Positions 1 through 64,000 of a DNA stretch of 64,000 nucleotides are shown piece after piece (the stretch's first letter is position 1; each line of letters starts with the position of its first letter). A model generated the notes under the pieces. It was not told the origin of the DNA and did not search any database. It saw only the letters and a list, made by a program, of their open reading frames with translations. A program made the translations under genes and the position numbers. The stretch spans positions 186,001-250,000 of the forward strand of contig NZ_JAMZFT010000004.1 of the NCBI RefSeq assembly GCF_024158125.1. The letters run 5' to 3'. Source of the DNA: Futiania mangrovi. Its GTDB lineage: Bacteria > Pseudomonadota > Alphaproteobacteria > Futianiales > Futianiaceae.

Positions 1-188
1 GGATCCCAGCGCCCGAGCGCTTCCGCCGACGCCCGCGCCGCGTCCTCCGGCACGAGGGAGATGAAGATGCCTGGATCGTCCGCCGCGGCAATGCGCCGGT
101 ACACCTCCGCCACGACGTCACGGGGGTCTAGCCCCGCGCCATAGGCGGCGCGCAGGCCTTGAAGCGTGAAGGGAAGCGTGTCGAGCAT
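1..188 (-). CDS. atzF: Allophanate hydrolase, N-terminal fragment (cut by window edge)
   Basis: Only the first 62 codons are in the window; the gene runs off the left edge at the BamHI-like GGATCC. The N-terminus (MLDTLPFTLQGLRAAYGAG, then a VVAEVYRRIAAADDPGIFIS-type stretch) matches the start of allophanate hydrolases of the amidase-signature family, where a LRAAY..G helix precedes the amidase domain. AtzF hydrolyses allophanate (urea-1-carboxylate) to ammonia and CO2 in the cytoplasm. It is the last visible gene of a minus-strand operon and directly follows biuret hydrolase, whose product is allophanate, which strongly supports the call. The catalytic Lys-Ser-Ser residues lie outside the window, so an ordinary amidase cannot be fully excluded. 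Confidence 0.75.
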   Translation of the reverse strand, partial: MLDTLPFTLQGLRAAYGAGLDPRDVVAEVYRRIAAADDPGIFISLVPEDAARASAEALGRWD

Positions 189-239
189 CGGCGCGGGCTT
201 TCTTCTGATGGGCGTCCGGTAGGCGGGAACGGAGAGGTC

Positions 240-917
240 TCAGGGAAGCTGGCGCACGAAGGTCGCGCTGTCCGACACGGTGCCGAACACGCCGCCCTGC
301 ATCTTGACCATCTTGATCGCCGCCTCGTGATTGCCGCGGTCGGTCGCGCCGCAGCAGTCCTCCAGCAGCAGGCACTCGAAGCCGCGGTCGTTGGCCTCGC
401 GCATGGTCGTGTGCACGCACACATCGGTCGTGATGCCCGTGAGGACCAGGTTCTCGATCCCGCGCGTGCGCAGCAGAAGTTCGAGGTCGGTTGCGCAGAA
501 GCTGCCCTTGCCGGGCTTGTCGATGACCGGCTCGCCCGGCTGGGGGGCCAGTTCCTCGATGATCTCCCAGCCCGGTTCGCCGCGCACCAGGATGCGGCCG
601 CAGGGACCTGGGTCGCCGATCCCCGCGCCCACCTGGCGCGAGCGCCAGCGCTTGTTGGCGGGCAGGTCCGCGAGGTCGGGACGATGGCCCTCGCGCGTGT
701 GGAGGACGTGGTACCCGCCGGTCCGCATCGCCGCGAGCACGGCCTTGATCGGCTCGATGGGCGCGCGCGTCAGGCTGAGGTCGTAGCCCATGCTGTCGAC
801 ATAGCCGCCCTTCCCGCAGAAGTCGGTCTGCATGTCGATCACGATCAGCGCGGTGTTGTCAGGCCTGAGCGCGCCATTGTAGGGCCAGGGATAGGGATCG
901 GCGTCGATGGTGGGCAT
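240..917 (-). CDS. biuH: Biuret amidohydrolase (isochorismatase-family cysteine hydrolase)
   Basis: A 225-residue cysteine hydrolase converting biuret to allophanate and ammonia. The protein follows the rhizobial biuret hydrolase almost motif for motif: [18 protein letters not shown] at the N-terminus, D28 in [11 protein letters not shown]134 in DKPGKGSF and C167 in [14 protein letters not shown], i.e. the Asp-Lys-Cys triad of the family at the expected spacing. The ATG at 917 was chosen because the family begins a few residues before the IDADPYPW segment; upstream in-frame codons overlap the preceding gene. It lies between nitrile hydratase genes and allophanate hydrolase in one operon, consistent with a biuret to allophanate to ammonia sequence. 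A ureidoacrylate hydrolase (RutB-like) is the main alternative but fits less well. Confidence 0.9.
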
Positions 918-955
918 GGACGGTATCCTCGTCGCGGAAAAGGGGCGCAAAGGGG

Positions 956-1588
956 CTAGCGCGTCACGCCGATCAGGCGGTCGCGGGTCACGAGCGGTTC
1001 GAGGTCGGCGGGGGTGCGGTCGCCAGTGTCCTGCGGTGGCTCCGGCAGGACGAGGTAACGCATGTCTGCATTGCTGTCGTGGACGATCAGGTCCACGTCC
1101 TCGGCGAGGGCCGTGCCGAACTCCGCGAGCACCTTGCGCGGCTCCCGCACGGTGCGGGCGCGATACGCCTTGGAGATGTACCAGGACGGCGGCTGGCCCA
1201 GGATCGAGCGCGGATAGCACGAACACAGCGTGCACGTGATGAGGTTGTGCACGGTGGGCGTGTTCTCGACGACGACGATCTGCGCCTCGCCCACGGGAAT
1301 GCCGATCTCCTCGATCGCGCTCTTGCCGTTCTCCAGCAGCCGGGCCTTGTAGTCCGGGTCGGTCCACGCCTTCGCGACGATCCGCGCGCCAAGGTGGATG
1401 CCGGGGGATTCGAGCTTCTGGATCTCCCGCGTCACTTCCGGCGCCGTCAGCAGGCCGCGCGCGATCAGCACCGATTGCAGGGCGTCGATGACGATCTGGC
1501 CCTCGAGATTGCCGGCATCGTCCTCCACGACCAGCGCCTCGTGATCGTCGTGCCGATGGTCGTGATCATGGTCGTGAGACGCGCTCAT
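956..1588 (-). CDS. Cobalt-type nitrile hydratase / thiocyanate hydrolase-like catalytic subunit (alpha/gamma)
   Basis: 210 residues. It contains the metal-binding motif C119-T-L-C122-S123-C124 followed by [13 protein letters not shown] and [10 protein letters not shown], the hallmark of NHase alpha subunits; Thr inside the claw (CTLCSC) is typical of Co(III) enzymes, whereas iron enzymes have CSLCSC. The two later Cys are normally oxidised to sulfinic and sulfenic acids. The N-terminus is unusual: within the first 16 residues are seven His and four Asp, a plausible metal-loading tail. The start ATG overlaps the stop of the upstream beta-type gene (ATGA). With the two small genes upstream it makes a three-subunit enzyme as in thiocyanate hydrolase or toyocamycin nitrile hydratase. 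It hydrates a C-N triple bond to an amide; the substrate is unknown, but the operon suggests a nitrile that yields biuret or a related carbamoyl compound. Confidence 0.85.
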
Positions 1589-1926
1589 GCGGGGGACTCC
1601 GTCTTGGGTTCGGCGGGCTGCGGGGCGGCGGGTGCCAGCCAGTGGTCGTAGATCTCGATGATCAGCCGGTCGCGGGGCGGGTGGCTCTCGTCCGGCCAGA
1701 GGGCGCGCTGGTCGAAGGCGACGCGGTAGAGGTCGATGGCGGGGCCGGAGGTGTGGCCTATGGCAAGGTCCTCCGGGTTGAGATAGGTGCCGCAGTACTG
1801 CACCACCTCGCCCGTGGCGCCGCGCACGTAGTAGGGGATGCGCACATGGCCGGGCTTGCCGAGGTCGAGCACCGTGACCAGGCCGCCCACGGCGAAACGC
1901 CGCCCGTGCACGGGCCGCGTGGTCAT
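1585..1926 (-). CDS. Nitrile hydratase beta subunit, C-terminal (SH3-like barrel) half as a separate protein
   Basis: 113 residues corresponding to only the C-terminal barrel of a normal (about 220-residue) NHase beta subunit: FAVGGLVTVLDLGKPGHVRIP, then YYVRGATGEVV, the GH.R.P.Y.RG pattern of the family. It is encoded independently, as in the alpha subunit of thiocyanate hydrolase (ScnA) and in three-subunit toyocamycin NHase. It would pack against the catalytic subunit encoded next and help shape the active site. Start and stop both overlap the neighbours by ATGA, implying coupled translation in fixed ratio. There is no sign of a frameshift: both halves have their own start, stop and coupling signals, so this is a real split rather than a broken gene. 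Confidence 0.8.
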   Translation of the reverse strand: MTTRPVHGRRFAVGGLVTVLDLGKPGHVRIPYYVRGATGEVVQYCGTYLNPEDLAIGHTSGPAIDLYRVAFDQRALWPDESHPPRDRLIIEIYDHWLAPAAPQPAEPKTESPA

Positions 1927-2255
1927 GCGGCGGACCCCTCGCCGGGCTTGCTGCCCCAGATCTCGCGCTGCTCGGCGATAGCGGCGTCGAGTTCCTCGCG
2001 CGTGATGACGTTCTTCTCGACAAGAATGTCGATCATCGCCTCGAGGCGGCGGCGGTAGAAGGACAGCGCCTTGTACTTGTCGGCCCCGAAACTCTCGAAC
2101 CCGCGCCGCATCTCGTCGAGGGAGACGATCCGCCGCGTGCCGTCGCCCAGCAGGTTGCGCACGGCCTCGGTCTGCTTCTCCCAGTGGAGCCAGGGCAGCT
2201 CCTCCATCGGAATGCACCCCGCCTCGTCGCCGCCGATGTCGTGGTATCCGCGCAT
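1923..2255 (-). CDS. Nitrile hydratase beta subunit, N-terminal (helical) half as a separate protein
   Basis: 110 residues beginning MRGYHDIGGDEAGCIP, which parallels the conserved M.G.HD.GG start of NHase beta subunits, followed by a helical segment with HWEKQTEAVRNLL and YRRRLEAMIDILVEKNVIT. It therefore equals the N-terminal half of beta, like ScnB of thiocyanate hydrolase. NHase activator/chaperone proteins share this fold, and none is seen elsewhere in the visible operon, so this small protein could also act in cobalt insertion. It is the first of the three hydratase genes, 44 bases after the ABC ATPase gene, and is ATGA-coupled to the next gene. Confidence 0.75.
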   Translation of the reverse strand: MRGYHDIGGDEAGCIPMEELPWLHWEKQTEAVRNLLGDGTRRIVSLDEMRRGFESFGADKYKALSFYRRRLEAMIDILVEKNVITREELDAAIAEQREIWGSKPGEGSAA

Positions 2256-2299
2256 GTTCGCTTGCTCCGTTCGGTCCGGGCGGACTGGCCGCCCCACAA

Positions 2300-3184
2300 T
2301 CACAGGGTTTCGACGCGCGCCTCGCGCTGGAAGATCTCCAGGCACTGGCTGCGCAGCGCCACGAAGTCAGCGCCGATCAAGGTCGCGGCATCGCGCGGAC
2401 GCGGCAGCGGATTGTCGACCAGGGCAGCGACACGCGTCGGCCGCCGCGTCAGCAGAAGGACATGGTCGGCCATCTGCACCGCCTCCTCCAGGTCGTGCGA
2501 GACGAGCATCATGGTCGTGCCGGTCTTCTGGAAGATCGCCTGCAGCTTCTCGCGCATCAGCAGCGTCATTTCGTAGTCGAGCGCGGAGAACGGCTCGTCG
2601 AGGAACAGCACCTCCGGCTCCGGCGCCAGCGCGCGCAGGATGGAGACCGCCTGCTGCTGGCCGCCCGACAGCTGGTAGGGATAGGCGTTGAGGTCGATCT
2701 TGATGCCGAAGTCCGCGATCAGCTGCTCGACGCGCGCGGTGCGTGCCTTCTTCGGCATCCCCTTGATCTTCAGGGGATAATGGATGTTGTCGATGGCCCG
2801 CAGCCAGGGGAAGAGCGCCTCGCGGTAGTTCTGGAACACATAGGAGATGCGCGTGTCCCGGATCGACTGGCCGTCGTAGAGCACCTCGCCCCCGTCGCGC
2901 GGCATCAGGCCGGAGATCATGTTGATCAGCGTGCTCTTGCCGCAGCCGTTGGGGCCGAAGACGCTGACGAAGGAGCCAAGCGGAAGGTCGAGGTCGAAGC
3001 CGTCGTAGACGACCGTGCCGCCGAAGGATTTGCGCAGGCCCCGGATGGTCAGCTGTCCGCGACGGGCCGGGCGGGCGTTTACCCCGCCCGAGGGTGCGGC
3101 GGCCAGCGGCGCGGCAGGGGCGCGCCCGCCATCGGCCTCGATCTCCGGCTCGCCGTCGTGTCGTGCGATGCGAAGTGCGGTCAT
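2300..3184 (-). CDS. ABC transporter ATPase (nitrate/sulfonate/taurine-type importer)
   Basis: 294-residue cytoplasmic ATPase. Visible motifs: Walker A GPNGCGKST, Q-loop in YVFQNYREALFPW, signature LSGGQQQ, Walker B LFLDEPFSALD, and the switch His in VSHDLEEA. This pattern is the SsuB/TauB/NrtD class that pairs with NMT1/SsuA-type receptors, which fits the receptor and permease genes just upstream. An in-frame ATG at 3214 is an alternative start; 3184 was preferred for an AGGAG at somewhat long spacing, but the choice is uncertain. It would energise import of the nitrogen compound degraded by the downstream hydratase and hydrolases. Confidence 0.85.
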   Translation of the reverse strand: MTALRIARHDGEPEIEADGGRAPAAPLAAAPSGGVNARPARRGQLTIRGLRKSFGGTVVYDGFDLDLPLGSFVSVFGPNGCGKSTLINMISGLMPRDGGEVLYDGQSIRDTRISYVFQNYREALFPWLRAIDNIHYPLKIKGMPKKARTARVEQLIADFGIKIDLNAYPYQLSGGQQQAVSILRALAPEPEVLFLDEPFSALDYEMTLLMREKLQAIFQKTGTTMMLVSHDLEEAVQMADHVLLLTRRPTRVAALVDNPLPRPRDAATLIGADFVALRSQCLEIFQREARVETL

Positions 3185-3233
3185 GGCGGTGTCACGCTCC
3201 TGCAAATTTTGCATTGGCCTCGGACGGCCGGGC

Positions 3234-4226
3234 TCAGTTGGTGGCGAAGTCGCTCAGCGAGAGGATCTTGGTGCGGACGTCCATCCGATCCTTCAGCACG
3301 CCCTCGGACGTGAACACGTCCACGAACGCCTGGTAGGAATTGAGGTCCGTCTCGTTGAGGTCGGAGAAGCCGCGCAGATAGGGCTGGGCCAGCAGGTCGA
3401 GCTGCTCGGCACGGATCGCCGTGTACTTGGGAATGATCGCCTTGTATTTCGCGAAGTCCGCGTTGGCCAGGCGCGTCGCCTCGTCGATGATCTCCACGAT
3501 CTTGCGGGCAACCGTCGGACGCTCGTTGATGAACTTGGTCGTCAGCACCGCCGCGCCCGAATAGAACGGATCGGCGATCACCGCCGCCACCGGGTTGATC
3601 ATGGCGCGGTCGACACCGTCCGTCGCCGCCGCGATCGACCCCACGGGCTCGAGCGAGAGGGTGGCGTCCACGCTGCCGCCGAGCACTGCCGGCACCTGCT
3701 GCGGCACGGCGAGGTCGACCAGCGTCACGTCCTTGTCCGGGTCGAGGCCCGCCGAGCGCACGAGGTGACGCGAGATCGTGCGCCACTGGATGCCCGGCAC
3801 ATGGCCCAGCGTCTTGCCCTTGAGGTCCGCGAAGGACTGGATGCCGCTGCCCGTCTTCACGATCAGGCCGTCGTTGATCAGGTTGACGCCGATGCCGCCG
3901 CCCTGCAGGCCGAACACCTTGAACGTGCCGGGGAACTTCGCCTCCGCGAGCATCGCGATGCCGGCCGCTGCGCCCGGAGGTCCGAAGTCGGCGCGGCCCG
4001 AGACCAGCGCGTCGATGATGTGGTTCGGCGACTGCATCTTGTTCGAGTTGACCTTGATGCAGGCCTTCTCGAACAGGCCTTCCTCGTGCGCGACGTAGTA
4101 CGCCGTGGTCTGCATGATCGGCAGCCAGGCGGAGGTCACTTCCTCGTAGGAGGTGCAGGCCGCCTGCGCGGTGCCGGTGCCTGCCGCAGCCGCGAAGCCG
4201 GCGGCGAAGAGCCATTTCTTGAACAT
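3234..4226 (-). CDS. ABC transporter periplasmic substrate-binding protein (NMT1/THI5-like)
   Basis: 330 residues with a signal peptide (MFKKWLFAAGFAAAAGTG, cleavage near AQA-A) and a type II periplasmic binding fold of the SsuA/TauA/NMT1 family: an early WLPIMQTTAYYVAHEEGLF segment, VSGRADFGPPGAAAG in the hinge region and LKGKTLGHVPG. Receptors of this family bind aliphatic sulfonates, nitrate, pyrimidine precursors or small ureides. Given the biuret and allophanate hydrolases in the same operon, a biuret-like or N-cyano ureide ligand is the most economical guess, but specificity cannot be read from sequence. There is a 47-base gap to the permease gene upstream. Confidence 0.85.
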   Translation of the reverse strand: MFKKWLFAAGFAAAAGTGTAQAACTSYEEVTSAWLPIMQTTAYYVAHEEGLFEKACIKVNSNKMQSPNHIIDALVSGRADFGPPGAAAGIAMLAEAKFPGTFKVFGLQGGGIGVNLINDGLIVKTGSGIQSFADLKGKTLGHVPGIQWRTISRHLVRSAGLDPDKDVTLVDLAVPQQVPAVLGGSVDATLSLEPVGSIAAATDGVDRAMINPVAAVIADPFYSGAAVLTTKFINERPTVARKIVEIIDEATRLANADFAKYKAIIPKYTAIRAEQLDLLAQPYLRGFSDLNETDLNSYQAFVDVFTSEGVLKDRMDVRTKILSLSDFATN

Positions 4227-4273
4227 GGGTGCTGTCCTTTCCTGGATAGACCGCGGGGAGAGAGGGGGAAGGC

Positions 4274-5143
4274 TCACTTGCCGGACCAGTGCACGAGGTA
4301 TTTCTCGGCCACGAGGAAGAGCACGTTCAGGCCGTAGCCCATCGCGCCCGTGACCAGGATCGAGCCGTACATGTCCGTCAGGTTGTAGGAGATCTGCGCA
4401 TCGATGATCCGGTGGCCGAGGCCGTCGGTCGCGCCGATGAACATCTCCGCCACGATGATGACGACGAGCGCGATGGAAATGCCCGTGCGCAGGCCGACGA
4501 AGGTCTGCGGCAGCGTCTCGAAGAACACCACGTCGAAGAAGATCCGGGCCCGCGATGCGCCCATGGAGCGGGCCGCGAGCAGGCGCGTCTGGCGAGCGTT
4601 CATCACGCCATAGGCGACGTTGAACACCACCACCAGCCAGCCCGCGAAGGCCGCGACCGCGATCTTGGAGAAGTCGCCAAGTCCGAACAGCAGCAGGAAC
4701 AGAGGGAACATCGCCGTCGCAGGCGTCGAGCGGAAGAAGTCGACGATGAACTCGACCGACCGGTAGACCTTGTCGTTGACGCCGAGGACGATGCCCACGG
4801 GCACGCCTGCGACAGCGGCGAACGCGAAGGCATAGAAGACGCGCACGAAGGTCGACCAGAAGTCCTCCATCAGGTTGCCGGACCAGATGTTCGCGCCCGT
4901 ATCTGCCAGCGTGGCGAAGGGCGAGGGCAGGAGGTTCTTGTCGACCAGTTCGAAGGCGTAGGCGACCCACCACACCGCGATCAGGATGAACGGGCCTGAC
5001 ACGATGATCGCCGCCGAAGAGGCCCAGGACGGCCATGCGAACGCTGTGCGCCGCGCCGTTGCAGCCAGATCGTGCGATGCCGTTTGCAGTGTCACGGGAC
5101 GAGCCTCCGTATCCGGTTCTTGCGCACCTGAAAAGGCGTGCAA
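4274..5143 (-). CDS. ABC transporter permease (SsuC/TauC-type)
   Basis: 289-residue inner-membrane permease of the binding-protein-dependent family. Several hydrophobic segments are visible (SGPFILIAVWWVAYAF, FYAFAFAAVAGVPVGIVLG, FPLFLLLFGLGDFSKIAVAA and IALVVIIVAEMFIG). The EAA loop that docks on the ATPase is present (AARSMGASRARIFFDVVFFE). It is the first gene of the operon permease, receptor, ATPase, hydratase (three genes), biuH, atzF, and is divergent from a LysR regulator. The ATG at 5143 gives a roughly 30-residue cytoplasmic tail before the first membrane segment. Confidence 0.88.
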   Translation of the reverse strand: MHAFSGAQEPDTEARPVTLQTASHDLAATARRTAFAWPSWASSAAIIVSGPFILIAVWWVAYAFELVDKNLLPSPFATLADTGANIWSGNLMEDFWSTFVRVFYAFAFAAVAGVPVGIVLGVNDKVYRSVEFIVDFFRSTPATAMFPLFLLLFGLGDFSKIAVAAFAGWLVVVFNVAYGVMNARQTRLLAARSMGASRARIFFDVVFFETLPQTFVGLRTGISIALVVIIVAEMFIGATDGLGHRIIDAQISYNLTDMYGSILVTGAMGYGLNVLFLVAEKYLVHWSGK

Positions 5144-5259
5144 GACGAACGATAGGAGTGTGCTGTGATGCCGTCGTCTGCTAAATTTGTACCGGACCAG
5201 TTCATAAAATGCACCGGTCGGCCGGGGCAGGCCCCAGCGCCGGTCAAGGAGAAGCAGGG
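5144..5259. promoter_or_regulatory. Divergent promoter region between transporter operon and LysR gene
   Basis: The 116 bases between the divergent starts contain a locally AT-rich patch (about 5181-5212, with AAATTTGTACC and ATAAAAT) unlike the GC-rich surroundings. That is where a LysR-type protein and both promoters would be expected. An AAGGAG at 5246-5251 sits 8 bases before the LysR ATG at 5260. No unambiguous T-N11-A site was assigned. Confidence 0.4.
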
Positions 5260-6168
5260 ATGCGGTCGCTTCTGGGACTTCGATACATCGATGTCATCGC
5301 ACGAGCTGGATCGATCCGGCAGGCGGCGGAGACGCTGGCGATCACGCCGTCGGCACTCAACCGTCGCCTGCTCGCGCTCGAGGACGAGCTGGGCGTGCAG
5401 ATCTTCGAGCGCCTGCCGCGCGGCGTCCGGCCGAACGCGGCGGGAGAGATCCTGATCCATCACATCCGCAACCAGATCTCGGACCTTGAGCGTGTGCGCT
5501 CCCAGATCGCCGACCTGTCAGGGGTGCGGCGCGGCCATGTGGCGATCGCCTGCAGCCAGGCGCTGCTGCCCTATTTCCTGCCGCAGCAGATCGACGACTA
5601 CCGGCGCGATCATCCGGCCGTGACCTTCGGCGTCTTTCCCCGTGACCGGGCGCAGGCAGAGCAGGCGCTGACCGAGTTCACCGCCGACCTCGCTCTGGTG
5701 TTCGAGCCGGTGCGGCTCGCGGAGATCCAGACGCTTCTGACCGTGCGCCAGCCGATCCGGGCGGTGATGGCGCGCAACCATCCGTTGGCGCGGCGCGAGA
5801 CAGTGCGGCTGCGCGAGTGCCTCGACTATCCGCTGGCGCTGCCGTCGCCGCCTTATGGCGTAAGGACGCTGCTGGAGGCGGCGGCGGCGCGGATCGGGCG
5901 GCCGCTCGAACCGGCGATCCAGTCCGACAGTTTCGAGTTCCTCACGATGTGCGCGGCACATGCCGACGTGATCTCGTTCCAGATCGAGATCGGCCTGCCT
6001 GTCGGGGGGGCGGACGGCGTGCTGACCTCGCGCCCCGTCGATGCCCGCGACTTACCGTCGGGTGTGCTTCATCTCGGGCAATTGCGCGGCCGTACCTTGC
6101 CGGTCGCGGCCGCCCGATTTGCAGACCATCTGTCGCGGGCGCTCTTCGAACGGTTCGATAGCGTCTGA
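5260..6168 (+). CDS. LysR-family transcriptional regulator
   Basis: 302 residues. The N-terminal winged HTH is clear (LRYIDVIARAGSIRQAAETL, then ITPSALNRRLLALEDELGVQ and FERLPRGVRPNAAG), followed by a periplasmic-binding-like effector domain with VRRGHVAIACSQALLPYFLP. Start ATG 5260 is favoured over 5209 because of the AAGGAG eight bases upstream and because LysR proteins start just before the HTH. It is divergent from the ABC transporter, nitrile hydratase and biuret operon, so it probably controls that operon in response to the imported substrate or a breakdown product. It is convergent with gspD, with only 35 bases between the stops. Confidence 0.88.
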   Translation: MRSLLGLRYIDVIARAGSIRQAAETLAITPSALNRRLLALEDELGVQIFERLPRGVRPNAAGEILIHHIRNQISDLERVRSQIADLSGVRRGHVAIACSQALLPYFLPQQIDDYRRDHPAVTFGVFPRDRAQAEQALTEFTADLALVFEPVRLAEIQTLLTVRQPIRAVMARNHPLARRETVRLRECLDYPLALPSPPYGVRTLLEAAAARIGRPLEPAIQSDSFEFLTMCAAHADVISFQIEIGLPVGGADGVLTSRPVDARDLPSGVLHLGQLRGRTLPVAAARFADHLSRALFERFDSV

Positions 6169-6203
6169 CGCAGCGCTTCTGGCAGCGCCCCGGGCGGGGG
6201 CCG

Positions 6204-8366
6204 TCACTGCACGTTTTGCCGTTCCAGCCTGTCGAGGCCTTGCAGCTTGGCGCGCAGTTCCCGGTAGGCCTCCTTCGCCTCGGTGTGATTGCGAACGACG
6301 ATCGGCCGAATGACCATCAGCAGCTCCGTCCGGTCGGACTGCAGGTCCGTCGACCCGAAGGCCGCACCGATGATCGGGATGTCGGAGAGCAGCGGGATGC
6401 CCGTCTTGCCGTCGCTGCGGCGCTCTCGGATCAGGCCTCCCATCGCCAGCGTCTCGCGGTCGTTGAGGAGGACACTGCTGCGGAACTGGCGTTGCGCGAT
6501 GGTGGGCGAGTCGATCCCGGAACTCGTCGTCGGAACGACATCGCTGACTTCCTGCACGATATCCAGGAGGACGAGGCCGCTGGCATTGACCCGGGGCGTG
6601 ATCTCCAGGATCACGCCGGTCTGGCGGAACTGGATCTCGTTCACGATCGGGGCGTCGGGGTCGACGACGCTGACCGCGCTCGTCGTGGCCACGGGCACCT
6701 CGTCGCCGACCTGCAGGCGGGCCGTCTCGTTGTTCAGCACCATCAGCGAGGGTGAGGACACGATCTCGACGTCCGTCACGTCGTCCAGTGCGCTTACCAC
6801 CGTGCGCAAATCGTTGGTGTCGAGGACGAAATTGAAACCCGGATAGGTGGGGGCCACGGCGCCCGTTTCGGTCTCCGAAAAGCCGAGGGAGATGCTTGCG
6901 TCCTCGAAGAACCAGCGAACGCCGTACTTGAGTTGATCGGACAGCGTGACTTCGAGGATCGTGGCCTCGATCAGAACCTGGACCGGCTGGATGTCGAGCT
7001 TGCGCAACGCCGCCTCGACAAGCGCGTACCGCTCCGGCGTCGCCACGGTCATGATCGCGTTCGTTCCCTCGTCGGCAAAGATCGTGACACCCTCCAGTGC
7101 CGAGGAGGTGCGGCGTGCGCTTGCGCCCCGGCCTTCCGCATCGCCGAAGGACGCGCTCCCGGCGCCGTCCTGCCCGGCGCCCGCCTGCCCAAGGCCGGCC
7201 GAAACGTCCGCCCGCGGCGGCTGGGCCGCGCTGTCGCCGGTCCTGTAGGCGGTCAGTCCCGGCGCGACCTGGCCCACTGGGGTCGCGCCTGAAATCGCCG
7301 CAACGCCGCCCGTCTGCAACGCCTGCTGAAGGACCTTGGCGAGTTCCGCAGCCCGCCGGTTCTGTACCTGGTAGGTGTGGATCTGGACCGACTCCGCGTC
7401 GCCGCGGTCGAGCTGGCGCACCCAGAAGCGCGCCTCCTCGATGGTGCGGCGGCTGTCGGTCACGACCAGCACCGCGTTCATCCGCTCGATTTCCAGCACC
7501 TGCGGACCCTTTTCGCCTGCGCCGAGGATCAGGCGCAGTTCCTGGGCGACCATGGGAGCGCCCGCCACGTTCAGCGGCAGCAGGGCAAAGGCCCGGTTCG
7601 CCAGCGGGTCGATGTCGAGCGCATCGACCAGGCGGTCGAGGGCGCGCACGCCGCTCACCGATCCTGCGAGGACGATGCTCCCGGGGACCGGCCCCGCGCT
7701 GATCCGGGCGTCGGGTTCGACGAAGGGTTGAAGGGCCTCTTCCATCTGCGTCTGGTCGACGTGCTGCAGACGGCGCACCGCCACCGCGGCCGCCGGGCCG
7801 CCCGGCATCGGCCCCCTCGGATCGGGTTCGACGACCACCAGGTCGCCGTCGCGCCGGACGGCTGCGCCGGCGCTGGAGAGGGCCCGCTCCGCGATCGGCA
7901 GCACCGCGTCCTTTGGCACGGCACGGTCGACCTGCAATGTGATCGATCCCGCCATTCCGGGCGAGACCACGTAGGCAAGGCCCAGGATCTCGCCGAAGAC
8001 GGCGCGGGCGAAGTCCGCGATGCCGATCCTCTCGAAACGCATGGTGACGCTGCCGTCTTCGCCGATGCGGATGGGATCGCGCAGGCGGACCTCCGGCGTG
8101 GCGGTTGTCCCCGGCATCCGCACGACAGGCGACAGGGCCGTGCGCTGCGTCCGCCGTGCGTCCGGCTGAAGCGCCTGTGGCGCGGTGGCGCGGGCTGGCT
8201 GTTCGGGAGCGCTTGCAGCCGTTGCCGTCGGCCCCTCCCGCTCGGAGTCCTGCGACCCGTAAAGCGGCTCCAGAAAGACGTTTTCGCGCGTCGCCGGCGC
8301 GCAGGCCACCGTTGCCAGCGCCAACGCCATGGCAATCCAGACCCCTCCGGGCATCCTCTTGATCAC
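6204..8366 (-). CDS. gspD: Type II secretion system secretin (outer-membrane channel)
   Basis: 720 residues. Forms the outer-membrane ring of the T2SS. Visible: N-terminal export signal MIKRMPGGVWIAMALALATV followed by a Cys that could be lipidated (the -3 residue is Thr, so the lipobox is imperfect); an N0 domain (VTMRFERIGIADFARAVFGE); repeated N1-N3 domains (e.g. RRLQHVDQTQMEEALQPFV); and the secretin core with VLIEATILEVTLSDQLKYG, VEIVSSPSLMVLNNE and the late SDIPIIGAAFGS. GTG 8366 was chosen because AGGGGGG lies seven bases upstream; ATGs at 8354 and 8399 lack a good site. Last gene of the T2SS operon. Confidence 0.93.
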   Translation of the reverse strand: MIKRMPGGVWIAMALALATVACAPATRENVFLEPLYGSQDSEREGPTATAASAPEQPARATAPQALQPDARRTQRTALSPVVRMPGTTATPEVRLRDPIRIGEDGSVTMRFERIGIADFARAVFGEILGLAYVVSPGMAGSITLQVDRAVPKDAVLPIAERALSSAGAAVRRDGDLVVVEPDPRGPMPGGPAAAVAVRRLQHVDQTQMEEALQPFVEPDARISAGPVPGSIVLAGSVSGVRALDRLVDALDIDPLANRAFALLPLNVAGAPMVAQELRLILGAGEKGPQVLEIERMNAVLVVTDSRRTIEEARFWVRQLDRGDAESVQIHTYQVQNRRAAELAKVLQQALQTGGVAAISGATPVGQVAPGLTAYRTGDSAAQPPRADVSAGLGQAGAGQDGAGSASFGDAEGRGASARRTSSALEGVTIFADEGTNAIMTVATPERYALVEAALRKLDIQPVQVLIEATILEVTLSDQLKYGVRWFFEDASISLGFSETETGAVAPTYPGFNFVLDTNDLRTVVSALDDVTDVEIVSSPSLMVLNNETARLQVGDEVPVATTSAVSVVDPDAPIVNEIQFRQTGVILEITPRVNASGLVLLDIVQEVSDVVPTTSSGIDSPTIAQRQFRSSVLLNDRETLAMGGLIRERRSDGKTGIPLLSDIPIIGAAFGSTDLQSDRTELLMVIRPIVVRNHTEAKEAYRELRAKLQGLDRLERQNVQ

Positions 8367-8413
8367 GCCTCGTCCCCCCTGCGTCCCCGACGCGAACATC
8401 CTGGCAGGATGGC

Positions 8414-8896
8414 TTACTGGAAGAGAAGAACCTCTTCGCGTTCTGCGCCTTTTCTCAAGATCACCCGGCGCTCTTCGATTTCCTCGACTGTCCAGCCTTC
8501 GATTTCTTGTCCCCGCCGGAGGAATTCTGTCGCACTTCCCCGCGTGGGTGCAAGGATCGCGAACCGCTCGTCGCCATCCGTCATGATCCCGATGAGCCGC
8601 GCCTCGAGACGTTCGACGACGGACGGTTCGGATTTCGGGATTGGAGGAGGCGGGGGGGGCATGTCGCGTGGCGGACGACGGTCGGGTGAAAAGGGCGGCC
8701 TCTGCTCCAGCGCCGCGAACTGCGACAGATCGGGCGGGTTCGGCCGGGCAGGGCGTACCGCCATGGTCGCCGGCACCGCCGGTTCCGTCCGCCCGCCGGT
8801 CACTTCCGGAAGCGGGCGGGCCGACAGCTGAAGGGCCACCGCGGCAAACGCGATCCCGGCCAGGGCCGCCAGCGTTGCCAGCACGCGGACGATCAT
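8414..8896 (-). CDS. gspC: Type II secretion inner-membrane GspC-like protein (homology-region domain)
   Basis: 160 residues: one N-terminal membrane anchor (VLATLAALAGIAFAAVAL), a proline-rich periplasmic linker (PPRDMPPPPPPIPK), then a small beta domain (VERLEARLIGIMTDGDERFA, IEGWTVEEIEERRVILRKG) resembling the HR domain of GspC that contacts the secretin. It lacks the C-terminal PDZ domain of classical GspC, so it is the short form often annotated GspN or GspC-like in alphaproteobacteria. Its start overlaps the stop of gspM by ATGA and it directly precedes gspD, its expected partner. Confidence 0.7.
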   Translation of the reverse strand: MIVRVLATLAALAGIAFAAVALQLSARPLPEVTGGRTEPAVPATMAVRPARPNPPDLSQFAALEQRPPFSPDRRPPRDMPPPPPPIPKSEPSVVERLEARLIGIMTDGDERFAILAPTRGSATEFLRRGQEIEGWTVEEIEERRVILRKGAEREEVLLFQ

Positions 8897-9486
8897 CGTT
8901 GCCCCTCCCCGATCGCGGCGCCTGCCGCGCCCGTGATGTCGACCATGGACGAGAGCGTGAGAGTGACGGTCAGCACGGCATCCCGGTCGCGGCCGCGCCC
9001 GGCACCTGGCGCGGACACATCGAGTTGCTCGACGAACAGCAATGGCTGCACCTGCGCAAGCCGATGCAGAAATGGCGCCAGCGCATCGCCCGGCACGACG
9101 AGCGTGACGGCAACGGCTGCGAGATCGGGGGATGCCGACGCCGCGGTCCGGATCTGCGTTACGCGCCCTTCCGCCTCGCGCGCGGTTGCCTGCACCATTT
9201 GCTGGATACGCGCACGGGCCAGTTCCGCGGTCGATGCCGCGAGAAGCCCGAAATCCTCCGGGTCTGCCTCCCTGAGCGAATTGCGAAGCCGTTCCAGCGC
9301 ACCGAGGTCGCGCTGGCGCTGCTGCAGGGCGTCGAGGGTTCGTTCAAGCGTTCCGATTTCCGCATGGGCGACGCGATGTCGTTCGATGGCGGGCACGATG
9401 CCCACGATTCCGGCCACGGCGAGAGGCAGGAGGATGACTGCAAGGGCACGCATCCGCGTGGCGAGCCTGTCCCGGCGGGCGATCAT
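8893..9486 (-). CDS. gspM: Type II secretion system protein M
   Basis: 197 residues with a single N-terminal membrane segment (RALAVILLPLAVAGIVGIV), a coiled-coil rich in Gln/Leu/Arg (IGTLERTLDALQQRQRDLG) and a C-terminal ferredoxin-like domain, the layout of GspM-type assembly platform proteins. It partners with GspL in the inner membrane. Both ends overlap neighbours (ATGA with gspL and with the gspC-like gene). Sequence conservation in this family is low, so the call rests on architecture and position. Confidence 0.75.
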   Translation of the reverse strand: MIARRDRLATRMRALAVILLPLAVAGIVGIVPAIERHRVAHAEIGTLERTLDALQQRQRDLGALERLRNSLREADPEDFGLLAASTAELARARIQQMVQATAREAEGRVTQIRTAASASPDLAAVAVTLVVPGDALAPFLHRLAQVQPLLFVEQLDVSAPGAGRGRDRDAVLTVTLTLSSMVDITGAAGAAIGEGQR

Positions 9487-10526
9487 GGCCGCTCCCCCCG
9501 CACTCCGATCTGGGCGGAGATCGAAAACCTTTCGAGGGCCTGGCCCGGGTCGCGGGATATCGGGGCAGAAAGCCTCACGTCCGACAGGAGTGGCGAGGCC
9601 TCGAGAGGTGCGAGCAGCGCCGAGGCATCCTGCGCCAGCCCGCGAAGCGTGATCTCCGCGCCTGTCCACCGTGCATCCGTCAGATAGGCCTCGTCGGGAA
9701 GCGCAGCGGCGACGGCATCCAGCAACATCAGGGGCGAGATCTCACCGGCGCGCCGTTCTGCCGGGGCCCGCAGGCGTGCGGAGAGCCGGGCGATGTCGTC
9801 GTCCAGCGCCTGGGCCTGAAGCATCTCGTCTCTCAGGGTGGAGACGGCTGCCCTCAGCTGCGCAATCTGCGTCTGCTGGCGCTCTCCCTCGACATGCGAC
9901 AGCGCGGCTGCCCCCGCTGCAAGGATCAGCAGCCCGCCCGCAAGCAGCCAGGCGTTGCGCCGCGCCCTGCGCCGGCGGGTTTCGGGCGCGAAGTCTGGCA
10001 GGAAGGGCGCTTCATCGGGAACGGCGGCACTCGACGTCGCGCCATCCAGCCCTATGCCCAGGGCCGCGAGCGCCGTCCCGTGCGCCTTCAGGATATTCCG
10101 GGGTACGGCATAAACCGGGACCGCGATCCGGTCAGGACCGAGGGCGCGCGGCGCGCCCGTGTCGAAGATGACCTCGTCCTCGGTGAATGGCGTCAGTTCG
10201 GCCATGCGCAGCGCGACCGCCTCCCGCACGTCCTCGCTTGCCGCGGCAGGAAGGGTGGCGGTGACGGCGATCAGCGACGCCTCGTCCAGGTCGAGGTACA
10301 CGGCCCGCGCGCGCTTTACGGTGCGCACAACCTTCCGGTCGGGGGCTGCGGGGTCGAGGTGCGCAAGCGTCGCGCCGCCGGGCCCGGCCACCAAGTAGCC
10401 AGCGCCGTCAGGGCTCAGGCGGACCGTGCCGTTCGAGAAGGGCGCGGGCACATGCGCAAGCGCCTCGGTGAGCGGGCCATGCGACCGCCGCGGATCGCGT
10501 TTCAGGCGGGCGGACAGGCCGGTCAT
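9483..10526 (-). CDS. gspL: Type II secretion system protein L (cytoplasmic actin-like plus PilN-like domains)
   Basis: 347 residues. The N-terminal part (residues about 30-180) is a cytoplasmic GspL-type domain with ASEDVREAVALRMAELTPF and DRIAVPVYAVPRNILKAHG; a single membrane helix follows (AWLLAGGLLILAAGAAALS), then a periplasmic PilN-like coiled coil and ferredoxin-like domain. GspL recruits the GspE ATPase to the membrane platform. ATG 10526 overlaps the gspJ stop (ATGA); an upstream ATG at 10568 lies inside gspJ and was rejected. Confidence 0.82.
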   Translation of the reverse strand: MTGLSARLKRDPRRSHGPLTEALAHVPAPFSNGTVRLSPDGAGYLVAGPGGATLAHLDPAAPDRKVVRTVKRARAVYLDLDEASLIAVTATLPAAASEDVREAVALRMAELTPFTEDEVIFDTGAPRALGPDRIAVPVYAVPRNILKAHGTALAALGIGLDGATSSAAVPDEAPFLPDFAPETRRRRARRNAWLLAGGLLILAAGAAALSHVEGERQQTQIAQLRAAVSTLRDEMLQAQALDDDIARLSARLRAPAERRAGEISPLMLLDAVAAALPDEAYLTDARWTGAEITLRGLAQDASALLAPLEASPLLSDVRLSAPISRDPGQALERFSISAQIGVRGERP

Positions 10527-11116
10527 GGGCGCGCTCCGGCGCAGGCGGCGCGGCCCAATACCACGCAATCCGCCGCGTACCGTCCCCCCAGGGTCACGGC
10601 CAGCCAGAGCGGGGGCTGCCCGTCGGCGAAGTCGATTTCCGCCTCCAGCCGGCGGGGCAGAACGGACTGGCCGGCCCAGGTTTCCGCCGATCGGCTGTCC
10701 CGCCCGAAATACCGGAAGCGAAGGCTCGATATCCCCTCAATGAGCATGAGCGGACGCTCCTCCCCGGCAATCCGCAGTTGCAGGGTGTCGAGGGTTGGGT
10801 CGCGATAGATCTCGACCTCGCGCGGTCTCCCGCCGCCAAGCGCCAGCCCGTGGTGAGTTGCAAGGGTCAGGCGGTCGGGTTCGCCTGAAAAACGCATCGT
10901 CCCGCTGCCGGGCACGGGCGCGGCGGCCTGCGCGATCAGGTTGCGGAGCGTCGCCGCCGTCTCGATCCGGATACGCGCCGGTTCGGCCCGGTCCGGGCCC
11001 CGGCTCCACGCCCGCTGACCGAAGGTGAAGGCACCCGATAGCAGCAGGCCTGTCAGCGCCAGCACCATCAGGCCGACAAGTACCTCCAGCAGGGTCATTC
11101 CGCTCTGTCCGTTCAT
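10523..11116 (-). CDS. gspJ: Minor pseudopilin GspJ
   Basis: 197 residues with a type IV prepilin N-terminus: MNGQSG cleaved before MTLLEVLVGLMVLAL, Gly at -1 and Glu at +5, followed by a hydrophobic helix. The long C-terminal beta-rich domain (IEGISSLRFRYFGRDS, PRRLEAEIDFADGQPPLWLA) and the size fit GspJ, part of the I-J-K tip complex of the T2SS pseudopilus. ATGA coupling to gspI upstream and gspL downstream. Confidence 0.85.
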   Translation of the reverse strand: MNGQSGMTLLEVLVGLMVLALTGLLLSGAFTFGQRAWSRGPDRAEPARIRIETAATLRNLIAQAAAPVPGSGTMRFSGEPDRLTLATHHGLALGGGRPREVEIYRDPTLDTLQLRIAGEERPLMLIEGISSLRFRYFGRDSRSAETWAGQSVLPRRLEAEIDFADGQPPLWLAVTLGGRYAADCVVLGRAACAGARP

Positions 11117-11499
11117 CCGGGGCGCCCTCCCGCCGCTCCGGCCGGCGGGACATGCCGCAGCGTCGTCAGCACATGGACCGGGCGTTGGCTCTCCGGCGTG
11201 CGCACCGTGACCGTGACGCGCAGCAGCCGCGCGCCGGTGCCCTCGCCCGAGAGCGGGCTGGCAGACAAGACCCATTCGAGCCCTCTTTCCACGACCGGCG
11301 CTTGCGTGCCGGGGGCGGGGGCGGCGTCGAAACGGCCGATCGCGGTCTCGGCCAGTTCGACCGCGGTCAGCAGCGCCGCACTGCGCTGGCCCGCCTGTCC
11401 CGAAGATGCATAGACCTGGAGGAGCGGCACCAGCGCAAGCGCGGCGACGGCAAAGCCGATCACTGCCTCCAGGAGAGAGAAACCGGCGTCACTGCGCAT
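11113..11499 (-). CDS. gspI: Minor pseudopilin GspI
   Basis: 128 residues, prepilin leader MRSDAG then FSLLEAVIGFAVAALALVP (Gly -1, Glu +5). Short globular domain with AETAIGRFD and LLRVTVTVRTPE, consistent with GspI, the organiser of the pseudopilus tip with J and K. It overlaps gspH by 11 bases and gspJ by ATGA. Confidence 0.85.
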   Translation of the reverse strand: MRSDAGFSLLEAVIGFAVAALALVPLLQVYASSGQAGQRSAALLTAVELAETAIGRFDAAPAPGTQAPVVERGLEWVLSASPLSGEGTGARLLRVTVTVRTPESQRPVHVLTTLRHVPPAGAAGGRPG

Positions 11500-11941
11500 C
11501 GACCGCTCCCGTCAGCCAGTGGACGGCAACGGTGTGGCGCGCGTCCGCGGTGCGCAGCGTCAGCGATCCGCCGGTAGAGGTTCCGTCCGGGAAGAACACG
11601 ATCCTCCCCATGCCATCGTGCGCTGCCTCGCGCGCGAGGACCGCCTCCAGCCTGACAGACGTGCCGACGCGGACCTCGTGGGCCGGCCAGCCGATCCGGC
11701 CTGCTTCCGCGTCGATCTCGACCGCCACGGGCAGGCCGCTGCCGATGGCCCGGGTCCGCGCCGCCTGCAGGGTGTCCGCCGTCTGCTGGACGGCCGTCTC
11801 CAGGGCGGTGCGCCGCGCCGTGGCGCCGGTGACGTTTCCGATCGCCACCAGGGCGAAGCCCAGCAGGCTCAGCACGACGAGCACTTCGAGGAGCGTCAGG
11901 CCGCGTTCCGCCTCGCGTGCGTCAGTTGGCGATGTCTGCAT
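11489..11941 (-). CDS. gspH: Minor pseudopilin GspH
   Basis: 150 residues. The leader is MQTSPTDAREAERG followed by LTLLEVLVVLSLLGFALVAI, with Gly -1 and Glu +5. The domain contains RTRAIGSGLPVAVEIDAEAG and FFPDGTSTGGSLTL, a typical GspH/FimT feature linking the tip complex to the major pseudopilin. ATG 11941 gives a normal leader; the ATGs at 11968 and 12013 would lie deep inside gspG. It overlaps gspG by 20 bases. Confidence 0.87.
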   Translation of the reverse strand: MQTSPTDAREAERGLTLLEVLVVLSLLGFALVAIGNVTGATARRTALETAVQQTADTLQAARTRAIGSGLPVAVEIDAEAGRIGWPAHEVRVGTSVRLEAVLAREAAHDGMGRIVFFPDGTSTGGSLTLRTADARHTVAVHWLTGAVDAQ

Positions 11942-12359
11942 TCTGTCCTTCGCCCCCCGGTGCCCCATCGGCGCCCAGCGACCCGAGGCTGTAGCGATCA
12001 CCCTCCGGCACATAGAGGAACGGCCGTCCCCAGGGGTCCTCGATCGCGTTCTCCTTCTTCAGGTAGGGGCCCTGCCAGCCGGTCGCCGAGGCGGGCGCTT
12101 CGAGCAGCGCGCGCAAGCCTTCCTCGCGCGTCGGATAACGGCCCATGTCCAGGCGGTAGAGGTCGAGCGCCAGGGACAGTTCCTCGATCTGCAATTCTGC
12201 CGTCTGGTGCTGGGCCCGGCCGAAATAGCCCGAGAGCTGGACCGAAGCGAGCACGGCGAGAACGCCCAGGATCGAGATGACGATCAGGAGTTCGAGCAGG
12301 GTCAGCCCCTGCTCCCGGTTCCAGCGTCGTGCGGTCGGTGTCGGCATGGCGGTCTTCAT
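11922..12359 (-). CDS. gspG: Major pseudopilin GspG
   Basis: 145 residues, leader ending REQG then LTLLELLIVISILGVLAVLA (Gly -1, Glu +5). The GspG signature is very clear: IEELSLALDLYRLDMGRYPT, GLRALLEAP, WQGPYLKK and DPWGRPFLYVPEG, including the region that binds calcium in this family. It polymerises into the periplasmic pseudopilus that drives substrates through GspD. The ATG overlaps the gspF stop (ATGA). Confidence 0.95.
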   Translation of the reverse strand: MKTAMPTPTARRWNREQGLTLLELLIVISILGVLAVLASVQLSGYFGRAQHQTAELQIEELSLALDLYRLDMGRYPTREEGLRALLEAPASATGWQGPYLKKENAIEDPWGRPFLYVPEGDRYSLGSLGADGAPGGEGQNADIAN

Positions 12360-13573
12360 CCCAGGGCAAGCTCGTTGATGCTCAGCAGCGCGTTCAGGAT
12401 CGCGTAGACGAGGCCGGCGACGAGCACGCCGATCGCGACGGTCAGGGCCGGGGGAAGCATGCGCAGGAGCGCGTCCAGGGTTGCGCTGGCCTCCCGCTTC
12501 AGCATGTCCGCGACATCCGACAACATTCGTGGCAGCGTGCCCGAAGCCTCTCCGATCGCGATCATGCGCGCCGAACGGGGGGGCATGAGCGGTACCTCGG
12601 CCAGGGCCGCGGCCACGCCCGCCCCCTCGCGGATGCGTTCTGCCGCATGCGTCAGCGCGTCGCGGAACGTCGCGCTGGCGCAGGTTCGGCCGGCGAGTTC
12701 GACGGCGCGGTCGGCGGGGGACCCGCTTTCGAGCAGGCGGCCGGCGATCAGCAGGGCGCGGCCAAGATCCAGCCCGGCGGAAAGCCGGCCCGCCACAGGC
12801 AGCCGGAGAAACCAATGCGAGAGCGTCCGGCGTCCTGCTTCTGTCGACCGCATCGCCATTCCGGCCGCGATAGCGGCAAGCAGGGCACCCGCCGCAGGCA
12901 GCGCACCTACCCGCACCGCATCGCCGATGGCGAATATTGCCCGCGCACCGGCCGGGATGTCTGCGCCGGAGCCGGCGAAGATCCGCTCGAAGCTGGGCAG
13001 GACGTGAAAGATCATCAGGCCGATGGCCAGGAGCGCCGCCAGCAGGAGCGCCGCAGGGTAGAGCAGCGCACGGATCGTTTCGGACCGGGTCGCGATCATG
13101 TCGTCGGTCAGGCGCGCCAGCGTCGAGAGGGCGCCCGCCAGGTCCCCCGACGCCTCACCGGCCTCAAGCAGCGCAATGGACGGCGCGTCGAAAATCCGCG
13201 GCTCTGCCCGCAATGCGCGCGACAGCGGTTCGCCTGCCGCGGATCTTTGCGCCACCCTGCGCGCCAGCCGGGCAGCTGCATCCGTGCCGTTGCCGATCAT
13301 GTCGAGCGCCTGGTCGAGCGGGGCTCCGGCCTTGCGCAGAACGGCGAGATCGCGGGCAAAGTCGCGGCGCAGCGCAAGCTGCTTTCCCCGGCTCACGACG
13401 ACCTCCCGGCCCAGCAGGTCCATCAGCGGGCTGTGCCGCCCCGTGTCGAGGCGCAGCGGATCGAGCGCGCGTTCGCGAAGCTGGCGCACCGCGTCGGTGC
13501 GGTTTTCCGCGTCGACCTCTCCGTCGACGACGTCGCCCAGTCCGGTCAGGGCACGGTAACGATAGCGCCTCAC
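12356..13573 (-). CDS. gspF: Type II secretion inner-membrane platform protein GspF
   Basis: 405 residues from a GTG start at 13573, which overlaps the gspE stop (GTGA); the product begins MRRYRYRALTGLGDVVDGEV, the usual Y.Y.A....G....G start of GspF. Two cytoplasmic helical repeats (LRRDFARDLAVLRKAGAPLD and the later LGRALLIAGRLLESGSPADR) and three membrane segments (ALLYPAALLLAALLAIGLMI among them) define the family. It is the core of the assembly platform that couples the ATPase to pseudopilus growth. Longer in-frame extensions upstream are inside gspE and rejected. Confidence 0.93.
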   Translation of the reverse strand: MRRYRYRALTGLGDVVDGEVDAENRTDAVRQLRERALDPLRLDTGRHSPLMDLLGREVVVSRGKQLALRRDFARDLAVLRKAGAPLDQALDMIGNGTDAAARLARRVAQRSAAGEPLSRALRAEPRIFDAPSIALLEAGEASGDLAGALSTLARLTDDMIATRSETIRALLYPAALLLAALLAIGLMIFHVLPSFERIFAGSGADIPAGARAIFAIGDAVRVGALPAAGALLAAIAAGMAMRSTEAGRRTLSHWFLRLPVAGRLSAGLDLGRALLIAGRLLESGSPADRAVELAGRTCASATFRDALTHAAERIREGAGVAAALAEVPLMPPRSARMIAIGEASGTLPRMLSDVADMLKREASATLDALLRMLPPALTVAIGVLVAGLVYAILNALLSINELALG

Positions 13574-15240
13574 GTGCCGATCCTCCCGACCACGCGGGCG
13601 ATCTCGTCGAGGGAGGTTTCGCCCGCCGCGGCCTTGGCCAGCGCGTCGGCCATCAGCGGTACCATTCCGCGCTCGCCGGCGGCGCGGCGCACATCGTCGG
13701 TGTCGCCGCCCGACCTGATCGCCGCGCGCATCGCCTCGTCCACCTCGAGAACCTCCGCGATGGCCGTGCGTCCGTCGTAGCCGGTGTCCCGGCAGGTTGC
13801 GCAGCCCACCGGCGCGTGAACCTGTTCGAGGCGGATACCCAGCGTTGCCGCCAGATCGGCGGCTGCGGGCGGCGGCGCTACGGGCCTGCGGCAGGACGGG
13901 CATAGGCGGCGGACGAGCCGCTGCGCCACGACGCCGTTCAGAACTGCCGCGATCAGGAAAGGCTCGACCCCCATGTCGATGAGGCGCGGGATCGCCCCCA
14001 CGGCATCGTTCGTGTGCAGCGTGGCAAGCACCGGGTGACCGGTCAGTGCCGACTGGAAGCCGATCCGTGCGGTCTGGCTGTCGCGGATCTCGCCGATCAT
14101 CACCACGTCCGGGTCGTGGCGCAGCAGCTGCCGCAGCGCTTCGGGGAAGTCGAAGCCGATATCGGGGCGCACCTGGATCTGGTTGACGCCTTCGAGCCGG
14201 TACTCCACCGGATCCTCTATTGTGGCAATGTGGAGGTCCGGCCGGCTGATCCGCCGCAGGGCCGCGTAGAGCGTCGTCGTCTTGCCCGACCCGGTCGGCC
14301 CCGTGACGACGGTGACGCCGTGCGGCCGGTCGAGGAGCACCGCGAGCCGGTCCAAAGCCTGCCGCGACAGGCCGAGGCGTTCGAGTTCCGGCCTGTCTCC
14401 GCCACCGTCGAGAATACGCACAACCATGCTCTCGCCGTCGACCGTCGGCGCGACCGAGATGCGCAGATCGAGTTCGCGTCCCCGTATGACCAGACGGATG
14501 CGGCCGTCCTGCGGAAGCCGTGTCTCTGCAATATCGAGCCGGCCCATCAGCTTCAGGCGCGACAGGATGGCTGCCCGCAAGCCGGCCGGGGGGGAAGGGG
14601 TGTCCTGCAGGTGTCCGTCGATGCGCATCCGCACCCGCAATCCGCCCCCCGAGGGCAGCAAGTGTACGTCGGAGGCGCGCCGTTCGACGGCCTGGGCCAG
14701 CATGCGGTCGACGAAGCGGACGACGGGCGCATCGCTGGCGATCGATCTCAGCTTCTCGACGTCGCCGAGGTCGGCCTCGGCGGGGGCGGGGCCACCGTTC
14801 GGGTTGTAGAGACGGCGCAAGGCGGCATCGATGTCGGCTGGCCGCGCCGCGCGTGCGGCGACCTTGCGGCCGGTCTTCAGTTCGATGGCACGCCTGTGGC
14901 CGGTGTCCAGCGGGTCGGCCATGGCGACGACGAGCGCGTCCGGCTGCAGTGCCAGCGGCAGCACGCGCGCTCGCTCCATGTAGGACAGCGGCAGGTCGAT
15001 TCCCTCGACCGGAACGTCCGGGTATTCGGTGAGCGCTACCAGGTCCTCACCGAGCATGTGCGCATAGGCAGTTGCCAGTTCCGCCTCGGGCGCAAGACCC
15101 AGGCGCGCAAGGGCATGATCGAGCCGCAGGCCCTCCGCTTCGGCGGCCAGCCGCGCGCGGTCGATCGCCGCGGCGTCGACGACGCCGCGCTCCTTCAGGA
15201 TGTTGGCGACTGCCTCGGCACGGGGATCAGCCCTTTGCAT
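13570..15240 (-). CDS. gspE: Type II secretion ATPase GspE
   Basis: 556-residue hexameric secretion ATPase. Domains: N1E (residues about 10-130) with ATAYAHMLGEDLVALTEYPD; N2E with RRASDVHLLPSGGGLRVRMR; Walker A GPTGSGKTTT; Asp box TIEDPVEY; Walker B VVMIGEIRDSQTA; His box HPVLATLHTNDA; and a C-terminal zinc-type tetracysteine region (CPSCRRP and CATCRDTGYDGR). ATG 15240 preceded by GAAGGGCGG was chosen over upstream codons. Transcription of this gene may be partly independent of gspK-gspO because 119 bases with a hairpin separate them. Confidence 0.96.
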   Translation of the reverse strand: MQRADPRAEAVANILKERGVVDAAAIDRARLAAEAEGLRLDHALARLGLAPEAELATAYAHMLGEDLVALTEYPDVPVEGIDLPLSYMERARVLPLALQPDALVVAMADPLDTGHRRAIELKTGRKVAARAARPADIDAALRRLYNPNGGPAPAEADLGDVEKLRSIASDAPVVRFVDRMLAQAVERRASDVHLLPSGGGLRVRMRIDGHLQDTPSPPAGLRAAILSRLKLMGRLDIAETRLPQDGRIRLVIRGRELDLRISVAPTVDGESMVVRILDGGGDRPELERLGLSRQALDRLAVLLDRPHGVTVVTGPTGSGKTTTLYAALRRISRPDLHIATIEDPVEYRLEGVNQIQVRPDIGFDFPEALRQLLRHDPDVVMIGEIRDSQTARIGFQSALTGHPVLATLHTNDAVGAIPRLIDMGVEPFLIAAVLNGVVAQRLVRRLCPSCRRPVAPPPAAADLAATLGIRLEQVHAPVGCATCRDTGYDGRTAIAEVLEVDEAMRAAIRSGGDTDDVRRAAGERGMVPLMADALAKAAAGETSLDEIARVVGRIGT

Positions 15241-15329
15241 TGTCCGCCCTTCCGACACAAAACCGGAGAACGCAAACAACACTCCGAACGCCACACCGCA
15301 CGGTACGGCCATTCCCCAGGGCAATCAAC

Positions 15330-15354
15330 GCCGCGCCCGGTTGCCCGGCGCGGC
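15330..15354 (-). terminator. GC-rich hairpin just after gspO, upstream of gspE
   Basis: GCCGCGCC (15330-15337) is a perfect inverted repeat of GGCGCGGC (15347-15354), with a nine-base loop that could pair further. On the minus strand it comes directly after the gspO stop and is followed by TTGATTG rather than a T-run, so it may be a weak terminator, attenuator or mRNA-stabilising element between gspKO and gspE-D. Confidence 0.4.
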
Positions 15355-15359
15355 CCGCC

Positions 15360-15830
15360 TCATGCCGTGAGAGGGCCGAACATCCAAGTTATCCACAGGC
15401 CCAAAGCAAGAAAGATGCCGAGCGGAACCCGCGTGGCTGCATGAACCGTCTCGCCGCGCAGCTTCGCCATGGCGAGCGTTGCGGCCAGTGCCGCGAACGC
15501 CCCGATCAGGACGACGCTCGACAAGCCTTGCCAGCCCACCCACGCGCCCGCGGCCCCCATCAGCTTGGCATCGCCGAGGCCCAGGCCGTCGCGGCCGCGC
15601 AGGCGCCTGTAGGCGGCGGCAATCCCGGCGAAGGCGGCGAATCCGGCGAGACAGCCGATTGCCGCATCCGGCAGCACATCGGGCCTCAACAGGGCGGTCG
15701 AGACGAAGCCGCAGACCGCGAGCGCAAGGTTCAGCACGTCGGGGAGGACGTAGCGGCGCGCATCCGACACCGCGAGCGCGGCGAGAAGCACAGTCAGCAC
15801 CGCAGCCGAGGCCAGTTCCGGCGGATTCAT
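15360..15830 (-). CDS. gspO: Prepilin peptidase (A24 aspartic protease, short form)
   Basis: 156-residue polytopic membrane protease that cleaves the pseudopilin leaders. The two catalytic aspartates are visible: D23 in AVSDARRYVLPD and D87 in the GxGD motif (GLGLGDAKLMG). It lacks the N-terminal cytoplasmic domain with Cys pairs and methyltransferase activity of classical PilD/GspO, so it resembles CpaA/TadV-type short peptidases; N-methylation of the pseudopilins would need another enzyme or not occur. It is ATGA-coupled to gspK. Confidence 0.9.
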   Translation of the reverse strand: MNPPELASAAVLTVLLAALAVSDARRYVLPDVLNLALAVCGFVSTALLRPDVLPDAAIGCLAGFAAFAGIAAAYRRLRGRDGLGLGDAKLMGAAGAWVGWQGLSSVVLIGAFAALAATLAMAKLRGETVHAATRVPLGIFLALGLWITWMFGPLTA

Positions 15831-16651
15831 CTGGCAACGCCTCCAGCGTCCGGGAGCGGCGGCACCTCGCGGCGCCACGCCAGCAGCATTGGCAGTCCGG
15901 GCGTCTCGAGATCGACGATCGCTTCCCTGACGAACACGCTTCCATCGTCCATCCGGGCCACGGAACGAACCGTGTAAACGGGACGCGGAAGGGCGCGAAG
16001 GGGTGCCAGGAGCGCCTGTGCCGCGAGGGGCGGGGGCGTGCCCGCCTCGCGCGCGACAAGCACAGCCTCGGCCAGTGCCGGCGTCATTCCGGGCACGGCC
16101 AGCAGGACCTCCCGGGGCGCGGAGACCGGATCGATCCCGCCATGCCCGCCGTAGACCGTGAGAAACGCTCGGACCTTGCCGAAGGCCAGCGGATCGAGCC
16201 CAGCAACCGCGATCGCCTCTTCGGGCGCACGAAACACGCCGCCGGCTTCTGGTGCGCGATAGGCAAGGATGCGGCGCGCGGCTTCTGCCGGATCCGGCGT
16301 GCCAACGCCCGATACGCGAAGGAGCCGCTCGATCAGGATCGGCGCCCCGGTGTTGAGATCGACCTTGCCCGTTTCCGCGGTGACGGTGACCGTCACGTCG
16401 CCGGCCTCCAGGTCGGCCGTGAGGGTCAGGGGCACCCTGCGTTGCGCGGGATCGGCATGGTGCGCGAGGAAGAGTTCGTATCCCGCATCGGCTGCATGCC
16501 TTGCGCGCGCCTCCGCGGCAAGGGCTTGCGCGGCCTCCATATCCTCCCGGCCCCGTTCGACGAGGCGAAGCGCGAGCAGCGACAGGACACCGAGGAGCAG
16601 CAGGACAACAGGCAGGGCGAAGCCCCTGGCGGCCGCGCGCCGAGGCCCCAT
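15827..16651 (-). CDS. gspK: Minor pseudopilin GspK
   Basis: 274 residues. Leader MGPRRAAARG then FALPVVLLLLGVLSLLALRL; the +5 Glu of other pseudopilins is absent, as is normal for GspK, the pilus tip cap. The body has the GspK SAM-like region with GKVDLNTGAPILIERLLRVS and DPVSAPREVLLAVPGM. ATG 16651 has GGAG nine bases upstream and gives a standard short leader; ATGs at 16684 and 16702 lack such a site. It is the first gene of the T2SS operon, divergent from the cyclase gene; the 206 bases between them (16652-16857) show no clear promoter motif. Confidence 0.87.
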   Translation of the reverse strand: MGPRRAAARGFALPVVLLLLGVLSLLALRLVERGREDMEAAQALAAEARARHAADAGYELFLAHHADPAQRRVPLTLTADLEAGDVTVTVTAETGKVDLNTGAPILIERLLRVSGVGTPDPAEAARRILAYRAPEAGGVFRAPEEAIAVAGLDPLAFGKVRAFLTVYGGHGGIDPVSAPREVLLAVPGMTPALAEAVLVAREAGTPPPLAAQALLAPLRALPRPVYTVRSVARMDDGSVFVREAIVDLETPGLPMLLAWRREVPPLPDAGGVAR

Positions 16652-16857
16652 GGCCGCTTTCTCCGTGACCTCGTGCCTGGGCATTGCAATCGGCGCCCTC
16701 ATCGCGCAACCATGATTTCGCAGGCTACTCTTCTTTGCGCTTGCGGCAACAGGCGATAAGCCTTTTCGGACGTCGCGCATCTGGCCGCGTATTCGCATCG
16801 GCCGCCGGGGACGGATCAGCCAATTTCCGTCGTTATTCTGGGGTGGGCAAGGGTGCG

Positions 16858-19134
16858 ATGACGCGGTGGATGCACAGCATTACGTTCAGCGTTGCGACGA
16901 TACTGCTTGGCGTCGGGCTTCTCATCTCGCCGGTCGGCACCTTCATCGAGCGTGAATTCGGGTTGGGATGGCTGTTCATGATGCGGGGTCCGGCGGCTCC
17001 GCCGCCCGAAGTGGCGGTCGTCGGGATCAACAGCCGCAGCGGTCCCGATCTCGGGCTGGCGCGCCTGCCGCGTTTCTGGCCCCGCTCCCTGCATGGAACC
17101 CTCGTGCGGCGGAGCATGGAGGCCGGCGCCGAGGCGATGGTCTTCGATATGGACTTCAGCCAGCCGAAGGACCCGATCGACGACCTGCTGTTCGCTGATG
17201 CGGTGCGCGCTGCTGGCAGCGTCGTCCTGTTCGAGCGGCTGGACGGCCACAACGAGCGCCTCGTCAGCGGCAACAATGTGGAGCGGTGGGTCTGGGTCGA
17301 AACCTCCCAGCCGCCCGTGGAACCGCTTGCCGAGGCAGCCCGGGCCTATGCCCCGTTCCCGCTGCCCAAGATAGAGAAATCGTCGTTCCAGTTCTGGGCC
17401 TTCAAGCCGAGCGCCGACGACACCCCGACGACCGCCGCCGTCGCCGTGCAACTGGAGATGCTGGCCCATCACCAGGCATGGCGCGACATGCTCGACAGGG
17501 CAGGCGTGCCGTCCGACCTGGCGCCCCAGGCGGGTGCGCTGAAGGCGCCGGGGACGATCCGCGACTACATGAAGGGGCTGCGCAAGTATTTTCTCGGAAA
17601 GCCTTTTCTCGGCCAGCATATCCGCGACCTGGCGCAATCGGCGACGCTGACGCCGGAGGCACGCAACGCCGTCCTGATCCTGACCGCGCTCTACGCCGGA
17701 CCGGACGAGCGCTACACGAACTACTACGGCCCACCCGGAACGATTCCCACGCTCGGCTACCAGGACGTGGTTTCGGTCGAGGACCTCGGGGGTACGCCGG
17801 AGGCCGAGGCGTCCGAGGCGCGCACACGGGTGGAGGACAACGCGCGCGCTCTCGCGGGGCGGACCGTTTTTGTCGGGTACTCCGACCTCTACTCCCCGGA
17901 CCAGCCGGACCGTTTCTACACGGTATTCACCAGCGACCGCGGCATCGATCTGTCGGGCCTCGAGATCATGGCGACATCCTTCGCCAACCTGCTGACGGAC
18001 CGGACAATCGACCTGCCGCCCGCGTGGCTGTCGCTCCTGATCGTGACGTTGCTTGGCCTGGCGGCATCGCAGCTGCTGTTCTGGCCGTCCGCCTACATCG
18101 GGATCCCGCTGGTGCTGGCCGTGGGCGCGGCTTACGCCTATGGCGCCGCACACGTCTTCGCCCGCGACGCGCTCTGGCTGCCGATGGTCACGCCGCTCGC
18201 CGTGCAGATCCCGTTCGTGATCGTGGCGGGTCTGCTGGGCCAATACCTGATGGAGCGCCGCCAGAAGCTGCGCGTCGGCGCCGCGATGTCCCAATACCTT
18301 CCGGAGCATCTCGTCAAGGAACTGACGCAGGGGCGTGTCGACACGGCGAGCCTCAACCAGGTTGTGCACGGCGTCTGTCTCGCGACCGACATGTCCGGGT
18401 TCAGCACCATTTCGGAGAAGAAGTCTCCCAAGGAACTGGCTGCCTTCATGAACGCCTATTTCGAGGCGATCGCCCAGGCGCTGAAGCGGTGCAATGTCGA
18501 CGTCACCGAATTCCATGCCGACACCATCATGTGTGCGTGGATCGGCGAGCCGGAAGATCCCGATGTGCGCCGGAACGCATCGCGTGCGGCGCTCGAGGTG
18601 GTACGGGCGATCGAAACCTTCGCGGCCGACGACCCCGACGTGCGGCTGACCGCGCGGGTCGGGCTGCAGGACGGGCCCTTCTATCTCGGCCACACCGGCG
18701 GGGGCGGGCGGATGTCATATTCCATCCTCGGCGATCCGGCCAACAGCGCCGCACGGCTGGAGGGCCTCAACAAGAAGCTGGGCACGCGGATCCTCGCAGC
18801 CGCGACCGTCGTGGAGGGGCTGGACGACTTCACCATGCGCCCGATGGGGCGTTTCGGGGTGGTGGGCAAGGCCAAGCCGGTCCCGGTCGTGGAGATCGTC
18901 GTGCCGGAAGCCACGCCCGAGACGGATAGCGAAAGCCTGCGGCAGGGGTTCGCCGCCGGGCTCGCCGCCTTCGCCGCGGAACGCTGGGACGAGGCGCGCG
19001 CCGCGTTCGAAGCCCTGGCCGAGCGCTACCCGGCAGATCGCGCGATTGCCCTCTATCTCGACGTCAGCCGCCGTTACGCACAGGGGGAGGTCCCTCCAGA
19101 GGACCCGACAACGCTTACGATGACTGAAAAATAG
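16858..19134 (+). CDS. CHASE2-domain class III nucleotide cyclase, probably a guanylate cyclase
   Basis: 758 residues. An N-terminal membrane helix (about 8-28) is followed by a periplasmic CHASE2 sensor (about 40-375), three C-terminal membrane helices (about 380-465, e.g. LSLLIVTLLGLAASQLLFW), then a cytoplasmic class III cyclase domain (about 495-650). Metal-binding D511 (CLATDMSGFS) and D555 (FHADTIM) and the catalytic R633 (NSAARLE) are present. The residue four before the second Asp is E551 where adenylate cyclases have Lys, and the residue four before the Asp of GDPANSAARL is S622; Glu with Cys/Ser is the guanylate-cyclase pattern. A short C-terminal repeat-like tail follows. It probably senses a periplasmic signal and makes cGMP. 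ATG 16858 has AAGGG close upstream; a GTG at 16844 is not in this frame and was not used. Confidence 0.85.
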   Translation: MTRWMHSITFSVATILLGVGLLISPVGTFIEREFGLGWLFMMRGPAAPPPEVAVVGINSRSGPDLGLARLPRFWPRSLHGTLVRRSMEAGAEAMVFDMDFSQPKDPIDDLLFADAVRAAGSVVLFERLDGHNERLVSGNNVERWVWVETSQPPVEPLAEAARAYAPFPLPKIEKSSFQFWAFKPSADDTPTTAAVAVQLEMLAHHQAWRDMLDRAGVPSDLAPQAGALKAPGTIRDYMKGLRKYFLGKPFLGQHIRDLAQSATLTPEARNAVLILTALYAGPDERYTNYYGPPGTIPTLGYQDVVSVEDLGGTPEAEASEARTRVEDNARALAGRTVFVGYSDLYSPDQPDRFYTVFTSDRGIDLSGLEIMATSFANLLTDRTIDLPPAWLSLLIVTLLGLAASQLLFWPSAYIGIPLVLAVGAAYAYGAAHVFARDALWLPMVTPLAVQIPFVIVAGLLGQYLMERRQKLRVGAAMSQYLPEHLVKELTQGRVDTASLNQVVHGVCLATDMSGFSTISEKKSPKELAAFMNAYFEAIAQALKRCNVDVTEFHADTIMCAWIGEPEDPDVRRNASRAALEVVRAIETFAADDPDVRLTARVGLQDGPFYLGHTGGGGRMSYSILGDPANSAARLEGLNKKLGTRILAAATVVEGLDDFTMRPMGRFGVVGKAKPVPVVEIVVPEATPETDSESLRQGFAAGLAAFAAERWDEARAAFEALAERYPADRAIALYLDVSRRYAQGEVPPEDPTTLTMTEK

Positions 19135-19304
19135 TGCCAAATTGGACAATACACATTTCAATTTCTGAAAATGAATATGCAAAATTCCGCATTTTCATTG
19201 CGAAACATACAATTTTCATATAATTTTCTGTCTGCGTTTGTTGCGGTGGGCTCAGTTTCTCCTTTTGGGCATTGACCTCGCGTCAGCGGGGTGGGGGGTG
19301 AAGC
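19135..19304 (+). promoter_or_regulatory. AT-rich intergenic promoter/operator region
   Basis: About 100 bases here are strikingly AT-rich in a GC-rich neighbourhood. TGAAAATG (19166-19173) is a perfect inverted repeat of CATTTTCA (19190-19197); ATTTTCAT-like words recur at 19191 and 19212. A consensus TATAAT lies at 19219-19224 with TTGCGA at 19198-19203 (15-base spacing), a plausible sigma-70 promoter for the FecR-TPR gene. GGGGGGTGAAG precedes its ATG at 19305. An operator for an unknown regulator is likely. Confidence 0.5.
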
Positions 19305-22300
19305 ATGCGCGCCCATCTTGGCATGGGAGCCGCGGCGCTGTTTCTGGTGGCCGGTGCCGCCATGGAAAGTCATGCGGCAGACTCCCGAAGCTGCGATCAG
19401 TTGGCTGGCCGGGTCATTTCTGCCCAGGGCTCCGTCGAATACCGTGCCGGCAGCGACTGGCGCCGGGCCGGGCTCGACCAGGAACTCTGCGACCGCGATG
19501 CCATCCGTACCGGGGCGAACAGCCGCGCAGCGGTCCAGCTTGCCGACGATGCGGTCCTCCGCCTCGATGCGAACACCACCCTCGTCCTCTCAGACGTCAC
19601 GCCGGAACCGCAGGAGCGGTCCTTCCTTCAGCTGGTCGTCGGGGCGATCCACTCCTTCAGCCGCAGCCCGCGCACGCTGAAGGTCGATACGCCGTACATC
19701 AACGCGACGATCGAGGGCACGGAGTTCGCGCTGCGCGTCACCGAGACCGATTCCACGCTGACGGTCGTGGAAGGCCTGGTCGTCGCGTCCAACGACCGTG
19801 GAACGCTGGATGTGTCCAGCGGTTCGGCGGCCCGCGCCGATGCCACGAGCGCGCCGCGCAGTGTCGTCGTGGTGCGGCCGCGCGACGCCGTGACATGGGG
19901 TCTCTATTACCCGCCGGCGCTGTCCATGGAGCCGACGGCCGCGGTGGATCCGGCCTCGATGATCGAGGCCCAGCGCCTCGTCGAACGCGGCCGGACCGAT
20001 GCCGCTATTGCCCGCCTGCGCGAGGATGGAACGCCCACCATGCGCGCCCGGCTCTATCTCGCCTCGCTCTACATGTCGGTCGGACGTGCCGACGAAGCCC
20101 GCCAGGTTCTGGACGGGGTCCTCCGGGCCGAACCCGGCAATGGGGACGCCTTGGCCCTGAGCGCCGTCATCGACGTCGTGCGCAACGAGAATGCCTCGGC
20201 GATGACGAAGGCGCAGCGCGCCGTCGAGGTCTCGCCCGACAGTGCCGCGCCCTATATCGCGCTCTCGCTGGCGCAGCAGTCCGAGTTCCGGCTGGAAGAG
20301 GCGCGCGACACGCTGCTCGCCGGGGCCGCCCGCGTGCCGGACTCGGCGCTGATCCAGGCGCGGCTCTCGGAGATCTGGCTGTCGCTGGGCTATCGCGACC
20401 GGTCCGGCGAGGCTGCCGACCGGGCGCTCGCGCTCGATCCCGAACTTCAGCGCGCGCATGTGATGAAGGGGTTTGCGGCGCTGACCGAATACCGGACCGC
20501 CGACGCGAAGGCTGCCTTCGACAAGGCCGTCGTGCTTGACGAGGCAGACCCGATGCCCCGCCTCGGGCGCGGCCTCGCGCTGATCCGGGAGGGCGACCTG
20601 ACGGCGGGACGCGGCGAACTGGATGCTGCCGTCGCCCTCGACTCCAACCGGTCCCTGCTGCGCTCCTACCTGGGCAAGGCGTATTTCGAGGAGGAGCGTT
20701 CCCCGCTCGCGCGCGAGCAATACGTGATCGCCAAGGAACTCGATCCGCAAGACCCGACGCCGTACCTCTACGAGGCGATCCGTCTGCAGACGGAGAACCG
20801 GCCGGGCGAGGCGCTGGCGGAGATTCAGCAATCCATCGCGCGCAACGACAACCGCGCGGTGTATCGCGGGCGGCTGCAACTCGACCAGGATGCGGCTGCC
20901 CGCGGCGCGAGCCTCGGCCGGATCTACGAGGATCTGGGCTTCATCGCGCTTGGGATGCGTGAGGCAGCCCGCTCCCAGAACATCGACCCTGCCAACGCGG
21001 CGGCGCACCGGTTCCTCGCGGACCTCTACCGCAACGAGCGGCGGCGCGAACTGGCGCGGGTCAGCGAACTCACGCGCTCGCAGCTTCTGCAGGGCCTGAC
21101 CCTGAGCCCGGTGCAGCCGAGCCTGACGGAAACGAACCTCAACCTCGTGTCCTCGGGCGGCCCGGCCAATGCCGGGTTCAATGAATATACCTCGCTCTTC
21201 GACAGCGACGGGACGCGGATCACCGCGACGGGCAGCGTGGGCAACGACCAGACGCTCGGCGGCGAAGTGGCGGTCGCGGGGAGGCAGGGCAACGTGGCGG
21301 CCAGCCTCGGCATCTTCCAGTTCCGCAGTGACGGCTTCCGCTACAATTTCGATGCATCACACTCGATCTACAACGCTTTCGGTCAGTGGGCGGTGTCGCC
21401 CGAGGTGACCCTGCAGATCGAAGCCCGTCACCGCGAGACGGTGAACGGCGACCTCGCCATGAACTTCGATCCCGACGACTACGATCCGTATTTCGAGCAG
21501 TCGCTCCGGGACAACAGCCTGCGGCTGGGCATGAAGCTTGCGCCCGATCCGCGCAACACGACGCTGGTTTCGTTGCTCTATTCCCACCGCCGTGCCTCGG
21601 AAACGGCCACCCAGGGCTTCATCAACATCGGCCTGGGTCCGCAGCCGTTCTTCCTGAACACGAACATCGACGCAAAGTCGTTCCAGACGGAAGTTCAGCA
21701 CATCTACCAGGCCGATGCCTTCAACCTCACGTTCGGGGCGTCGATGACCTCCTCCGACGAGGAGAGCAACAGCTACTTCTCGACGGCGGTGCTGCCGCCG
21801 ATCGCGTCCGGGCTGCAGGCGCTCGATTCCGAGGATTACAGGGCCTATGCCTACGGCTCGTTCATCCTGCCGCAGGATCTCACGCTGACGGCGGGCCTCA
21901 GCCTCCAGGACTTCGAGAGCGGGCCGAAGGACGTCAGCGGCGTCAACCCGAAGTTCGGCCTCGAATGGCGGCCATTGCCGTCGGTGGCGCTCCGTGCCGC
22001 CTACACGCAGGTCATCAAGCCGCCGCTGGTGTCCAACCGCACGATCGAGCCGACGCAGGTCGCGGGCTTCAACCAGTATTTCGACGACGGCAACGGCGCG
22101 AAGTCCCGGCGTTGGGGCTTCGGCGTCGACTGGCAGATCAGCGACACCATGTTCGCCGGCGCGGAAGCCACGTGGCGGCGGATCGACGAACCGGTCCAGC
22201 TGACGCCGGCCTCTGCGATCTATCCCGACCACGAGGAAGAAACGCACAGGTTCTATTTCAGCATGTTGCCGCATCCGCGCGTCCCGGTCGGCATCGAGTT

Positions 22301-22694
22301 CGTCTACGACCGCTTCAAGGCCGAACCCAGCGTTCTGACGAACATCGGGCCCGTGCCTCTCGAGATGCAGACGTTCTCGATCCCGCTCACCGCGCGCTAC
22401 TTCGATCCGAGTGGCTTCTTTGGCGGCGTCCGGGCGACCTATGTGAACCAGGATGTCGAACGTGCCGCGGGCAGTGCCTTCGCGGACGGGCAGTCGGACT
22501 TCTTCGTCGTCGACGCGGACGTCGGCTACCGCTTCCCGAACAGGGCAGGCAGCTTCAGCCTCGAAGTGCGCAACCTGTTCGACTCCGGATTTTCCTACCA
22601 GGACGACGGCTTTCGCGAGTTCGGCGACGAGCCGTCGACCGGTCCCTATTTCCCGAGCGCCACAGTCATGGGGAGGCTGACGCTCAACTTCTGA
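19305..22694 (+). CDS. FecR-domain / TPR / outer-membrane beta-barrel fusion protein
   Basis: 1129 residues, exported (signal peptide MRAHLGMGAAALFLVAGAA, cleavage near SHA-A). Residues about 35-150 form a FecR-like domain (RVISAQGSVEYRAGSDWRR, LQLVVGAIHSFSRSPRTLKV, TPYINATIEGTEFAL). Residues about 215-600 are TPR-type helical repeats (ARLYLASLYMSVGRADEARQ, AHVMKGFAALTEYRTADAKA). From about 640 to the end is an amphipathic beta-rich region with aromatic girdles that ends in a terminal Phe (MGRLTLNF), like a TonB-dependent-receptor-type barrel but with no plug domain seen. Such a protein could be an outer-membrane scaffold or channel with a periplasmic sensing arm. It follows the CHASE2 cyclase and precedes a secreted unknown; the function is unknown. 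Confidence 0.75.
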   Translation: MRAHLGMGAAALFLVAGAAMESHAADSRSCDQLAGRVISAQGSVEYRAGSDWRRAGLDQELCDRDAIRTGANSRAAVQLADDAVLRLDANTTLVLSDVTPEPQERSFLQLVVGAIHSFSRSPRTLKVDTPYINATIEGTEFALRVTETDSTLTVVEGLVVASNDRGTLDVSSGSAARADATSAPRSVVVVRPRDAVTWGLYYPPALSMEPTAAVDPASMIEAQRLVERGRTDAAIARLREDGTPTMRARLYLASLYMSVGRADEARQVLDGVLRAEPGNGDALALSAVIDVVRNENASAMTKAQRAVEVSPDSAAPYIALSLAQQSEFRLEEARDTLLAGAARVPDSALIQARLSEIWLSLGYRDRSGEAADRALALDPELQRAHVMKGFAALTEYRTADAKAAFDKAVVLDEADPMPRLGRGLALIREGDLTAGRGELDAAVALDSNRSLLRSYLGKAYFEEERSPLAREQYVIAKELDPQDPTPYLYEAIRLQTENRPGEALAEIQQSIARNDNRAVYRGRLQLDQDAAARGASLGRIYEDLGFIALGMREAARSQNIDPANAAAHRFLADLYRNERRRELARVSELTRSQLLQGLTLSPVQPSLTETNLNLVSSGGPANAGFNEYTSLFDSDGTRITATGSVGNDQTLGGEVAVAGRQGNVAASLGIFQFRSDGFRYNFDASHSIYNAFGQWAVSPEVTLQIEARHRETVNGDLAMNFDPDDYDPYFEQSLRDNSLRLGMKLAPDPRNTTLVSLLYSHRRASETATQGFINIGLGPQPFFLNTNIDAKSFQTEVQHIYQADAFNLTFGASMTSSDEESNSYFSTAVLPPIASGLQALDSEDYRAYAYGSFILPQDLTLTAGLSLQDFESGPKDVSGVNPKFGLEWRPLPSVALRAAYTQVIKPPLVSNRTIEPTQVAGFNQYFDDGNGAKSRRWGFGVDWQISDTMFAGAEATWRRIDEPVQLTPASAIYPDHEEETHRFYFSMLPHPRVPVGIEFVYDRFKAEPSVLTNIGPVPLEMQTFSIPLTARYFDPSGFFGGVRATYVNQDVERAAGSAFADGQSDFFVVDADVGYRFPNRAGSFSLEVRNLFDSGFSYQDDGFREFGDEPSTGPYFPSATVMGRLTLNF

Positions 22695-22737
22695 GTCCCG
22701 AGGGCGTGGGGTCTACCAGATCAAGGGAGTGCATCAC

Positions 22738-23946
22738 ATGACAGTGCGTACGAGACTTACTGCTGCTATCGCCGGGCTGGCGCTTTCCGCCGGCGCGGTG
22801 TCGCCTGCGCTTGCGCAATCCGATTACATCGACGACGTGCCGATCCAGCGCTCGACCAACACCGTCGTGCGGAACATCCCGCTCGACAGCTTCAAGGAAG
22901 CGGACATCGGCTACCTGGTGGACCTGATGCTCCAACAGTGCGAGTCGCCGGTGACGCAAATGGTGAACGCCAGCTACCGCCGGATTTCCAACGCACCCGG
23001 TCCCGTCCTGGCGACGCCATCCTCCGCGAACGCCAACCATGACTATGTCGTCTGGGATTCGGGAAGCGGTTTCAACCCGAACAAGTCGATCCGGGTCAGG
23101 GCGTCCGAGATCGCCGAGCAAATCGGCGTCAACCCGGGCGTGAACCTGGACGCGGACCCCGACACGCAGACGAAATCGGATGCGACCGGCACCTACGACA
23201 CCCTGACGATCCGGGACATCACCAGCTTCAGCCCGGCTCTCGCTGCGGCGGTCCAGCTTGTCGACGCCGGCAACAATGCGGCCGGGTTCGATGCCATCAT
23301 GGGCATCAAGAACGGCACGCCGAAGACCGCGTTCGTGGTCTGCGACATGAACATGTACTATGTCGAGAACGGCCAGCTCTATTACGGCGTCAAGAACTTC
23401 AAGCTGCTGGAGCCTGTGAACCGCCTTCTCGTGTTCTGGTCGATGGGAAGCTCGGCAGCGGGAACGGTTCCGGCAATGGATGCGTTCTGCGCGGCGATGA
23501 ACCCGCCGGCTGTCGCCTCCGATCCGCGCACCAACCCGCTCGCCGCGGTGCCGGACCCGGAAAGCTCCGACCCGCGGGACTTCTCGAGCAGCTACGCCAA
23601 CACGCACCTGCTGCGCGAGGGGCTGACGACCAGCGTGACAGGCAACACGATCATCGTCTATGGCGACAACACGGGGCGCCGTTCCACCAACTCGGCGGCG
23701 GCGAACCACACGGCGTGCGAAGGCAGCAAGGCGTCGGCAAAGACGGCCTTCTGCGATCCGACCGAGCCCATACCGGACACGGATGCGGGTGAGGTTTCGG
23801 GCAACGCCTGCATCAAGAAGAACGGCCGTCCGACGGTGCCGGACGTCAAGCTGCACACCGCGAACGGCAGCAATACGAGCTGCCTGTCGAGCCTCAGCGG
23901 CGGCTGGATCGTGACCGATCCGTGCAACCCGTGGGGCAGATTCTGA
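22738..23946 (+). CDS. Exported eight-cysteine protein of unknown function
   Basis: 402 residues; signal peptide MTVRTRLTAAIAGLALSAGA, cleavage near ALA-Q. The mature part has eight Cys (even number, compatible with disulfides), for example in LMLQQCESPVTQM, AFVVCDMNMYYVENGQLYYG and WIVTDPCNPWGRF, and no membrane segment. I do not recognise the family. AAGGGAG sits eight bases before the ATG at 22738; the GTG at 22729 is less likely. It lies 43 bases after the FecR-TPR-barrel gene and ends at a strong terminator, so the two form a transcription unit. A secreted or periplasmic ligand of the barrel/FecR protein, or a type II secretion substrate, are possible roles (inference from context only). 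Confidence 0.6.
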   Translation: MTVRTRLTAAIAGLALSAGAVSPALAQSDYIDDVPIQRSTNTVVRNIPLDSFKEADIGYLVDLMLQQCESPVTQMVNASYRRISNAPGPVLATPSSANANHDYVVWDSGSGFNPNKSIRVRASEIAEQIGVNPGVNLDADPDTQTKSDATGTYDTLTIRDITSFSPALAAAVQLVDAGNNAAGFDAIMGIKNGTPKTAFVVCDMNMYYVENGQLYYGVKNFKLLEPVNRLLVFWSMGSSAAGTVPAMDAFCAAMNPPAVASDPRTNPLAAVPDPESSDPRDFSSSYANTHLLREGLTTSVTGNTIIVYGDNTGRRSTNSAAANHTACEGSKASAKTAFCDPTEPIPDTDAGEVSGNACIKKNGRPTVPDVKLHTANGSNTSCLSSLSGGWIVTDPCNPWGRF

Positions 23947-23958
23947 CGGAACCAACGG

Positions 23959-23992
23959 GGCGCCGCGGCCGTTCGCGGCGCCTCCTTTCCTT
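23959..23992 (+). terminator. Rho-independent-type terminator
   Basis: Perfect nine-base stem GGCGCCGCG (23959-23967) / CGCGGCGCC (23974-23982) with a six-base loop, followed by a pyrimidine-rich tail TCCTTTCCTTCTT. It lies just after the stop of the secreted protein gene and ends the cyclase-side plus-strand unit before the convergent nitroreductase gene. Confidence 0.75.
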
Positions 23993-24031
23993 CTTCCCGG
24001 ATCGTGCCGCCGGGTGCAGACCTGCCAGGCT

Positions 24032-24727
24032 TCAGGTGTCGGCCCAGTTCACCGCCTCGTCCAGGCTAGCGCGCACGGTACGGAAAGCGTTGGCGGGGTG
24101 GTTCGGATCTTCGTAGCCGAAGGAAATGCCGGCGACCACGCGCCGGTCCTCACCCAGTCCGAAATGCGCGCGGATCAGGTCCGGATAGGACGCGATCGCT
24201 GCCTGCGGGATCGTCGCGATCCCCATCGCCTGGGCCGCCAGCAGGAAGGTGGCGAGATAGCCGCCGCAATCCACGGCACCATAGACGCCCAGCGCCTCGT
24301 CCGTCGTGATGATGGCGATGTGCGGCGCACCGAACAGGCGGAAGTTCTGCAACGCCTGCTGGCGGGACGCGGCACGGTCGCCGCGGGCGATGCCGACGGC
24401 GTCGTAGAGCTGGAAGCCGCAGGCCCGGCGCCGATCCAGGTAGACGCCCCGATACTCGCGGGGATGGGGAAAATCGGGATTGCCCTGATGCTCCGATGCG
24501 TGGGCATGGAGGGCCTCGCGAAACCGCTCCGTCCCGGCGCCCCGTGTCACGATCACCTGCCAGGGCTGGGAATTGCACCAGGACGCCGTGCGCTGGGCCA
24601 TGGTCAGGATGCGCCGGATCACCGCCTCGGGCACCGGATCGGGCCGGTAGCCGCGGCAGCTGTAGCGCGCGTCCAGCAGGCGCGAGAGCGTGTCGGCTTC
24701 GGGCGTGGCGGCAGGCATCTGTGTCAT
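24032..24727 (-). CDS. Nitroreductase-family FMN oxidoreductase
   Basis: 231 residues. The N-terminal RYSCRGYRPDPVPEAVIRRI and TMAQRTASWCNSQPWQVIVT (FMN phosphate and dimer-interface motif of nitroreductases with Arg-x-x-Arg and N-S-Q-P-W) and the late AAQAMGIATIPQAAIASYPD are typical. It would reduce nitroaromatic, quinone or enone substrates with NAD(P)H. It lies downstream of the HxlR regulator on the same strand (106-base gap), and may be regulated by it. ATG 24727 gives normal family length; longer frames upstream are low-complexity and rejected. Confidence 0.85.
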   Translation of the reverse strand: MTQMPAATPEADTLSRLLDARYSCRGYRPDPVPEAVIRRILTMAQRTASWCNSQPWQVIVTRGAGTERFREALHAHASEHQGNPDFPHPREYRGVYLDRRRACGFQLYDAVGIARGDRAASRQQALQNFRLFGAPHIAIITTDEALGVYGAVDCGGYLATFLLAAQAMGIATIPQAAIASYPDLIRAHFGLGEDRRVVAGISFGYEDPNHPANAFRTVRASLDEAVNWADT

Positions 24728-24833
24728 CGGCGGGGCTGCTCCAGCTTTGCGGGGGTTCCGGTATGCTGGTGCGGCGCGATCCGGCCTGTCAATCGCCCGG
24801 CGCAGCGCACCTGCCGCGCGCGGAGCGGGCGCG

Positions 24834-25526
24834 TCAGGCGACGAGCTTGCGCTGTCGGGCGAAGGGGCTGAGGCCCAGCCATTTCTGCATTGTCCGCGCC
24901 ACGTCGCGCGTGCCGTCGAGTTCCAGCTTCTCACGCTCGCGCGCGACCGTGGTCAGGCCCATCCAGATCGCGGTCATCGTCCGCAGGTCGGTGGTGATGT
25001 AGAGGTCGACCTCGAACCCGGGATCGGCCGAGCACAGGTCAACCTCGCCTGACGGATCGACTACCAGCCACCATTTGCGGCTGGCGGGCGGAAGCTCCGG
25101 ATAGACGAAGCGGATGACCGTGCGTCCGGGGGGCAGCGGCGTCGGATCGAGATTGCGGCGCATGTCCCACATCAGCAGCGCGGGGTCGAGGTTCTGAAGC
25201 GAGGGCTCGGACTCGACCCATTTCTGCCCCCAGAACCCGAAGGCTTCCACGACTGGCAAAAGGTCCCTGCCGGAAGGGGTCAGCCGATATTCGTGGACCC
25301 CGTGCTCGCCATGCGCCGGCACGCGCTCGACGATACCGGCTGCCTCCAGTTCCTTCAGCCGTTGGGACAGCAGCGAAGGCGACATGCGCGGCACGCCGCG
25401 GCGCAGATCGTTGAAGCGTGTCGATCCGGCGACGAGCTCCCGCACGACAACCATCGTCCACCGGCGGCACAGCGTCTCCGCCGCCATGGCGACGGGACAG
25501 AACTGCCCATAACTCCCTGAAGTCAT
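24834..25526 (-). CDS. HxlR-family transcriptional regulator with C-terminal SCP2-like domain
   Basis: 230 residues. HxlR winged HTH with the conserved start (GQFCPVAMAAETLCRRWTMV), VRELVAGSTRFNDLRRGVP, MSPSLLSQRLKELEAAGIVE and HEYRLTPSGRDLLPV. The roughly 110-residue C-terminal extension (KWWLVVDPSGEVDLCSADP, DLYITTDLRTMTAIWMG) resembles a sterol-carrier/SCP2-like lipid or effector pocket that some HxlR proteins carry. It is divergent from an FAD oxidase and upstream of a nitroreductase, suggesting control of both in response to an aromatic or quinone-like compound. A Cys in the N-terminal helix could be redox sensitive. Confidence 0.85.
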   Translation of the reverse strand: MTSGSYGQFCPVAMAAETLCRRWTMVVVRELVAGSTRFNDLRRGVPRMSPSLLSQRLKELEAAGIVERVPAHGEHGVHEYRLTPSGRDLLPVVEAFGFWGQKWVESEPSLQNLDPALLMWDMRRNLDPTPLPPGRTVIRFVYPELPPASRKWWLVVDPSGEVDLCSADPGFEVDLYITTDLRTMTAIWMGLTTVAREREKLELDGTRDVARTMQKWLGLSPFARQRKLVA

Positions 25527-25601
25527 CGCGAGCTCCTTTCGCAGTCATCGGGCTCGACCAAAGCGAGACTAACACACTCCGGCCAGTCCAGAAACTGAAC
25601 C

Positions 25602-25626
25602 TGCCAGTACAGATCCCGCACTGGCA
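25602..25626. promoter_or_regulatory. Inverted repeat, candidate HxlR operator
   Basis: TGCCAGT (25602-25608) and ACTGGCA (25620-25626) are perfect inverted repeats separated by 11 bases in the 221-base divergent region (25527-25747) between hxlR and the FAD oxidase gene. A second, looser CCAGT...ACTG pair lies just upstream (25583-25597). The centre spacing of about two turns suits a winged-helix dimer. Confidence 0.5.
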
Positions 25627-25747
25627 GCCATGTGCGCACCGGACCCATACTTCGATGTACCCGCCGCCGCGCCCGAACGGCCTCCGATACGGAGGTTCGC
25701 TGGTGCTGCGGGACGGCGGCGCAGCAGACAGAGGGGAGGACAGGCAG

Positions 25748-27181
25748 ATGAACGTGACCATGAGAACGCTGGACGGAGACACGCAGACGGTGTCCATCGA
25801 GGCCGTGGAGGCCTTGCGCAGCCGTCTGCGCGGGACAGCGGCCTTGCCGGGCGAGCCTGGCTTCGACGAGGCGCGGACAGTTTGGAACGGCATGATCGAC
25901 CGCACGCCGGGCCTTGCCGTCAGGGCACTGGGTACAAGCGATATCCGGGAGGCGGTGGCCTTCGCGCGCGACAACGGACTGTTGATCGCCATTCGTGCGG
26001 GCGGGCACCAGATCGCCGGACATGCGGTGGCGGATGGGGCGTTGCTGCTCGACCTGTCGCAGATGCGCTCCGTCCATGTCGATCCGCAAGCGCGCACTGC
26101 CCGGGTCGAGCCGGGGTGCCTGCTCTCCGACGTCGACAGGGAGACGCAGCTGCATGGCCTCGCCGTGCCGGTCGGCATCAACTCGACGACCGGCATTTCC
26201 GGGCTGACCCTTGGAGGGGGCTTCGGCTGGATCACTCGCAAGTTCGGCATGACGATCGACAACCTGATCTCGGCCGACGTGGTCACCGCCGATGGGGAGA
26301 TCCTCAAGGCCAGCGCAGACGAGAACCCGGACCTGTTCTGGGCGCTGCGCGGCGGTGGCGGCAATTTCGGGGTCGTCTCGTCGTTCGAGTTCCGCCTGCA
26401 CCCGGTGGGGCCGCAGGTGATGTCAGGACTTGTCGTGCATCCGCTGGAGGATGCGCCGGACCTGTTGCGCCATTTCCGCCGCATCTGCGCCGAAGCGCCC
26501 GACGATCTCACGGTCTGGGCCGTGATGCGCAAGGCGCCGCCGCTGCCTTTCCTGCCCGCCGAGTGGCATGGCCGGGAGGTGCTGATCTTCGCCGCCTGCT
26601 ATGCGGGCGACATGGACGCGGGCGAGCTTGCCTTGCGCGAGTTGCGCAGCCTCGGCACACCGGTCGCCGATGTCATCTCGCCGCATCCGTTCACCGGATG
26701 GCAGGCGGCTTTCGACGGGCTGCTGACACCCGGCGCCCGGAACTACTGGAAGAGCCACGACTTCACGGAATTGTCCGATGCGGCCATCGAGACGCTGCTT
26801 CCCGCGGTCGAAGCGCTTCCCGATCCGCAATGCGAGGTGTTCATTGCCCATGTCGGCGGAGCGATGGCACGGGTGGCGTCGGATGAAACCGCCTTCCCGC
26901 AGCGCGATGCGCATTTCACCATGAACGTGCACACGCGATGGGAGGATCCGGCGAAGGATGCGGCCTGCATCGGCTGGGCGCGCGAGATGTTCACGGCGCT
27001 TCAGCCGCACGCGGCGGGCAGCGTCTATGTGAACTTCATGCCGGAGGACGAGACGGACCGGCTGGACGGCGCCTATGGCGGCAACATGGAGCGGCTGCAG
27101 CAGGTCAAGGCGCGCTACGATCCACAGAACCTGTTTCGCGTGAACCACAACATCCAGCCGGCTGCGCGTGCGGCGGGCTGA
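25748..27181 (+). CDS. FAD-linked oxidase, berberine-bridge-enzyme-like
   Basis: 477 residues. FAD-binding PCMH domain with RAGGHQIAGHAVADGALLLD (the His here commonly carries the covalent FAD link), LTLGGGFGWITRKFGMTIDN and LFWALRGGGGNFGVVSSFEF; a C-terminal BBE motif with NMERLQQVKARYDPQNLF. No Cys is seen at the second flavin-attachment site, so attachment would be mono-covalent. Such enzymes oxidise sugars, alcohols or phenolic side chains using O2. The ATG at 25748 follows GAGGGGAGGACAG. It is divergent from an HxlR regulator that probably controls it. Confidence 0.88.
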   Translation: MNVTMRTLDGDTQTVSIEAVEALRSRLRGTAALPGEPGFDEARTVWNGMIDRTPGLAVRALGTSDIREAVAFARDNGLLIAIRAGGHQIAGHAVADGALLLDLSQMRSVHVDPQARTARVEPGCLLSDVDRETQLHGLAVPVGINSTTGISGLTLGGGFGWITRKFGMTIDNLISADVVTADGEILKASADENPDLFWALRGGGGNFGVVSSFEFRLHPVGPQVMSGLVVHPLEDAPDLLRHFRRICAEAPDDLTVWAVMRKAPPLPFLPAEWHGREVLIFAACYAGDMDAGELALRELRSLGTPVADVISPHPFTGWQAAFDGLLTPGARNYWKSHDFTELSDAAIETLLPAVEALPDPQCEVFIAHVGGAMARVASDETAFPQRDAHFTMNVHTRWEDPAKDAACIGWAREMFTALQPHAAGSVYVNFMPEDETDRLDGAYGGNMERLQQVKARYDPQNLFRVNHNIQPAARAAG

Positions 27182-27190
27182 GATGCCGGA

Positions 27191-27224
27191 GTGGCGGTGC
27201 GATGGATGTGCAGCGCACCGCCAC
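27191..27224. terminator. Bidirectional hairpin terminator between convergent genes
   Basis: GTGGCGGTGCG (27191-27201) and CGCACCGCCAC (27214-27224) form a perfect 11-base stem with a 12-base loop in the 56-base gap between the FAD oxidase stop and the stop of the convergent exported protein. There is no T-run on either side. Confidence 0.6.
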
Positions 27225-27237
27225 CGGCCCGGCCCGG

Positions 27238-27849
27238 TCAGCCGCCCTCCGCCTGCCGTTGCGCCGGGCGTTCCGCCACCGGGACCATGATGTGGGCGTA
27301 GGGCGTACCGGGCCACATCACGTAGGGCCCGTCGGTGTCGGGTGTCGTCGGCAGCCCTTCGAGAGTGGCATTGTCCGGGACGATCACCATCAGGTGCGGA
27401 CCTTCCACCACCCAGTCGTTCTTTGTTGTCGGCTGGCTCGCAGCGGGATCGACGTTGCTCGCGCCCCCGTTCGGGGCGTCGCCTGCCAGCATGTAGGCGA
27501 TGCCGACACGCCCGGCCTGGAACGGCTTGCCACCGGACCAGGCGTCCATCCACCGCATCCACTCGCCATCCATGCACATTGGGCCCGCCACCTTTTCCGG
27601 TGCCGGGAAGCAGGTGTAGGCACCGTCTCCGGGCCGTAGCACGGTGCCGTCGAGATCCGACACGGTCGCGGTCTCCCTGATCCCGGGAGGAGCGGCGCTC
27701 AGCGCTTCCGCGATCCTGTCCTCCACCCCATCGGCAGAGGCCGCTGTGCCGATCCCCGACAGAAGGCCCGTCGTGGCAAGTACCGCGGCGAGCCGAATGC
27801 GATGAACCATGGCGTGTGCGCGCGGTCCGCGCGAAACCTTGAGGGGCAT
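27238..27849 (-). CDS. Exported conserved protein of unknown function
   Basis: 203 residues from ATG 27849, chosen because AAGGGAG lies seven bases upstream; ATG 27810 would also keep the signal peptide (IRLAAVLATTGLLSGIGTAA, cleavage near ASA-D) but has no ribosome site. The mature part contains AYTCFPAPEKVAGPMCMDGE, WMRWMDAWSGGKP and DGPYVMWPGTPYAHIMVPV, with two Cys that could form a disulfide. I recognise the style of an uncharacterised proteobacterial periplasmic protein but no functional family. It is convergent with the FAD oxidase and upstream of nothing co-directional within 150 bases; likely monocistronic. Confidence 0.65.
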   Translation of the reverse strand: MPLKVSRGPRAHAMVHRIRLAAVLATTGLLSGIGTAASADGVEDRIAEALSAAPPGIRETATVSDLDGTVLRPGDGAYTCFPAPEKVAGPMCMDGEWMRWMDAWSGGKPFQAGRVGIAYMLAGDAPNGGASNVDPAASQPTTKNDWVVEGPHLMVIVPDNATLEGLPTTPDTDGPYVMWPGTPYAHIMVPVAERPAQRQAEGG

Positions 27850-28030
27850 TTCCGGTCTCCCTTGTCCGATTGGCGCGCGCCGTGACCGGGCCTGCATGGC
27901 CCGATACCCCGACGTGCCGCATGGAAAGCGCAATCAGGTTAGGCAGGGCATTGAGGGACTCGATAGTCCGGAAACTGTACTGCGGCTGCAGGCAGCGCCG
28001 CGGTCTGGCGGGGGGCGCCGGCGGCAAGAC

Positions 28031-28065
28031 CTCTCCCCGCCGGTTTGCAAGAGGGGCGGGGAGAG
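28031..28065 (-). terminator. Terminator hairpin downstream of katG
   Basis: CTCTCCCCGCC (28031-28041) pairs perfectly with GGCGGGGAGAG (28055-28065), an 11-base stem with a 13-base loop, 22 bases past the katG stop on the minus strand. The remaining gap up to the next gene (27850-28030) shows no gene. Confidence 0.6.
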
Positions 28066-28086
28066 GCGGAGATGTCCGGTCCGGGC

Positions 28087-30339
<2,253 letters not shown>

Positions 30340-30386
30340 CTAGCGTCTGCACGCGCGGTACAAGCCAGAGAGCTACCATCGAATTG

Positions 30387-30415
30387 TGATCAGGGAAATT
30401 TTCATTTCCCAATCA
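30387..30415. promoter_or_regulatory. Palindromic operator between katG and oxyR
   Basis: TGATcaGGGAAAT TTTC ATTTCCCaATCA: the inner arms GGGAAAT (30393-30399) and ATTTCCC (30404-30410) match perfectly, extended by TGAT (30387-30390) and ATCA (30412-30415) with one base of asymmetry. It sits 19 bases before the oxyR ATG, in the 181-base divergent region. Placement fits OxyR autoregulation and katG activation. Confidence 0.55.
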
Positions 30416-30433
30416 GCCTGATATGGAAAACAA

Positions 30434-31351
30434 ATGAATCGACTGACCCTCAAACACCTGCGTTATTTCGAAGCCTTGGCCCGCCACGGCCATTTTGGCC
30501 GTGCTGCGGAGGCGTGCGCGATCTCGCAGCCGGCGCTCTCGCTGCAGATCAGGGAGCTTGAAGAGATCCTGGGCGCGCCACTGGCGGAGCGGACCGCGCG
30601 CCGGATTCGCCTGACACCGCTGGGTGCGGCTTTCGCGCGCCGGGCGCGTGCCGTGCTGGCCGACGTCCATGCGCTCGAGGATCTTGCGCGCGCCGCGGCC
30701 GGGCCGTTGTCGGGGCCGCTGCAGATCGGTGTCATTCCGACGGTTGCACCGTACCTGCTACCGCGCGTCATCACGGCGCTGGCCGCGCATTTGCCCGGCC
30801 TCGATCCGCGCCCGCGCGAAGCGGTGACCGAGAAGCTGATCGAGGAACTCATGGATGGGCGGCTCGATGCCGCGATCGTGGCCCTGCCGGTGTCGGAGCC
30901 GACCCTTCACGAACAGCCCCTCTTTTCGGAGGAGTTCGTTCTGGTCCGCCCCCTTGCAGACGCAGACAGGCCCGTACCAAGCTCCGACATGCTGCGCGAG
31001 ATGCGGTTGCTCCTGCTAGAAGAGGGGCATTGCTTCCGCGACCAGGCCCTCGCCTTCTGCGCCATGTCGGCGGCCAGACCCCGCGATGTCATGGAGGGCA
31101 CGTCGCTTGCGACCCTCGTCCAGATGGTCGGCGCCGGGCTCGGCGTGACCCTAATCCCGGAGATGGCGGTTGGGGTCGAGACCCGCTCGGCCCCCGTCTC
31201 GGTGGCCCGGCTCGCGCCGCCGCGGCCGACGCGGACGATCGGCATGGTCTGGCGAAATAGCTCCCCGCTGTCGGAACCGCTGTCCCGGCTTTCGGGTGTC
31301 GTGCGAAACGCCGTCTGCCCCGGCGGGGAGGGGCAGGGCGCGGGCGCATAG
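30434..31351 (+). CDS. oxyR: Hydrogen peroxide sensor OxyR (LysR family)
   Basis: 305 residues. N-terminal HTH (LTLKHLRYFEALARHGHFGR, AISQPALSLQIRELEEILG) and an effector domain that retains both peroxide-reactive cysteines: C200 in LLLEEGHCFRDQALAFC and C209 at the end of that motif, the same spacing as the E. coli disulfide pair. It forms a disulfide on oxidation and activates katG, which is divergent. The C-terminal tail is a little longer and Gly/Ala-rich. ATG at 30434 follows directly after an AT-rich promoter. Confidence 0.93.
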   Translation: MNRLTLKHLRYFEALARHGHFGRAAEACAISQPALSLQIRELEEILGAPLAERTARRIRLTPLGAAFARRARAVLADVHALEDLARAAAGPLSGPLQIGVIPTVAPYLLPRVITALAAHLPGLDPRPREAVTEKLIEELMDGRLDAAIVALPVSEPTLHEQPLFSEEFVLVRPLADADRPVPSSDMLREMRLLLLEEGHCFRDQALAFCAMSAARPRDVMEGTSLATLVQMVGAGLGVTLIPEMAVGVETRSAPVSVARLAPPRPTRTIGMVWRNSSPLSEPLSRLSGVVRNAVCPGGEGQGAGA

Positions 31352-31380
31352 GCCCCTTGCGCAAAGGCCCCTTGCACATG
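31351..31380 (+). repeat. Two 15-base tandem near-repeats after oxyR
   Basis: GGCCCCTTGCGCAAA (31351-31365) followed directly by GGCCCCTTGCACATG (31366-31380): 12 of 15 positions agree. It overlaps the oxyR stop codon. Probably a small slippage duplication; no function is evident. The remaining 110 bases to the quinone oxidoreductase gene show only its GAGGGAGAG ribosome site. Confidence 0.4.
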
Positions 31381-31490
31381 GGCCATGGCGTCTGCGCGTA
31401 TGAATCCGCCCGGCCCCGCATCAGGGGACGTGCCCGCTTCGACGGAGAGGGGCGCGGCGGGACGCGCCGCCGCGACAGAGGGAGAGCACG

Positions 31491-32468
31491 ATGCCACGAG
31501 CCGTACGCATTCACGAGACCGGCGGTCCCGAGGTGCTGAAACTCGAGGAGGTCGATGTTCCTGCCCCGGGACCCGGTGAGGTGCGTCTGCGCCAGACGGC
31601 CTGCGGGGTCAATTTCACCGACATCTATACGCGCACCGGTCTTTACCCTGCGCAACTGCCCTGCATCCCCGGGCGCGAGGGCGTCGGCGTGATCGACGCC
31701 GTCGGGGAGGGGGTGAGCGGCTGGCAGGCGGGCGACCGGGTCTCCTATGCTTCCGTGTCCGGTGCCTATGCCGGGGCGCGGGTCATCGCGGCGCATCACC
31801 TCGTGCGGCTCCCCGACGGCATCGGCGACGTGACCGCGGCGGCCATCACGCTGCGCGGGCTGACCGCGCACATGCTGCTGCACGCCGTCCACCCCGTCAG
31901 GGCTGGCGAGCCGATCCTCGTGCATGCGGCGGCCGGTGGCGTGGGCCTGATCCTCGCGCAATGGGCGGCTGCGCTGGGCGCCGAGGTGATCGGGACCGTG
32001 TCGACAGAGGAAAAGGCGACGCTTGCACGTGCCCACGGGTCGGCGCACGTGATCGTCGGACGCGATGCCGATGTGCCCCGCCAGGTCGCCGAGATCACCG
32101 GCGGACGCATGGTCGGCGTGGTCTATGACGCGATCGGCCGCGAGACGTTCGTGGGCTCGCTCGACAGCCTCGCCCGCCGCGGCCACCTCGTCTGCTACGG
32201 ACAGGCGTCGGGTCCCATCCCGCCCATCGCGATTCAGGAGCTTGGAACGCGCGGCTCTCTCACGGTCACGCGGCCGATGCTCGGCGACTACATCGCCGAT
32301 CCGCAGGAACGGGCCGACATGGCGGCCGACCTCTTTGCGCGCGTCGCAGGCGGCGAGATCCGCGTGAGGGCCGATCACGTCTATGCCTTCGAGGAGGTGG
32401 CCCGCGCTCATGCAGACCTCGAGGCCGGGCGCACGACGGGCTCGGTCGTGCTGACGCTCGAAGGATGA
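31491..32468 (+). CDS. NADPH:quinone oxidoreductase (zinc-independent MDR family)
   Basis: 325 residues. GroES-like N-terminal domain (IHETGGPEVLKLEEVDVPAP, QTACGVNFTDIYTRTGLYP, IPGREGVGVIDAVGEGV), then a Rossmann NADPH domain with ILVHAAAGGVGLILAQWAAA and DAIGRETFVGSLDSLARRGH. No zinc ligands are present, as in the QOR/zeta-crystallin class. It reduces quinones with NADPH in the cytosol. It sits after oxyR on the same strand, which fits an oxidative stress role, but a DapA-family gene follows closely. Confidence 0.88.
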   Translation: MPRAVRIHETGGPEVLKLEEVDVPAPGPGEVRLRQTACGVNFTDIYTRTGLYPAQLPCIPGREGVGVIDAVGEGVSGWQAGDRVSYASVSGAYAGARVIAAHHLVRLPDGIGDVTAAAITLRGLTAHMLLHAVHPVRAGEPILVHAAAGGVGLILAQWAAALGAEVIGTVSTEEKATLARAHGSAHVIVGRDADVPRQVAEITGGRMVGVVYDAIGRETFVGSLDSLARRGHLVCYGQASGPIPPIAIQELGTRGSLTVTRPMLGDYIADPQERADMAADLFARVAGGEIRVRADHVYAFEEVARAHADLEAGRTTGSVVLTLEG

Positions 32469-32554
32469 ACCTTGCGGCCTGCCGGGGGATGGATAAGCGC
32501 ACCCGGACCTGCCATCCTGCTCGGAACCGCGTGGAACAGCGATGGGGAAAAGGG

Positions 32555-33478
32555 ATGACATCACAGGACCGGTTTTCGGGCGTGCTCGCGCCTGTGGTCA
32601 CACCGTTCGGGCAGGATCTTGCGCCCGACGCGGCGCGCCTTGCCGCACACTGCAAATGGCTGGTGTCGCATGGGGTGCGGCTCGCCGTTTTCGGAACGAA
32701 CAGCGAAGCCAACTCCATGTCCGTCGGGGAGAAGCAGGATCTGCTCGACCGGCTGGCAGGCAGCGGGGTCGAGCCCGCCGACATGATGCCGGGCACCGGC
32801 GCCTGCGCGCTGAGCGATGCGGTGGCGTTGACCGCGCATGCGGTGCGCCTCGGATGTGGCGGCGTGCTGATGCTGCCGCCCTTTTACTACAAGGGCGTGC
32901 CGGAAGACGGGCTCTATCGCTATTACGCGGAGGTGATCGGCCGGGTCGGTGCCGATGGCCTGCGCATCTATCTCTACCACATCCCGCACCTGACCGGCGT
33001 TCCGATCACGCTGGGCCTGATCGAGCGGCTGGTTCGCGACTTCCCCGGCACCGTGGTGGGGATCAAGGACAGTTCCGGCGACTGGGCGAACACGCAGGCG
33101 ATGCTCGACCGGCAATGGGACGATTTCGCGGTCTTCGTGGGGTCGGAGGATTTCCTGCTGCAGGGGATGCGCAACGGGGCCGTTGGATGCATCTCCGCAA
33201 CTGCCAATGTGAACCCGCAGGCCATCGCCCGGCTTGCCGCGCACTGGCGCGATGCGGACGCGGACGCTGCCCAGGCAGACCTGTCGGCCGTGCGGAAGAT
33301 CTTTCAGCAGCGCCCCATGATCCCGGCGATGAAGTACGCCATCGCGCACTATGGCAGCGATCCCGGCTGGACGCAGGTGCGCCCGCCGCTCGTCCCGCTT
33401 GGCAAGGCCGATGGCGAAGGCCTGATCGCCGATCTCGACACCGCTGGCTTCGGCGCTCTCGCCGGCGTCACCGCCTGA
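32555..33478 (+). CDS. DapA/NanA-family class I aldolase or dehydratase, substrate unknown
   Basis: 307-residue TIM barrel of the dihydrodipicolinate synthase family: PVVTPFGQDLAPDAARLAAH, GTNSEANSMSVGEK where DapA has GTTGE, the Tyr in IYLYHIPHLTGVPITL, and the Schiff-base Lys in TVVGIKDSSGDWANTQAML. The altered GTTGE loop argues against true DapA and for a 2-keto-acid aldolase of carbon catabolism. ATG 32555 with GGGGAAAAGGG upstream was chosen over ATG 32465, which overlaps the quinone oxidoreductase stop. It is convergent with the MddA-like gene. Confidence 0.8.
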   Translation: MTSQDRFSGVLAPVVTPFGQDLAPDAARLAAHCKWLVSHGVRLAVFGTNSEANSMSVGEKQDLLDRLAGSGVEPADMMPGTGACALSDAVALTAHAVRLGCGGVLMLPPFYYKGVPEDGLYRYYAEVIGRVGADGLRIYLYHIPHLTGVPITLGLIERLVRDFPGTVVGIKDSSGDWANTQAMLDRQWDDFAVFVGSEDFLLQGMRNGAVGCISATANVNPQAIARLAAHWRDADADAAQADLSAVRKIFQQRPMIPAMKYAIAHYGSDPGWTQVRPPLVPLGKADGEGLIADLDTAGFGALAGVTA

Positions 33479-33536
33479 CGGCGACGCCGGTCGCGCCTTC
33501 CGTATTGGAGGCGAGCGGTTGCCTGTGCGCGGGCGC

Positions 33537-34265
33537 TCAGCCGATGCGCGGCAGGAAGGCCGGCACGCGCGCGCGGTAGGCATGGTAGGTCTCGCCCAGT
33601 TCGGCGGCGAGGTCCGCCTCCTCGAACACCGTCGCGACCAGGACATAGGCGGCGACGCCCAGCGCGAAGACCATCTGCCCCACGGTCATGTGGGGGGTGA
33701 GCCATGGCGTCAGCATCCAGCCGAGGCTGATGGGGTGCCGGACCGCGGCATAGAGCCAGCGCGCGCAAAAAGGTGCGGGCTCCGTCCGTCTGCCGCGGAC
33801 CTTGTCCCACACCTGCGCCAGGCCGAAGAAGCCGAAGTGCCCGATGTGGAAGGTCGCCGCGAACATGGCGCCCCAGACCGCGAGGTAGAGGGCGAGGATG
33901 GCCGCCGCCGCGACCGGCGAGACGACATGCCAGACCGTGACCGCGATCGGCTGCCAGAACCAGACGAGCAGGCCGGTCGCCGCCACCGTCATGTAGAGAT
34001 AGGTCGCGCGTTCGAGGTCCGGCGCAACGATCCGGGTCCACCAGGCCTTGAACCGCCGCCGTGCCGTCGCCGAATGGTGCAGGCCGAACAGGGCGATCAG
34101 GCCCAGATCGACGGCCACGGCTGTCCATGGGTCCCCCGCCGGGCCGGAATTGATGCCCTTCGGGACGGCGATATCGGCGAGGAAACCGACGAGATAGGCG
34201 ATCGCGCCGAGCGCAAGCGTATAGGCAAGGCCCGCATAGGCGAGCCGCAGCGCACTGCGAAGCAT
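33537..34265 (-). CDS. mddA: Methanethiol S-methyltransferase-like membrane protein (MddA/NnrU/ICMT family)
   Basis: 242 residues with about five or six membrane segments. Matches the MddA pattern: FGLHHSATARRRFKAWWTRI, LYMTVAATGLLVWFWQPI, RWLYAAVRHPISLGWMLTPW (AdoMet-binding RHP motif), FEEADLAAELGETYHAYRAR and a VP.FLP end. MddA methylates methanethiol to dimethyl sulfide; other members of this fold methylate isoprenylcysteine or act as NnrU. It is downstream of a soluble methyltransferase gene on the same strand (75-base gap). ATG 34265 gives a normal first membrane helix. Confidence 0.7.
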   Translation of the reverse strand: MLRSALRLAYAGLAYTLALGAIAYLVGFLADIAVPKGINSGPAGDPWTAVAVDLGLIALFGLHHSATARRRFKAWWTRIVAPDLERATYLYMTVAATGLLVWFWQPIAVTVWHVVSPVAAAAILALYLAVWGAMFAATFHIGHFGFFGLAQVWDKVRGRRTEPAPFCARWLYAAVRHPISLGWMLTPWLTPHMTVGQMVFALGVAAYVLVATVFEEADLAAELGETYHAYRARVPAFLPRIG

Positions 34266-34340
34266 GGGAGGAACCTTTCCTTTGTGCGTAAGGTGCGGCC
34301 TCCGCCCCGGCAAGTGGCGAAGGCCGGCGCGTGCGTCGTT

Positions 34341-35423
34341 TCAGACGCGGGCGACGAACCAGACATTGAGCGGGTCGTGCGGCAGGACGTGGCGGCGCAC
34401 CTGCCCGAAGCCCGCCTCGTGCAGCATCGCCTCGGCCGTCTCCCAGCCCCACATGGTGCCGAGACCCTTGCCGCCCTGGCCGAGCGAGATCGGCGTGCAA
34501 TGCACGCAGGAGATCGCGTAGAGCAGGGAGGCCATGGGGAAGGCGAGGTTGTTCTCGAGCTTCGCCGACCCGCCGATGTCCTGCATCAGGTAGACCCCGC
34601 CGGGGCGCAGCGCGCCCTTCAGGCCGCGGATCAGGGCTTCGGGATCCTTCTGGTCGTGGACCGCGTCGAAGGAGGTCACGAAGTCGAAGCAAGCCCGGTC
34701 CGCGAAGCCCGTGAGGTCGCGCGTCTCGAACCGGATATTGCCGAGCCCCGCCGCGCGCGCCCGGCGCGTGGCCGTCTCGATGGCGTCGGCACACAGGTCG
34801 TAGCCGGTGAATCGGCTCTGCGGGAAGCGTTCGGCGAGCGCGATCAGCGCCGAGCCCTGCCCGCAGCCAGCGTCGAGCACATCGATGCCGGCTTCCAGCC
34901 GCGCCTCGATCCCCGGCACCAGCGGCAGCAGGTGCTCGAACAGCGCGTCCGTCACGGTCTGGGCGCTGTCTTCCGCCATGATCTGGTGGAAGCAGGGATA
35001 GTCGCCGTAGGACGTGCCTTCGCCGGTCTGGAAGGTCGCGAGCGTGCGGTCCTGCACCGCGCCCATCAGCGCGATGTGCTGGGCGAACACCGCCATGTTG
35101 CCGAGCGGCGCGCCCCGGATCAGGCAGGCGGCATGTTCCGCGGGAAGCCGGTAAGTCCGGTGGGCCGGGTCGTAGCGGACGATGCCGCTCGTCACCATGC
35201 ACGCGAGCCATTCGCGGACATAGCGTTCGGCCAGCGCGGCCTCCGCGGCGATCTTCTCGCTCGTCGCGGGCGGCAGGGCGGCCAGCGTGTCGAACAGGCC
35301 GAGGCGGTGGCCGACCGAGATCATCGCGGCGGTCGCGCCATGGTCGATGATCTCGCACATGCGGTCGAGGAAGCGCTCCGCCGCCGTGGCGTCGACGGTG
35401 GGGAAGGGGGTGATCTGGTTCAT
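34341..35423 (-). CDS. SAM-dependent class I methyltransferase with N-terminal winged-helix domain
   Basis: 360 residues. The N-terminal part (residues about 15-105) looks like a dimerisation winged helix (GHRLGLFDTLAALPPATSEK, YVREWLACMVTSGIVRYDPA) and the C-terminal part is a Rossmann methyltransferase with motif I VLDAGCGQGSALIAL, YDLCADAIETA, and the acceptor-side FDAVHDQKDPEALIRGLKGA. This is the arrangement of small-molecule O- or S-methyltransferases. It is divergent from a GlxA-type regulator and in an operon with the MddA-like gene. The substrate is unknown. Confidence 0.8.
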   Translation of the reverse strand: MNQITPFPTVDATAAERFLDRMCEIIDHGATAAMISVGHRLGLFDTLAALPPATSEKIAAEAALAERYVREWLACMVTSGIVRYDPAHRTYRLPAEHAACLIRGAPLGNMAVFAQHIALMGAVQDRTLATFQTGEGTSYGDYPCFHQIMAEDSAQTVTDALFEHLLPLVPGIEARLEAGIDVLDAGCGQGSALIALAERFPQSRFTGYDLCADAIETATRRARAAGLGNIRFETRDLTGFADRACFDFVTSFDAVHDQKDPEALIRGLKGALRPGGVYLMQDIGGSAKLENNLAFPMASLLYAISCVHCTPISLGQGGKGLGTMWGWETAEAMLHEAGFGQVRRHVLPHDPLNVWFVARV

Positions 35424-35532
35424 CGGTCATCTCCGGTATGGTCGGTTGCGATGCGCCGGGGATAGGCCGCCCGGACGCCGCTCACGAGGGCGGTTCTGGA
35501 CAGGAAGGGACCGAACCCGCCACACTGGCGCC

Positions 35533-36555
35533 ATGGACGCACGGAACGCCGCAGGTCCCTCGATCGCACTGCTCGCCCTACCGGAGAGCACGCCGGGCGC
35601 GCTGTTCGGTCTCTACGAGGTGTTCCTGTCGGTCGGGCGGACGTGGCAGGACCTGACGGGGGAACCGCCGGCGGGCGTGCCCTTTTCGCCGAAGCTAGTC
35701 GCGCGCGGGGGTGCACCCGTGGCGACCGCGCTCGGCATCCCGGTCCAACCGCACGAAGGGCTCGGCGACGCCGACATCGTCATCGTGACCGATCTCGCGC
35801 TGCCGCCGGGCGAAAGCCTCGCCGGGCGCTGGCCGGAGGAGGCGGCGTGGCTGCGCGCACGCTATGAGGCGGGCGCGGTGATCTGTTCGGTGTGCACGGG
35901 CGCGGTCCTGCTCGCGGAGGCGGGATTGCTCGACGGGCTCAACGCCACGACGCACTGGTCTGCGGTCGATCTCATCCGGACCTGCTATCCGGGCGTCCAG
36001 CTCGTTCCCCAGCGGATCCTGACCGCGGCGGGCGACGGCGACCGCATCGTGACGAGCGGCGGTGCGTCGGCGTGGGAGGATCTCGCACTCTATCTCGTCG
36101 CGCGCTTCTCCAGCGGGACGGAGGCGGTGCGCATCGCCAAGATCTTCCTGCTCGGCGATCATTCGGAGGGGCAGCTGCCCTTCGCGGGCGCACGCAAGGC
36201 GCGCCGCCACGACGACGCCCTCGTGGGCGATTCGCAAGCCTGGATCGCGGACAACTACCACCGGCCGAACCCGGTCGCGCGCATGGTGGAGCGGTCGGGC
36301 CTGCCGGAGCGGACGTTCGTGCGCCGCTTCCGGGCGGCGACGGGCTATGCGCCGATGGACTATGTCCAGACGCTGCGGATCGAGGAGGCCAAGCACCTGC
36401 TGGAGACGACCGCCCTGCCGGTCGAGGAGATCGCCGTCGAGGTGGGTTACGAGGACCCGAACTTCCTGCGACGCCTGTTCCGCCGCCGCGTCGGCATCAC
36501 GCCCGCGAAGTACCGCCAGCGCTTCTCCCGCGTGGTGCGGATCGCCGCCGGCTGA
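35533..36555 (+). CDS. GlxA/FtrA-type AraC-family transcriptional regulator
   Basis: 340 residues. N-terminal DJ-1/PfpI-like (class I glutamine amidotransferase fold) domain with ADIVIVTDLALPPGES and GAVICSVCTGAVLLAEAGLL (a nucleophile-elbow-like Cys; activity is normally absent in this family), followed by a C-terminal AraC HTH (RTFVRRFRAATGYAPMDYVQ, EEIAVEVGYEDPNFLRRLFR). ATG 35533 is used; the in-frame upstream extension overlaps the divergent gene. It probably regulates the divergent methyltransferase-MddA pair. It ends nine bases from the convergent GltB2-like gene. Confidence 0.88.
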   Translation: MDARNAAGPSIALLALPESTPGALFGLYEVFLSVGRTWQDLTGEPPAGVPFSPKLVARGGAPVATALGIPVQPHEGLGDADIVIVTDLALPPGESLAGRWPEEAAWLRARYEAGAVICSVCTGAVLLAEAGLLDGLNATTHWSAVDLIRTCYPGVQLVPQRILTAAGDGDRIVTSGGASAWEDLALYLVARFSSGTEAVRIAKIFLLGDHSEGQLPFAGARKARRHDDALVGDSQAWIADNYHRPNPVARMVERSGLPERTFVRRFRAATGYAPMDYVQTLRIEEAKHLLETTALPVEEIAVEVGYEDPNFLRRLFRRRVGITPAKYRQRFSRVVRIAAG

Positions 36556-36564
36556 CGGGAGTGC

Positions 36565-38166
36565 TCAGACGGCGGGCAGGGCGGGTTCGAACGTGTCGGG
36601 GCTCGCCCGCCGCCAGCGGTCGAGATAGCCGAACCGGTCCTCCTCTCCGCGCAGCAGGAAACCCTCCGGCATATAGGGATAGACCTCCTCGCCCGTGACC
36701 ATGTCGCGGTCGCGTTCCCGCATCAGCAGGTGATGGGGCAGAAATGCGCCGGGGTGGGAGAGGCCTGCCGCACCCGTCATCTCCGCCAGCGCCTTCAGCG
36801 TGTTCTGGTGGAAGCGGAACACGCGCTCCGACTTGTCGGGCACGTCGAGGGCGCGCTGGCGCAGCGTGTCCTGCGTGGCGACGCCCACGGGACAGCGGTT
36901 CGTATGGCAGGCCTGCGCCTGGATGCAGCCGACAGCGAACATGAAGCCGCGTGCGGAGTTTGCCCAGTCGGCGCCAAGCGCCAGCGCCTTGGCGATGTCA
37001 AAGGCGGTGACAAGCTTGCCCGATGCGCCGATCCTGATGCGCTCGCGCAGTCCCGTCCCGCGCAGGGTGTTGTGCGCAAACGTCATCCCCTCGATCAGCG
37101 GCATGCCGACGTGGTTGGCGAATTCGAGCGGGGCAGCGCCCGTGCCGCCCTCCTTGCCGTCGATCACGATGAAGTCCGGCACGACGCCGGTTTCCAGCAT
37201 CGCCTTGACGATGCACATGAACTCCCGCCGGTGACCGATGCAGAGCTTGAAGCCCACGGGCTTGGCCCCGGACAACTCCCGCAGCCGCCCGACGAACTCC
37301 ATCAGGCCGGTCGGGGTCGAGAACTCGGGGTGTGCGGAGGGCGAGACGCAATCCTGCCCCATGGGCACGCCGCGCGCCTCCGCGATCTCGGGCGAGATCT
37401 TGGCGGCGGGCAGCACGCCGCCGTGGCCGGGCTTGGCGCCTTGGCTGAGCTTCACCTCAATCATGCGGATCTGCGGGTCGGCGGCCTGGTCGCGGAACTT
37501 TTCTGCGTCGAACCGGCCCTCCGCGGTGCGGCAACCGAAATAGCCCGAGCCGATCTCCCAGATCAGGTCGCCGCCGCCCTGCCGGTGATAGCGGCTGATG
37601 CCGCCTTCGCCGGTGTCGTGCGCGAAGCCGCCCTTCTTCGCGCCGATGTTGAGCGCGAGGATCGCGTTGGCCGACAGCGCGCCGAAACTCATGGCCGAGA
37701 TGTTGTAGAGCGACGCCTCATAGGGCTGGCGGCAGTCCGGCCCGCCGATGTGCACGCGGAAGTCATGGTCCGCGATATGCTTCGGCACGACCGAGTGCGT
37801 GATCCACTGGTATCCCGCGTCATAGACCCGGGCCCGGGTGCCGAAGGGGCGCTTGTCCTCCACGCCCTTGGCGCGCTGGTAGATGAGGGAGCGTTCGTCG
37901 CGCGAGAACGGTTCCTCGTCCTGGTCGCTCTCGATCAGGTACTGGCGGATCTCGGGCCGAATCCCCTCGAACAGGAAGCGCATGTGGCCGAGGACCGGAT
38001 AGTTGCGCAGGATCGCGTGGCGGGTCTGCAGCAGGTCGCGCACGCCGAGGACGCTGAGCGCACCGAAGAACACGAGCGGTACCGCGAACCACGCGCTCAG
38101 GGCCAGTCCGACGAGTGACAGCACGGCAAGCACACACACGCCCGCGAACACGACATAACGTTCCAT
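36565..38166 (-). CDS. Membrane-anchored FMN-binding glutamate synthase-like protein (GltB2 family)
   Basis: 533 residues: two N-terminal membrane helices ([37 protein letters not shown]), then a stand-alone FMN/iron-sulfur glutamate synthase domain with [49 protein letters not shown] and the Cys cluster in [15 protein letters not shown]. The N-terminal amidotransferase and central domains of true GltB are missing, so it cannot use glutamine by itself. Family members occur alone in many proteobacteria with poorly known roles. It is convergent with the GlxA-type regulator and divergent from the luciferase-like gene. Confidence 0.85.
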
Positions 38167-38304
38167 GGCGTGCTTTCCCCCGCTCGCTTCGTCCCTGACC
38201 GAACGGTAGCACCGCCGCACTCGCGCGACCAAGAGCGACCCATGCCGTTTGCCCGGATGGCCTGCGTCCCTGTATGGATGGGAAAACAACAAGGGAGGCG
38301 GCCC

Positions 38305-39321
38305 ATGATCCCCTTTTCCATCCTAGACCTGTCGCCGATCTGCAAGGGCGATACCGCGGCGGACTCCTTCCGCAACACGCGCGACCTCGCGGTCCATGCG
38401 GAGGGGTGGGGCTATACCCGCTACTGGCTGGCCGAGCATCACAACATGCCGGGCATCGCGAGCGCGGCCACGGCGGTGGTCATCGGCCATGTCGCGGAGG
38501 CGACGAAGACGATCCGTGTCGGTGCGGGCGGGATCATGCTGCCGAACCATGCGCCGCTCGTCGTGGCGGAGCAGTTCGGCACGCTCGCCACGCTTTACGG
38601 GCCGCGCATCGACCTTGGCCTCGGGCGCGCGCCCGGAACGGACATGATGACCGCGCGGGCGCTGCGCCGCGGCCTCGACGGCAGCGACAATTTCCCGCAC
38701 GACGTGGTCGAGCTGATGCGCTACCTGGCCGACGACACGGACGCGGGCGATGCAGGCCGGAAGGTGCGCGCGGTGCCCGGAACCGGCACCAACGTTCCCG
38801 TCTGGATCCTGGGGTCGAGCCTCTATGGCGCGCAACTGGCCGCGCACCTGGGGCTGCCCTATGCGTTCGCCTCGCACTTCGCGCCGGCCGCCCTCGACCA
38901 GGCGGCGGAAATCTACCGCGAGACGTTCCGCCCCTCGGCACATCTGCCAAAGCCGCACTTCATGATGGCGATCAACGTCTATGCCGCGGAGACGGAAGCG
39001 GAAGCGCTGCGCCTGAAAAGCTCCCAGCAGCAGGGCTTCGCCAATCTTCGGCTCGGGCGCCCCGGCCCGCTGCCGCGCCCGGTCGACGACATCGCGGCGG
39101 TGCTGGGGGGCGCGACCCTCTCCATGGTGGAGCAGGCACTTGCCGTCTCCGCGACCGGCACGCCCGAGATGGTGCGCGCCGATCTTGCCGCGCTGATCGC
39201 CCGCTACCGGCCCGACGAGGTGATCCTTGCGGGCCAGATATTCGATCACAAGGCGCGGCTTGCGTCCTTCGAGATCGCGGCGGACGTCATGCGTGCGCTC
39301 GACGGGGTTGCGGCGGTCTGA
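38305..39321 (+). CDS. Luciferase-like monooxygenase (LLM class, MsnO8 type)
   Basis: 338 residues with a bacterial-luciferase TIM barrel: [60 protein letters not shown] and [16 protein letters not shown]-like segments. This is the widespread LLM subgroup whose N-terminus reads LSVLDL. It uses reduced FMN or F420; no F420 context is present. AAGGGAGG precedes ATG 38305 by six bases. The substrate is unknown; it is divergent from the GltB2-like gene and not obviously part of the next regulon. Confidence 0.83.
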
Positions 39322-39361
39322 CGCGCGCATCCCGCGCCGGGCCGCCATGCCGAGGGGGAAA

Positions 39362-39403
39362 TTGACAAGGGCGCGCCCGCGTCCCTAACCTAACGGACGT
39401 TAG
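39362..39403 (+). promoter_or_regulatory. Promoter with overlapping TetR-type operator (site 1)
   Basis: A consensus -35 TTGACA (39362-39367) with TAACCT (39386-39391) 18 bases later as -10. Overlapping the -10, CTAACGGACGTTAG (39390-39403) is a palindrome with perfect CTAACG/CGTTAG arms. The same motif recurs at the tetR promoter and upstream of the reductase-transporter operon, so binding by the TetR protein at 43351 would block this promoter. Confidence 0.7.
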
Positions 39404-39483
39404 AAAACTGTCCCGCGCCGTGCCTGAAGGCAGAACGACAGGAACCGCAGGGACGAGGCGACCAGAGAAACGCAAGGGAAGGA

Positions 39484-40314
39484 ATGCCTGACATGGGTGG
39501 CAACGCCGGCGACCGCTACGCGGCCTATACCAAGCTGAAGATCGACTATCCGGCGGAGCGCGTGCTGCGCATCACCTTCAACCGCCCGGAAACCTACAAC
39601 TCCGTCGACGCCGAGACGCATACCCAGATGACCGACATCTGGCGCGACATCGACCGCGACCCGGACATCAACGCCGTGATTGTGACGGGCGCAGGCAAGG
39701 CGTTTTCGGCGGGCGGCGACTTCTCGCTGATCGAGCACATGACCGGCAACCACGAGGAACTGATGAAGACGTGGAAGGAGGCCAAGGACCTCGTCTACAA
39801 CGTCATCAACTGCAACAAGCCGATCATTTCCGCGATCAACGGCCCGGCGGCGGGTGCCGGGCTCGTCGTGGGCATCCTCGCCGACATCTCGATCGCCGGG
39901 AAATCGGCGAAGCTGGTCGACGGGCACCCCCGCCTCGGCGTCGCGGCGGGCGACGTGGCGGCGATCATCTGGCCGCTGCTGTGCGGCATGGCCAAGGCGA
40001 AATACTATTTGCTGACCTGCAAGCCCGTGTCGGGCGAGGAGGCCGAGCGCATCGGCCTCGTCTCCATGTGCGTGGAGGACGACAAGCTTCAGGAAACGGC
40101 GCTCGACATCGCGACCGACCTCGCCAACGGGGCGCAAAGCGCGATCCGCTGGACGAAATACTCCCTCAACAACTGGCTGCGCCAGGCGGGGCCGATCTTC
40201 GACACCTCGACCGCGCTGGAGATGCTGGGCTTCATGGGCGAGGACGTCCGCGAGGGCGTGAAGTCGCACCGCGAGAAGCGCAAGCCGCAGTTCCGCAAGG
40301 ACTGCCCGATCTGA
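39484..40314 (+). CDS. Crotonase-fold enzyme (enoyl-CoA hydratase/isomerase family)
   Basis: 276 residues. Crotonase fold with oxyanion-hole segments [20 protein letters not shown] and [20 protein letters not shown]. The catalytic Glu of hydratases (PE of QPEILLG) is absent; the loop reads [18 protein letters not shown], with an Asp nearby, so it is not a canonical hydratase and could be a hydrolase, isomerase or C-C lyase. The C-terminus [15 protein letters not shown] is family typical. In this regulon a BadI-like ring-opening hydrolase for a 2-keto alicyclic CoA ester is a possible role (inference). It has its own promoter and operator and ends at a bidirectional terminator. Confidence 0.8.
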
Positions 40315-40334
40315 GACGACGGCCGAGCTGAAAA

Positions 40335-40368
40335 GAGGGGGCGGGCCTGCCGGTCCGCCCCTTCGCGT
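40335..40368. terminator. Bidirectional terminator between convergent crotonase-fold genes
   Basis: GGGGCGGGCC (40338-40347) and GGTCCGCCCC (40352-40361) form a ten-base stem with one G-T pair and a four-base loop. On the minus strand it is followed by CTCTTTTCAG. It lies in the 60-base gap between two convergent stops. Confidence 0.7.
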
Positions 40369-40374
40369 GTCAGC

Positions 40375-41157
40375 CTAATGCTGCGTGAAGCGGGGCGTGC
40401 GCCGTCCCTCGAAGGCTGCGAGGCCCTCGCTCACGTCGTCGCCCTGCAGATGCACGATCACCGCGTCGCGCTCCATCCTGATGCCGCCCTCGAGCGGGCA
40501 GTCGAGACCCTGGCGCGCCAGCCGTTTCATCTCCGCGAGCGCCGGCCTGCTGCGCGTCGCGAGCGTGCGGGCATAGGTCATCGCCTCTTCCTCGAGGCTC
40601 GCGAGAGGCACCACCCGGTTGACGAGGCCGATGGAAAGCGCCTCGTCCGCCTCGATCCAGCGCGCGGTCAGCAGCAGGTCCATCGCCCGGCGCAGGCCGA
40701 CGAGACGGGTAAGCCGCTGACTGCCGCCCCACCCGGGGACGAGGCCGAACTGCGCGTGCTGATCGCCGAAGCGCGCGACGTCTGCCGCGATGCAGACGTC
40801 TGCCGCGAGCATCAGTTCCAGCCCGCCCGCAAGGCACAGGCCCTGCACCGCGCAGACGACGGGCAGGGGAGACGCCTCGAGCCCTGCCAACGTCGCGTTC
40901 CCGGTGTCGATGAAGGTCGCAAGCTTGCCGGCATCTGTGCGGATCCCCTTGACCTCGGCGAGGTCGGCGCCGGTGCAGAAATGCTTGCCCTGCGCGCGCA
41001 GGAGGATCGCCCGGACGGCTGGATCCGCCTCGAACCCGCGCCGCGCGGCGTCGATCGCCTCGTGCACCGCGCGGGAGAGGCAGTTGAACTTGTCGGGCCG
41101 GGCCAGCTCGATGACGCCGACGCCGTCCTCGCTCCAGGTCTTGACGGGTTCGCTCAT
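40375..41157 (-). CDS. Enoyl-CoA hydratase/isomerase-family protein
   Basis: 260 residues with crotonase oxyanion motifs AILLRAQGKHFCTGADLAEV and AVQGLCLAGGLELMLAADVC, then ARFGDQHAQFGLVPGWGGSQ and RAMDLLLTARWIEADEAL. Position 144 of rat crotonase (Glu) is His here and the second Glu aligns with Asp, so the chemistry may differ from a standard hydratase. Last gene of the minus-strand unit SDR, acyl-CoA dehydrogenase, hydratase; seven bases after the dehydrogenase stop. It probably hydrates, or handles the double bond of, the CoA ester made by the dehydrogenase. Confidence 0.82.
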   Translation of the reverse strand: MSEPVKTWSEDGVGVIELARPDKFNCLSRAVHEAIDAARRGFEADPAVRAILLRAQGKHFCTGADLAEVKGIRTDAGKLATFIDTGNATLAGLEASPLPVVCAVQGLCLAGGLELMLAADVCIAADVARFGDQHAQFGLVPGWGGSQRLTRLVGLRRAMDLLLTARWIEADEALSIGLVNRVVPLASLEEEAMTYARTLATRSRPALAEMKRLARQGLDCPLEGGIRMERDAVIVHLQGDDVSEGLAAFEGRRTPRFTQH

Positions 41158-41164
41158 CGCCGCC

Positions 41165-42337
41165 TCACGCCTTCTTGTCGTATTGAAGCGCCACGCGGCC
41201 GGCCTTTTCGCGCGCGATCACCAGCTTCTGGATCTGCGCCGTGCCGTCGCCGATCTGCAGGCCGAGCACGTCGTTGTAGCGCTGATGGTGCGGCAGGTCG
41301 GTCGTGTAGCCATAGTGGCCGTGCAGGATCAGGCACTGGTGCAGGATCTCGCAGGCGGTCTTGGGCACGTACCATTTGCACATGGCGGCCTCGGCGGTGT
41401 GCCGCTCCCCCCGGTCGCGCAGCGCCAGCGTGTGGTAGCACAGCTGCCGCATCATGGTGAGCTGGGTTTCCGCTTCCGCCAGCGGGAAGCTCACGCCCTG
41501 GTATTGCACGATGGGCGCGCCGAACGCCTCGCGGCCCTTCACATATTCCCATGTCTCGTCGACCGAGGCCTGCGCCGCCGCGAGGCACTCGAGCCCGATC
41601 AGCGCGCGCGAGAAGTCGAAGCCGACCATGATCGTGCTGAACGCGCGGTCCTGCTCCGACATCATGCATTCGGCGGGGACGTACACGTCGTCGAAGAAGG
41701 CCGAACCTCGCGCGACCGGCTTCGTGCCGATGTCGTCGAAAGCAGTGCGCGTGATGCCCTTATCGCTGAGGTCGACGAAGAAGGCGCTGACGCCGCGCGA
41801 GGCTCCCGCAGGATCGCCCGTCCGTGCGAAGACGACCGCGGCGTCGGCCTGGGTGGAGAAGCTCATCGACGTCTTTTCGCCGTTGAGCCGCCAGCCATTG
41901 CCCGACCGCTCCGCGCGAAGCTGAAGGTTCGCCGCGTCAGAGCCGCCGCGCGGTTCGGTGAGGCCGAGGCCGATGATCGCCTCGCCGGCCGCGACCCGCG
42001 GCACCCACTCCTTCGCGATGTCGGGCGAGGCGTGCTTGGCCACCATGCCACCCATCAGCGAGGCCAGAAGCTGGACATAGCTGATGTTGAAGTCTGCGTA
42101 GGCGATCTCCTCGATGATGACGCCGGCCGTCACCGAGCTTTCGCCCATGCCGCCGTATTGCTCGGGCAGGTCGCAGCCGACGAGACCGAGCGCCCCCATT
42201 TCCTTCACCAGTGCGCGGTCGATGTCGTGTGTGCGTGCGCGCTTCAGATAGCTGGGGGCGAGTTTTTCCCGCGCGAAGCGGCGTGCTGCCTCGCGGTAGG
42301 CCTGCTGTTCTTCGGTCTGCTGGAACGGTGCGGTCAT
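41165..42337 (-). CDS. Acyl-CoA dehydrogenase, candidate cyclohexanecarboxyl-CoA dehydrogenase
   Basis: 390-residue FAD enzyme. Motifs: ALGLVGCDLPEQYGGMGESS, IIGLGLTEPRGGSDAANLQL, GWRLNGEKTSMSFSTQADAA, and the C-terminal LQIGDGTAQIQKLVIARE. In short-chain acyl-CoA dehydrogenases this last motif is YEGTSQIQ with catalytic Glu; here D364 occupies that place. Asp as base has, as I recall, been reported for alicyclic acyl-CoA dehydrogenases. With the BadH-like gene upstream and a hydratase-like gene downstream this suggests alpha,beta-desaturation of an alicyclic CoA ester. AAGGA lies eight bases before ATG 42337. Confidence 0.82.
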   Translation of the reverse strand: MTAPFQQTEEQQAYREAARRFAREKLAPSYLKRARTHDIDRALVKEMGALGLVGCDLPEQYGGMGESSVTAGVIIEEIAYADFNISYVQLLASLMGGMVAKHASPDIAKEWVPRVAAGEAIIGLGLTEPRGGSDAANLQLRAERSGNGWRLNGEKTSMSFSTQADAAVVFARTGDPAGASRGVSAFFVDLSDKGITRTAFDDIGTKPVARGSAFFDDVYVPAECMMSEQDRAFSTIMVGFDFSRALIGLECLAAAQASVDETWEYVKGREAFGAPIVQYQGVSFPLAEAETQLTMMRQLCYHTLALRDRGERHTAEAAMCKWYVPKTACEILHQCLILHGHYGYTTDLPHHQRYNDVLGLQIGDGTAQIQKLVIAREKAGRVALQYDKKA

Positions 42338-42401
42338 GGGGTGTTCCTTCACCTCGGTGTCGTGGGGCCGTGCAGCCGGGCTAGACGCAGGGACAGGACC
42401 G

Positions 42402-42450
42402 GCCGCCCGGGCGGCAACGGCCGCCGCGCGTGCTTGTGGCGCGCGGCGGC
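42402..42450 (-). terminator. Strong hairpin between SDR and acyl-CoA dehydrogenase genes
   Basis: GCCGCCGCGCG (42420-42430) and CGCGCGGCGGC (42440-42450) form a perfect 11-base stem with a nine-base loop, right after the SDR stop on the minus strand; a second palindrome GCCGCCCGGGCGGC lies at 42402-42415. There is no T-run, so it may attenuate or stabilise the message rather than end it. Confidence 0.5.
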
Positions 42451-42455
42451 GATGT

Positions 42456-43217
42456 TCAGCCGTGCATGGTCAGGCCGCCGGAGACCGAGATGGTCTGCCC
42501 GGTGATGTAGCCTGCGTCGTCGCTCGCCAGGAAGCAGACGATGCCCGGATAATCCTCGGGCTGGGCCAGGCGGCGCAGCGGGATCGCCCGCTTCAGCCCC
42601 TCGACGATCTTCTCGCCGCTCTCTCCTTGCGCCACTTCGGCGAAGAGGGGGGTGTCGGTCGGGCCGGGCGCCACATTGTTCAGCGTCACGCCGGAACGGG
42701 CGAGTTCCCGCGCCACGGTTTTGGTGAAGGCGATGAGCCCGCCCTTGCAGGCGGAATAGACCGCCTCGCCCGAAGACCCGACGCGGCCGGCGTCCGAGGC
42801 GATGTTGATGACGCGGCCGGCGCGGCTTTCCACCATGTGCGGAAGAACCGCGTGGTGCATGTTCAGCGCGCCATAGAGATTGATGTCGATGACCTTCTTC
42901 CAAAGGTCCATGTCGGTCTGCAGGAAGGGGACGATGCGGTCCCAGCCCGCGTTGTTGACGAGAATGTCGATGCGGCCGGCAGCCGCCAGTTCGCCGACTG
43001 CCTTGTCGACCTGGCCGCGATCGGTGATGTCGACCGTGAAGGCGCGGGCCTTGCCTCCGTTCGCCACGATCTCGTCGGCAGTCTTCTGCGCGCCCTCGCC
43101 GTTCATGTCGAAGATCGCGACATTCGTGCCTTCTTCGCCGAAGCGCCGGCAGATCGCGCGACCGATACCGCTGCCGCCCCCGGTGACGATGGCTGTCTTG
43201 CCGTTCAGGCCCCTCAT
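42456..43217 (-). CDS. badH: BadH-like 2-hydroxycyclohexanecarboxyl-CoA dehydrogenase (SDR)
   Basis: 253-residue classical SDR. NAD-binding TGGGSGIG, NNAG in DILVNNAGWDRIVPF, catalytic Ser region INIASDAGRVGSSGEAVYSA with Tyr and Lys in YSACK, and the C-terminus ITGQTISVSGGLTMHG. The sequence follows the Rhodopseudomonas BadH pattern closely (MHHAVLPHMVE, VGSSGEAVY, GPTDTPLF), an enzyme oxidising 2-hydroxycyclohexanecarboxyl-CoA to the 2-keto ester. The ATG at 43217 follows GGAGGGG by nine bases. Divergent from tetR with a shared operator; first gene of the SDR, dehydrogenase, hydratase unit. Other 3-hydroxyacyl-CoA dehydrogenase activities are possible. Confidence 0.78.
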   Translation of the reverse strand: MRGLNGKTAIVTGGGSGIGRAICRRFGEEGTNVAIFDMNGEGAQKTADEIVANGGKARAFTVDITDRGQVDKAVGELAAAGRIDILVNNAGWDRIVPFLQTDMDLWKKVIDINLYGALNMHHAVLPHMVESRAGRVINIASDAGRVGSSGEAVYSACKGGLIAFTKTVARELARSGVTLNNVAPGPTDTPLFAEVAQGESGEKIVEGLKRAIPLRRLAQPEDYPGIVCFLASDDAGYITGQTISVSGGLTMHG

Positions 43218-43291
43218 GGCTATTACCCCTCCCCGTGCTTGGCTGTGTACCGCCAGCTTGGCGGCCGGCATGTGCCGCGCCTTTCTTGTTT

Positions 43292-43308
43292 CTAACGTGT
43301 GTTAGAAT
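43292..43308. promoter_or_regulatory. TetR-type operator (site 2) in the tetR/badH-like divergent promoter
   Basis: CTAACGTGTGTTAG (43292-43305): perfect CTAAC/GTTAG arms, the same palindrome as sites at 39390 and 43999. A -10-like TAGAAT (43303-43308) for tetR overlaps the right arm, implying autorepression. Confidence 0.7.
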
Positions 43309-43350
43309 TTAGTAGGGTGCTGTGGCCGCTGTCCAGAAGGAACTCGCCCG

Positions 43351-43992
43351 ATGACCATGCAGGCGATGCAGACCGCCCGTGTCGTGCCGATGAAGAAGTC
43401 GGACCGGACCCGCGAGGAGATCCTGCGCAGCGCCGCGCGGCTGTTCCGCGACCGGGGCTATCACGCTTCAACGCTGCGCGAGATCGCGCAGGAGGCGCAG
43501 ATCAAGGCCGGAAGCATCTATTACCACTTCGGCTCCAAGGACGAGATCATCGACGAGGTGCTCGACCTCGGCCTGCGGGAGGTCTTCAATGCCGTGCACG
43601 CGGTCATGGAGGCGGACCGCGACAATCCCGACCACCGCGCGCGGATCGGGCGGGCGATCCGGGAGCATCTTAACCTGCTTGTCGCACATGGGGAGTTCAC
43701 CTCCGCAAACATCCGGATCTACGGGCAGCTGCCGGAGGACGTGCGTGCCCGCCACCGGCCCTTGCGGCGCCAGTACGCCCAATTGTGGGAAGACCTCCTG
43801 AGCGAAGCGCGGGATGCAGGTGCGGTGCGAAGCGACATCGAGATCGTACCGCTGCGCCAGTTTCTGCTGGGCGCCCTCAACTGGACCGTCGAGGTGTTCA
43901 GGCCGGACCGGGGCTCGCTCGACATCCATGCCGACCGGTGCATGGCGCTGGTCCTCGACGGGATCAGCACGGGCGCACGTAATCGCTTGTAG
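43351..43992 (+). CDS. TetR-family transcriptional regulator of the acyl-CoA regulon
   Basis: 213 residues. N-terminal HTH (RTREEILRSAARLFRDRGYH, TLREIAQEAQIKAGSIYYHF, then GSKDEIIDEVL) and an all-helical ligand domain with AREHLNLLVAHG-like segments. TetR repressors of fatty-acid and aromatic CoA pathways commonly bind acyl-CoA. Three copies of one palindrome (sites at 39390, 43292, 43999) flank this gene and its neighbours, so it probably represses the crotonase gene, the SDR-dehydrogenase-hydratase unit, itself and the reductase-transporter operon. GAAGGAA precedes ATG 43351; ATG 43390 is an alternative. Confidence 0.88.
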   Translation: MTMQAMQTARVVPMKKSDRTREEILRSAARLFRDRGYHASTLREIAQEAQIKAGSIYYHFGSKDEIIDEVLDLGLREVFNAVHAVMEADRDNPDHRARIGRAIREHLNLLVAHGEFTSANIRIYGQLPEDVRARHRPLRRQYAQLWEDLLSEARDAGAVRSDIEIVPLRQFLLGALNWTVEVFRPDRGSLDIHADRCMALVLDGISTGARNRL

Positions 43993-43998
43993 GGCTTT

Positions 43999-44048
43999 CT
44001 AACGAGTGTTAGTTTTTTCCCGAGGGTGCGGCACAGGAACCATATAAC
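43999..44048 (+). promoter_or_regulatory. TetR-type operator (site 3) and promoter of reductase-ligase-transporter operon
   Basis: CTAACGAGTGTTAG (43999-44012), third copy of the palindrome, just after the tetR stop and before a T-run. A TATAAC -10-like box lies at 44043-44048. Controls the operon starting at 44079. Confidence 0.65.
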
Positions 44049-44078
44049 GACCGCGCCCCGCATGGGGAGGAACGGCTC

Positions 44079-44984
44079 TTGACGAACAAGGGCGCGGACC
44101 CGGGCTTCGGCTTCGGGGAAGAGAAGTTGCGCGACACGCCAACCGTTTACAGGCCGGGCCTGTTTTCCGGGCAGACGGTCGTTGTGACGGGCGCGGGAAG
44201 CGGCCTCGGAAAGGCGATTGCCACGCTGTTCGCGCGTCTCGGCGCCACGCTGGCGATCTGCGGCCGCAACGAGGAGAAGCTGGCGGCCTCGGCGGATTTC
44301 CTGCGCGGTTTCGGCGGCGAGGTGACAGCGCTGCCCCTCAACATCCGCGACCAGGAGGCGGTCGAGGCCTTCGTGGCCGAGATCTGGGACCGGCACGGCG
44401 GGATCGACGTGCTGGTGAACAATGCGGGCGGCCAGTTTCCCCAGGCCGCGCTCGACTTCAAGCCCAAGGGTTGGCTCGCGGTCGTCGACACCAACCTCAA
44501 CGGCACCTGGTGGGTCATGCAGGCGGTGGCCCGCCGCATGGTCGAGGCCGGCCGGCCCGGCGCGATCACCAGCATCGTCGCCGACATCTGGCGCGGCATG
44601 CCCGGCATCGCACACACCTGCGCGGCGCGGGCGGGCGTGATCTACCTGTCGAAGTCGGTGGCGGTCGAATGGGCGCCCCATGGCGTCCGGGTCAATTGCG
44701 TGGCGCCGGGCTGCTGCGAATCGACGGGCTTTTCCAACTATCCGCCAGAGGGCACCGCGACCTACTGGGAATCGAACCCGTTCCTGCGCCCCGGCGACGA
44801 GTGGGACATTGCGGAAGCCGTCGTCTATCTCTCCGCACCCTCGGGCAAGTTCATCACCGGAGAGGTCGTGACCGTCGACGGCGGCCAGCAGATGTGGGGC
44901 GACCCCTGGCCCACGGGGCGGCCGGAGTATTTCCGGTTGAAGGAGGGCGGGCCGGCACTGCCTGGCAGGGAGGGCGAGGGATGA
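44079..44984 (+). CDS. SDR of the peroxisomal trans-2-enoyl-CoA reductase (PECR) type, TTG start
   Basis: 301 residues. NADP-binding TGAGSGLGKAIATLF and DVLVNNAGGQFPQAALDF, then GMPGIAHTCAARAGVIYLSK. The usual YxxxK is absent: the Tyr position is His/Thr and the Lys is replaced by Arg, as in PECR and 2,4-dienoyl-CoA reductases (VHSGAARAGV in PECR). Likely reduces an enoyl- or dienoyl-CoA with NADPH. No ATG is available; TTG 44079 with GGAGG eight bases upstream is the start (the ATG at 44062 meets a stop). ATGA-coupled to the downstream ABC ATPase gene and preceded by TetR operator site 3. Confidence 0.8.
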   Translation: MTNKGADPGFGFGEEKLRDTPTVYRPGLFSGQTVVVTGAGSGLGKAIATLFARLGATLAICGRNEEKLAASADFLRGFGGEVTALPLNIRDQEAVEAFVAEIWDRHGGIDVLVNNAGGQFPQAALDFKPKGWLAVVDTNLNGTWWVMQAVARRMVEAGRPGAITSIVADIWRGMPGIAHTCAARAGVIYLSKSVAVEWAPHGVRVNCVAPGCCESTGFSNYPPEGTATYWESNPFLRPGDEWDIAEAVVYLSAPSGKFITGEVVTVDGGQQMWGDPWPTGRPEYFRLKEGGPALPGREGEG

Positions 44985-45766
44985 CCGGCCGGTCGCCGAT
45001 CCTCGCCTGCGAGGGGATCGAGCGCCGCTTCGGCGGGCTTGTCGCGGTGACCGGTGTCGACATGCATATCAGCCACGGCGAGATCTTCGGTCTCGTGGGC
45101 CCCAATGGCAGCGGCAAGACCACGCTGACCAATGCGATCACCGGCTTCTATCCGCCCAACAAGGGGCGCGTCCTGCTCGACGGGACGGACATCACGGGGA
45201 TGCCGCCGCACCGCATCGCCGCACAGGGCGTCGCCCGCACCTTCCAGAATCTTGCCCTCTTCAACGGTCTGACCGTGCTCGACAACATCCTGCTGGGCCG
45301 GCACGTCCACATGCGGCCGAGCGTGTTCCGGACCGCGCTCTACTGGTGGCTCAGCAAGCCGGAGGAGATCGCCCACCGCGAAGCCGCCGAGGAGATCATC
45401 GAGTTCCTTCAGCTGCAGGGCATCCGCAACGAGCTTGTCGACGGCATCCCCATGGGTCTGAAGAAGCGGGTGGAGCTTGCCCGCGCGCTCGTCTCCGAGC
45501 CGCGCCTGCTGATCCTCGACGAGCCCATGGCGGGGATGAACCAGGAAGAGAAGGAGTACATGGCGCGCTTCATCCTCGACGCGCGCGACGAACGCGGCGT
45601 GAGCGTGCTGCTGATCGAGCACCACATGGACGTCATCGTGGGCGTCTGCGACCGGATGCTGGCGCTCAACTATGGCGAAATGATCGGCATGGGTGTGCCG
45701 AAGGACGTCGTCGCCGACCCCCGGGTGGTCGAGGCCTACATCGGGGGCACCCATGACGCAGAGTGA
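44981..45766 (+). CDS. Branched-chain-type ABC transporter ATPase (LivG-like)
   Basis: 261 residues. Walker A GPNGSGKTTL, Q-loop ARTFQNLALFNGLTV, a degenerate signature (MGLKKRVELARALV in place of LSGGQ..R), Walker B LLILDEPMAGMNQEEKE and switch His in LLIEHHMDVIVG. LivG class of the HAAT family, often carrying carboxylates or aromatic acids rather than amino acids. It overlaps the SDR stop (ATGA) and the following ligase gene. Confidence 0.87.
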   Translation: MTGRSPILACEGIERRFGGLVAVTGVDMHISHGEIFGLVGPNGSGKTTLTNAITGFYPPNKGRVLLDGTDITGMPPHRIAAQGVARTFQNLALFNGLTVLDNILLGRHVHMRPSVFRTALYWWLSKPEEIAHREAAEEIIEFLQLQGIRNELVDGIPMGLKKRVELARALVSEPRLLILDEPMAGMNQEEKEYMARFILDARDERGVSVLLIEHHMDVIVGVCDRMLALNYGEMIGMGVPKDVVADPRVVEAYIGGTHDAE

Positions 45767-47699
45767 GCCCCGCGTGATCACGTCCACACCATTGCGCCAG
45801 GGCGGCCCGTCGCCGGAGACGACATTGCTGCGGCTGCTGGCGGAGAATGCGCGCACGCACGGTGCCGACGTCGCCTTCCGCGAAAAGGACCGGGGCATCT
45901 GGAAGGAGACAAGCTGGGCCGCCTTCTACCGCGAGGTGTTGTGTGCTGCCAGCGGGCTGGAGGAGCTGGGCTTCGGCCAGGGGGATGCGCTCCTCATCCT
46001 CGGCGACAACCGGGTCCGGCTCTATGCGGCGATGCTGGGGGCAGCGGCGCTGGGCGGCTACGCGATGCCGGCCTACCCGGATGCGACCATCGAGGAACTT
46101 CGCCACTTTGTCGACGAAGCGAACATCTCTGCCGTTGCCGCCGAGGACCAGGAGCACGTCGACAAGGCGCTGGAGCTTGTAGCGGCCGGCTACGACATCC
46201 GGCACATCATCTATGACGACCCGCGCGGCATGGGCCACTACAACTTCCACGGGCTGAAGTCGTGGGCCGACCTGCGGCGCGCCGGGGAGGACCGGCTGGC
46301 CGCCGATCCCGCGCTCGAGGAGGATCTGCTCGCGCGCTTCGGGCCGGACGGTCCCGCGGTGTTCATGCATTCCTCGGGCACGACGGGCAAGCCAAAGGGC
46401 ATCGTGCTCACCCAGCGGAACCTGCTCACCGGCGTGCGCAGCGCCTACCAGGGCGGTGCGTTCGACGAGGGGGAAGAGGTCCTCGCCTATCTGCCGATGG
46501 CCTGGGTCGGCGATTTCGCGGTGACGATCGCGGCGGGCATCGCCTGCCGCTTCGCCATAAACATCCCCGAGCAGCAGGAGACGATGCTGCGCGACATGCG
46601 GGAAGTGGCACCGACCTTCTATCTCGCCGCGCCGCGCAGCTGGGACAATCTGCTGACCGCGATCCAGGTGCGGATGGAGGGGTCCACATCGCTCAAGCGC
46701 TGGATCTACAGGGCCTTCATGGGGCGCGCGATCGCCGCGGAGAACCGCCTCCTCAAGGGTGGGGAACCCGGGCGGTGGGAATGGCTGTGGCGGCGTGCGG
46801 GCGAATGGCTGGTGTTCGGGCCCATCAAGGATCAGTTCGGCTTCTCGCGGCTCAAGAATGCCCTTACCGGCGGCGAGGCGATCGGCGAGGACACCTTCGT
46901 CTTCTACCGTGCGCTCGGCATCAAGCTGCGCCAGCTCTACGGCCAGACCGAAACCAGCGCCTTCAACGCCATCCAGCGCCCGGACGAGGTGCAGTTGCAC
47001 ACCGTTGGCCGGCCGCTTCCCGGCGTCGAGGTGCGGATCGCCGGGGATGGCGAGATCATGGTGCGCAGCGAGAGCGTCTTCGGCGGCTACTTCCAGGACC
47101 CCGTGGCATCGGCCAAGGCACTGGAAGACGGGTGGCTGCACTCGGGCGACGCCGGTTACCTGGAGGACGACGGTCACCTGGTCGTGCTGGGCCGCCTGTC
47201 GGAGGTCGTGCACACCGCGGCGGGCGAACGGTTCGTGCCGAATTACATCGAGAACCGCATCAAGTTCAGCCCCTATGTCCGTGACGCAGCGGTGGTCGGG
47301 GCGGGCCGCGACACCCTGGCGGCCATGCTGTGCATCGACTTCGATGCCGTCGGCCACTGGGCGGAGATGAACGGCGTGCCCTACGTCTCCTACGCCGACC
47401 TGTCGCAGCGCGCGGAGGTGCAGGATCTTCTCGCCCAGGCCATCGCACGTACCAACGAGGCACTCCCGGATGCGCTGAAGGTCCGCCGTTTCGCCAGTCT
47501 GCACAAGGAATTCGACGCCGACGACGGCGAGATCACGCGCACGCGCAAGCTGCGCCGCAACGTCGTCGAGCAGCGCTATGCCCCCGTGATCGAGGCGCTC
47601 TACAGCGACCGGACCGAGGTCGAGGTCGAGGCGCGGATCACCTATGAGGACGGCACGACGGGCGTCATCGCGCGCACGCTGCGCCTGCGGGAGGTCTAG
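45753..47699 (+). CDS. AMP-binding acyl-CoA ligase (FAA1/long-chain synthetase type)
   Basis: 648 residues. Adenylation motifs: VFMHSSGTTGKPKGIVLTQ (A3), LRQLYGQTETSAFN (A5), DAGYLEDDGHLVVLGR (A7), and TRTRKLRRNVVEQRY near the C-terminus. It activates a carboxylate to its CoA thioester via an acyl-AMP. The gene is embedded between the LivG-like ATPase and the permease genes, so uptake and activation of the same acid are probably coupled (vectorial acylation is a possible function). ATG 45753 overlaps the ATPase gene by 14 bases; its TAG is followed at once by the permease ATG. Confidence 0.87.
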   Translation: MTQSEPRVITSTPLRQGGPSPETTLLRLLAENARTHGADVAFREKDRGIWKETSWAAFYREVLCAASGLEELGFGQGDALLILGDNRVRLYAAMLGAAALGGYAMPAYPDATIEELRHFVDEANISAVAAEDQEHVDKALELVAAGYDIRHIIYDDPRGMGHYNFHGLKSWADLRRAGEDRLAADPALEEDLLARFGPDGPAVFMHSSGTTGKPKGIVLTQRNLLTGVRSAYQGGAFDEGEEVLAYLPMAWVGDFAVTIAAGIACRFAINIPEQQETMLRDMREVAPTFYLAAPRSWDNLLTAIQVRMEGSTSLKRWIYRAFMGRAIAAENRLLKGGEPGRWEWLWRRAGEWLVFGPIKDQFGFSRLKNALTGGEAIGEDTFVFYRALGIKLRQLYGQTETSAFNAIQRPDEVQLHTVGRPLPGVEVRIAGDGEIMVRSESVFGGYFQDPVASAKALEDGWLHSGDAGYLEDDGHLVVLGRLSEVVHTAAGERFVPNYIENRIKFSPYVRDAAVVGAGRDTLAAMLCIDFDAVGHWAEMNGVPYVSYADLSQRAEVQDLLAQAIARTNEALPDALKVRRFASLHKEFDADDGEITRTRKLRRNVVEQRYAPVIEALYSDRTEVEVEARITYEDGTTGVIARTLRLREV

Positions 47700-48587
47700 A
47701 TGGAAGCGGTCTTCGTTCTCGAACTTGCAGCCAACGGGGCGTTGACGGGCCTGCTCTACTCGCTCGTCGCGATCGGCCTTGTGCTCATCTACAAGTCGTC
47801 CTCGGTGCCGAACCTCGCGCAGGGCGCGCTGACCATGATGGGCGCCTATCTCGTGCTGGCCTTCGCACAGCAGGCGGGCGCACCGCTCTGGCTGGCTATC
47901 CCGCTCGCCATGGTCGCCATGTTCGGGGCCGGCCTGGCGATCGAGCGGGTGGCGCTGCGCCAGCTCGCCGGGCGCCCGATCGTGATGATCCTGATGCTGA
48001 CACTCGGCATCGACATCTTCCTGCGCGCAACGATCATGGCGATCTGGGGCGGCACGTCGCGGCCGATGGGACTGGGGGTGAGCTACGATCCGCTCTTCGT
48101 CGGCCCGCTGCTGATCAGCAGGGTGCACCTGATCGGTGCCAGCATCACCGTGGGCGTGTTCCTGGTGTTCCTGTTCTTCTTCCGCACCCGGCTCGGCATC
48201 CGGCTCAGGGCGATCTCGGACGACTACACCGCCTCCTGGTCGGTCGGCATCCCGGTCGAAGGCGGCATCGCGCTTTCGTGGGCGCTGGCGGCAGCGGTCG
48301 CCACGGTGGGCGGCGTGCTGTGGGGCGAGGTGCAGGGCGTCGATCAGGCCTTGTCCTTCCTGCTTCTGAAGGCGCTGACGGTGGCGGTCCTCGGCGGCCT
48401 CGACAGCGTCGGCGGCGCCGTTCTGGCGGGCATCCTGCTGGGCGTGTTGGAGAATGTCGTTTCCGCCTACCTGGATCCGCTGGTCGGCGGCGGCAGCCGT
48501 GACCTCGTGGTCGCGGCGGTCCTGATCCTGACGGTGATGATCCGCCCGCACGGCCTGTTCGGCCGCCACGACATCGAGAGGGTCTGA
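47700..48587 (+). CDS. Branched-chain-type ABC transporter permease (LivH-like)
   Basis: 295 residues, about eight membrane helices. Start region GALTGLLYSLVAIGLVLIYK, YKSSSVPNLAQGALTMMGAY, and ISDDYTASWSVGIPVEGGI before ALAAAVATVGGVLWGEVQG are LivH-type. The ATG starts at the base after the ligase stop. Confidence 0.9.
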   Translation: MEAVFVLELAANGALTGLLYSLVAIGLVLIYKSSSVPNLAQGALTMMGAYLVLAFAQQAGAPLWLAIPLAMVAMFGAGLAIERVALRQLAGRPIVMILMLTLGIDIFLRATIMAIWGGTSRPMGLGVSYDPLFVGPLLISRVHLIGASITVGVFLVFLFFFRTRLGIRLRAISDDYTASWSVGIPVEGGIALSWALAAAVATVGGVLWGEVQGVDQALSFLLLKALTVAVLGGLDSVGGAVLAGILLGVLENVVSAYLDPLVGGGSRDLVVAAVLILTVMIRPHGLFGRHDIERV

Positions 48588-48593
48588 CCGGTC

Positions 48594-49667
48594 ATGTTCT
48601 TTCGCCAGGCAGGCATCAAGCACACGGACTACGGCGCCGACCGGGAGCTGTTCCCGATCCCCGCGGACCGCTACATGCTGTGGGGTCTCCTCGCACTCGC
48701 GGTGCTCGCGCCCGTGCTGGTGAGGGATCTCACGCTCAACAGCTATCTCCTGCCGTGGCTGATCTGGACTACAGCGGCGCTTGGTCTGAACCTCGTGCTC
48801 GGCTGGGCCGGGCAGTTGCATCTGGGCTACGCGGCGGTGATGGCGGTCGGCGCCTATTCGGGCGTACACGCGGCCCGCTTCGGCCTGCCGTGGGAGGCTG
48901 CGATCCTGATTGCCGGCCTTTCGGCGTCGGTCATCGGCAGCCTGTTCGCCGTGGCCGCGCTGCGGGTGAAGGGCCTTTATCTCGCACTCACCACGCTCGC
49001 CATGCAGTTCGTCATGGACTGGGTGCTGACCCACTCACCCGACATCACCGGGGGCAGCCACGCCTCGCTTCAGGCCCCGCCCTTCCGCCTGCTCGGGCAG
49101 CGGATCGACACCGACGCCGGCCTCTATTACGTCGCGCTCGCCTGGTGCGTCCTCGTCACGATCTTCCTGCTCAACCTGCGGCGGACGGCACTGGGCCGGG
49201 CGCTGGTCGCGGTGCGCGAAAAGGATTACGCGGCGGCGATCCTGGGCGTGAACAGCTTCCGCTACAAGCTGGTGGCGTTTGCGGCCTCGGCCTTCATCGG
49301 GGGCATCACCGGGCTTCTGCTCGTGGCCTGCTTCTATTTCTCGGTTTCGCCGGAGCAGTACAACGTCAACGTCTCGATCCAGGTGCTGGCCATGGTCATC
49401 ATCGGCGGCCTGGGGAGCATCATCGGCTCCTATTTCGGGGCGGCGCTCATCCTGCTGACGCCTGGCATCGCGAACGGACTTTTTGCGTGGGGCTCGGAGC
49501 TCCTCGGCCTGCAACTCAGCCCGGAGACGCTCGCGCATGTCCCGAACGCGGCCTATGGCGCGCTGATCGTGGGCTTCCTGATCGTCGAGCCCCTGGGGCT
49601 CGGCAAGATCTACGGCAACATCCGGAATTATTTCCTCGTGTGGCCGTTCGGATACGTGAAGAAGTAG
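48594..49667 (+). CDS. Branched-chain-type ABC transporter permease (LivM-like)
   Basis: 357 residues with an extra N-terminal cytoplasmic stretch of about 25 residues. LivM features: AALGLNLVLGWAGQLHLGYA, YLALTTLAMQFVMDWVLTH, RALVAVREKDYAAAILGVNS and MVIIGGLGSIIGSYFGAAL. Pairs with the LivH-like permease six bases upstream. Confidence 0.9.
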   Translation: MFFRQAGIKHTDYGADRELFPIPADRYMLWGLLALAVLAPVLVRDLTLNSYLLPWLIWTTAALGLNLVLGWAGQLHLGYAAVMAVGAYSGVHAARFGLPWEAAILIAGLSASVIGSLFAVAALRVKGLYLALTTLAMQFVMDWVLTHSPDITGGSHASLQAPPFRLLGQRIDTDAGLYYVALAWCVLVTIFLLNLRRTALGRALVAVREKDYAAAILGVNSFRYKLVAFAASAFIGGITGLLLVACFYFSVSPEQYNVNVSIQVLAMVIIGGLGSIIGSYFGAALILLTPGIANGLFAWGSELLGLQLSPETLAHVPNAAYGALIVGFLIVEPLGLGKIYGNIRNYFLVWPFGYVKK

Positions 49668-49675
49668 GGGGCGAC

Positions 49676-50488
49676 ATGACAGCCGGCACAGAAGCCCCGC
49701 CGATCCTGTCCCTCATCAATGTCGAGGTCATCTACGACTTCGTGTCGATGGCGGTGAAGGGAGTGTCGCTGACCGTGCCGGAGGGCGGCATGGTCGCGCT
49801 CCTCGGCTCCAATGGCGCGGGCAAGAGTACGACCCTCAAGGCGATCAGCGGGCTGCTCAAGGCCGAGCGCGGGCGCGTCAGCCGGGGCGAGGTGATCTTC
49901 CAGGGCCGGCAGATCGGCGACGTGCCGCCGCAGGCGCGGGTCGCCATGGGAATCGTCCAGGTGCTGGAGGGCCGCCGGGTGTTCGAGCACCTCACGCCGG
50001 ACGAAAACCTCGAGGCAGCAGCGGCCCGCAGCCTGTCGGGCAGCCAGATCGCCGCCGAGAAGGACCGGATCTACGGCTATTTCCCGCGCCTCTTCGAACG
50101 GCGGCATGCCCAGGCGGGCTATCTGTCGGGCGGCGAGCAGCAGATGCTCGCCATCGGCCGGGCGCTGATGACGCAACCCAAACTCCTGATGCTCGACGAG
50201 CCGTCCTTGGGGCTTGCGCCCTTCCTGGTGCGCGAGATCTTCGAGATCATCCAGCGCATCAACCGGGAACAGGGGTTGTCGGTCCTGCTGGTCGAGCAGA
50301 ACGCGCTCGCCGCGCTGGAGATCGTTTCGCACGGCTACCTGATCGAGAACGGGCGCGTCGTCATGCACGACACGGCAGAGGCCCTGCGCGCCAATTCCGA
50401 CATCCGGGAGTTCTACCTTGGTGGCTCGGAAGGCAAGAACTTCCGGGACATCAAGCACTACAGCCGGCGCAAGCGCTGGCTGACTTGA
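49676..50488 (+). CDS. Branched-chain-type ABC transporter ATPase (LivF-like)
   Basis: 270 residues. Walker A GSNGAGKSTT, LEGRRVFEHLTPDENLEAA (typical LivF), signature LSGGEQQMLAIGRAL, Walker B LLMLDEPSLGLAPFL and LLVEQNALAALEIV. A Liv-type second ATPase completing the importer; its C-terminal tail is about 25 residues longer than usual and basic (KHYSRRKRWLT). Confidence 0.9.
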   Translation: MTAGTEAPPILSLINVEVIYDFVSMAVKGVSLTVPEGGMVALLGSNGAGKSTTLKAISGLLKAERGRVSRGEVIFQGRQIGDVPPQARVAMGIVQVLEGRRVFEHLTPDENLEAAAARSLSGSQIAAEKDRIYGYFPRLFERRHAQAGYLSGGEQQMLAIGRALMTQPKLLMLDEPSLGLAPFLVREIFEIIQRINREQGLSVLLVEQNALAALEIVSHGYLIENGRVVMHDTAEALRANSDIREFYLGGSEGKNFRDIKHYSRRKRWLT

Positions 50489-50546
50489 GCGCACGACGCA
50501 AGACAAGCCGGTTCGCAACGAAACCGGCCGGACGAGGGAGGAAACC

Positions 50547-51806
50547 ATGACACTCGCAAGACGCATTGCAGGCGTGGCGGCAGGGATCGGCCTCGCGGCC
50601 GCCTTTGCCGTGCAGGCCCAGGCAGCGGAGCCGGTGAAGTTCGGTATCTGCTACGACCTCAGCAAGGCCTACACGTTCATCTCGCCGCAGGTTCTCCAGG
50701 GCGCCAGGGACCTTGCGACCCTGACGAACATGAAGGGCGGTATCGAGGGGCATCCCATCGAGATGGTGGTGCAGGACCACGGCAACGAGCCGCAGCGCGG
50801 CATCGAGTGCTATGAGCGGCTGAAGCGGGAAGGCGTGATGATCTTCGACATGCTGTCGACGCCGGTGTCCATCGCCGTGTTGCCGCGGATCATGCAGGAC
50901 CAGAACATTCTCCTGCAATCGCTGGTCGGGCGCGGCGACGCGGTCGACGGCGAGGTGTTCAAATGGGTGTTCCCGGTCGGACCGACCTATTGGGGCCAGG
51001 CGGCCAACGACATCGAGTTCATCCGCCAGAAGAGCGGCGGAAAGCTGGAGGGCGTGAAGGTCGCCTTCGTCTATCTCGACTATCCCTTCGGCCAGGAGCC
51101 GATCGGCATCCTCAAGAAGCTGGCGGAGAAGGAAGGCTTCGACCTGCAACTCTTCCCCGTGCCGCTGCCGGGTAACGACCAGGCCACGACATGGAGCCAG
51201 ATGCGCCGCTTCCAGCCCGACTGGATCATCAGCTGGATGTTCTCGAACGCGCATGTGGTCGCCTCGCGCGAGATGAAGCGCAACGGCATTCCGATCTCCA
51301 AGTACCTTTCGGTCAACTGGCTGAACGAGGTCGACATCCGCAACATCGGCCCCGAGGCGGCGGCCGGCCTGAAGCGCGGAACGAACGTCGCGGGCGGTCA
51401 GGAAGTGCCGATCATCGCCGAGATCATCGACAAGGTGTACGGCGCCGGCAAGGGTGCGGGCGACCGCAAGGCGATCGAGGACGTCTACTACAACACCGGC
51501 GTCGCGATCTACTCGGTCGCGTTCGAGGCGGTGCGCAAGGCCATCGCCGACCATGGCTTGCCGCTCACCGCGGAGAAGGTGAAGGCCGGGTTCGAAAGCC
51601 TGAAGGAGTTCGACGCCAACGGCTTGCTCGCGCCCGTCACGGTCACCGCCAGCGATCATGGCGGCGGCGGCAAGACCCGCGTTGAGACATGGGACGGCAC
51701 GAAGTGGGTTCCGGAAACGGACTGGCTGTCGGCCTATACCGACGTGGTGTGGGAAAAGGTCCGCGAAGAGAGCTCGAAGTTCGCCAAGGACCAGGCGAAG
51801 CAGTAA
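50547..51806 (+). CDS. Branched-chain-type ABC transporter substrate-binding protein (LivK-like)
   Basis: 419 residues; signal peptide MTLARRIAGVAAGIGLAAAF with cleavage near AQA-A. Type I periplasmic binding fold: FGICYDLSKAYTFISPQVLQ, HPIEMVVQDHGNEPQRGIE, and FVYLDYPFGQEPIGILKKLA. A receptor of the family of amide, urea or aromatic-acid binders; the operon suggests a carboxylic acid that is activated by the ligase. It is the last gene of the operon, 58 bases after the LivF-like gene, followed by a strong terminator. Confidence 0.88.
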   Translation: MTLARRIAGVAAGIGLAAAFAVQAQAAEPVKFGICYDLSKAYTFISPQVLQGARDLATLTNMKGGIEGHPIEMVVQDHGNEPQRGIECYERLKREGVMIFDMLSTPVSIAVLPRIMQDQNILLQSLVGRGDAVDGEVFKWVFPVGPTYWGQAANDIEFIRQKSGGKLEGVKVAFVYLDYPFGQEPIGILKKLAEKEGFDLQLFPVPLPGNDQATTWSQMRRFQPDWIISWMFSNAHVVASREMKRNGIPISKYLSVNWLNEVDIRNIGPEAAAGLKRGTNVAGGQEVPIIAEIIDKVYGAGKGAGDRKAIEDVYYNTGVAIYSVAFEAVRKAIADHGLPLTAEKVKAGFESLKEFDANGLLAPVTVTASDHGGGGKTRVETWDGTKWVPETDWLSAYTDVVWEKVREESSKFAKDQAKQ

Positions 51807-51811
51807 TCCCT

Positions 51812-51844
51812 TGCCGGGGGCGCAGACCGCTTGCGCCCCCGGCA
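51812..51844 (+). terminator. Terminator hairpin after the transporter operon
   Basis: TGCCGGGGGCGCA (51812-51824) and TGCGCCCCCGGCA (51832-51844) form a perfect 13-base stem with a seven-base loop, six bases after the receptor gene stop. No T-run. Confidence 0.75.
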
Positions 51845-51925
51845 TATCCCGCCTTACGGGGCCGCGCGGGGCCGCCATGCGATCCGACATGCCATCGGCA
51901 TGCTGGACAGGCGGCGCGAGCTGTT

Positions 51926-51978
51926 GGACACTTGTCCGTACAGCTACGTATGACGCCGCGTCACGGTGCGACCGTGAC
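51926..51978 (+). promoter_or_regulatory. Two palindromes in front of the lyase-TTT-dehydratase operon
   Basis: GGACActTGTCC (51926-51937) and GTCACGGT gcg ACCGTGAC (51960-51978, perfect eight-base arms) lie in the 159-base gap between the terminator and the lyase ATG. A TTGGAC at 51924 may be a -35 element. They are candidate operators for a regulator not in the window. GGGAGGTGAC precedes ATG 52004. Confidence 0.5.
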
Positions 51979-52003
51979 AAGAAGAGCGAACCTGGGAGGT
52001 GAC

Positions 52004-52897
52004 ATGACCGTTCGACCGACGCGCCGTTTGCGCGAACTTCTGGCTGGGCCGGATCTTGTGATCGCGCCGGGCGTTGCGGACGCGCTCAATGCGCGGATCG
52101 TGGCCGAAACCGGCTTCGACGCGATCTACATGACAGGAGCGGGCACGACTGCCGTGCGCCTCGGCATGCCGGACGTGGGCCTAATGACCATGGTCGAGAT
52201 GGCCGACAACGCGGGCCGCATTGCCGACGCCTCGGGCCTGCCGCTCATCGCCGACGCGGACACCGGCTATGGCGGGCCGGTCAATGTCATGCGGACCGTC
52301 CGGACCTTCGAGAAGGCGGGCGTGGCCGGCATCCACATCGAGGACCAGCAGTGGCCCAAGCGCTGCGGTCACCTGGCCGGCAAGACGCTGATCCCGGCGG
52401 AGGAAATGGCAGCGAAGATCCGGGCCGCGTGCGACGCGCGCCATGACGACGACTTCGTCATCATCGCGCGGACCGACGCGCTCGCGGTGGATGGGATGAA
52501 CGCCGCGCTCGACCGGGCTGCAATCTACGAGGAGGCGGGCGCCGACCTGATCTTCGTCGAATCTCCCCGCAACATGGAGGAGATATCGGCGATCCCGCGG
52601 GCGCTCACCAAGCCCGCGCTCTTCAACATGGCGTCCAGCGGCAAGACCCCATTCCTGTCGAAGGAGGAGATCGCGGCCGAGGGCTTCAAGCTGGCGATCT
52701 ACCCCAACTTCGCACTGCTCTCGGCGATCTCGGCGGTGCGCAAGACGCTGGGCGAGCTGAAGCGGACCGGCACCGTCAGCCACATCGTGAACGACATCGC
52801 GTCCTTCCGCGAGTTCTTCGACCTGATGGGCATGAAGCAGGTGCAGGAAATGGAGGCCCGCTACGGCATCAACGAAGCATCGCGCGTCGACTATTGA
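52004..52897 (+). CDS. Isocitrate lyase/PEP mutase-family lyase (2-methylisocitrate/dimethylmalate lyase-like)
   Basis: 297-residue TIM barrel of the ICL/PEPM superfamily. ADADTGYGGPVNVMRTVRTF, GIHIEDQQWPKRCGHLAGKT with catalytic C121 of the K(K/R)CGH motif, IARTDALAVDGMNAALDRAA and YEEAGADLIFVESPRNMEE. Cys in the K-C-G-H motif indicates C-C bond cleavage of a 2-hydroxy-dicarboxylate into an alpha-keto acid (pyruvate or glyoxylate) plus a carboxylate, as in 2-methylisocitrate lyase and 2,3-dimethylmalate lyase. The following TTT importer and LeuCD-like hydratase suggest a dimethylmalate- or citramalate-type substrate (inference). Oxaloacetate decarboxylase is an alternative. Confidence 0.82.
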   Translation: MTVRPTRRLRELLAGPDLVIAPGVADALNARIVAETGFDAIYMTGAGTTAVRLGMPDVGLMTMVEMADNAGRIADASGLPLIADADTGYGGPVNVMRTVRTFEKAGVAGIHIEDQQWPKRCGHLAGKTLIPAEEMAAKIRAACDARHDDDFVIIARTDALAVDGMNAALDRAAIYEEAGADLIFVESPRNMEEISAIPRALTKPALFNMASSGKTPFLSKEEIAAEGFKLAIYPNFALLSAISAVRKTLGELKRTGTVSHIVNDIASFREFFDLMGMKQVQEMEARYGINEASRVDY

Positions 52898-52953
52898 GCC
52901 CGGCGGCGTGCGGACACCAAGGGCGGAAGCCGCCTGACAGGGAGGAGACCACA

Positions 52954-53961
52954 GTGAAGAAGACCCTAGCGCTCATCGCGGCCGGCCTGATGGCCATGGC
53001 AGGGGGCCTTGCCCCGGCCGCCGCACAGGATGCCAAGGACTGGCCCAAGGACGACACGCGCATCCGGATCGTCGTGCCCTTCGGCACGGGCGGCAGCACG
53101 GACCGGCTCGCCCGCTCCATCGCGTCCTTCCTGCCGAACCATCTGAACGACACGCCGGTGACCGTGGTGAACAAGCCCGGCGCATCCGGCTCTGTCGGCT
53201 CGGCCTGGTTCATGCAGCAGCCTGCGGACGGCGGCTGGTTCCTGGTGACGCACGCCGTTCCCTATCTCGCCAACAACATCCTCGTGATGAACGCCCCGGT
53301 GAAGTGGGAGGACTACGAGTTCATCAACATCCAGTGGCCGCAGAGCCAGCTGTTCGCGGTCGGCAAGGACACCGGCTACACGACGCTGAAGGAACTGATC
53401 GAGGACATCCGCAACAATCCGGGCAAGGTCAGCTCCTCGATCCTGCATGGATCCGGCGCCCACCTGCAGCTCCTCATCATGCTCGACAAGCTCGGCATCC
53501 CGCGGGACAACGTGCGCTGGGTGACCTACCAGGGCGGCGGCCAGCAGCGCGCGGCTGTGGCCGGCGGCAACGTCACCTTCATGTCGACCTCTGCCGACGG
53601 GACCGAGGGGATCAAGGACCTCATCACGCCGCTCGCCATCCATTCCGAGGCCGAGGATCCGAACTGGCCGGGTGTGCCGCTGGTGAACGATGTGCTTCAG
53701 AAGGAGTACGGCATCACGGTGCCGGGTGTCGGCAACACCTATGCCTCGCTCGTCGGTCACAAGGCTTTCCGCGAGAAGTATCCGGAGCGCTGGGAGACCT
53801 TCGTGAAGGCCTACGAGGAAATGCTCAAGAGCGAGGACTACCAGAAGTTCGCCGAGCGTTCGGCCCTCGGAGCCCAATGGTTCGGGCCCGAGAAGTCCAC
53901 CGAGATCCTCAATGCCGGTTACGCGGTCATGGAGGAATACAAGGACACCTTCGAGAAGTAA
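52954..53961 (+). CDS. tctC: Tripartite tricarboxylate transporter receptor (TctC/Bug family)
   Basis: 335 residues from GTG 52954 (GGAGGAG six bases upstream); signal peptide MKKTLALIAAGLMAMAGGLA, cleavage near AAA-Q. Bug-family fold with RIRIVVPFGTGGSTDRLARS, VTVVNKPGASGSVGSAWFMQ and the later HGSGAHLQLLIMLDKLGI. It captures a di- or tricarboxylate in the periplasm and delivers it to TctAB. The next gene is 75 bases downstream with a stable hairpin between. Confidence 0.88.
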   Translation: MKKTLALIAAGLMAMAGGLAPAAAQDAKDWPKDDTRIRIVVPFGTGGSTDRLARSIASFLPNHLNDTPVTVVNKPGASGSVGSAWFMQQPADGGWFLVTHAVPYLANNILVMNAPVKWEDYEFINIQWPQSQLFAVGKDTGYTTLKELIEDIRNNPGKVSSSILHGSGAHLQLLIMLDKLGIPRDNVRWVTYQGGGQQRAAVAGGNVTFMSTSADGTEGIKDLITPLAIHSEAEDPNWPGVPLVNDVLQKEYGITVPGVGNTYASLVGHKAFREKYPERWETFVKAYEEMLKSEDYQKFAERSALGAQWFGPEKSTEILNAGYAVMEEYKDTFEK

Positions 53962-53977
53962 CCACGTATCCCGTGCG

Positions 53978-54012
53978 GACGGGCCGGCGGCGCCTCGGCG
54001 CCCCGGCCCGTC
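53978..54012 (+). other. Intercistronic hairpin between tctC and tctB
   Basis: GACGGGCCGG (53978-53987) and CCGGCCCGTC (54003-54012) form a perfect ten-base stem; the 15-base loop holds two GGCGCC words. Placed after the receptor gene inside the operon, it could stabilise the receptor message or reduce read-through, giving more receptor than membrane subunits. Confidence 0.5.
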
Positions 54013-54036
54013 TGCCGACCGACGGAGGGGTCTGCC

Positions 54037-54507
54037 ATGAGCCGTCTGCGCCTGCGCGCGCCGTCCTGGGGCCATCTCGCCTTCATCGGTGCGGCCGCGG
54101 CTTTCCTGATCTGGTACTTTCTCGATGCGTACGGCGCGTCCTCGCGTCTCGAGAACCTGATGCTGATCGCGCCCGCCACTGCGATCGGGCTCGGGCTTTG
54201 CCTGTTTCTCGCCGCGGCGGAGTTCGTGACCGTCGAGGGAGCGGCACCGCGCACGGCGCTGCCTGCCGTCGACCCGCGCGTGCCGCTGTTCATGGCGCTG
54301 CTGGCGGCCTACGTGGCCGCGCTCGTCTACGACCTTGGCTTCGACGTGGCGAGCTTCCTCTTCCTCGCGGCGTCGCTGTGGGTTCTCGGGGAGCGGCGGC
54401 CGACCCTGCTCGTCGTCTTTCCCGCGGTCTTCACGGTGCTGATCGTGCTCGGCATGCAGGAATTGCTGAGCATACCGGTGCCGACCCTTCTCTTCGATGA
54501 CATGTGA
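54037..54507 (+). CDS. tctB: Tripartite tricarboxylate transporter small membrane subunit (TctB)
   Basis: 156 residues with four hydrophobic segments (HLAFIGAAAAFLIWYFLDAY, LMLIAPATAIGLGLCLFLAA, PLFMALLAAYVAALVYDLGF and TLLVVFPAVFTVLIVLGMQE); LGFDVASFLFLAASLWVLGE is TctB-like. Works with TctA as a secondary, sodium- or proton-driven importer fed by TctC. It ends with the characteristic IPVPTLLF stretch of the family. Confidence 0.85.
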   Translation: MSRLRLRAPSWGHLAFIGAAAAFLIWYFLDAYGASSRLENLMLIAPATAIGLGLCLFLAAAEFVTVEGAAPRTALPAVDPRVPLFMALLAAYVAALVYDLGFDVASFLFLAASLWVLGERRPTLLVVFPAVFTVLIVLGMQELLSIPVPTLLFDDM

Positions 54508-54519
54508 GAGGCACCTGAC

Positions 54520-56034
54520 ATGATCGACATGGCCGGTGTCGCTGGCGCCGTCGACATCCTCACCCACAATGCGGGTGCCTGGCTCGTGGTGCTGCCGGGG
54601 TTGCTGATCGGGTTGATCTTCGGAGCGGTCCCGGGCCTCTCGATTTCCATCGGAATGGCGATCTTCCTGCCGCTCACGCTCTACATGGATTTCCTGCAGG
54701 CCATCCTGTTCCTGACCGCGATCTTCACGGGCGGCGGTTTCGGCTGTGCGATTCCTGCCATCCTGATGAACATCCCGGGCACATCCGCCGCGGTGGCCAC
54801 GACGTTCGACGGCTATCCCATGGCGCGGCGGGGCGAGCACAACATTGCGCTCGGCGCGGCGCTCGCCGCCTCCACCATCGGCACGGGGCTCAGCTATCTC
54901 GTGCTGTTCCTGTTCGTCTCGCCGATCGCGTCTGTCGTGCTGCGGCTGGGTCCGTCCGAGATGTTCGTGGTGGCGATCTGGGGCATGTCGCTGATTGCCG
55001 TGCTGCGCGAGCGCTATTTCGCGCGCGGGCTTCTGGCGGGCGTTCTCGGCCTGCTGATCGGCACGATCGGGGTCAGTGCGCTCGGCTCCTTCCGCGGGAC
55101 CATGGGCTCGATCTACCTGTTCGACGGGGTTCCCGCGATCCCGGCGCTGATCGGGCTGTTCGCGGCCTCGGAACTCTTCAACCTGATCCGCACGGACTAC
55201 CTGGTGGCCGACGAGGAGAAGCGGCGGCTGAACCTGCGCGGCATCCTCGCGGGCGTGCGGCTGGCGCTGCGCTACCCGGTCGAGATCCTGCGCGGCGGCG
55301 TGATCGGCAGCCTGATCGGCGCGATCCCGGGCGTCGGCTCGTCGGTCGCGAATCTCGTCTCCTACGCGGATGCCAAGCGACGCGCGGGCGCGGGCGGCAA
55401 TTTCGGAAAGGGCGATCCGCGCGGGGTCATCGCGTCCGAAAGCGCCAACAGCAGCTCCGAGGGCGGCTCCATGGCGACGCTGCTCGCGCTCGGCATCCCC
55501 GGCGGCGGCGGCACGGCGATCATGCTCGCGGCCTTCGCCACGCATAATGTGACGGGTGGCCCGCGTTTCCTCGCCGACAACACCGACGTGGTCTACGCGA
55601 TCATCTTTGGCAACCTGGTGCAGGTGATCCTGTTGCTGATCGTGGGGCTGGGCTTCATCTTCGTCGCCAGCGCCATCGTGAAGGTGCCGCTGCGCCTGCT
55701 GGTGCCGACGGTGATGATGATGGCGCTCCTGGGCTCCTACGCCTACACCGGCAGCATCGCCGGGCCGGTCACGGTCGCGGTGTTCTCCGCGCTGGGCTGG
55801 GTCATGCGGCGCTACGAGTATCCGGTCGCGGCGACGGTCATCGGCATCCTGCTCGGCGGCATGATCGAGGGGGAGATGCTGCGCACCTACCAGCTCGCGA
55901 GCGGGCAGTTCGCGGAGTACGTGATGGGCCGGCCGGTGACGCTGATCCTGCTGCTGCTGCTGGCCGCGTCCCTGGCCCTGCCCGCCGTCCGCACCTACCG
56001 CCAGCGCAACGCGCTTCTGAAGGAGAAGGCCTGA
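54520..56034 (+). CDS. tctA: Tripartite tricarboxylate transporter large membrane subunit (TctA)
   Basis: 504 residues, about 10-12 membrane helices. Family motifs: PGLLIGLIFGAVPGLSISIG, GCAIPAILMNIPGTSAAVAT, FDGYPMARRGEHNIALGAAL, GAIPGVGSSVANLVSYADAK and LLALGIPGGGGTAIMLAAF (the repeated P-G loops near the substrate site). It starts 12 bases after the tctB stop. Confidence 0.95.
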   Translation: MIDMAGVAGAVDILTHNAGAWLVVLPGLLIGLIFGAVPGLSISIGMAIFLPLTLYMDFLQAILFLTAIFTGGGFGCAIPAILMNIPGTSAAVATTFDGYPMARRGEHNIALGAALAASTIGTGLSYLVLFLFVSPIASVVLRLGPSEMFVVAIWGMSLIAVLRERYFARGLLAGVLGLLIGTIGVSALGSFRGTMGSIYLFDGVPAIPALIGLFAASELFNLIRTDYLVADEEKRRLNLRGILAGVRLALRYPVEILRGGVIGSLIGAIPGVGSSVANLVSYADAKRRAGAGGNFGKGDPRGVIASESANSSSEGGSMATLLALGIPGGGGTAIMLAAFATHNVTGGPRFLADNTDVVYAIIFGNLVQVILLLIVGLGFIFVASAIVKVPLRLLVPTVMMMALLGSYAYTGSIAGPVTVAVFSALGWVMRRYEYPVAATVIGILLGGMIEGEMLRTYQLASGQFAEYVMGRPVTLILLLLLAASLALPAVRTYRQRNALLKEKA

Positions 56035-56038
56035 GACC

Positions 56039-57460
56039 ATGTCCGAACCCAGGACGATGTTCCAGAAGATCTGGGATGCCCACCGCGTTCTCGACGACCC
56101 GGCAAGCGGGGAGACGCTGCTCTACGTCGACCGGCTGCTGCTGACCGATTCCTCGTCCTTCCACGCCTTCGACATCCTGGAGAACGAGGGCTGGACCGTG
56201 CGCCGCCCGGCCCAGGTGTTCGGCGTGCCCGACCATTTCTCGCCGAGCGGAGGGCGCACGCTCGACGCGGTGGACGACGCCGACCGGCGCGCGCGGATCG
56301 AAGACCTGAAGCGCAACTGCGCGCATTGGGGCATTACCCAGTTCGGCATGGACGACAGGCGCATGGGCATCACCCATGTCGTAGGGCCCGAGCAGGGGAT
56401 CACGCTGCCCGGGACCATCGTGCTGTGCGGCGACAGCCACACCTCGACCCACGGGGCGCTCGGCGCGCTCGCGTTCGGCATCGGCGGGCAGTCGGCCCAC
56501 GTGCTCGCGACCCAGTGCCTGTGGCAGAAGCCGCTCAAGACGCTGCGCGTGAGCGTGAACGGCACCCGCGCAGCCGGCGTGACCGCGAAGGACGTGATCC
56601 TGGCCGTCATCCGCGAGGTGGGGGCGGGCGGGGCATTCGGCCATGTCGTCGAATACGCGGGCGAGGCGGTCGAAGCCATGTCGGTCGAGGAACGGCTGAC
56701 CATCTGCAACATGACTATCGAGTGCGGCGGGCGCGGCGGCCTCGTCGCCCCGGACGAGAAGACCTTCGCCTATCTCGAAGGCCGCCCGTACGCCCCGAAG
56801 GGCGCGCTGTGGGACGAGGCGGTCGCGGCCTGGCGCCAATTGCCGAGCGATCCGGGCGCGCGCTTCGACCGGGAGATCGCACTCGACGCCGCCGCCATCG
56901 CGCCCATGGTGACGTGGGGCAATACCGCGGCCGACGGGCTGCCCATCGACGGACATGTGCCCGACCCGGCGGGCGAGCCCGACCCAGACCGCCGCGCGGC
57001 GATGCAGCGCGCGCTCGACTACATGGGCCTCGCGCCCGGAACGGCGCTCAGGGACGTGACGGTCGACCATGTCTTCATCGGCTCCTGCACGAACGGCCGG
57101 ATCGAGGATCTGAGGGCCGCCGCCGCGGTCCTGAAGGGGCGCAAGGCGAAGGTGCCGGCACTCGTGGTGCCCGGATCGGGCCTCGTGCGCGCGCAGGCGG
57201 AGAAGGAGGGTCTCGACCGCATCTTCATCGAGGCCGGCTTCCGCTGGGGGCATGCCGGCTGCTCCATGTGCGTCGGCATGAACGGCGACACGATCGGGGC
57301 AGGCAAGCGGTGCGCCTCGACCTCGAACCGTAATTTCGTCGGCAGGCAGGGACCGGGCGCGCGCACGCATCTCGTCAGCCCGCCCATGGCGGCAGCCGCT
57401 GCGGTCACGGGCCGCCTGACCGATGTGCGCGACCTGATGTCCGAGGGAGGTGCGGCATGA
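56039..57460 (+). CDS. LeuC-like (aconitase-family) hydratase large subunit
   Basis: 473 residues. Aconitase-fold iron-sulfur hydratase: FQKIWDAHRV start, DSHTSTHGALGALAFGIG, VLATQCLWQKPLKTLRVSVN, cluster ligands in FIGSCTNGRIEDLRAAA and GHAGCSMCVGMNGD, and ARTHLVSPPMAAAAAVTG. Large subunit of isopropylmalate isomerase-type enzymes; relatives include 2,3-dimethylmalate dehydratase (DmdA) and citraconase. The context (TTT importer and ICL-family lyase in the same operon, no leuA or leuB) favours a catabolic hydratase over leucine synthesis. It starts four bases after tctA and is ATGA-coupled to the small subunit. Confidence 0.85.
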   Translation: MSEPRTMFQKIWDAHRVLDDPASGETLLYVDRLLLTDSSSFHAFDILENEGWTVRRPAQVFGVPDHFSPSGGRTLDAVDDADRRARIEDLKRNCAHWGITQFGMDDRRMGITHVVGPEQGITLPGTIVLCGDSHTSTHGALGALAFGIGGQSAHVLATQCLWQKPLKTLRVSVNGTRAAGVTAKDVILAVIREVGAGGAFGHVVEYAGEAVEAMSVEERLTICNMTIECGGRGGLVAPDEKTFAYLEGRPYAPKGALWDEAVAAWRQLPSDPGARFDREIALDAAAIAPMVTWGNTAADGLPIDGHVPDPAGEPDPDRRAAMQRALDYMGLAPGTALRDVTVDHVFIGSCTNGRIEDLRAAAAVLKGRKAKVPALVVPGSGLVRAQAEKEGLDRIFIEAGFRWGHAGCSMCVGMNGDTIGAGKRCASTSNRNFVGRQGPGARTHLVSPPMAAAAAVTGRLTDVRDLMSEGGAA

Positions 57461-58071
57461 AACCCTTCACCCATCACGAGGGCGTGGCCGTTCCCATGGA
57501 CGCGCTCAATGTCGATACCGATCAGATCCTGCCCGCGCGCTATCTGCGCAAGCGCAAGGCCGATCCCGACTATCACCTCTACCTCTTCCACGACCTGCGC
57601 TTCGATGCCGAGGGTGCGGAACGGCCGGAGTTCATCCTGAACCAGCCCGCATGGCGCGGTGCCACGGTGATCGTCGGCAACGAGAATTTTGGCGGCGGCT
57701 CCTCGCGGGAGGCGGCGGCCTTCGCGCTCGACGCCTTTGGCGTGCGGTGTGTCATCGCACCCAGCTTCGGCGACATCTTCTTCAGCAATTGCCTGAAGAA
57801 CGGCATCCTGCCGGTGCGGGCCTCGAACGAGGCATGCGCGCGCTTGCGCAAGATGCTGCACGCCCGTCCGGGTGCGACGCTCTCCATCGACCTCGAGGCG
57901 CAGACCGTCACCGACCCGGAGGGCGGGGTGCTCTCCTTCGATCTCGACAGCTTTGCCAGGCGCAACCTGATGAAGGGCCTCAGCCCCATCGGCCTGACTA
58001 TGGAGCACGACCCCGAGATCGCGGCGTTCGAGCAGGCCTACGCGGCGCGCGCGCCCTGGGCCGTGCTCTGA
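57457..58071 (+). CDS. LeuD-like (aconitase-family) hydratase small subunit
   Basis: 204 residues. ALNVDTDQILPARYLRKRKA, FHDLRFDAEGAERPEFILNQ, IVGNENFGGGSSREAAAFAL and RCVIAPSFGDIFFSNCLKNG. The near-invariant GCGSSREHAPWAL of LeuD reads GGGSSREAAAFAL here: catalytic-region S82-S83-R84 kept, but Cys, His and Trp positions changed, marking a paralogue with different specificity. The partner is the preceding large subunit; together they would add or remove water at a substituted maleate/malate. Confidence 0.85.
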   Translation: MKPFTHHEGVAVPMDALNVDTDQILPARYLRKRKADPDYHLYLFHDLRFDAEGAERPEFILNQPAWRGATVIVGNENFGGGSSREAAAFALDAFGVRCVIAPSFGDIFFSNCLKNGILPVRASNEACARLRKMLHARPGATLSIDLEAQTVTDPEGGVLSFDLDSFARRNLMKGLSPIGLTMEHDPEIAAFEQAYAARAPWAVL

Positions 58072-58095
58072 GGCCAGGTGGCAGAGGCAGCCGGA

Positions 58096-59718
58096 ATGGC
58101 AGACGCTCGCGCACAGGGGACATGGGACTATATCGTCGTCGGTGCGGGCAGCGCCGGCTGCGTGCTGGCGAACCGGCTGACGGCGGACGGGCGCACGCGC
58201 GTGCTGCTGCTGGAAGCGGGCGGCGAGAACCGGCATCCGCTCGTCTCGATCCCGGCGGGCTTCTACAAGCTGCTGACGGACGCGCGTTTCAACTGGCGCT
58301 TCGCGACCGAGCCGGACCCGGCGGTGGGCGGGCGCAGCATCGCCATTCCGCGCGGCAAGGGGCTCGGCGGCTCCTCGGCGATCAACGGCATGATCTATGT
58401 GCGGGGCCAGCCGCTCGACTATGACGGCTGGGCGCAGCTCGGCAACCGCGGCTGGTCGTGGGAGGACGTGGAGCCTGTCTTCAGGCGGATGGAGGACACG
58501 CGCATCCCGTCCGCCGATCCCGCGATCCGGGGACGGGGCGGCATCCTGCCGGTGCAGGAGGTGCGCGAGAAAACCCCGCTGATGGACGCTTTCGTCGCGG
58601 CGGCGGAGGCGGCGGGCTACCCGCGCAACCCGGACTATAACTCGGGCGACCAGGAAGGCTTCGGCTATTATCAGCTCACCCAGTCCGGGAACCGGCGGGC
58701 GAGCGCCGCGGACGTCTACCTCGCCCCGGCGCGCGGGCGGGAGAACCTGACGATCCACACCGATGCCTTCGCACAGCGTGTGCTGCTGACGGGGCGCAAG
58801 GCGACGGGCGTGCGCTACCGCCGAGGCGGAGAAGTCGTCGAGGCCCATGCCGCGCGCGAGGTGATCCTGGCTGCGGGTGCGCTGCAATCGCCGCAGCTTC
58901 TGGAACTCTCCGGCATCGGCGACGGCGACCTGCTGCGCGGGTTCGGCATCGAGGTCGTGCACCACAGCCCCGGCGTCGGCGCCAACTACCGCGACCATTA
59001 CGCGACCCGGGCAAGCTGGCGGCTGCGCGACGTCGTGACGCTCAACGAGCGCTCGCGCGGCCTGCGCTTCCTCGGCGAGGTCGCGCGCTACTACCTGCAG
59101 GGGCGCGGCATCCTCACCCACGGTGCGGGCATCGCCTTCGGCTTCGTGCGCACGCGCGAGAACCTGGCGACGCCCGACGTGCAGTTCTTCCTGGCCGACG
59201 CGAGCTATGCCGACCCGGCGACGCGCGACCTGCACCGGCAGCCGGGCATGACGCTCGCCATCCAGCCCTTGCGGTCGGAAAGCGTCGGCAGCGTGCACGT
59301 CCGCTCCCCCAACCCTGAGGATCCGCCCGCGATCCGGCCCAATTTCTTCACGGCCCGCAGCGACCAGGAAAGCCTGATCGAGGGCATGAAGATCGGCCGC
59401 CGCATCGTCGAGCAGGTGCCGCTCAAGCGCTACCTCGACCTCGAACTCACACCCGGCAGGGACGTGCGGACGGACGAGCAGTTGCTCGCCTACGGGCGCG
59501 ACACCGGGCAGACCATCTATCACCCGGTCGGCACGGCGAAGATGGGCGTCGACCCCATGGCGGTCGTGGACCAGCGGCTGCGGGTGCAGGGGATCGAGGG
59601 CCTGCGCGTCGTCGATGCCTCGGTCATGCCGACCATCGTGTCGGGCAACACCAACGGGCCGGTGCTGATGATCGCGGAGCGCGCCTCGGCGATGATCCTT
59701 GAGGACGCGCGGGCCTAG
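58096..59718 (+). CDS. GMC-family FAD oxidoreductase (choline dehydrogenase-like)
   Basis: 540 residues. ADP-binding DYIVVGAGSAGCVLANRL, LLLEAGGENRHPLVSIPAGF, RGKGLGGSSAINGMIYVRGQ, ILAAGALQSPQLLELSGIG and the C-terminal catalytic His in IYHPVGTAKMGVDP and the Asn in SGNTNGPVLMIAERAS. It oxidises a primary alcohol with FAD. ATG 58096 with AGAGG eight bases upstream was chosen; a GTG at 58078 is possible. It is the last gene of the lyase-TTT operon and overlaps the stop of convergent bioY; it may feed the pathway by oxidising an alcohol precursor (inference). Confidence 0.87.
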   Translation: MADARAQGTWDYIVVGAGSAGCVLANRLTADGRTRVLLLEAGGENRHPLVSIPAGFYKLLTDARFNWRFATEPDPAVGGRSIAIPRGKGLGGSSAINGMIYVRGQPLDYDGWAQLGNRGWSWEDVEPVFRRMEDTRIPSADPAIRGRGGILPVQEVREKTPLMDAFVAAAEAAGYPRNPDYNSGDQEGFGYYQLTQSGNRRASAADVYLAPARGRENLTIHTDAFAQRVLLTGRKATGVRYRRGGEVVEAHAAREVILAAGALQSPQLLELSGIGDGDLLRGFGIEVVHHSPGVGANYRDHYATRASWRLRDVVTLNERSRGLRFLGEVARYYLQGRGILTHGAGIAFGFVRTRENLATPDVQFFLADASYADPATRDLHRQPGMTLAIQPLRSESVGSVHVRSPNPEDPPAIRPNFFTARSDQESLIEGMKIGRRIVEQVPLKRYLDLELTPGRDVRTDEQLLAYGRDTGQTIYHPVGTAKMGVDPMAVVDQRLRVQGIEGLRVVDASVMPTIVSGNTNGPVLMIAERASAMILEDARA

Positions 59719-60257
59719 TCCGCGAGGCTGGGCCGCGCGCGGCGCACCTCGCGGTTCAGGAAGGCCGCGAGGATCGCCTTCAGGATGTCGCCGGGGATGA
59801 AGATCAGCACGACCGTCACGGCCTTCAGCAGCGACATCTGCGTGATGAGCGAAAGCCCGACGACGCCGAAGCCGTAGAGCACGACGATGCCTCCGATCGC
59901 GCTGGCGAGGATGCCCGAGAGCATCGGCCCCATTGCCGCGAACGCCCGGTAGAGCAGGCCGATGACGATGGCGGCGACCGGCCAGCCGACGAGGAAGCCC
60001 ACGGTAGGGCCGACGAAGACGCCGAGGCCGCCGCGCCCGCCCGCAAGCAGGGGTGCACCCAGCGCCACCACCGCGATGAAGACGAGGACGGCGGCCGCCC
60101 CTCTCCAGGGGCCGAGGATCAGGCCGGCGAGCATCACGCCCAGCGTCTGCGCCGTGATCGGCACGCCGCCCGCGAAGGGAATGGTGATCTGCGGGATGAG
60201 GCCGAGCGCGGCAATGAGGGCCGCGAACAGTGCGACGCGGGCGACGGTGGTTTCCAT
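59715..60257 (-). CDS. bioY: Biotin ECF transporter substrate-binding component
   Basis: 180-residue, six-helix S-component. Family motif GGVPITAQTLGVMLAGLILG (biotin pocket region) and LLAGGRGGLGVFVGPTVGFL, FIPGDILKAILAAFLNREV. Captures biotin in the membrane and works with BioM and BioN encoded just upstream. Last gene of a minus-strand operon; four bases after bioN. Stop codons of bioY and the GMC gene overlap by four bases (59715-59718). Confidence 0.93.
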   Translation of the reverse strand: METTVARVALFAALIAALGLIPQITIPFAGGVPITAQTLGVMLAGLILGPWRGAAAVLVFIAVVALGAPLLAGGRGGLGVFVGPTVGFLVGWPVAAIVIGLLYRAFAAMGPMLSGILASAIGGIVVLYGFGVVGLSLITQMSLLKAVTVVLIFIPGDILKAILAAFLNREVRRARPSLAD

Positions 60258-60261
60258 GTCT

Positions 60262-60855
60262 CTATCTCCGGTCGAAGCCGCCGCGCGCGGCCAGCGCCAG
60301 CGCGGCATGGTCCGCATCGTCGAGTGCGGACAGGATGAAGGGGGTGACGAGCCGCCAGGTTGGACGGCGCGGCGAGCGGGCGCGCCAGGCGAGCGTCAGC
60401 ATCCGCCACCGCTCCGCCAGCATGGGTGCGAAGCGCAGCGTCATGGTGATGGCGACGGCGATGGGGCGCGTGGGGATGCCCGCCCAGCGTAGAGGCGCGA
60501 GCAGCCGGTCGAGGACCGCCAGCATCTGCGACAGCGCGGTCGATGCCGAGACGAGCGTCGCCAGCAGCACGAGGATGCCGATGCGCAGGCAGACCGCGAG
60601 GCCGAGCATCCAGTCGCCCAGCAGCCCGTGTGCTAGGAAGGCGAGCGCGAGCATGATCCCGATGGGCTTCAGCGTGCGTAGCAGGCCGAGCGCGCCGACG
60701 CCCCCCAGCAGCGCGAGCACGCCCGCGAGAAGCGCGCCGAGCACGAGCGGGTCGGTCACGAGGAAGAGCGCGACGCTCGTGAGCGCGAGCGCCGCAAGCT
60801 TCACGCCCGCGGGCATGGCGCGCAGCCAACGCGCGCGTATCGTCACGCCGACCAT
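60262..60855 (-). CDS. bioN: Biotin ECF transporter transmembrane (T) component
   Basis: 197 residues with hydrophobic helices (LAALALTSVALFLVTDPLVL, LKPIGIMLALAFLAHGLLGD). EcfT-type coupling motif ERWRMLTLAWRARSPRRP (two Ala-Arg-type ATPase-contact sites reduced to one clear one). Overlaps bioM by 13 bases and precedes bioY, the standard BioMNY set. Confidence 0.88.
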   Translation of the reverse strand: MVGVTIRARWLRAMPAGVKLAALALTSVALFLVTDPLVLGALLAGVLALLGGVGALGLLRTLKPIGIMLALAFLAHGLLGDWMLGLAVCLRIGILVLLATLVSASTALSQMLAVLDRLLAPLRWAGIPTRPIAVAITMTLRFAPMLAERWRMLTLAWRARSPRRPTWRLVTPFILSALDDADHAALALAARGGFDRR

Positions 60856-61565
60856 GCGCTGTCCGCCTGTCCTTCCGCCTGCATCGCCGCCAGGAAGGCG
60901 GGCAGCACGTCCGCCGGCGCCCCGTCCGCGCGCACGCGGCCCGCGTCGATCCAGAGGACGCGGTCGAAGCTCTCCACGGTGTCGGGGTCGTGGCTGATCA
61001 TGACAGTTTGCTGCGGCAATTGCGCGATGAATGCATCGAGCCTGATCCGCGTCGGGATGTCGAGGCCCGTGTAGGGCTCGTCCAGCAGCAGCACGCGCGG
61101 CTCCATCACCAGAACCGCGAGAAGGCAGACGAGCCGGCGCTGCCCTTCGGAGAGCGTGGAGACCGCGCGGTCACGCCAGCCGGCGATGCCATGCGCCTCC
61201 ATCAGCGCGAGGGTCGTCCGCTCCGCCTCGGCCTGGGGCACGGCGTTCTCGGTCAGGCCGAAGGCGATCTCCTCCAGCACGGTCGGGCAGAGGATCTGGT
61301 GGTCGGAGTTCTGGAACAGGAAGCCCGCGACGGACAGCGAACCGAAGTCGCGCTTCGCGGGATCGATGCCATAAAGCCTGACGGTTCCCGCATCCGGGCG
61401 GATCAGGCCCTTGATGACGCGGGCGAGCGTGGATTTTCCCGATCCGTTGCGGCCGACCAGCGCCACCCGCCGCTCGGTCATGTCGAGAGAGATGCCGTCG
61501 AGGATGGCGCGCCCGCCCCGAACAACGCTGACGTCTGTCAGGTGGATGCCATCGGTTGCGCTCAC
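60843..61565 (-). CDS. bioM: Biotin ECF transporter ATPase
   Basis: 240 residues. GTG start at 61565, overlapping the permease stop upstream (GTGA). Walker A GRNGSGKST, Q-loop FLFQNSDHQILCPTV, signature LSEGQRRLVCLLAVL, Walker B VLLLDEPYTGLD and His in VMISHDPDTVES. The Q-loop FQN..HQI is that of ECF/CbiO ATPases. Energises BioNY. Confidence 0.9.
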   Translation of the reverse strand: MSATDGIHLTDVSVVRGGRAILDGISLDMTERRVALVGRNGSGKSTLARVIKGLIRPDAGTVRLYGIDPAKRDFGSLSVAGFLFQNSDHQILCPTVLEEIAFGLTENAVPQAEAERTTLALMEAHGIAGWRDRAVSTLSEGQRRLVCLLAVLVMEPRVLLLDEPYTGLDIPTRIRLDAFIAQLPQQTVMISHDPDTVESFDRVLWIDAGRVRADGAPADVLPAFLAAMQAEGQADSAWSA

Positions 61566-62593
61566 GCCCTTCCCATCATCATGCGATAGCGGATCTGGTC
61601 GAAGACGACCGCCAGAATCAGCAGCCCTCCGAGCAATACCATCTGCATGTAGGAACTGACCTGCGCAAGGTTCATCCCGTTCTGCGCCAGCACGATGAAG
61701 AAGGCGCCGAGCACCACGTTCTCGACCCGCCCGATGCCGCCGCGCAGAGAAACGCCCGCGATCACACAGGCCGCGATCGATTCCAGCGCGATCGTGCCGC
61801 CGAGGTTCGCCTCGCCCGATTCGACGCGCGCGGTGAGCAGCAGGCCCGTGAGCGAGGCGATCAGCGCGCAGATGCCATAGGCCACGATCAGCGTGCGCCT
61901 CGTGTTGATCGCCGACAGAAGTGCGGCCTTCGGGTTGCCGCCGACCGCATAGATGTGTGCGCCGATGCGCATGCGCGCCATGAAGACCCACATGATGGCG
62001 ATGGTGAGGATTGCCACGAGCACGGGAACCGGCACGCCCCACACCCTGCCGAAGCCGAAGAAGTTTCCGAACTCGTAGGGGATGCCGGACACGGGCACGC
62101 CGCCGGTGAGGAAGAGCGAGATGCCGGCTGCGACCGAGCTTACCCCCAGCGTCATGATGAAGGGCGAGACGCCGAATGCCGCGACGCCCACGCCGTTTAC
62201 GAGGCCCACAAGGGCGGCCGCCGCGAGACCGCCCAGCGCGCCGAGCGCGATGGCGAGCCAGACCGCATCGGGAAAGATCGCCGCTGCCGCCACCATGCCC
62301 ATGGCCGATACGACCGAGGTCAGTGCCACGACCGCCCCCACCGAGAGGTCGAAGCCGCCCGTGATCAGCACCAGCATCTGTCCCAGCGAGACGAGGATCA
62401 GGTAGACCGACTGCCGGAACACGTTGGTCAGGTTGTCCACCGTCAGGAACCGGTCGGAGACGCCGGAGAAGATCAGCAGGGCGCCCAGCAGGAAGAAGGG
62501 CAGGACGCCCAGCCGGATGAATACCGCGCGCAGCATCCCGAGCGGCGTTTTCTGCGAAGCGGTTTCGGCCTCGGTCGTGGCTTGGTCCGTCAT
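61562..62593 (-). CDS. Sugar-type ABC transporter permease (RbsC family)
   Basis: 343 residues. RbsC-like: LTNVFRQSVYLILVSLGQML, VLITGGFDLSVGAVVALTSV, IMTLGVSSVAAGISLFLTGG, YAVGGNPKAALLSAINTRR and ESIAACVIAGVSLRGGIGRV. Inner-membrane permease for a pentose, autoinducer-2-like or nucleoside-type ligand. It sits between the sugar ATPase (seven bases upstream) and bioM (GTGA overlap). Confidence 0.9.
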   Translation of the reverse strand: MTDQATTEAETASQKTPLGMLRAVFIRLGVLPFFLLGALLIFSGVSDRFLTVDNLTNVFRQSVYLILVSLGQMLVLITGGFDLSVGAVVALTSVVSAMGMVAAAAIFPDAVWLAIALGALGGLAAAALVGLVNGVGVAAFGVSPFIMTLGVSSVAAGISLFLTGGVPVSGIPYEFGNFFGFGRVWGVPVPVLVAILTIAIMWVFMARMRIGAHIYAVGGNPKAALLSAINTRRTLIVAYGICALIASLTGLLLTARVESGEANLGGTIALESIAACVIAGVSLRGGIGRVENVVLGAFFIVLAQNGMNLAQVSSYMQMVLLGGLLILAVVFDQIRYRMMMGRA

Positions 62594-62600
62594 GTGCGGG

Positions 62601-64000
62601 TCACCCTTCGAAGAAATGTGCGAGCACGGCGGCTTCGCTGATCTCGGCCTTGGGCAGTTCGGCCGTGATGCGCCCGTGCGAGAAGACGAGGAGGCGGTGG
62701 GCGAGGTTCATCGCCTCGGGCAGGTCCGATGAGATCACCACCACGGCCTTGCCCGCCTCGGCGAGGCGCTGCACGAGGCGGTAGATCGCCGCGCGCGCGC
62801 CCATGTCGACGCCCACCGTCGGCTCGTCGAGGATGTAGACGTCGTAGTCCTTGCCGAGTCCGCGCCCGAACAGCGTCTTCTGCTGGTTGCCGCCGGACAG
62901 CTGCGCGACGAGCCGGTCGCGGTAGGCGGGGGGAAGCTCCACCTGCTCGGCGACGGCGTCGGCTTCGGCGTACATCTCCTTCCAGGGAAGCAGACCGAAG
63001 CGCGTCTCCTTGCCGATCATGATGCCCTGCGCGAGGTTGTCGCGCGCAGTGAAGGCCAGTTGCAGCCCCTCGTTCTTGCGGTCGGGCGGCAGGTAGTAGA
63101 TGCCGGCGTCCATTATCTTGCGCGTTGGCGCGCCGGTGACGTCCGCGCCGCGCAGCGCGACCGTGCCGCCCTGCACCGGCAGCAATCCCATCAGCGCGCG
63201 GAAGCAGCGCGACTTGCCCGACCCGACGAGGCCCGCGATGCCCAGGACCTCGCCGGGGCGAACCTCAAAGTCGACGCCCTTGACGCCCCACGCCTTCAGC
63301 CCGCGCACCTCCAGCAGCGGGTCGCCGGGCGCTGCCGCGATCTGCGGATAGATCTCGGAGATCGCGCGCCCCGCCATCATCTCGATCAGCTGGGCCTCGG
63401 TCGTTTCCGCCATGGCGACGGTGCCGATCTTCGCGCCGTCGCGCAGCACGGTGATGCGGTCGGCGATGCGCTCGAACTCCTGGATGCGGTGCGAGATGTA
63501 GATGACGCCCACGCCGCGCGCCTTCATCCGGGCGACCACCTTGAAAAGGTGCTCGACCTCGCGGTCGGTCAGGGAAGCCGTCGGCTCGTCGAGGATGAGG
63601 ATGGAGACGTCGGCATGAAAGGCCTTGGCGATCTCGACCATCTGCTGCTGGGCGCGGCTCAGCAGCGCGACCATCATGGTGGGGTCGATGTCGAATTCGA
63701 GCTCGGCGAACAGGTCGCGCGCGCGGCGCACCATGCCGCGCCGGTCGGTGAAGGGGCCGCGCTTCGGCTCGTCGCCGAGGAAGATGTTCTCCGCGACCGT
63801 CATGGTCGGGACCAGCGAGAATTCCTGGAACACCGCGGAGATGCCGCGCGCCCGGGCATCGGCGACCGACTGGAAGGCAACCTCGGCGCCCTCGACCCGG
63901 ATCGTGCCCGAGGTGGGCGGCGTCGCGCCCGCCAGCATGGAGATCAGCGTCGACTTGCCCGCGCCGTTCTCGCCGAAGAGCACGTGCACCTCGCCCGCCT
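62601..64000 (-). CDS. Sugar-type ABC transporter ATPase (RbsA/duplicated), N-terminus cut by window edge
   Basis: At least 465 residues are visible and the frame continues past the right edge (the first in-window codons read AGEVHVLFGENGAGKST, so roughly the first 35 residues are missing). Two fused nucleotide-binding domains: first with Walker A GENGAGKST, Walker B ILILDEPTASLTDREVEH and YISHRIQEF; second with GIAGLVGSGKSRCFRALM, LSGGNQQKTLFGRGL and YILDEPTVGVDMGARAAIY. This is the RbsA/MglA/XylG type. It pairs with the RbsC-like permease; the periplasmic receptor must lie outside the window. Confidence 0.92.
   Translation of the reverse strand, partial: AGEVHVLFGENGAGKSTLISMLAGATPPTSGTIRVEGAEVAFQSVADARARGISAVFQEFSLVPTMTVAENIFLGDEPKRGPFTDRRGMVRRARDLFAELEFDIDPTMMVALLSRAQQQMVEIAKAFHADVSILILDEPTASLTDREVEHLFKVVARMKARGVGVIYISHRIQEFERIADRITVLRDGAKIGTVAMAETTEAQLIEMMAGRAISEIYPQIAAAPGDPLLEVRGLKAWGVKGVDFEVRPGEVLGIAGLVGSGKSRCFRALMGLLPVQGGTVALRGADVTGAPTRKIMDAGIYYLPPDRKNEGLQLAFTARDNLAQGIMIGKETRFGLLPWKEMYAEADAVAEQVELPPAYRDRLVAQLSGGNQQKTLFGRGLGKDYDVYILDEPTVGVDMGARAAIYRLVQRLAEAGKAVVVISSDLPEAMNLAHRLLVFSHGRITAELPKAEISEAAVLAHFFEG

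Follow-up and report, generated by a model that had tools for sequence, protein, structure and literature searches.

A putative NsrA-type receptor with a predicted plugless barrel lies beside a CHASE2 nucleotide cyclase in Futiania mangrovi

The stretch of DNA analysed here (hereafter, the window; 64,000 nucleotides of Futiania mangrovi contig NZ_JAMZFT010000004.1, positions 186,001 to 250,000) carries a gene for a CHASE2-containing nucleotide cyclase, a gene for a large putative receptor and a gene for a secreted protein (Table 1). The cyclase, for which a longer open reading frame with a TTG start begins at 16684, matches the Pfam families CHASE2 (2.7e-17) and Guanylate_cyc (6.7e-11). The receptor reading frame occupies exactly 19305-22694 (+), encodes 1129 aa and ends in ...GRLTLNF, with a terminal Phe. 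Its neighbours are as the original prediction, made from the sequence alone, had described them: the CHASE2 cyclase upstream and, downstream, a secreted protein with no Pfam match at E 5. Terminator-like sites such as the hairpin beyond the secreted-protein gene were found four times in the region, compared to 3.4 expected. On the minus strand, a Type II secretion cluster adjoins the cyclase gene (window 9483-16798), with genes for E, F, G, H, J, a PilN-like protein, a prepilin peptidase and an HHH_3 protein that may be K.

Table 1. Features of the receptor locus, in window coordinates
Feature	Position	Strand	Basis or remark
CHASE2 and class III nucleotide cyclase, 758 aa, putative inner-membrane partner	16858..19134	+	Pfam
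Weak sigma-70-like promoter match in the AT-rich cyclase-receptor gap	19143..19172	+	9/12 positions
Putative NsrA-type receptor gene, 1129 aa: signal peptide, FecR, TPR array, predicted plugless 22-stranded barrel	19305..22694	+	
Predicted signal peptide, about aa 1-25	19305..19379	+	Read from the translation
FecR domain, aa 65-159	19497..19781	+	PF04773, E 4.7e-16
TPR superhelix, about aa 216-594	19950..21086	+	TPR Pfam matches; paired helices in model
TonB-receptor-type beta barrel, predicted 22 strands, aa 636-1129, plugless	21210..22691	+	Model, fold matches, PF00593
Secreted orphan protein, 402 aa, 43 bp past the receptor gene	22738..23946	+	Third-gene position
Terminator-like hairpin 3' of the secreted-protein gene	23957..23984	+	12-bp stem, 10 G-C pairs, T-rich tail

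The open reading frame and the Pfam matches confirm that a FecR domain, a TPR array and a C-terminal barrel domain are joined, in that order, in one secreted protein. Several Pfam TPR models match across aa 221-488, and the TonB_dep_Rec_b-barrel family (PF00593) matches aa 722-1091 (E 1.1e-13), while Pfam detected no plug domain. The architecture is shared by relatives: FecR and TPR matches are present in 17/17 aligned sequences, and the 25 families listed by Pfam for these 17 include no plug family. The signal peptide, predicted barrel and terminal Phe all agree with insertion of the protein into the outer membrane, which we consider its probable location.

A sequence search with a profile of the barrel found no match among PDB chains, and the fold was therefore compared instead. 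An AlphaFold2 model of the barrel region only (aa 600-1129, six sequences in the alignment) has 22 strands, with a pLDDT of 71 and a pTM of 0.70. Foldseek gave a best E of 1.9e-16, with TonB-dependent receptors among the matches listed; with VIA-align the best match reached Z 21.2 (rmsd 3.4 over 397 residues) and top Z scores were about 18-21, in a listing made up of TonB-receptor relatives only, such that missing porins there carry no weight. The fold matches listed by the two programs are TonB-dependent receptors and one related SusC-type transporter. A full-chain model, also built with six sequences, is weak (pLDDT 58, pTM 0.38). It has beta strands between aa 33 and 187, helices in pairs between 216 and 594, of low confidence beyond about aa 500, and 22 strands between 638 and 1128, and is too weak to place the FecR and TPR domains relative to the barrel. 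In the models, about 40 residues link the final TPR helix to the first barrel strand, too few to accommodate a plug. The models thus support a 22-stranded barrel of the TonB-receptor type that lacks a plug, in keeping with the barrel-like C-terminus and missing plug first noticed in the sequence.

This barrel bears on two other ways of reading the protein. It shares the 22-stranded fold with TonB-dependent receptors such as FecA, BtuB and Fiu, and since a FecR domain is also present, it could be a degenerate siderophore-type transporter or transducer in which FecR links uptake with transcription in the manner of FecA-FecR-FecI. We regard this as quite improbable: TPR and FecR domains precede the barrel, the short linker holds no plug, a sigma factor is not encoded adjacently, and FecR is N-terminal in a secreted 1129-aa protein flanked by a cyclase and an orphan rather than part of a membrane anti-sigma factor. 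A second reading, which we judge unlikely though less so than the first, is that of an export porin resembling BcsC, PgaA or Slam-type proteins, which would release a polysaccharide or the secreted protein of the adjacent gene through a wide barrel, under regulation by the cyclase. BcsC and PgaA do indeed place a TPR array in the periplasm ahead of a C-terminal barrel, a barrel without a detected plug could be open, and the gene immediately after the receptor in the window encodes a secreted protein, with small secreted proteins at that position in many relatives. The barrels of BcsC and PgaA, however, have 16 strands and that of Slam 14, and the window protein differs from BcsC and PgaA in barrel type, FecR domain and gene neighbours as well. 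Polysaccharide-porin models score far below their cut-offs (BcsC, 23.5 bits vs 858, through the TPRs only), no synthase gene is adjacent, and both the known homologue and the conserved partner described below belong to signal perception and sensing. The suggestion of an envelope complex with a sensory or transport role is well supported for sensing alongside the cyclase, given adjacency conserved across distant bacteria and the relationship to NsrA, and found no support for transport.

That relationship is to NsrA of Sinorhizobium meliloti, the outer-membrane receptor by which this symbiont senses its plant host and which works through the adjacent CHASE2 adenylate cyclase CyaK; for its function we rely on later papers and on the CP140934 annotation, in which a family member is annotated nsrA and is followed by cyaK. 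A profile of the window family aligned with a rhizobial NsrA profile over 1019 columns (hhalign, E 4.8e-43), and BLASTP of the window protein against NsrA returned matches in the FecR-TPR part (1e-17) and the TPR-barrel part (8e-11). Identity is only about 20-26%, and by these comparisons the window receptor is a distant homologue of NsrA along nearly its full length. The two proteins are of similar length (1200 aa for NsrA vs 1129 aa), have the same FecR-TPR-barrel order and are each encoded next to a CHASE2 class III cyclase, so the original statement that the locus matches no known system no longer holds: the window copy is a divergent form of the NsrA-CyaK kind, which is known in outline. 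The arrangements differ in that the cyclase gene lies upstream of the receptor in the window and downstream in S. meliloti (pSymB), where nsrA and cyaK are adjacent and overlap, and in that the secreted orphan follows the receptor in the window.

Other genomes contain the same domain order. Scanning genome contigs yielded full-length relatives: Thiocapsa has one (47%), as do a Syntrophobacteraceae MAG (41%), a symbiont from the Gammaproteobacteria (34%) and a second MAG (28%). In a survey with a profile built from 17 sequences, the family was found in 48/369 genomes and 40/272 genera of a sampled class (that of G102) judged gammaproteobacterial by its sequence neighbours in the tree, and in 7/385 sampled alphaproteobacterial genomes. 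Members on rhizobial plasmids are annotated as FecR protein or TonB-dependent receptor. In the tree, the window protein falls beside Thiocapsa and a second genus with a support of 99, outside the rhizobial NsrA clade and together with other mostly gammaproteobacterial members. The literature searched describes NsrA-CyaK in a single plant symbiont; the family now extends to many other genera.

The CHASE2 cyclase gene of the window lies 170 bp upstream of the receptor on the same strand, which is the neighbour expected of the NsrA type. In a listing of 61 family loci, 44 have a CHASE2 gene no more than 0.5 kb from the receptor, mostly upstream on the same strand, with downstream positions in rhizobia, Methylocystis and some MAGs. 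A CHASE2 neighbour is absent at 13 loci, two of which are cut by contig ends; CHASE2 genes lie elsewhere in seven further searched genomes that have none at the receptor locus, and also in the f48 genomes. Pairwise distances between receptors and their adjacent cyclases are correlated (r 0.86, 40 pairs; 0/2000 permutations as high), a correlation that can partly reflect shared descent. That receptor and cyclase are accidental neighbours without functional relation appears very improbable in this light. The 170-bp gap and the eleven relatives with usable flanks that lack a CHASE2 neighbour would fit such an explanation, as would the promoter match in the gap, which is not strong evidence (one found vs 0.6 expected by chance); adjacency kept in distant genomes despite differing gene order largely refutes it, and the distance correlation and the NsrA-CyaK precedent argue against it as well. 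At one locus (L096:2306-5798) the cyclase is replaced by a CHASE2 histidine kinase with a sigma-54 response regulator, indicating that the element kept throughout is CHASE2 rather than the cyclase.

The pairing of FecR with CHASE2 genes also extends beyond the NsrA-type family and, taken generally, far exceeds chance. In a sample of 200 genomes, 22 of the 74 FecR genes among the matches listed have a listed CHASE2 gene no more than 5 kb away, a count that is not a rate, compared to about 0.25 expected were positions random in a 4-Mb genome. Exactly two FecR and two CHASE2 genes were found in the F. mangrovi genome itself, and they form two neighbouring pairs; in the second (G000:C1:339941-341418, L024), a CHASE2 cyclase gene comes immediately after the FecR gene. 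The view that FecR domains normally belong to anti-sigma regulators or to periplasmic proteins that stand alone leaves out this frequent context. A FecR-domain envelope protein beside a CHASE2 sensor is also known from the BiofilmReg operon of Burkholderia contaminans, which encodes a LysM-FecR protein and a CHASE2 histidine kinase; unlike the window locus, its output is a histidine kinase and response regulator, and a TPR array or barrel is not reported (PMC5192318). In magnetotactic bacteria, the gene for the periplasmic TPR-fold protein MtxA is likewise followed by a CHASE2 cyclase gene, whereas MtxA combines Ig-like and TPR folds in about 35 kDa and has no barrel, in a paper that does not mention FecR (PMC4439547).

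Many family loci possess a further gene directly after the receptor. In about 21 loci, many of them gammaproteobacterial, it encodes a small secreted or lipid-anchored protein; 17 of these loci built the model and four more were found with it. A six-sequence model found the protein strongly in L080 and L081 and weakly in five more, at the same position. The loci concerned are L080, L081, L084-L086, L088, L089, L091-L095, L102-L105, L107-L109 and L003. These proteins are about 90-150 aa long, carry a DxxGxxIxP-like motif and match no Pfam family, and they probably represent a third component of the receptor loci. For the 402-aa protein that holds this position in the window, a search of the family loci and of 366 other alphaproteobacterial genomes found no relative; the Type II secretion cluster could export it.

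Taken together, the evidence favours the window protein being an NsrA-type outer-membrane signal receptor that acts via the adjacent CHASE2 cyclase, a reading to which we assign a probability of roughly three in four. In S. meliloti, sensing of signal 1 requires both NsrA and CyaK (PMC7529298), and cAMP from CHASE2 cyclases rises upon signal sensing via NsrA (PMC13001267). The cyclase CyaD1 produces cAMP constitutively when its CHASE2 domain is missing (PMC5498481); CHASE2 thus acts as a restraint on the cyclase. By analogy, the homology to NsrA makes it most likely that the window pair works alike. The plugless barrel would take up or bind an extracellular signal, and the periplasmic TPR and FecR regions would bridge the space between the membranes and make contact with CHASE2 in the inner-membrane cyclase of the neighbouring gene. 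This contact might then lift or otherwise change the restraint that CHASE2 places on the cyclase, and the resulting cyclic nucleotide would be read by a Crp-type regulator. Crp-type cNMP-binding regulators are present at three family loci, which fits a transcriptional output.

The window cyclase keeps the metal-binding Asp pair and the transition-state Asn and Arg (D, D, N and R, aligned with CyaK 414, 460, 543 and 547). At the position of the substrate Lys of adenylate cyclases (CyaK K456), the window and Thiocapsa cyclases have Glu, giving a Glu/Ser substrate pair in the window compared to Lys/Ser in CyaK. Glu at this position occurs in guanylate cyclases, so the identity of the messenger is uncertain. 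The gammaproteobacterial cyclases mostly have Asp paired with Arg, with the full Asp/Arg pattern in 25/47. In the cyclases of L002, L003 and L080-L109, Asp/Arg replaces the Lys/(Asp,Thr,Ser) pair of class III enzymes and the catalytic residues are intact; judging from these residues, the substrate of the Asp/Arg cyclases may be a nucleotide other than ATP. Between them, the Glu/Ser pair of the window and the Asp/Arg pair of most gammaproteobacterial relatives make messenger identity a testable question.

A broader proposal, which we offer tentatively and consider possible rather than probable, is that FecR domains generally serve CHASE2 sensors as partners in the periplasm, the NsrA-type receptor being the form that extends to the cell surface. 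The receptor loci would then belong to a widespread modular trans-envelope pathway, with cyclase and histidine kinase outputs swapped, a third secreted component, and a cyclase using a substrate other than ATP in gammaproteobacteria and the window. To our knowledge, few routes exist by which an outside signal crosses the two membranes of a Gram-negative cell to reach a cytoplasmic second messenger, and we know of no other recognition targets of CHASE2. With CHASE2 retained as the partner while outputs differ, the putative FecR-CHASE2 contact is the testable joint. What stands out is the breadth of the family, the swap of the CHASE2 partner, the third gene and the changes at the substrate positions of the cyclase. 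At one further locus, where no CHASE2 gene was found (L017:4786-14171), a receptor copy lies between a 1003-aa gene without a Pfam match and a gene encoding a TIR-nSTAND1-FGE-sulfatase protein.
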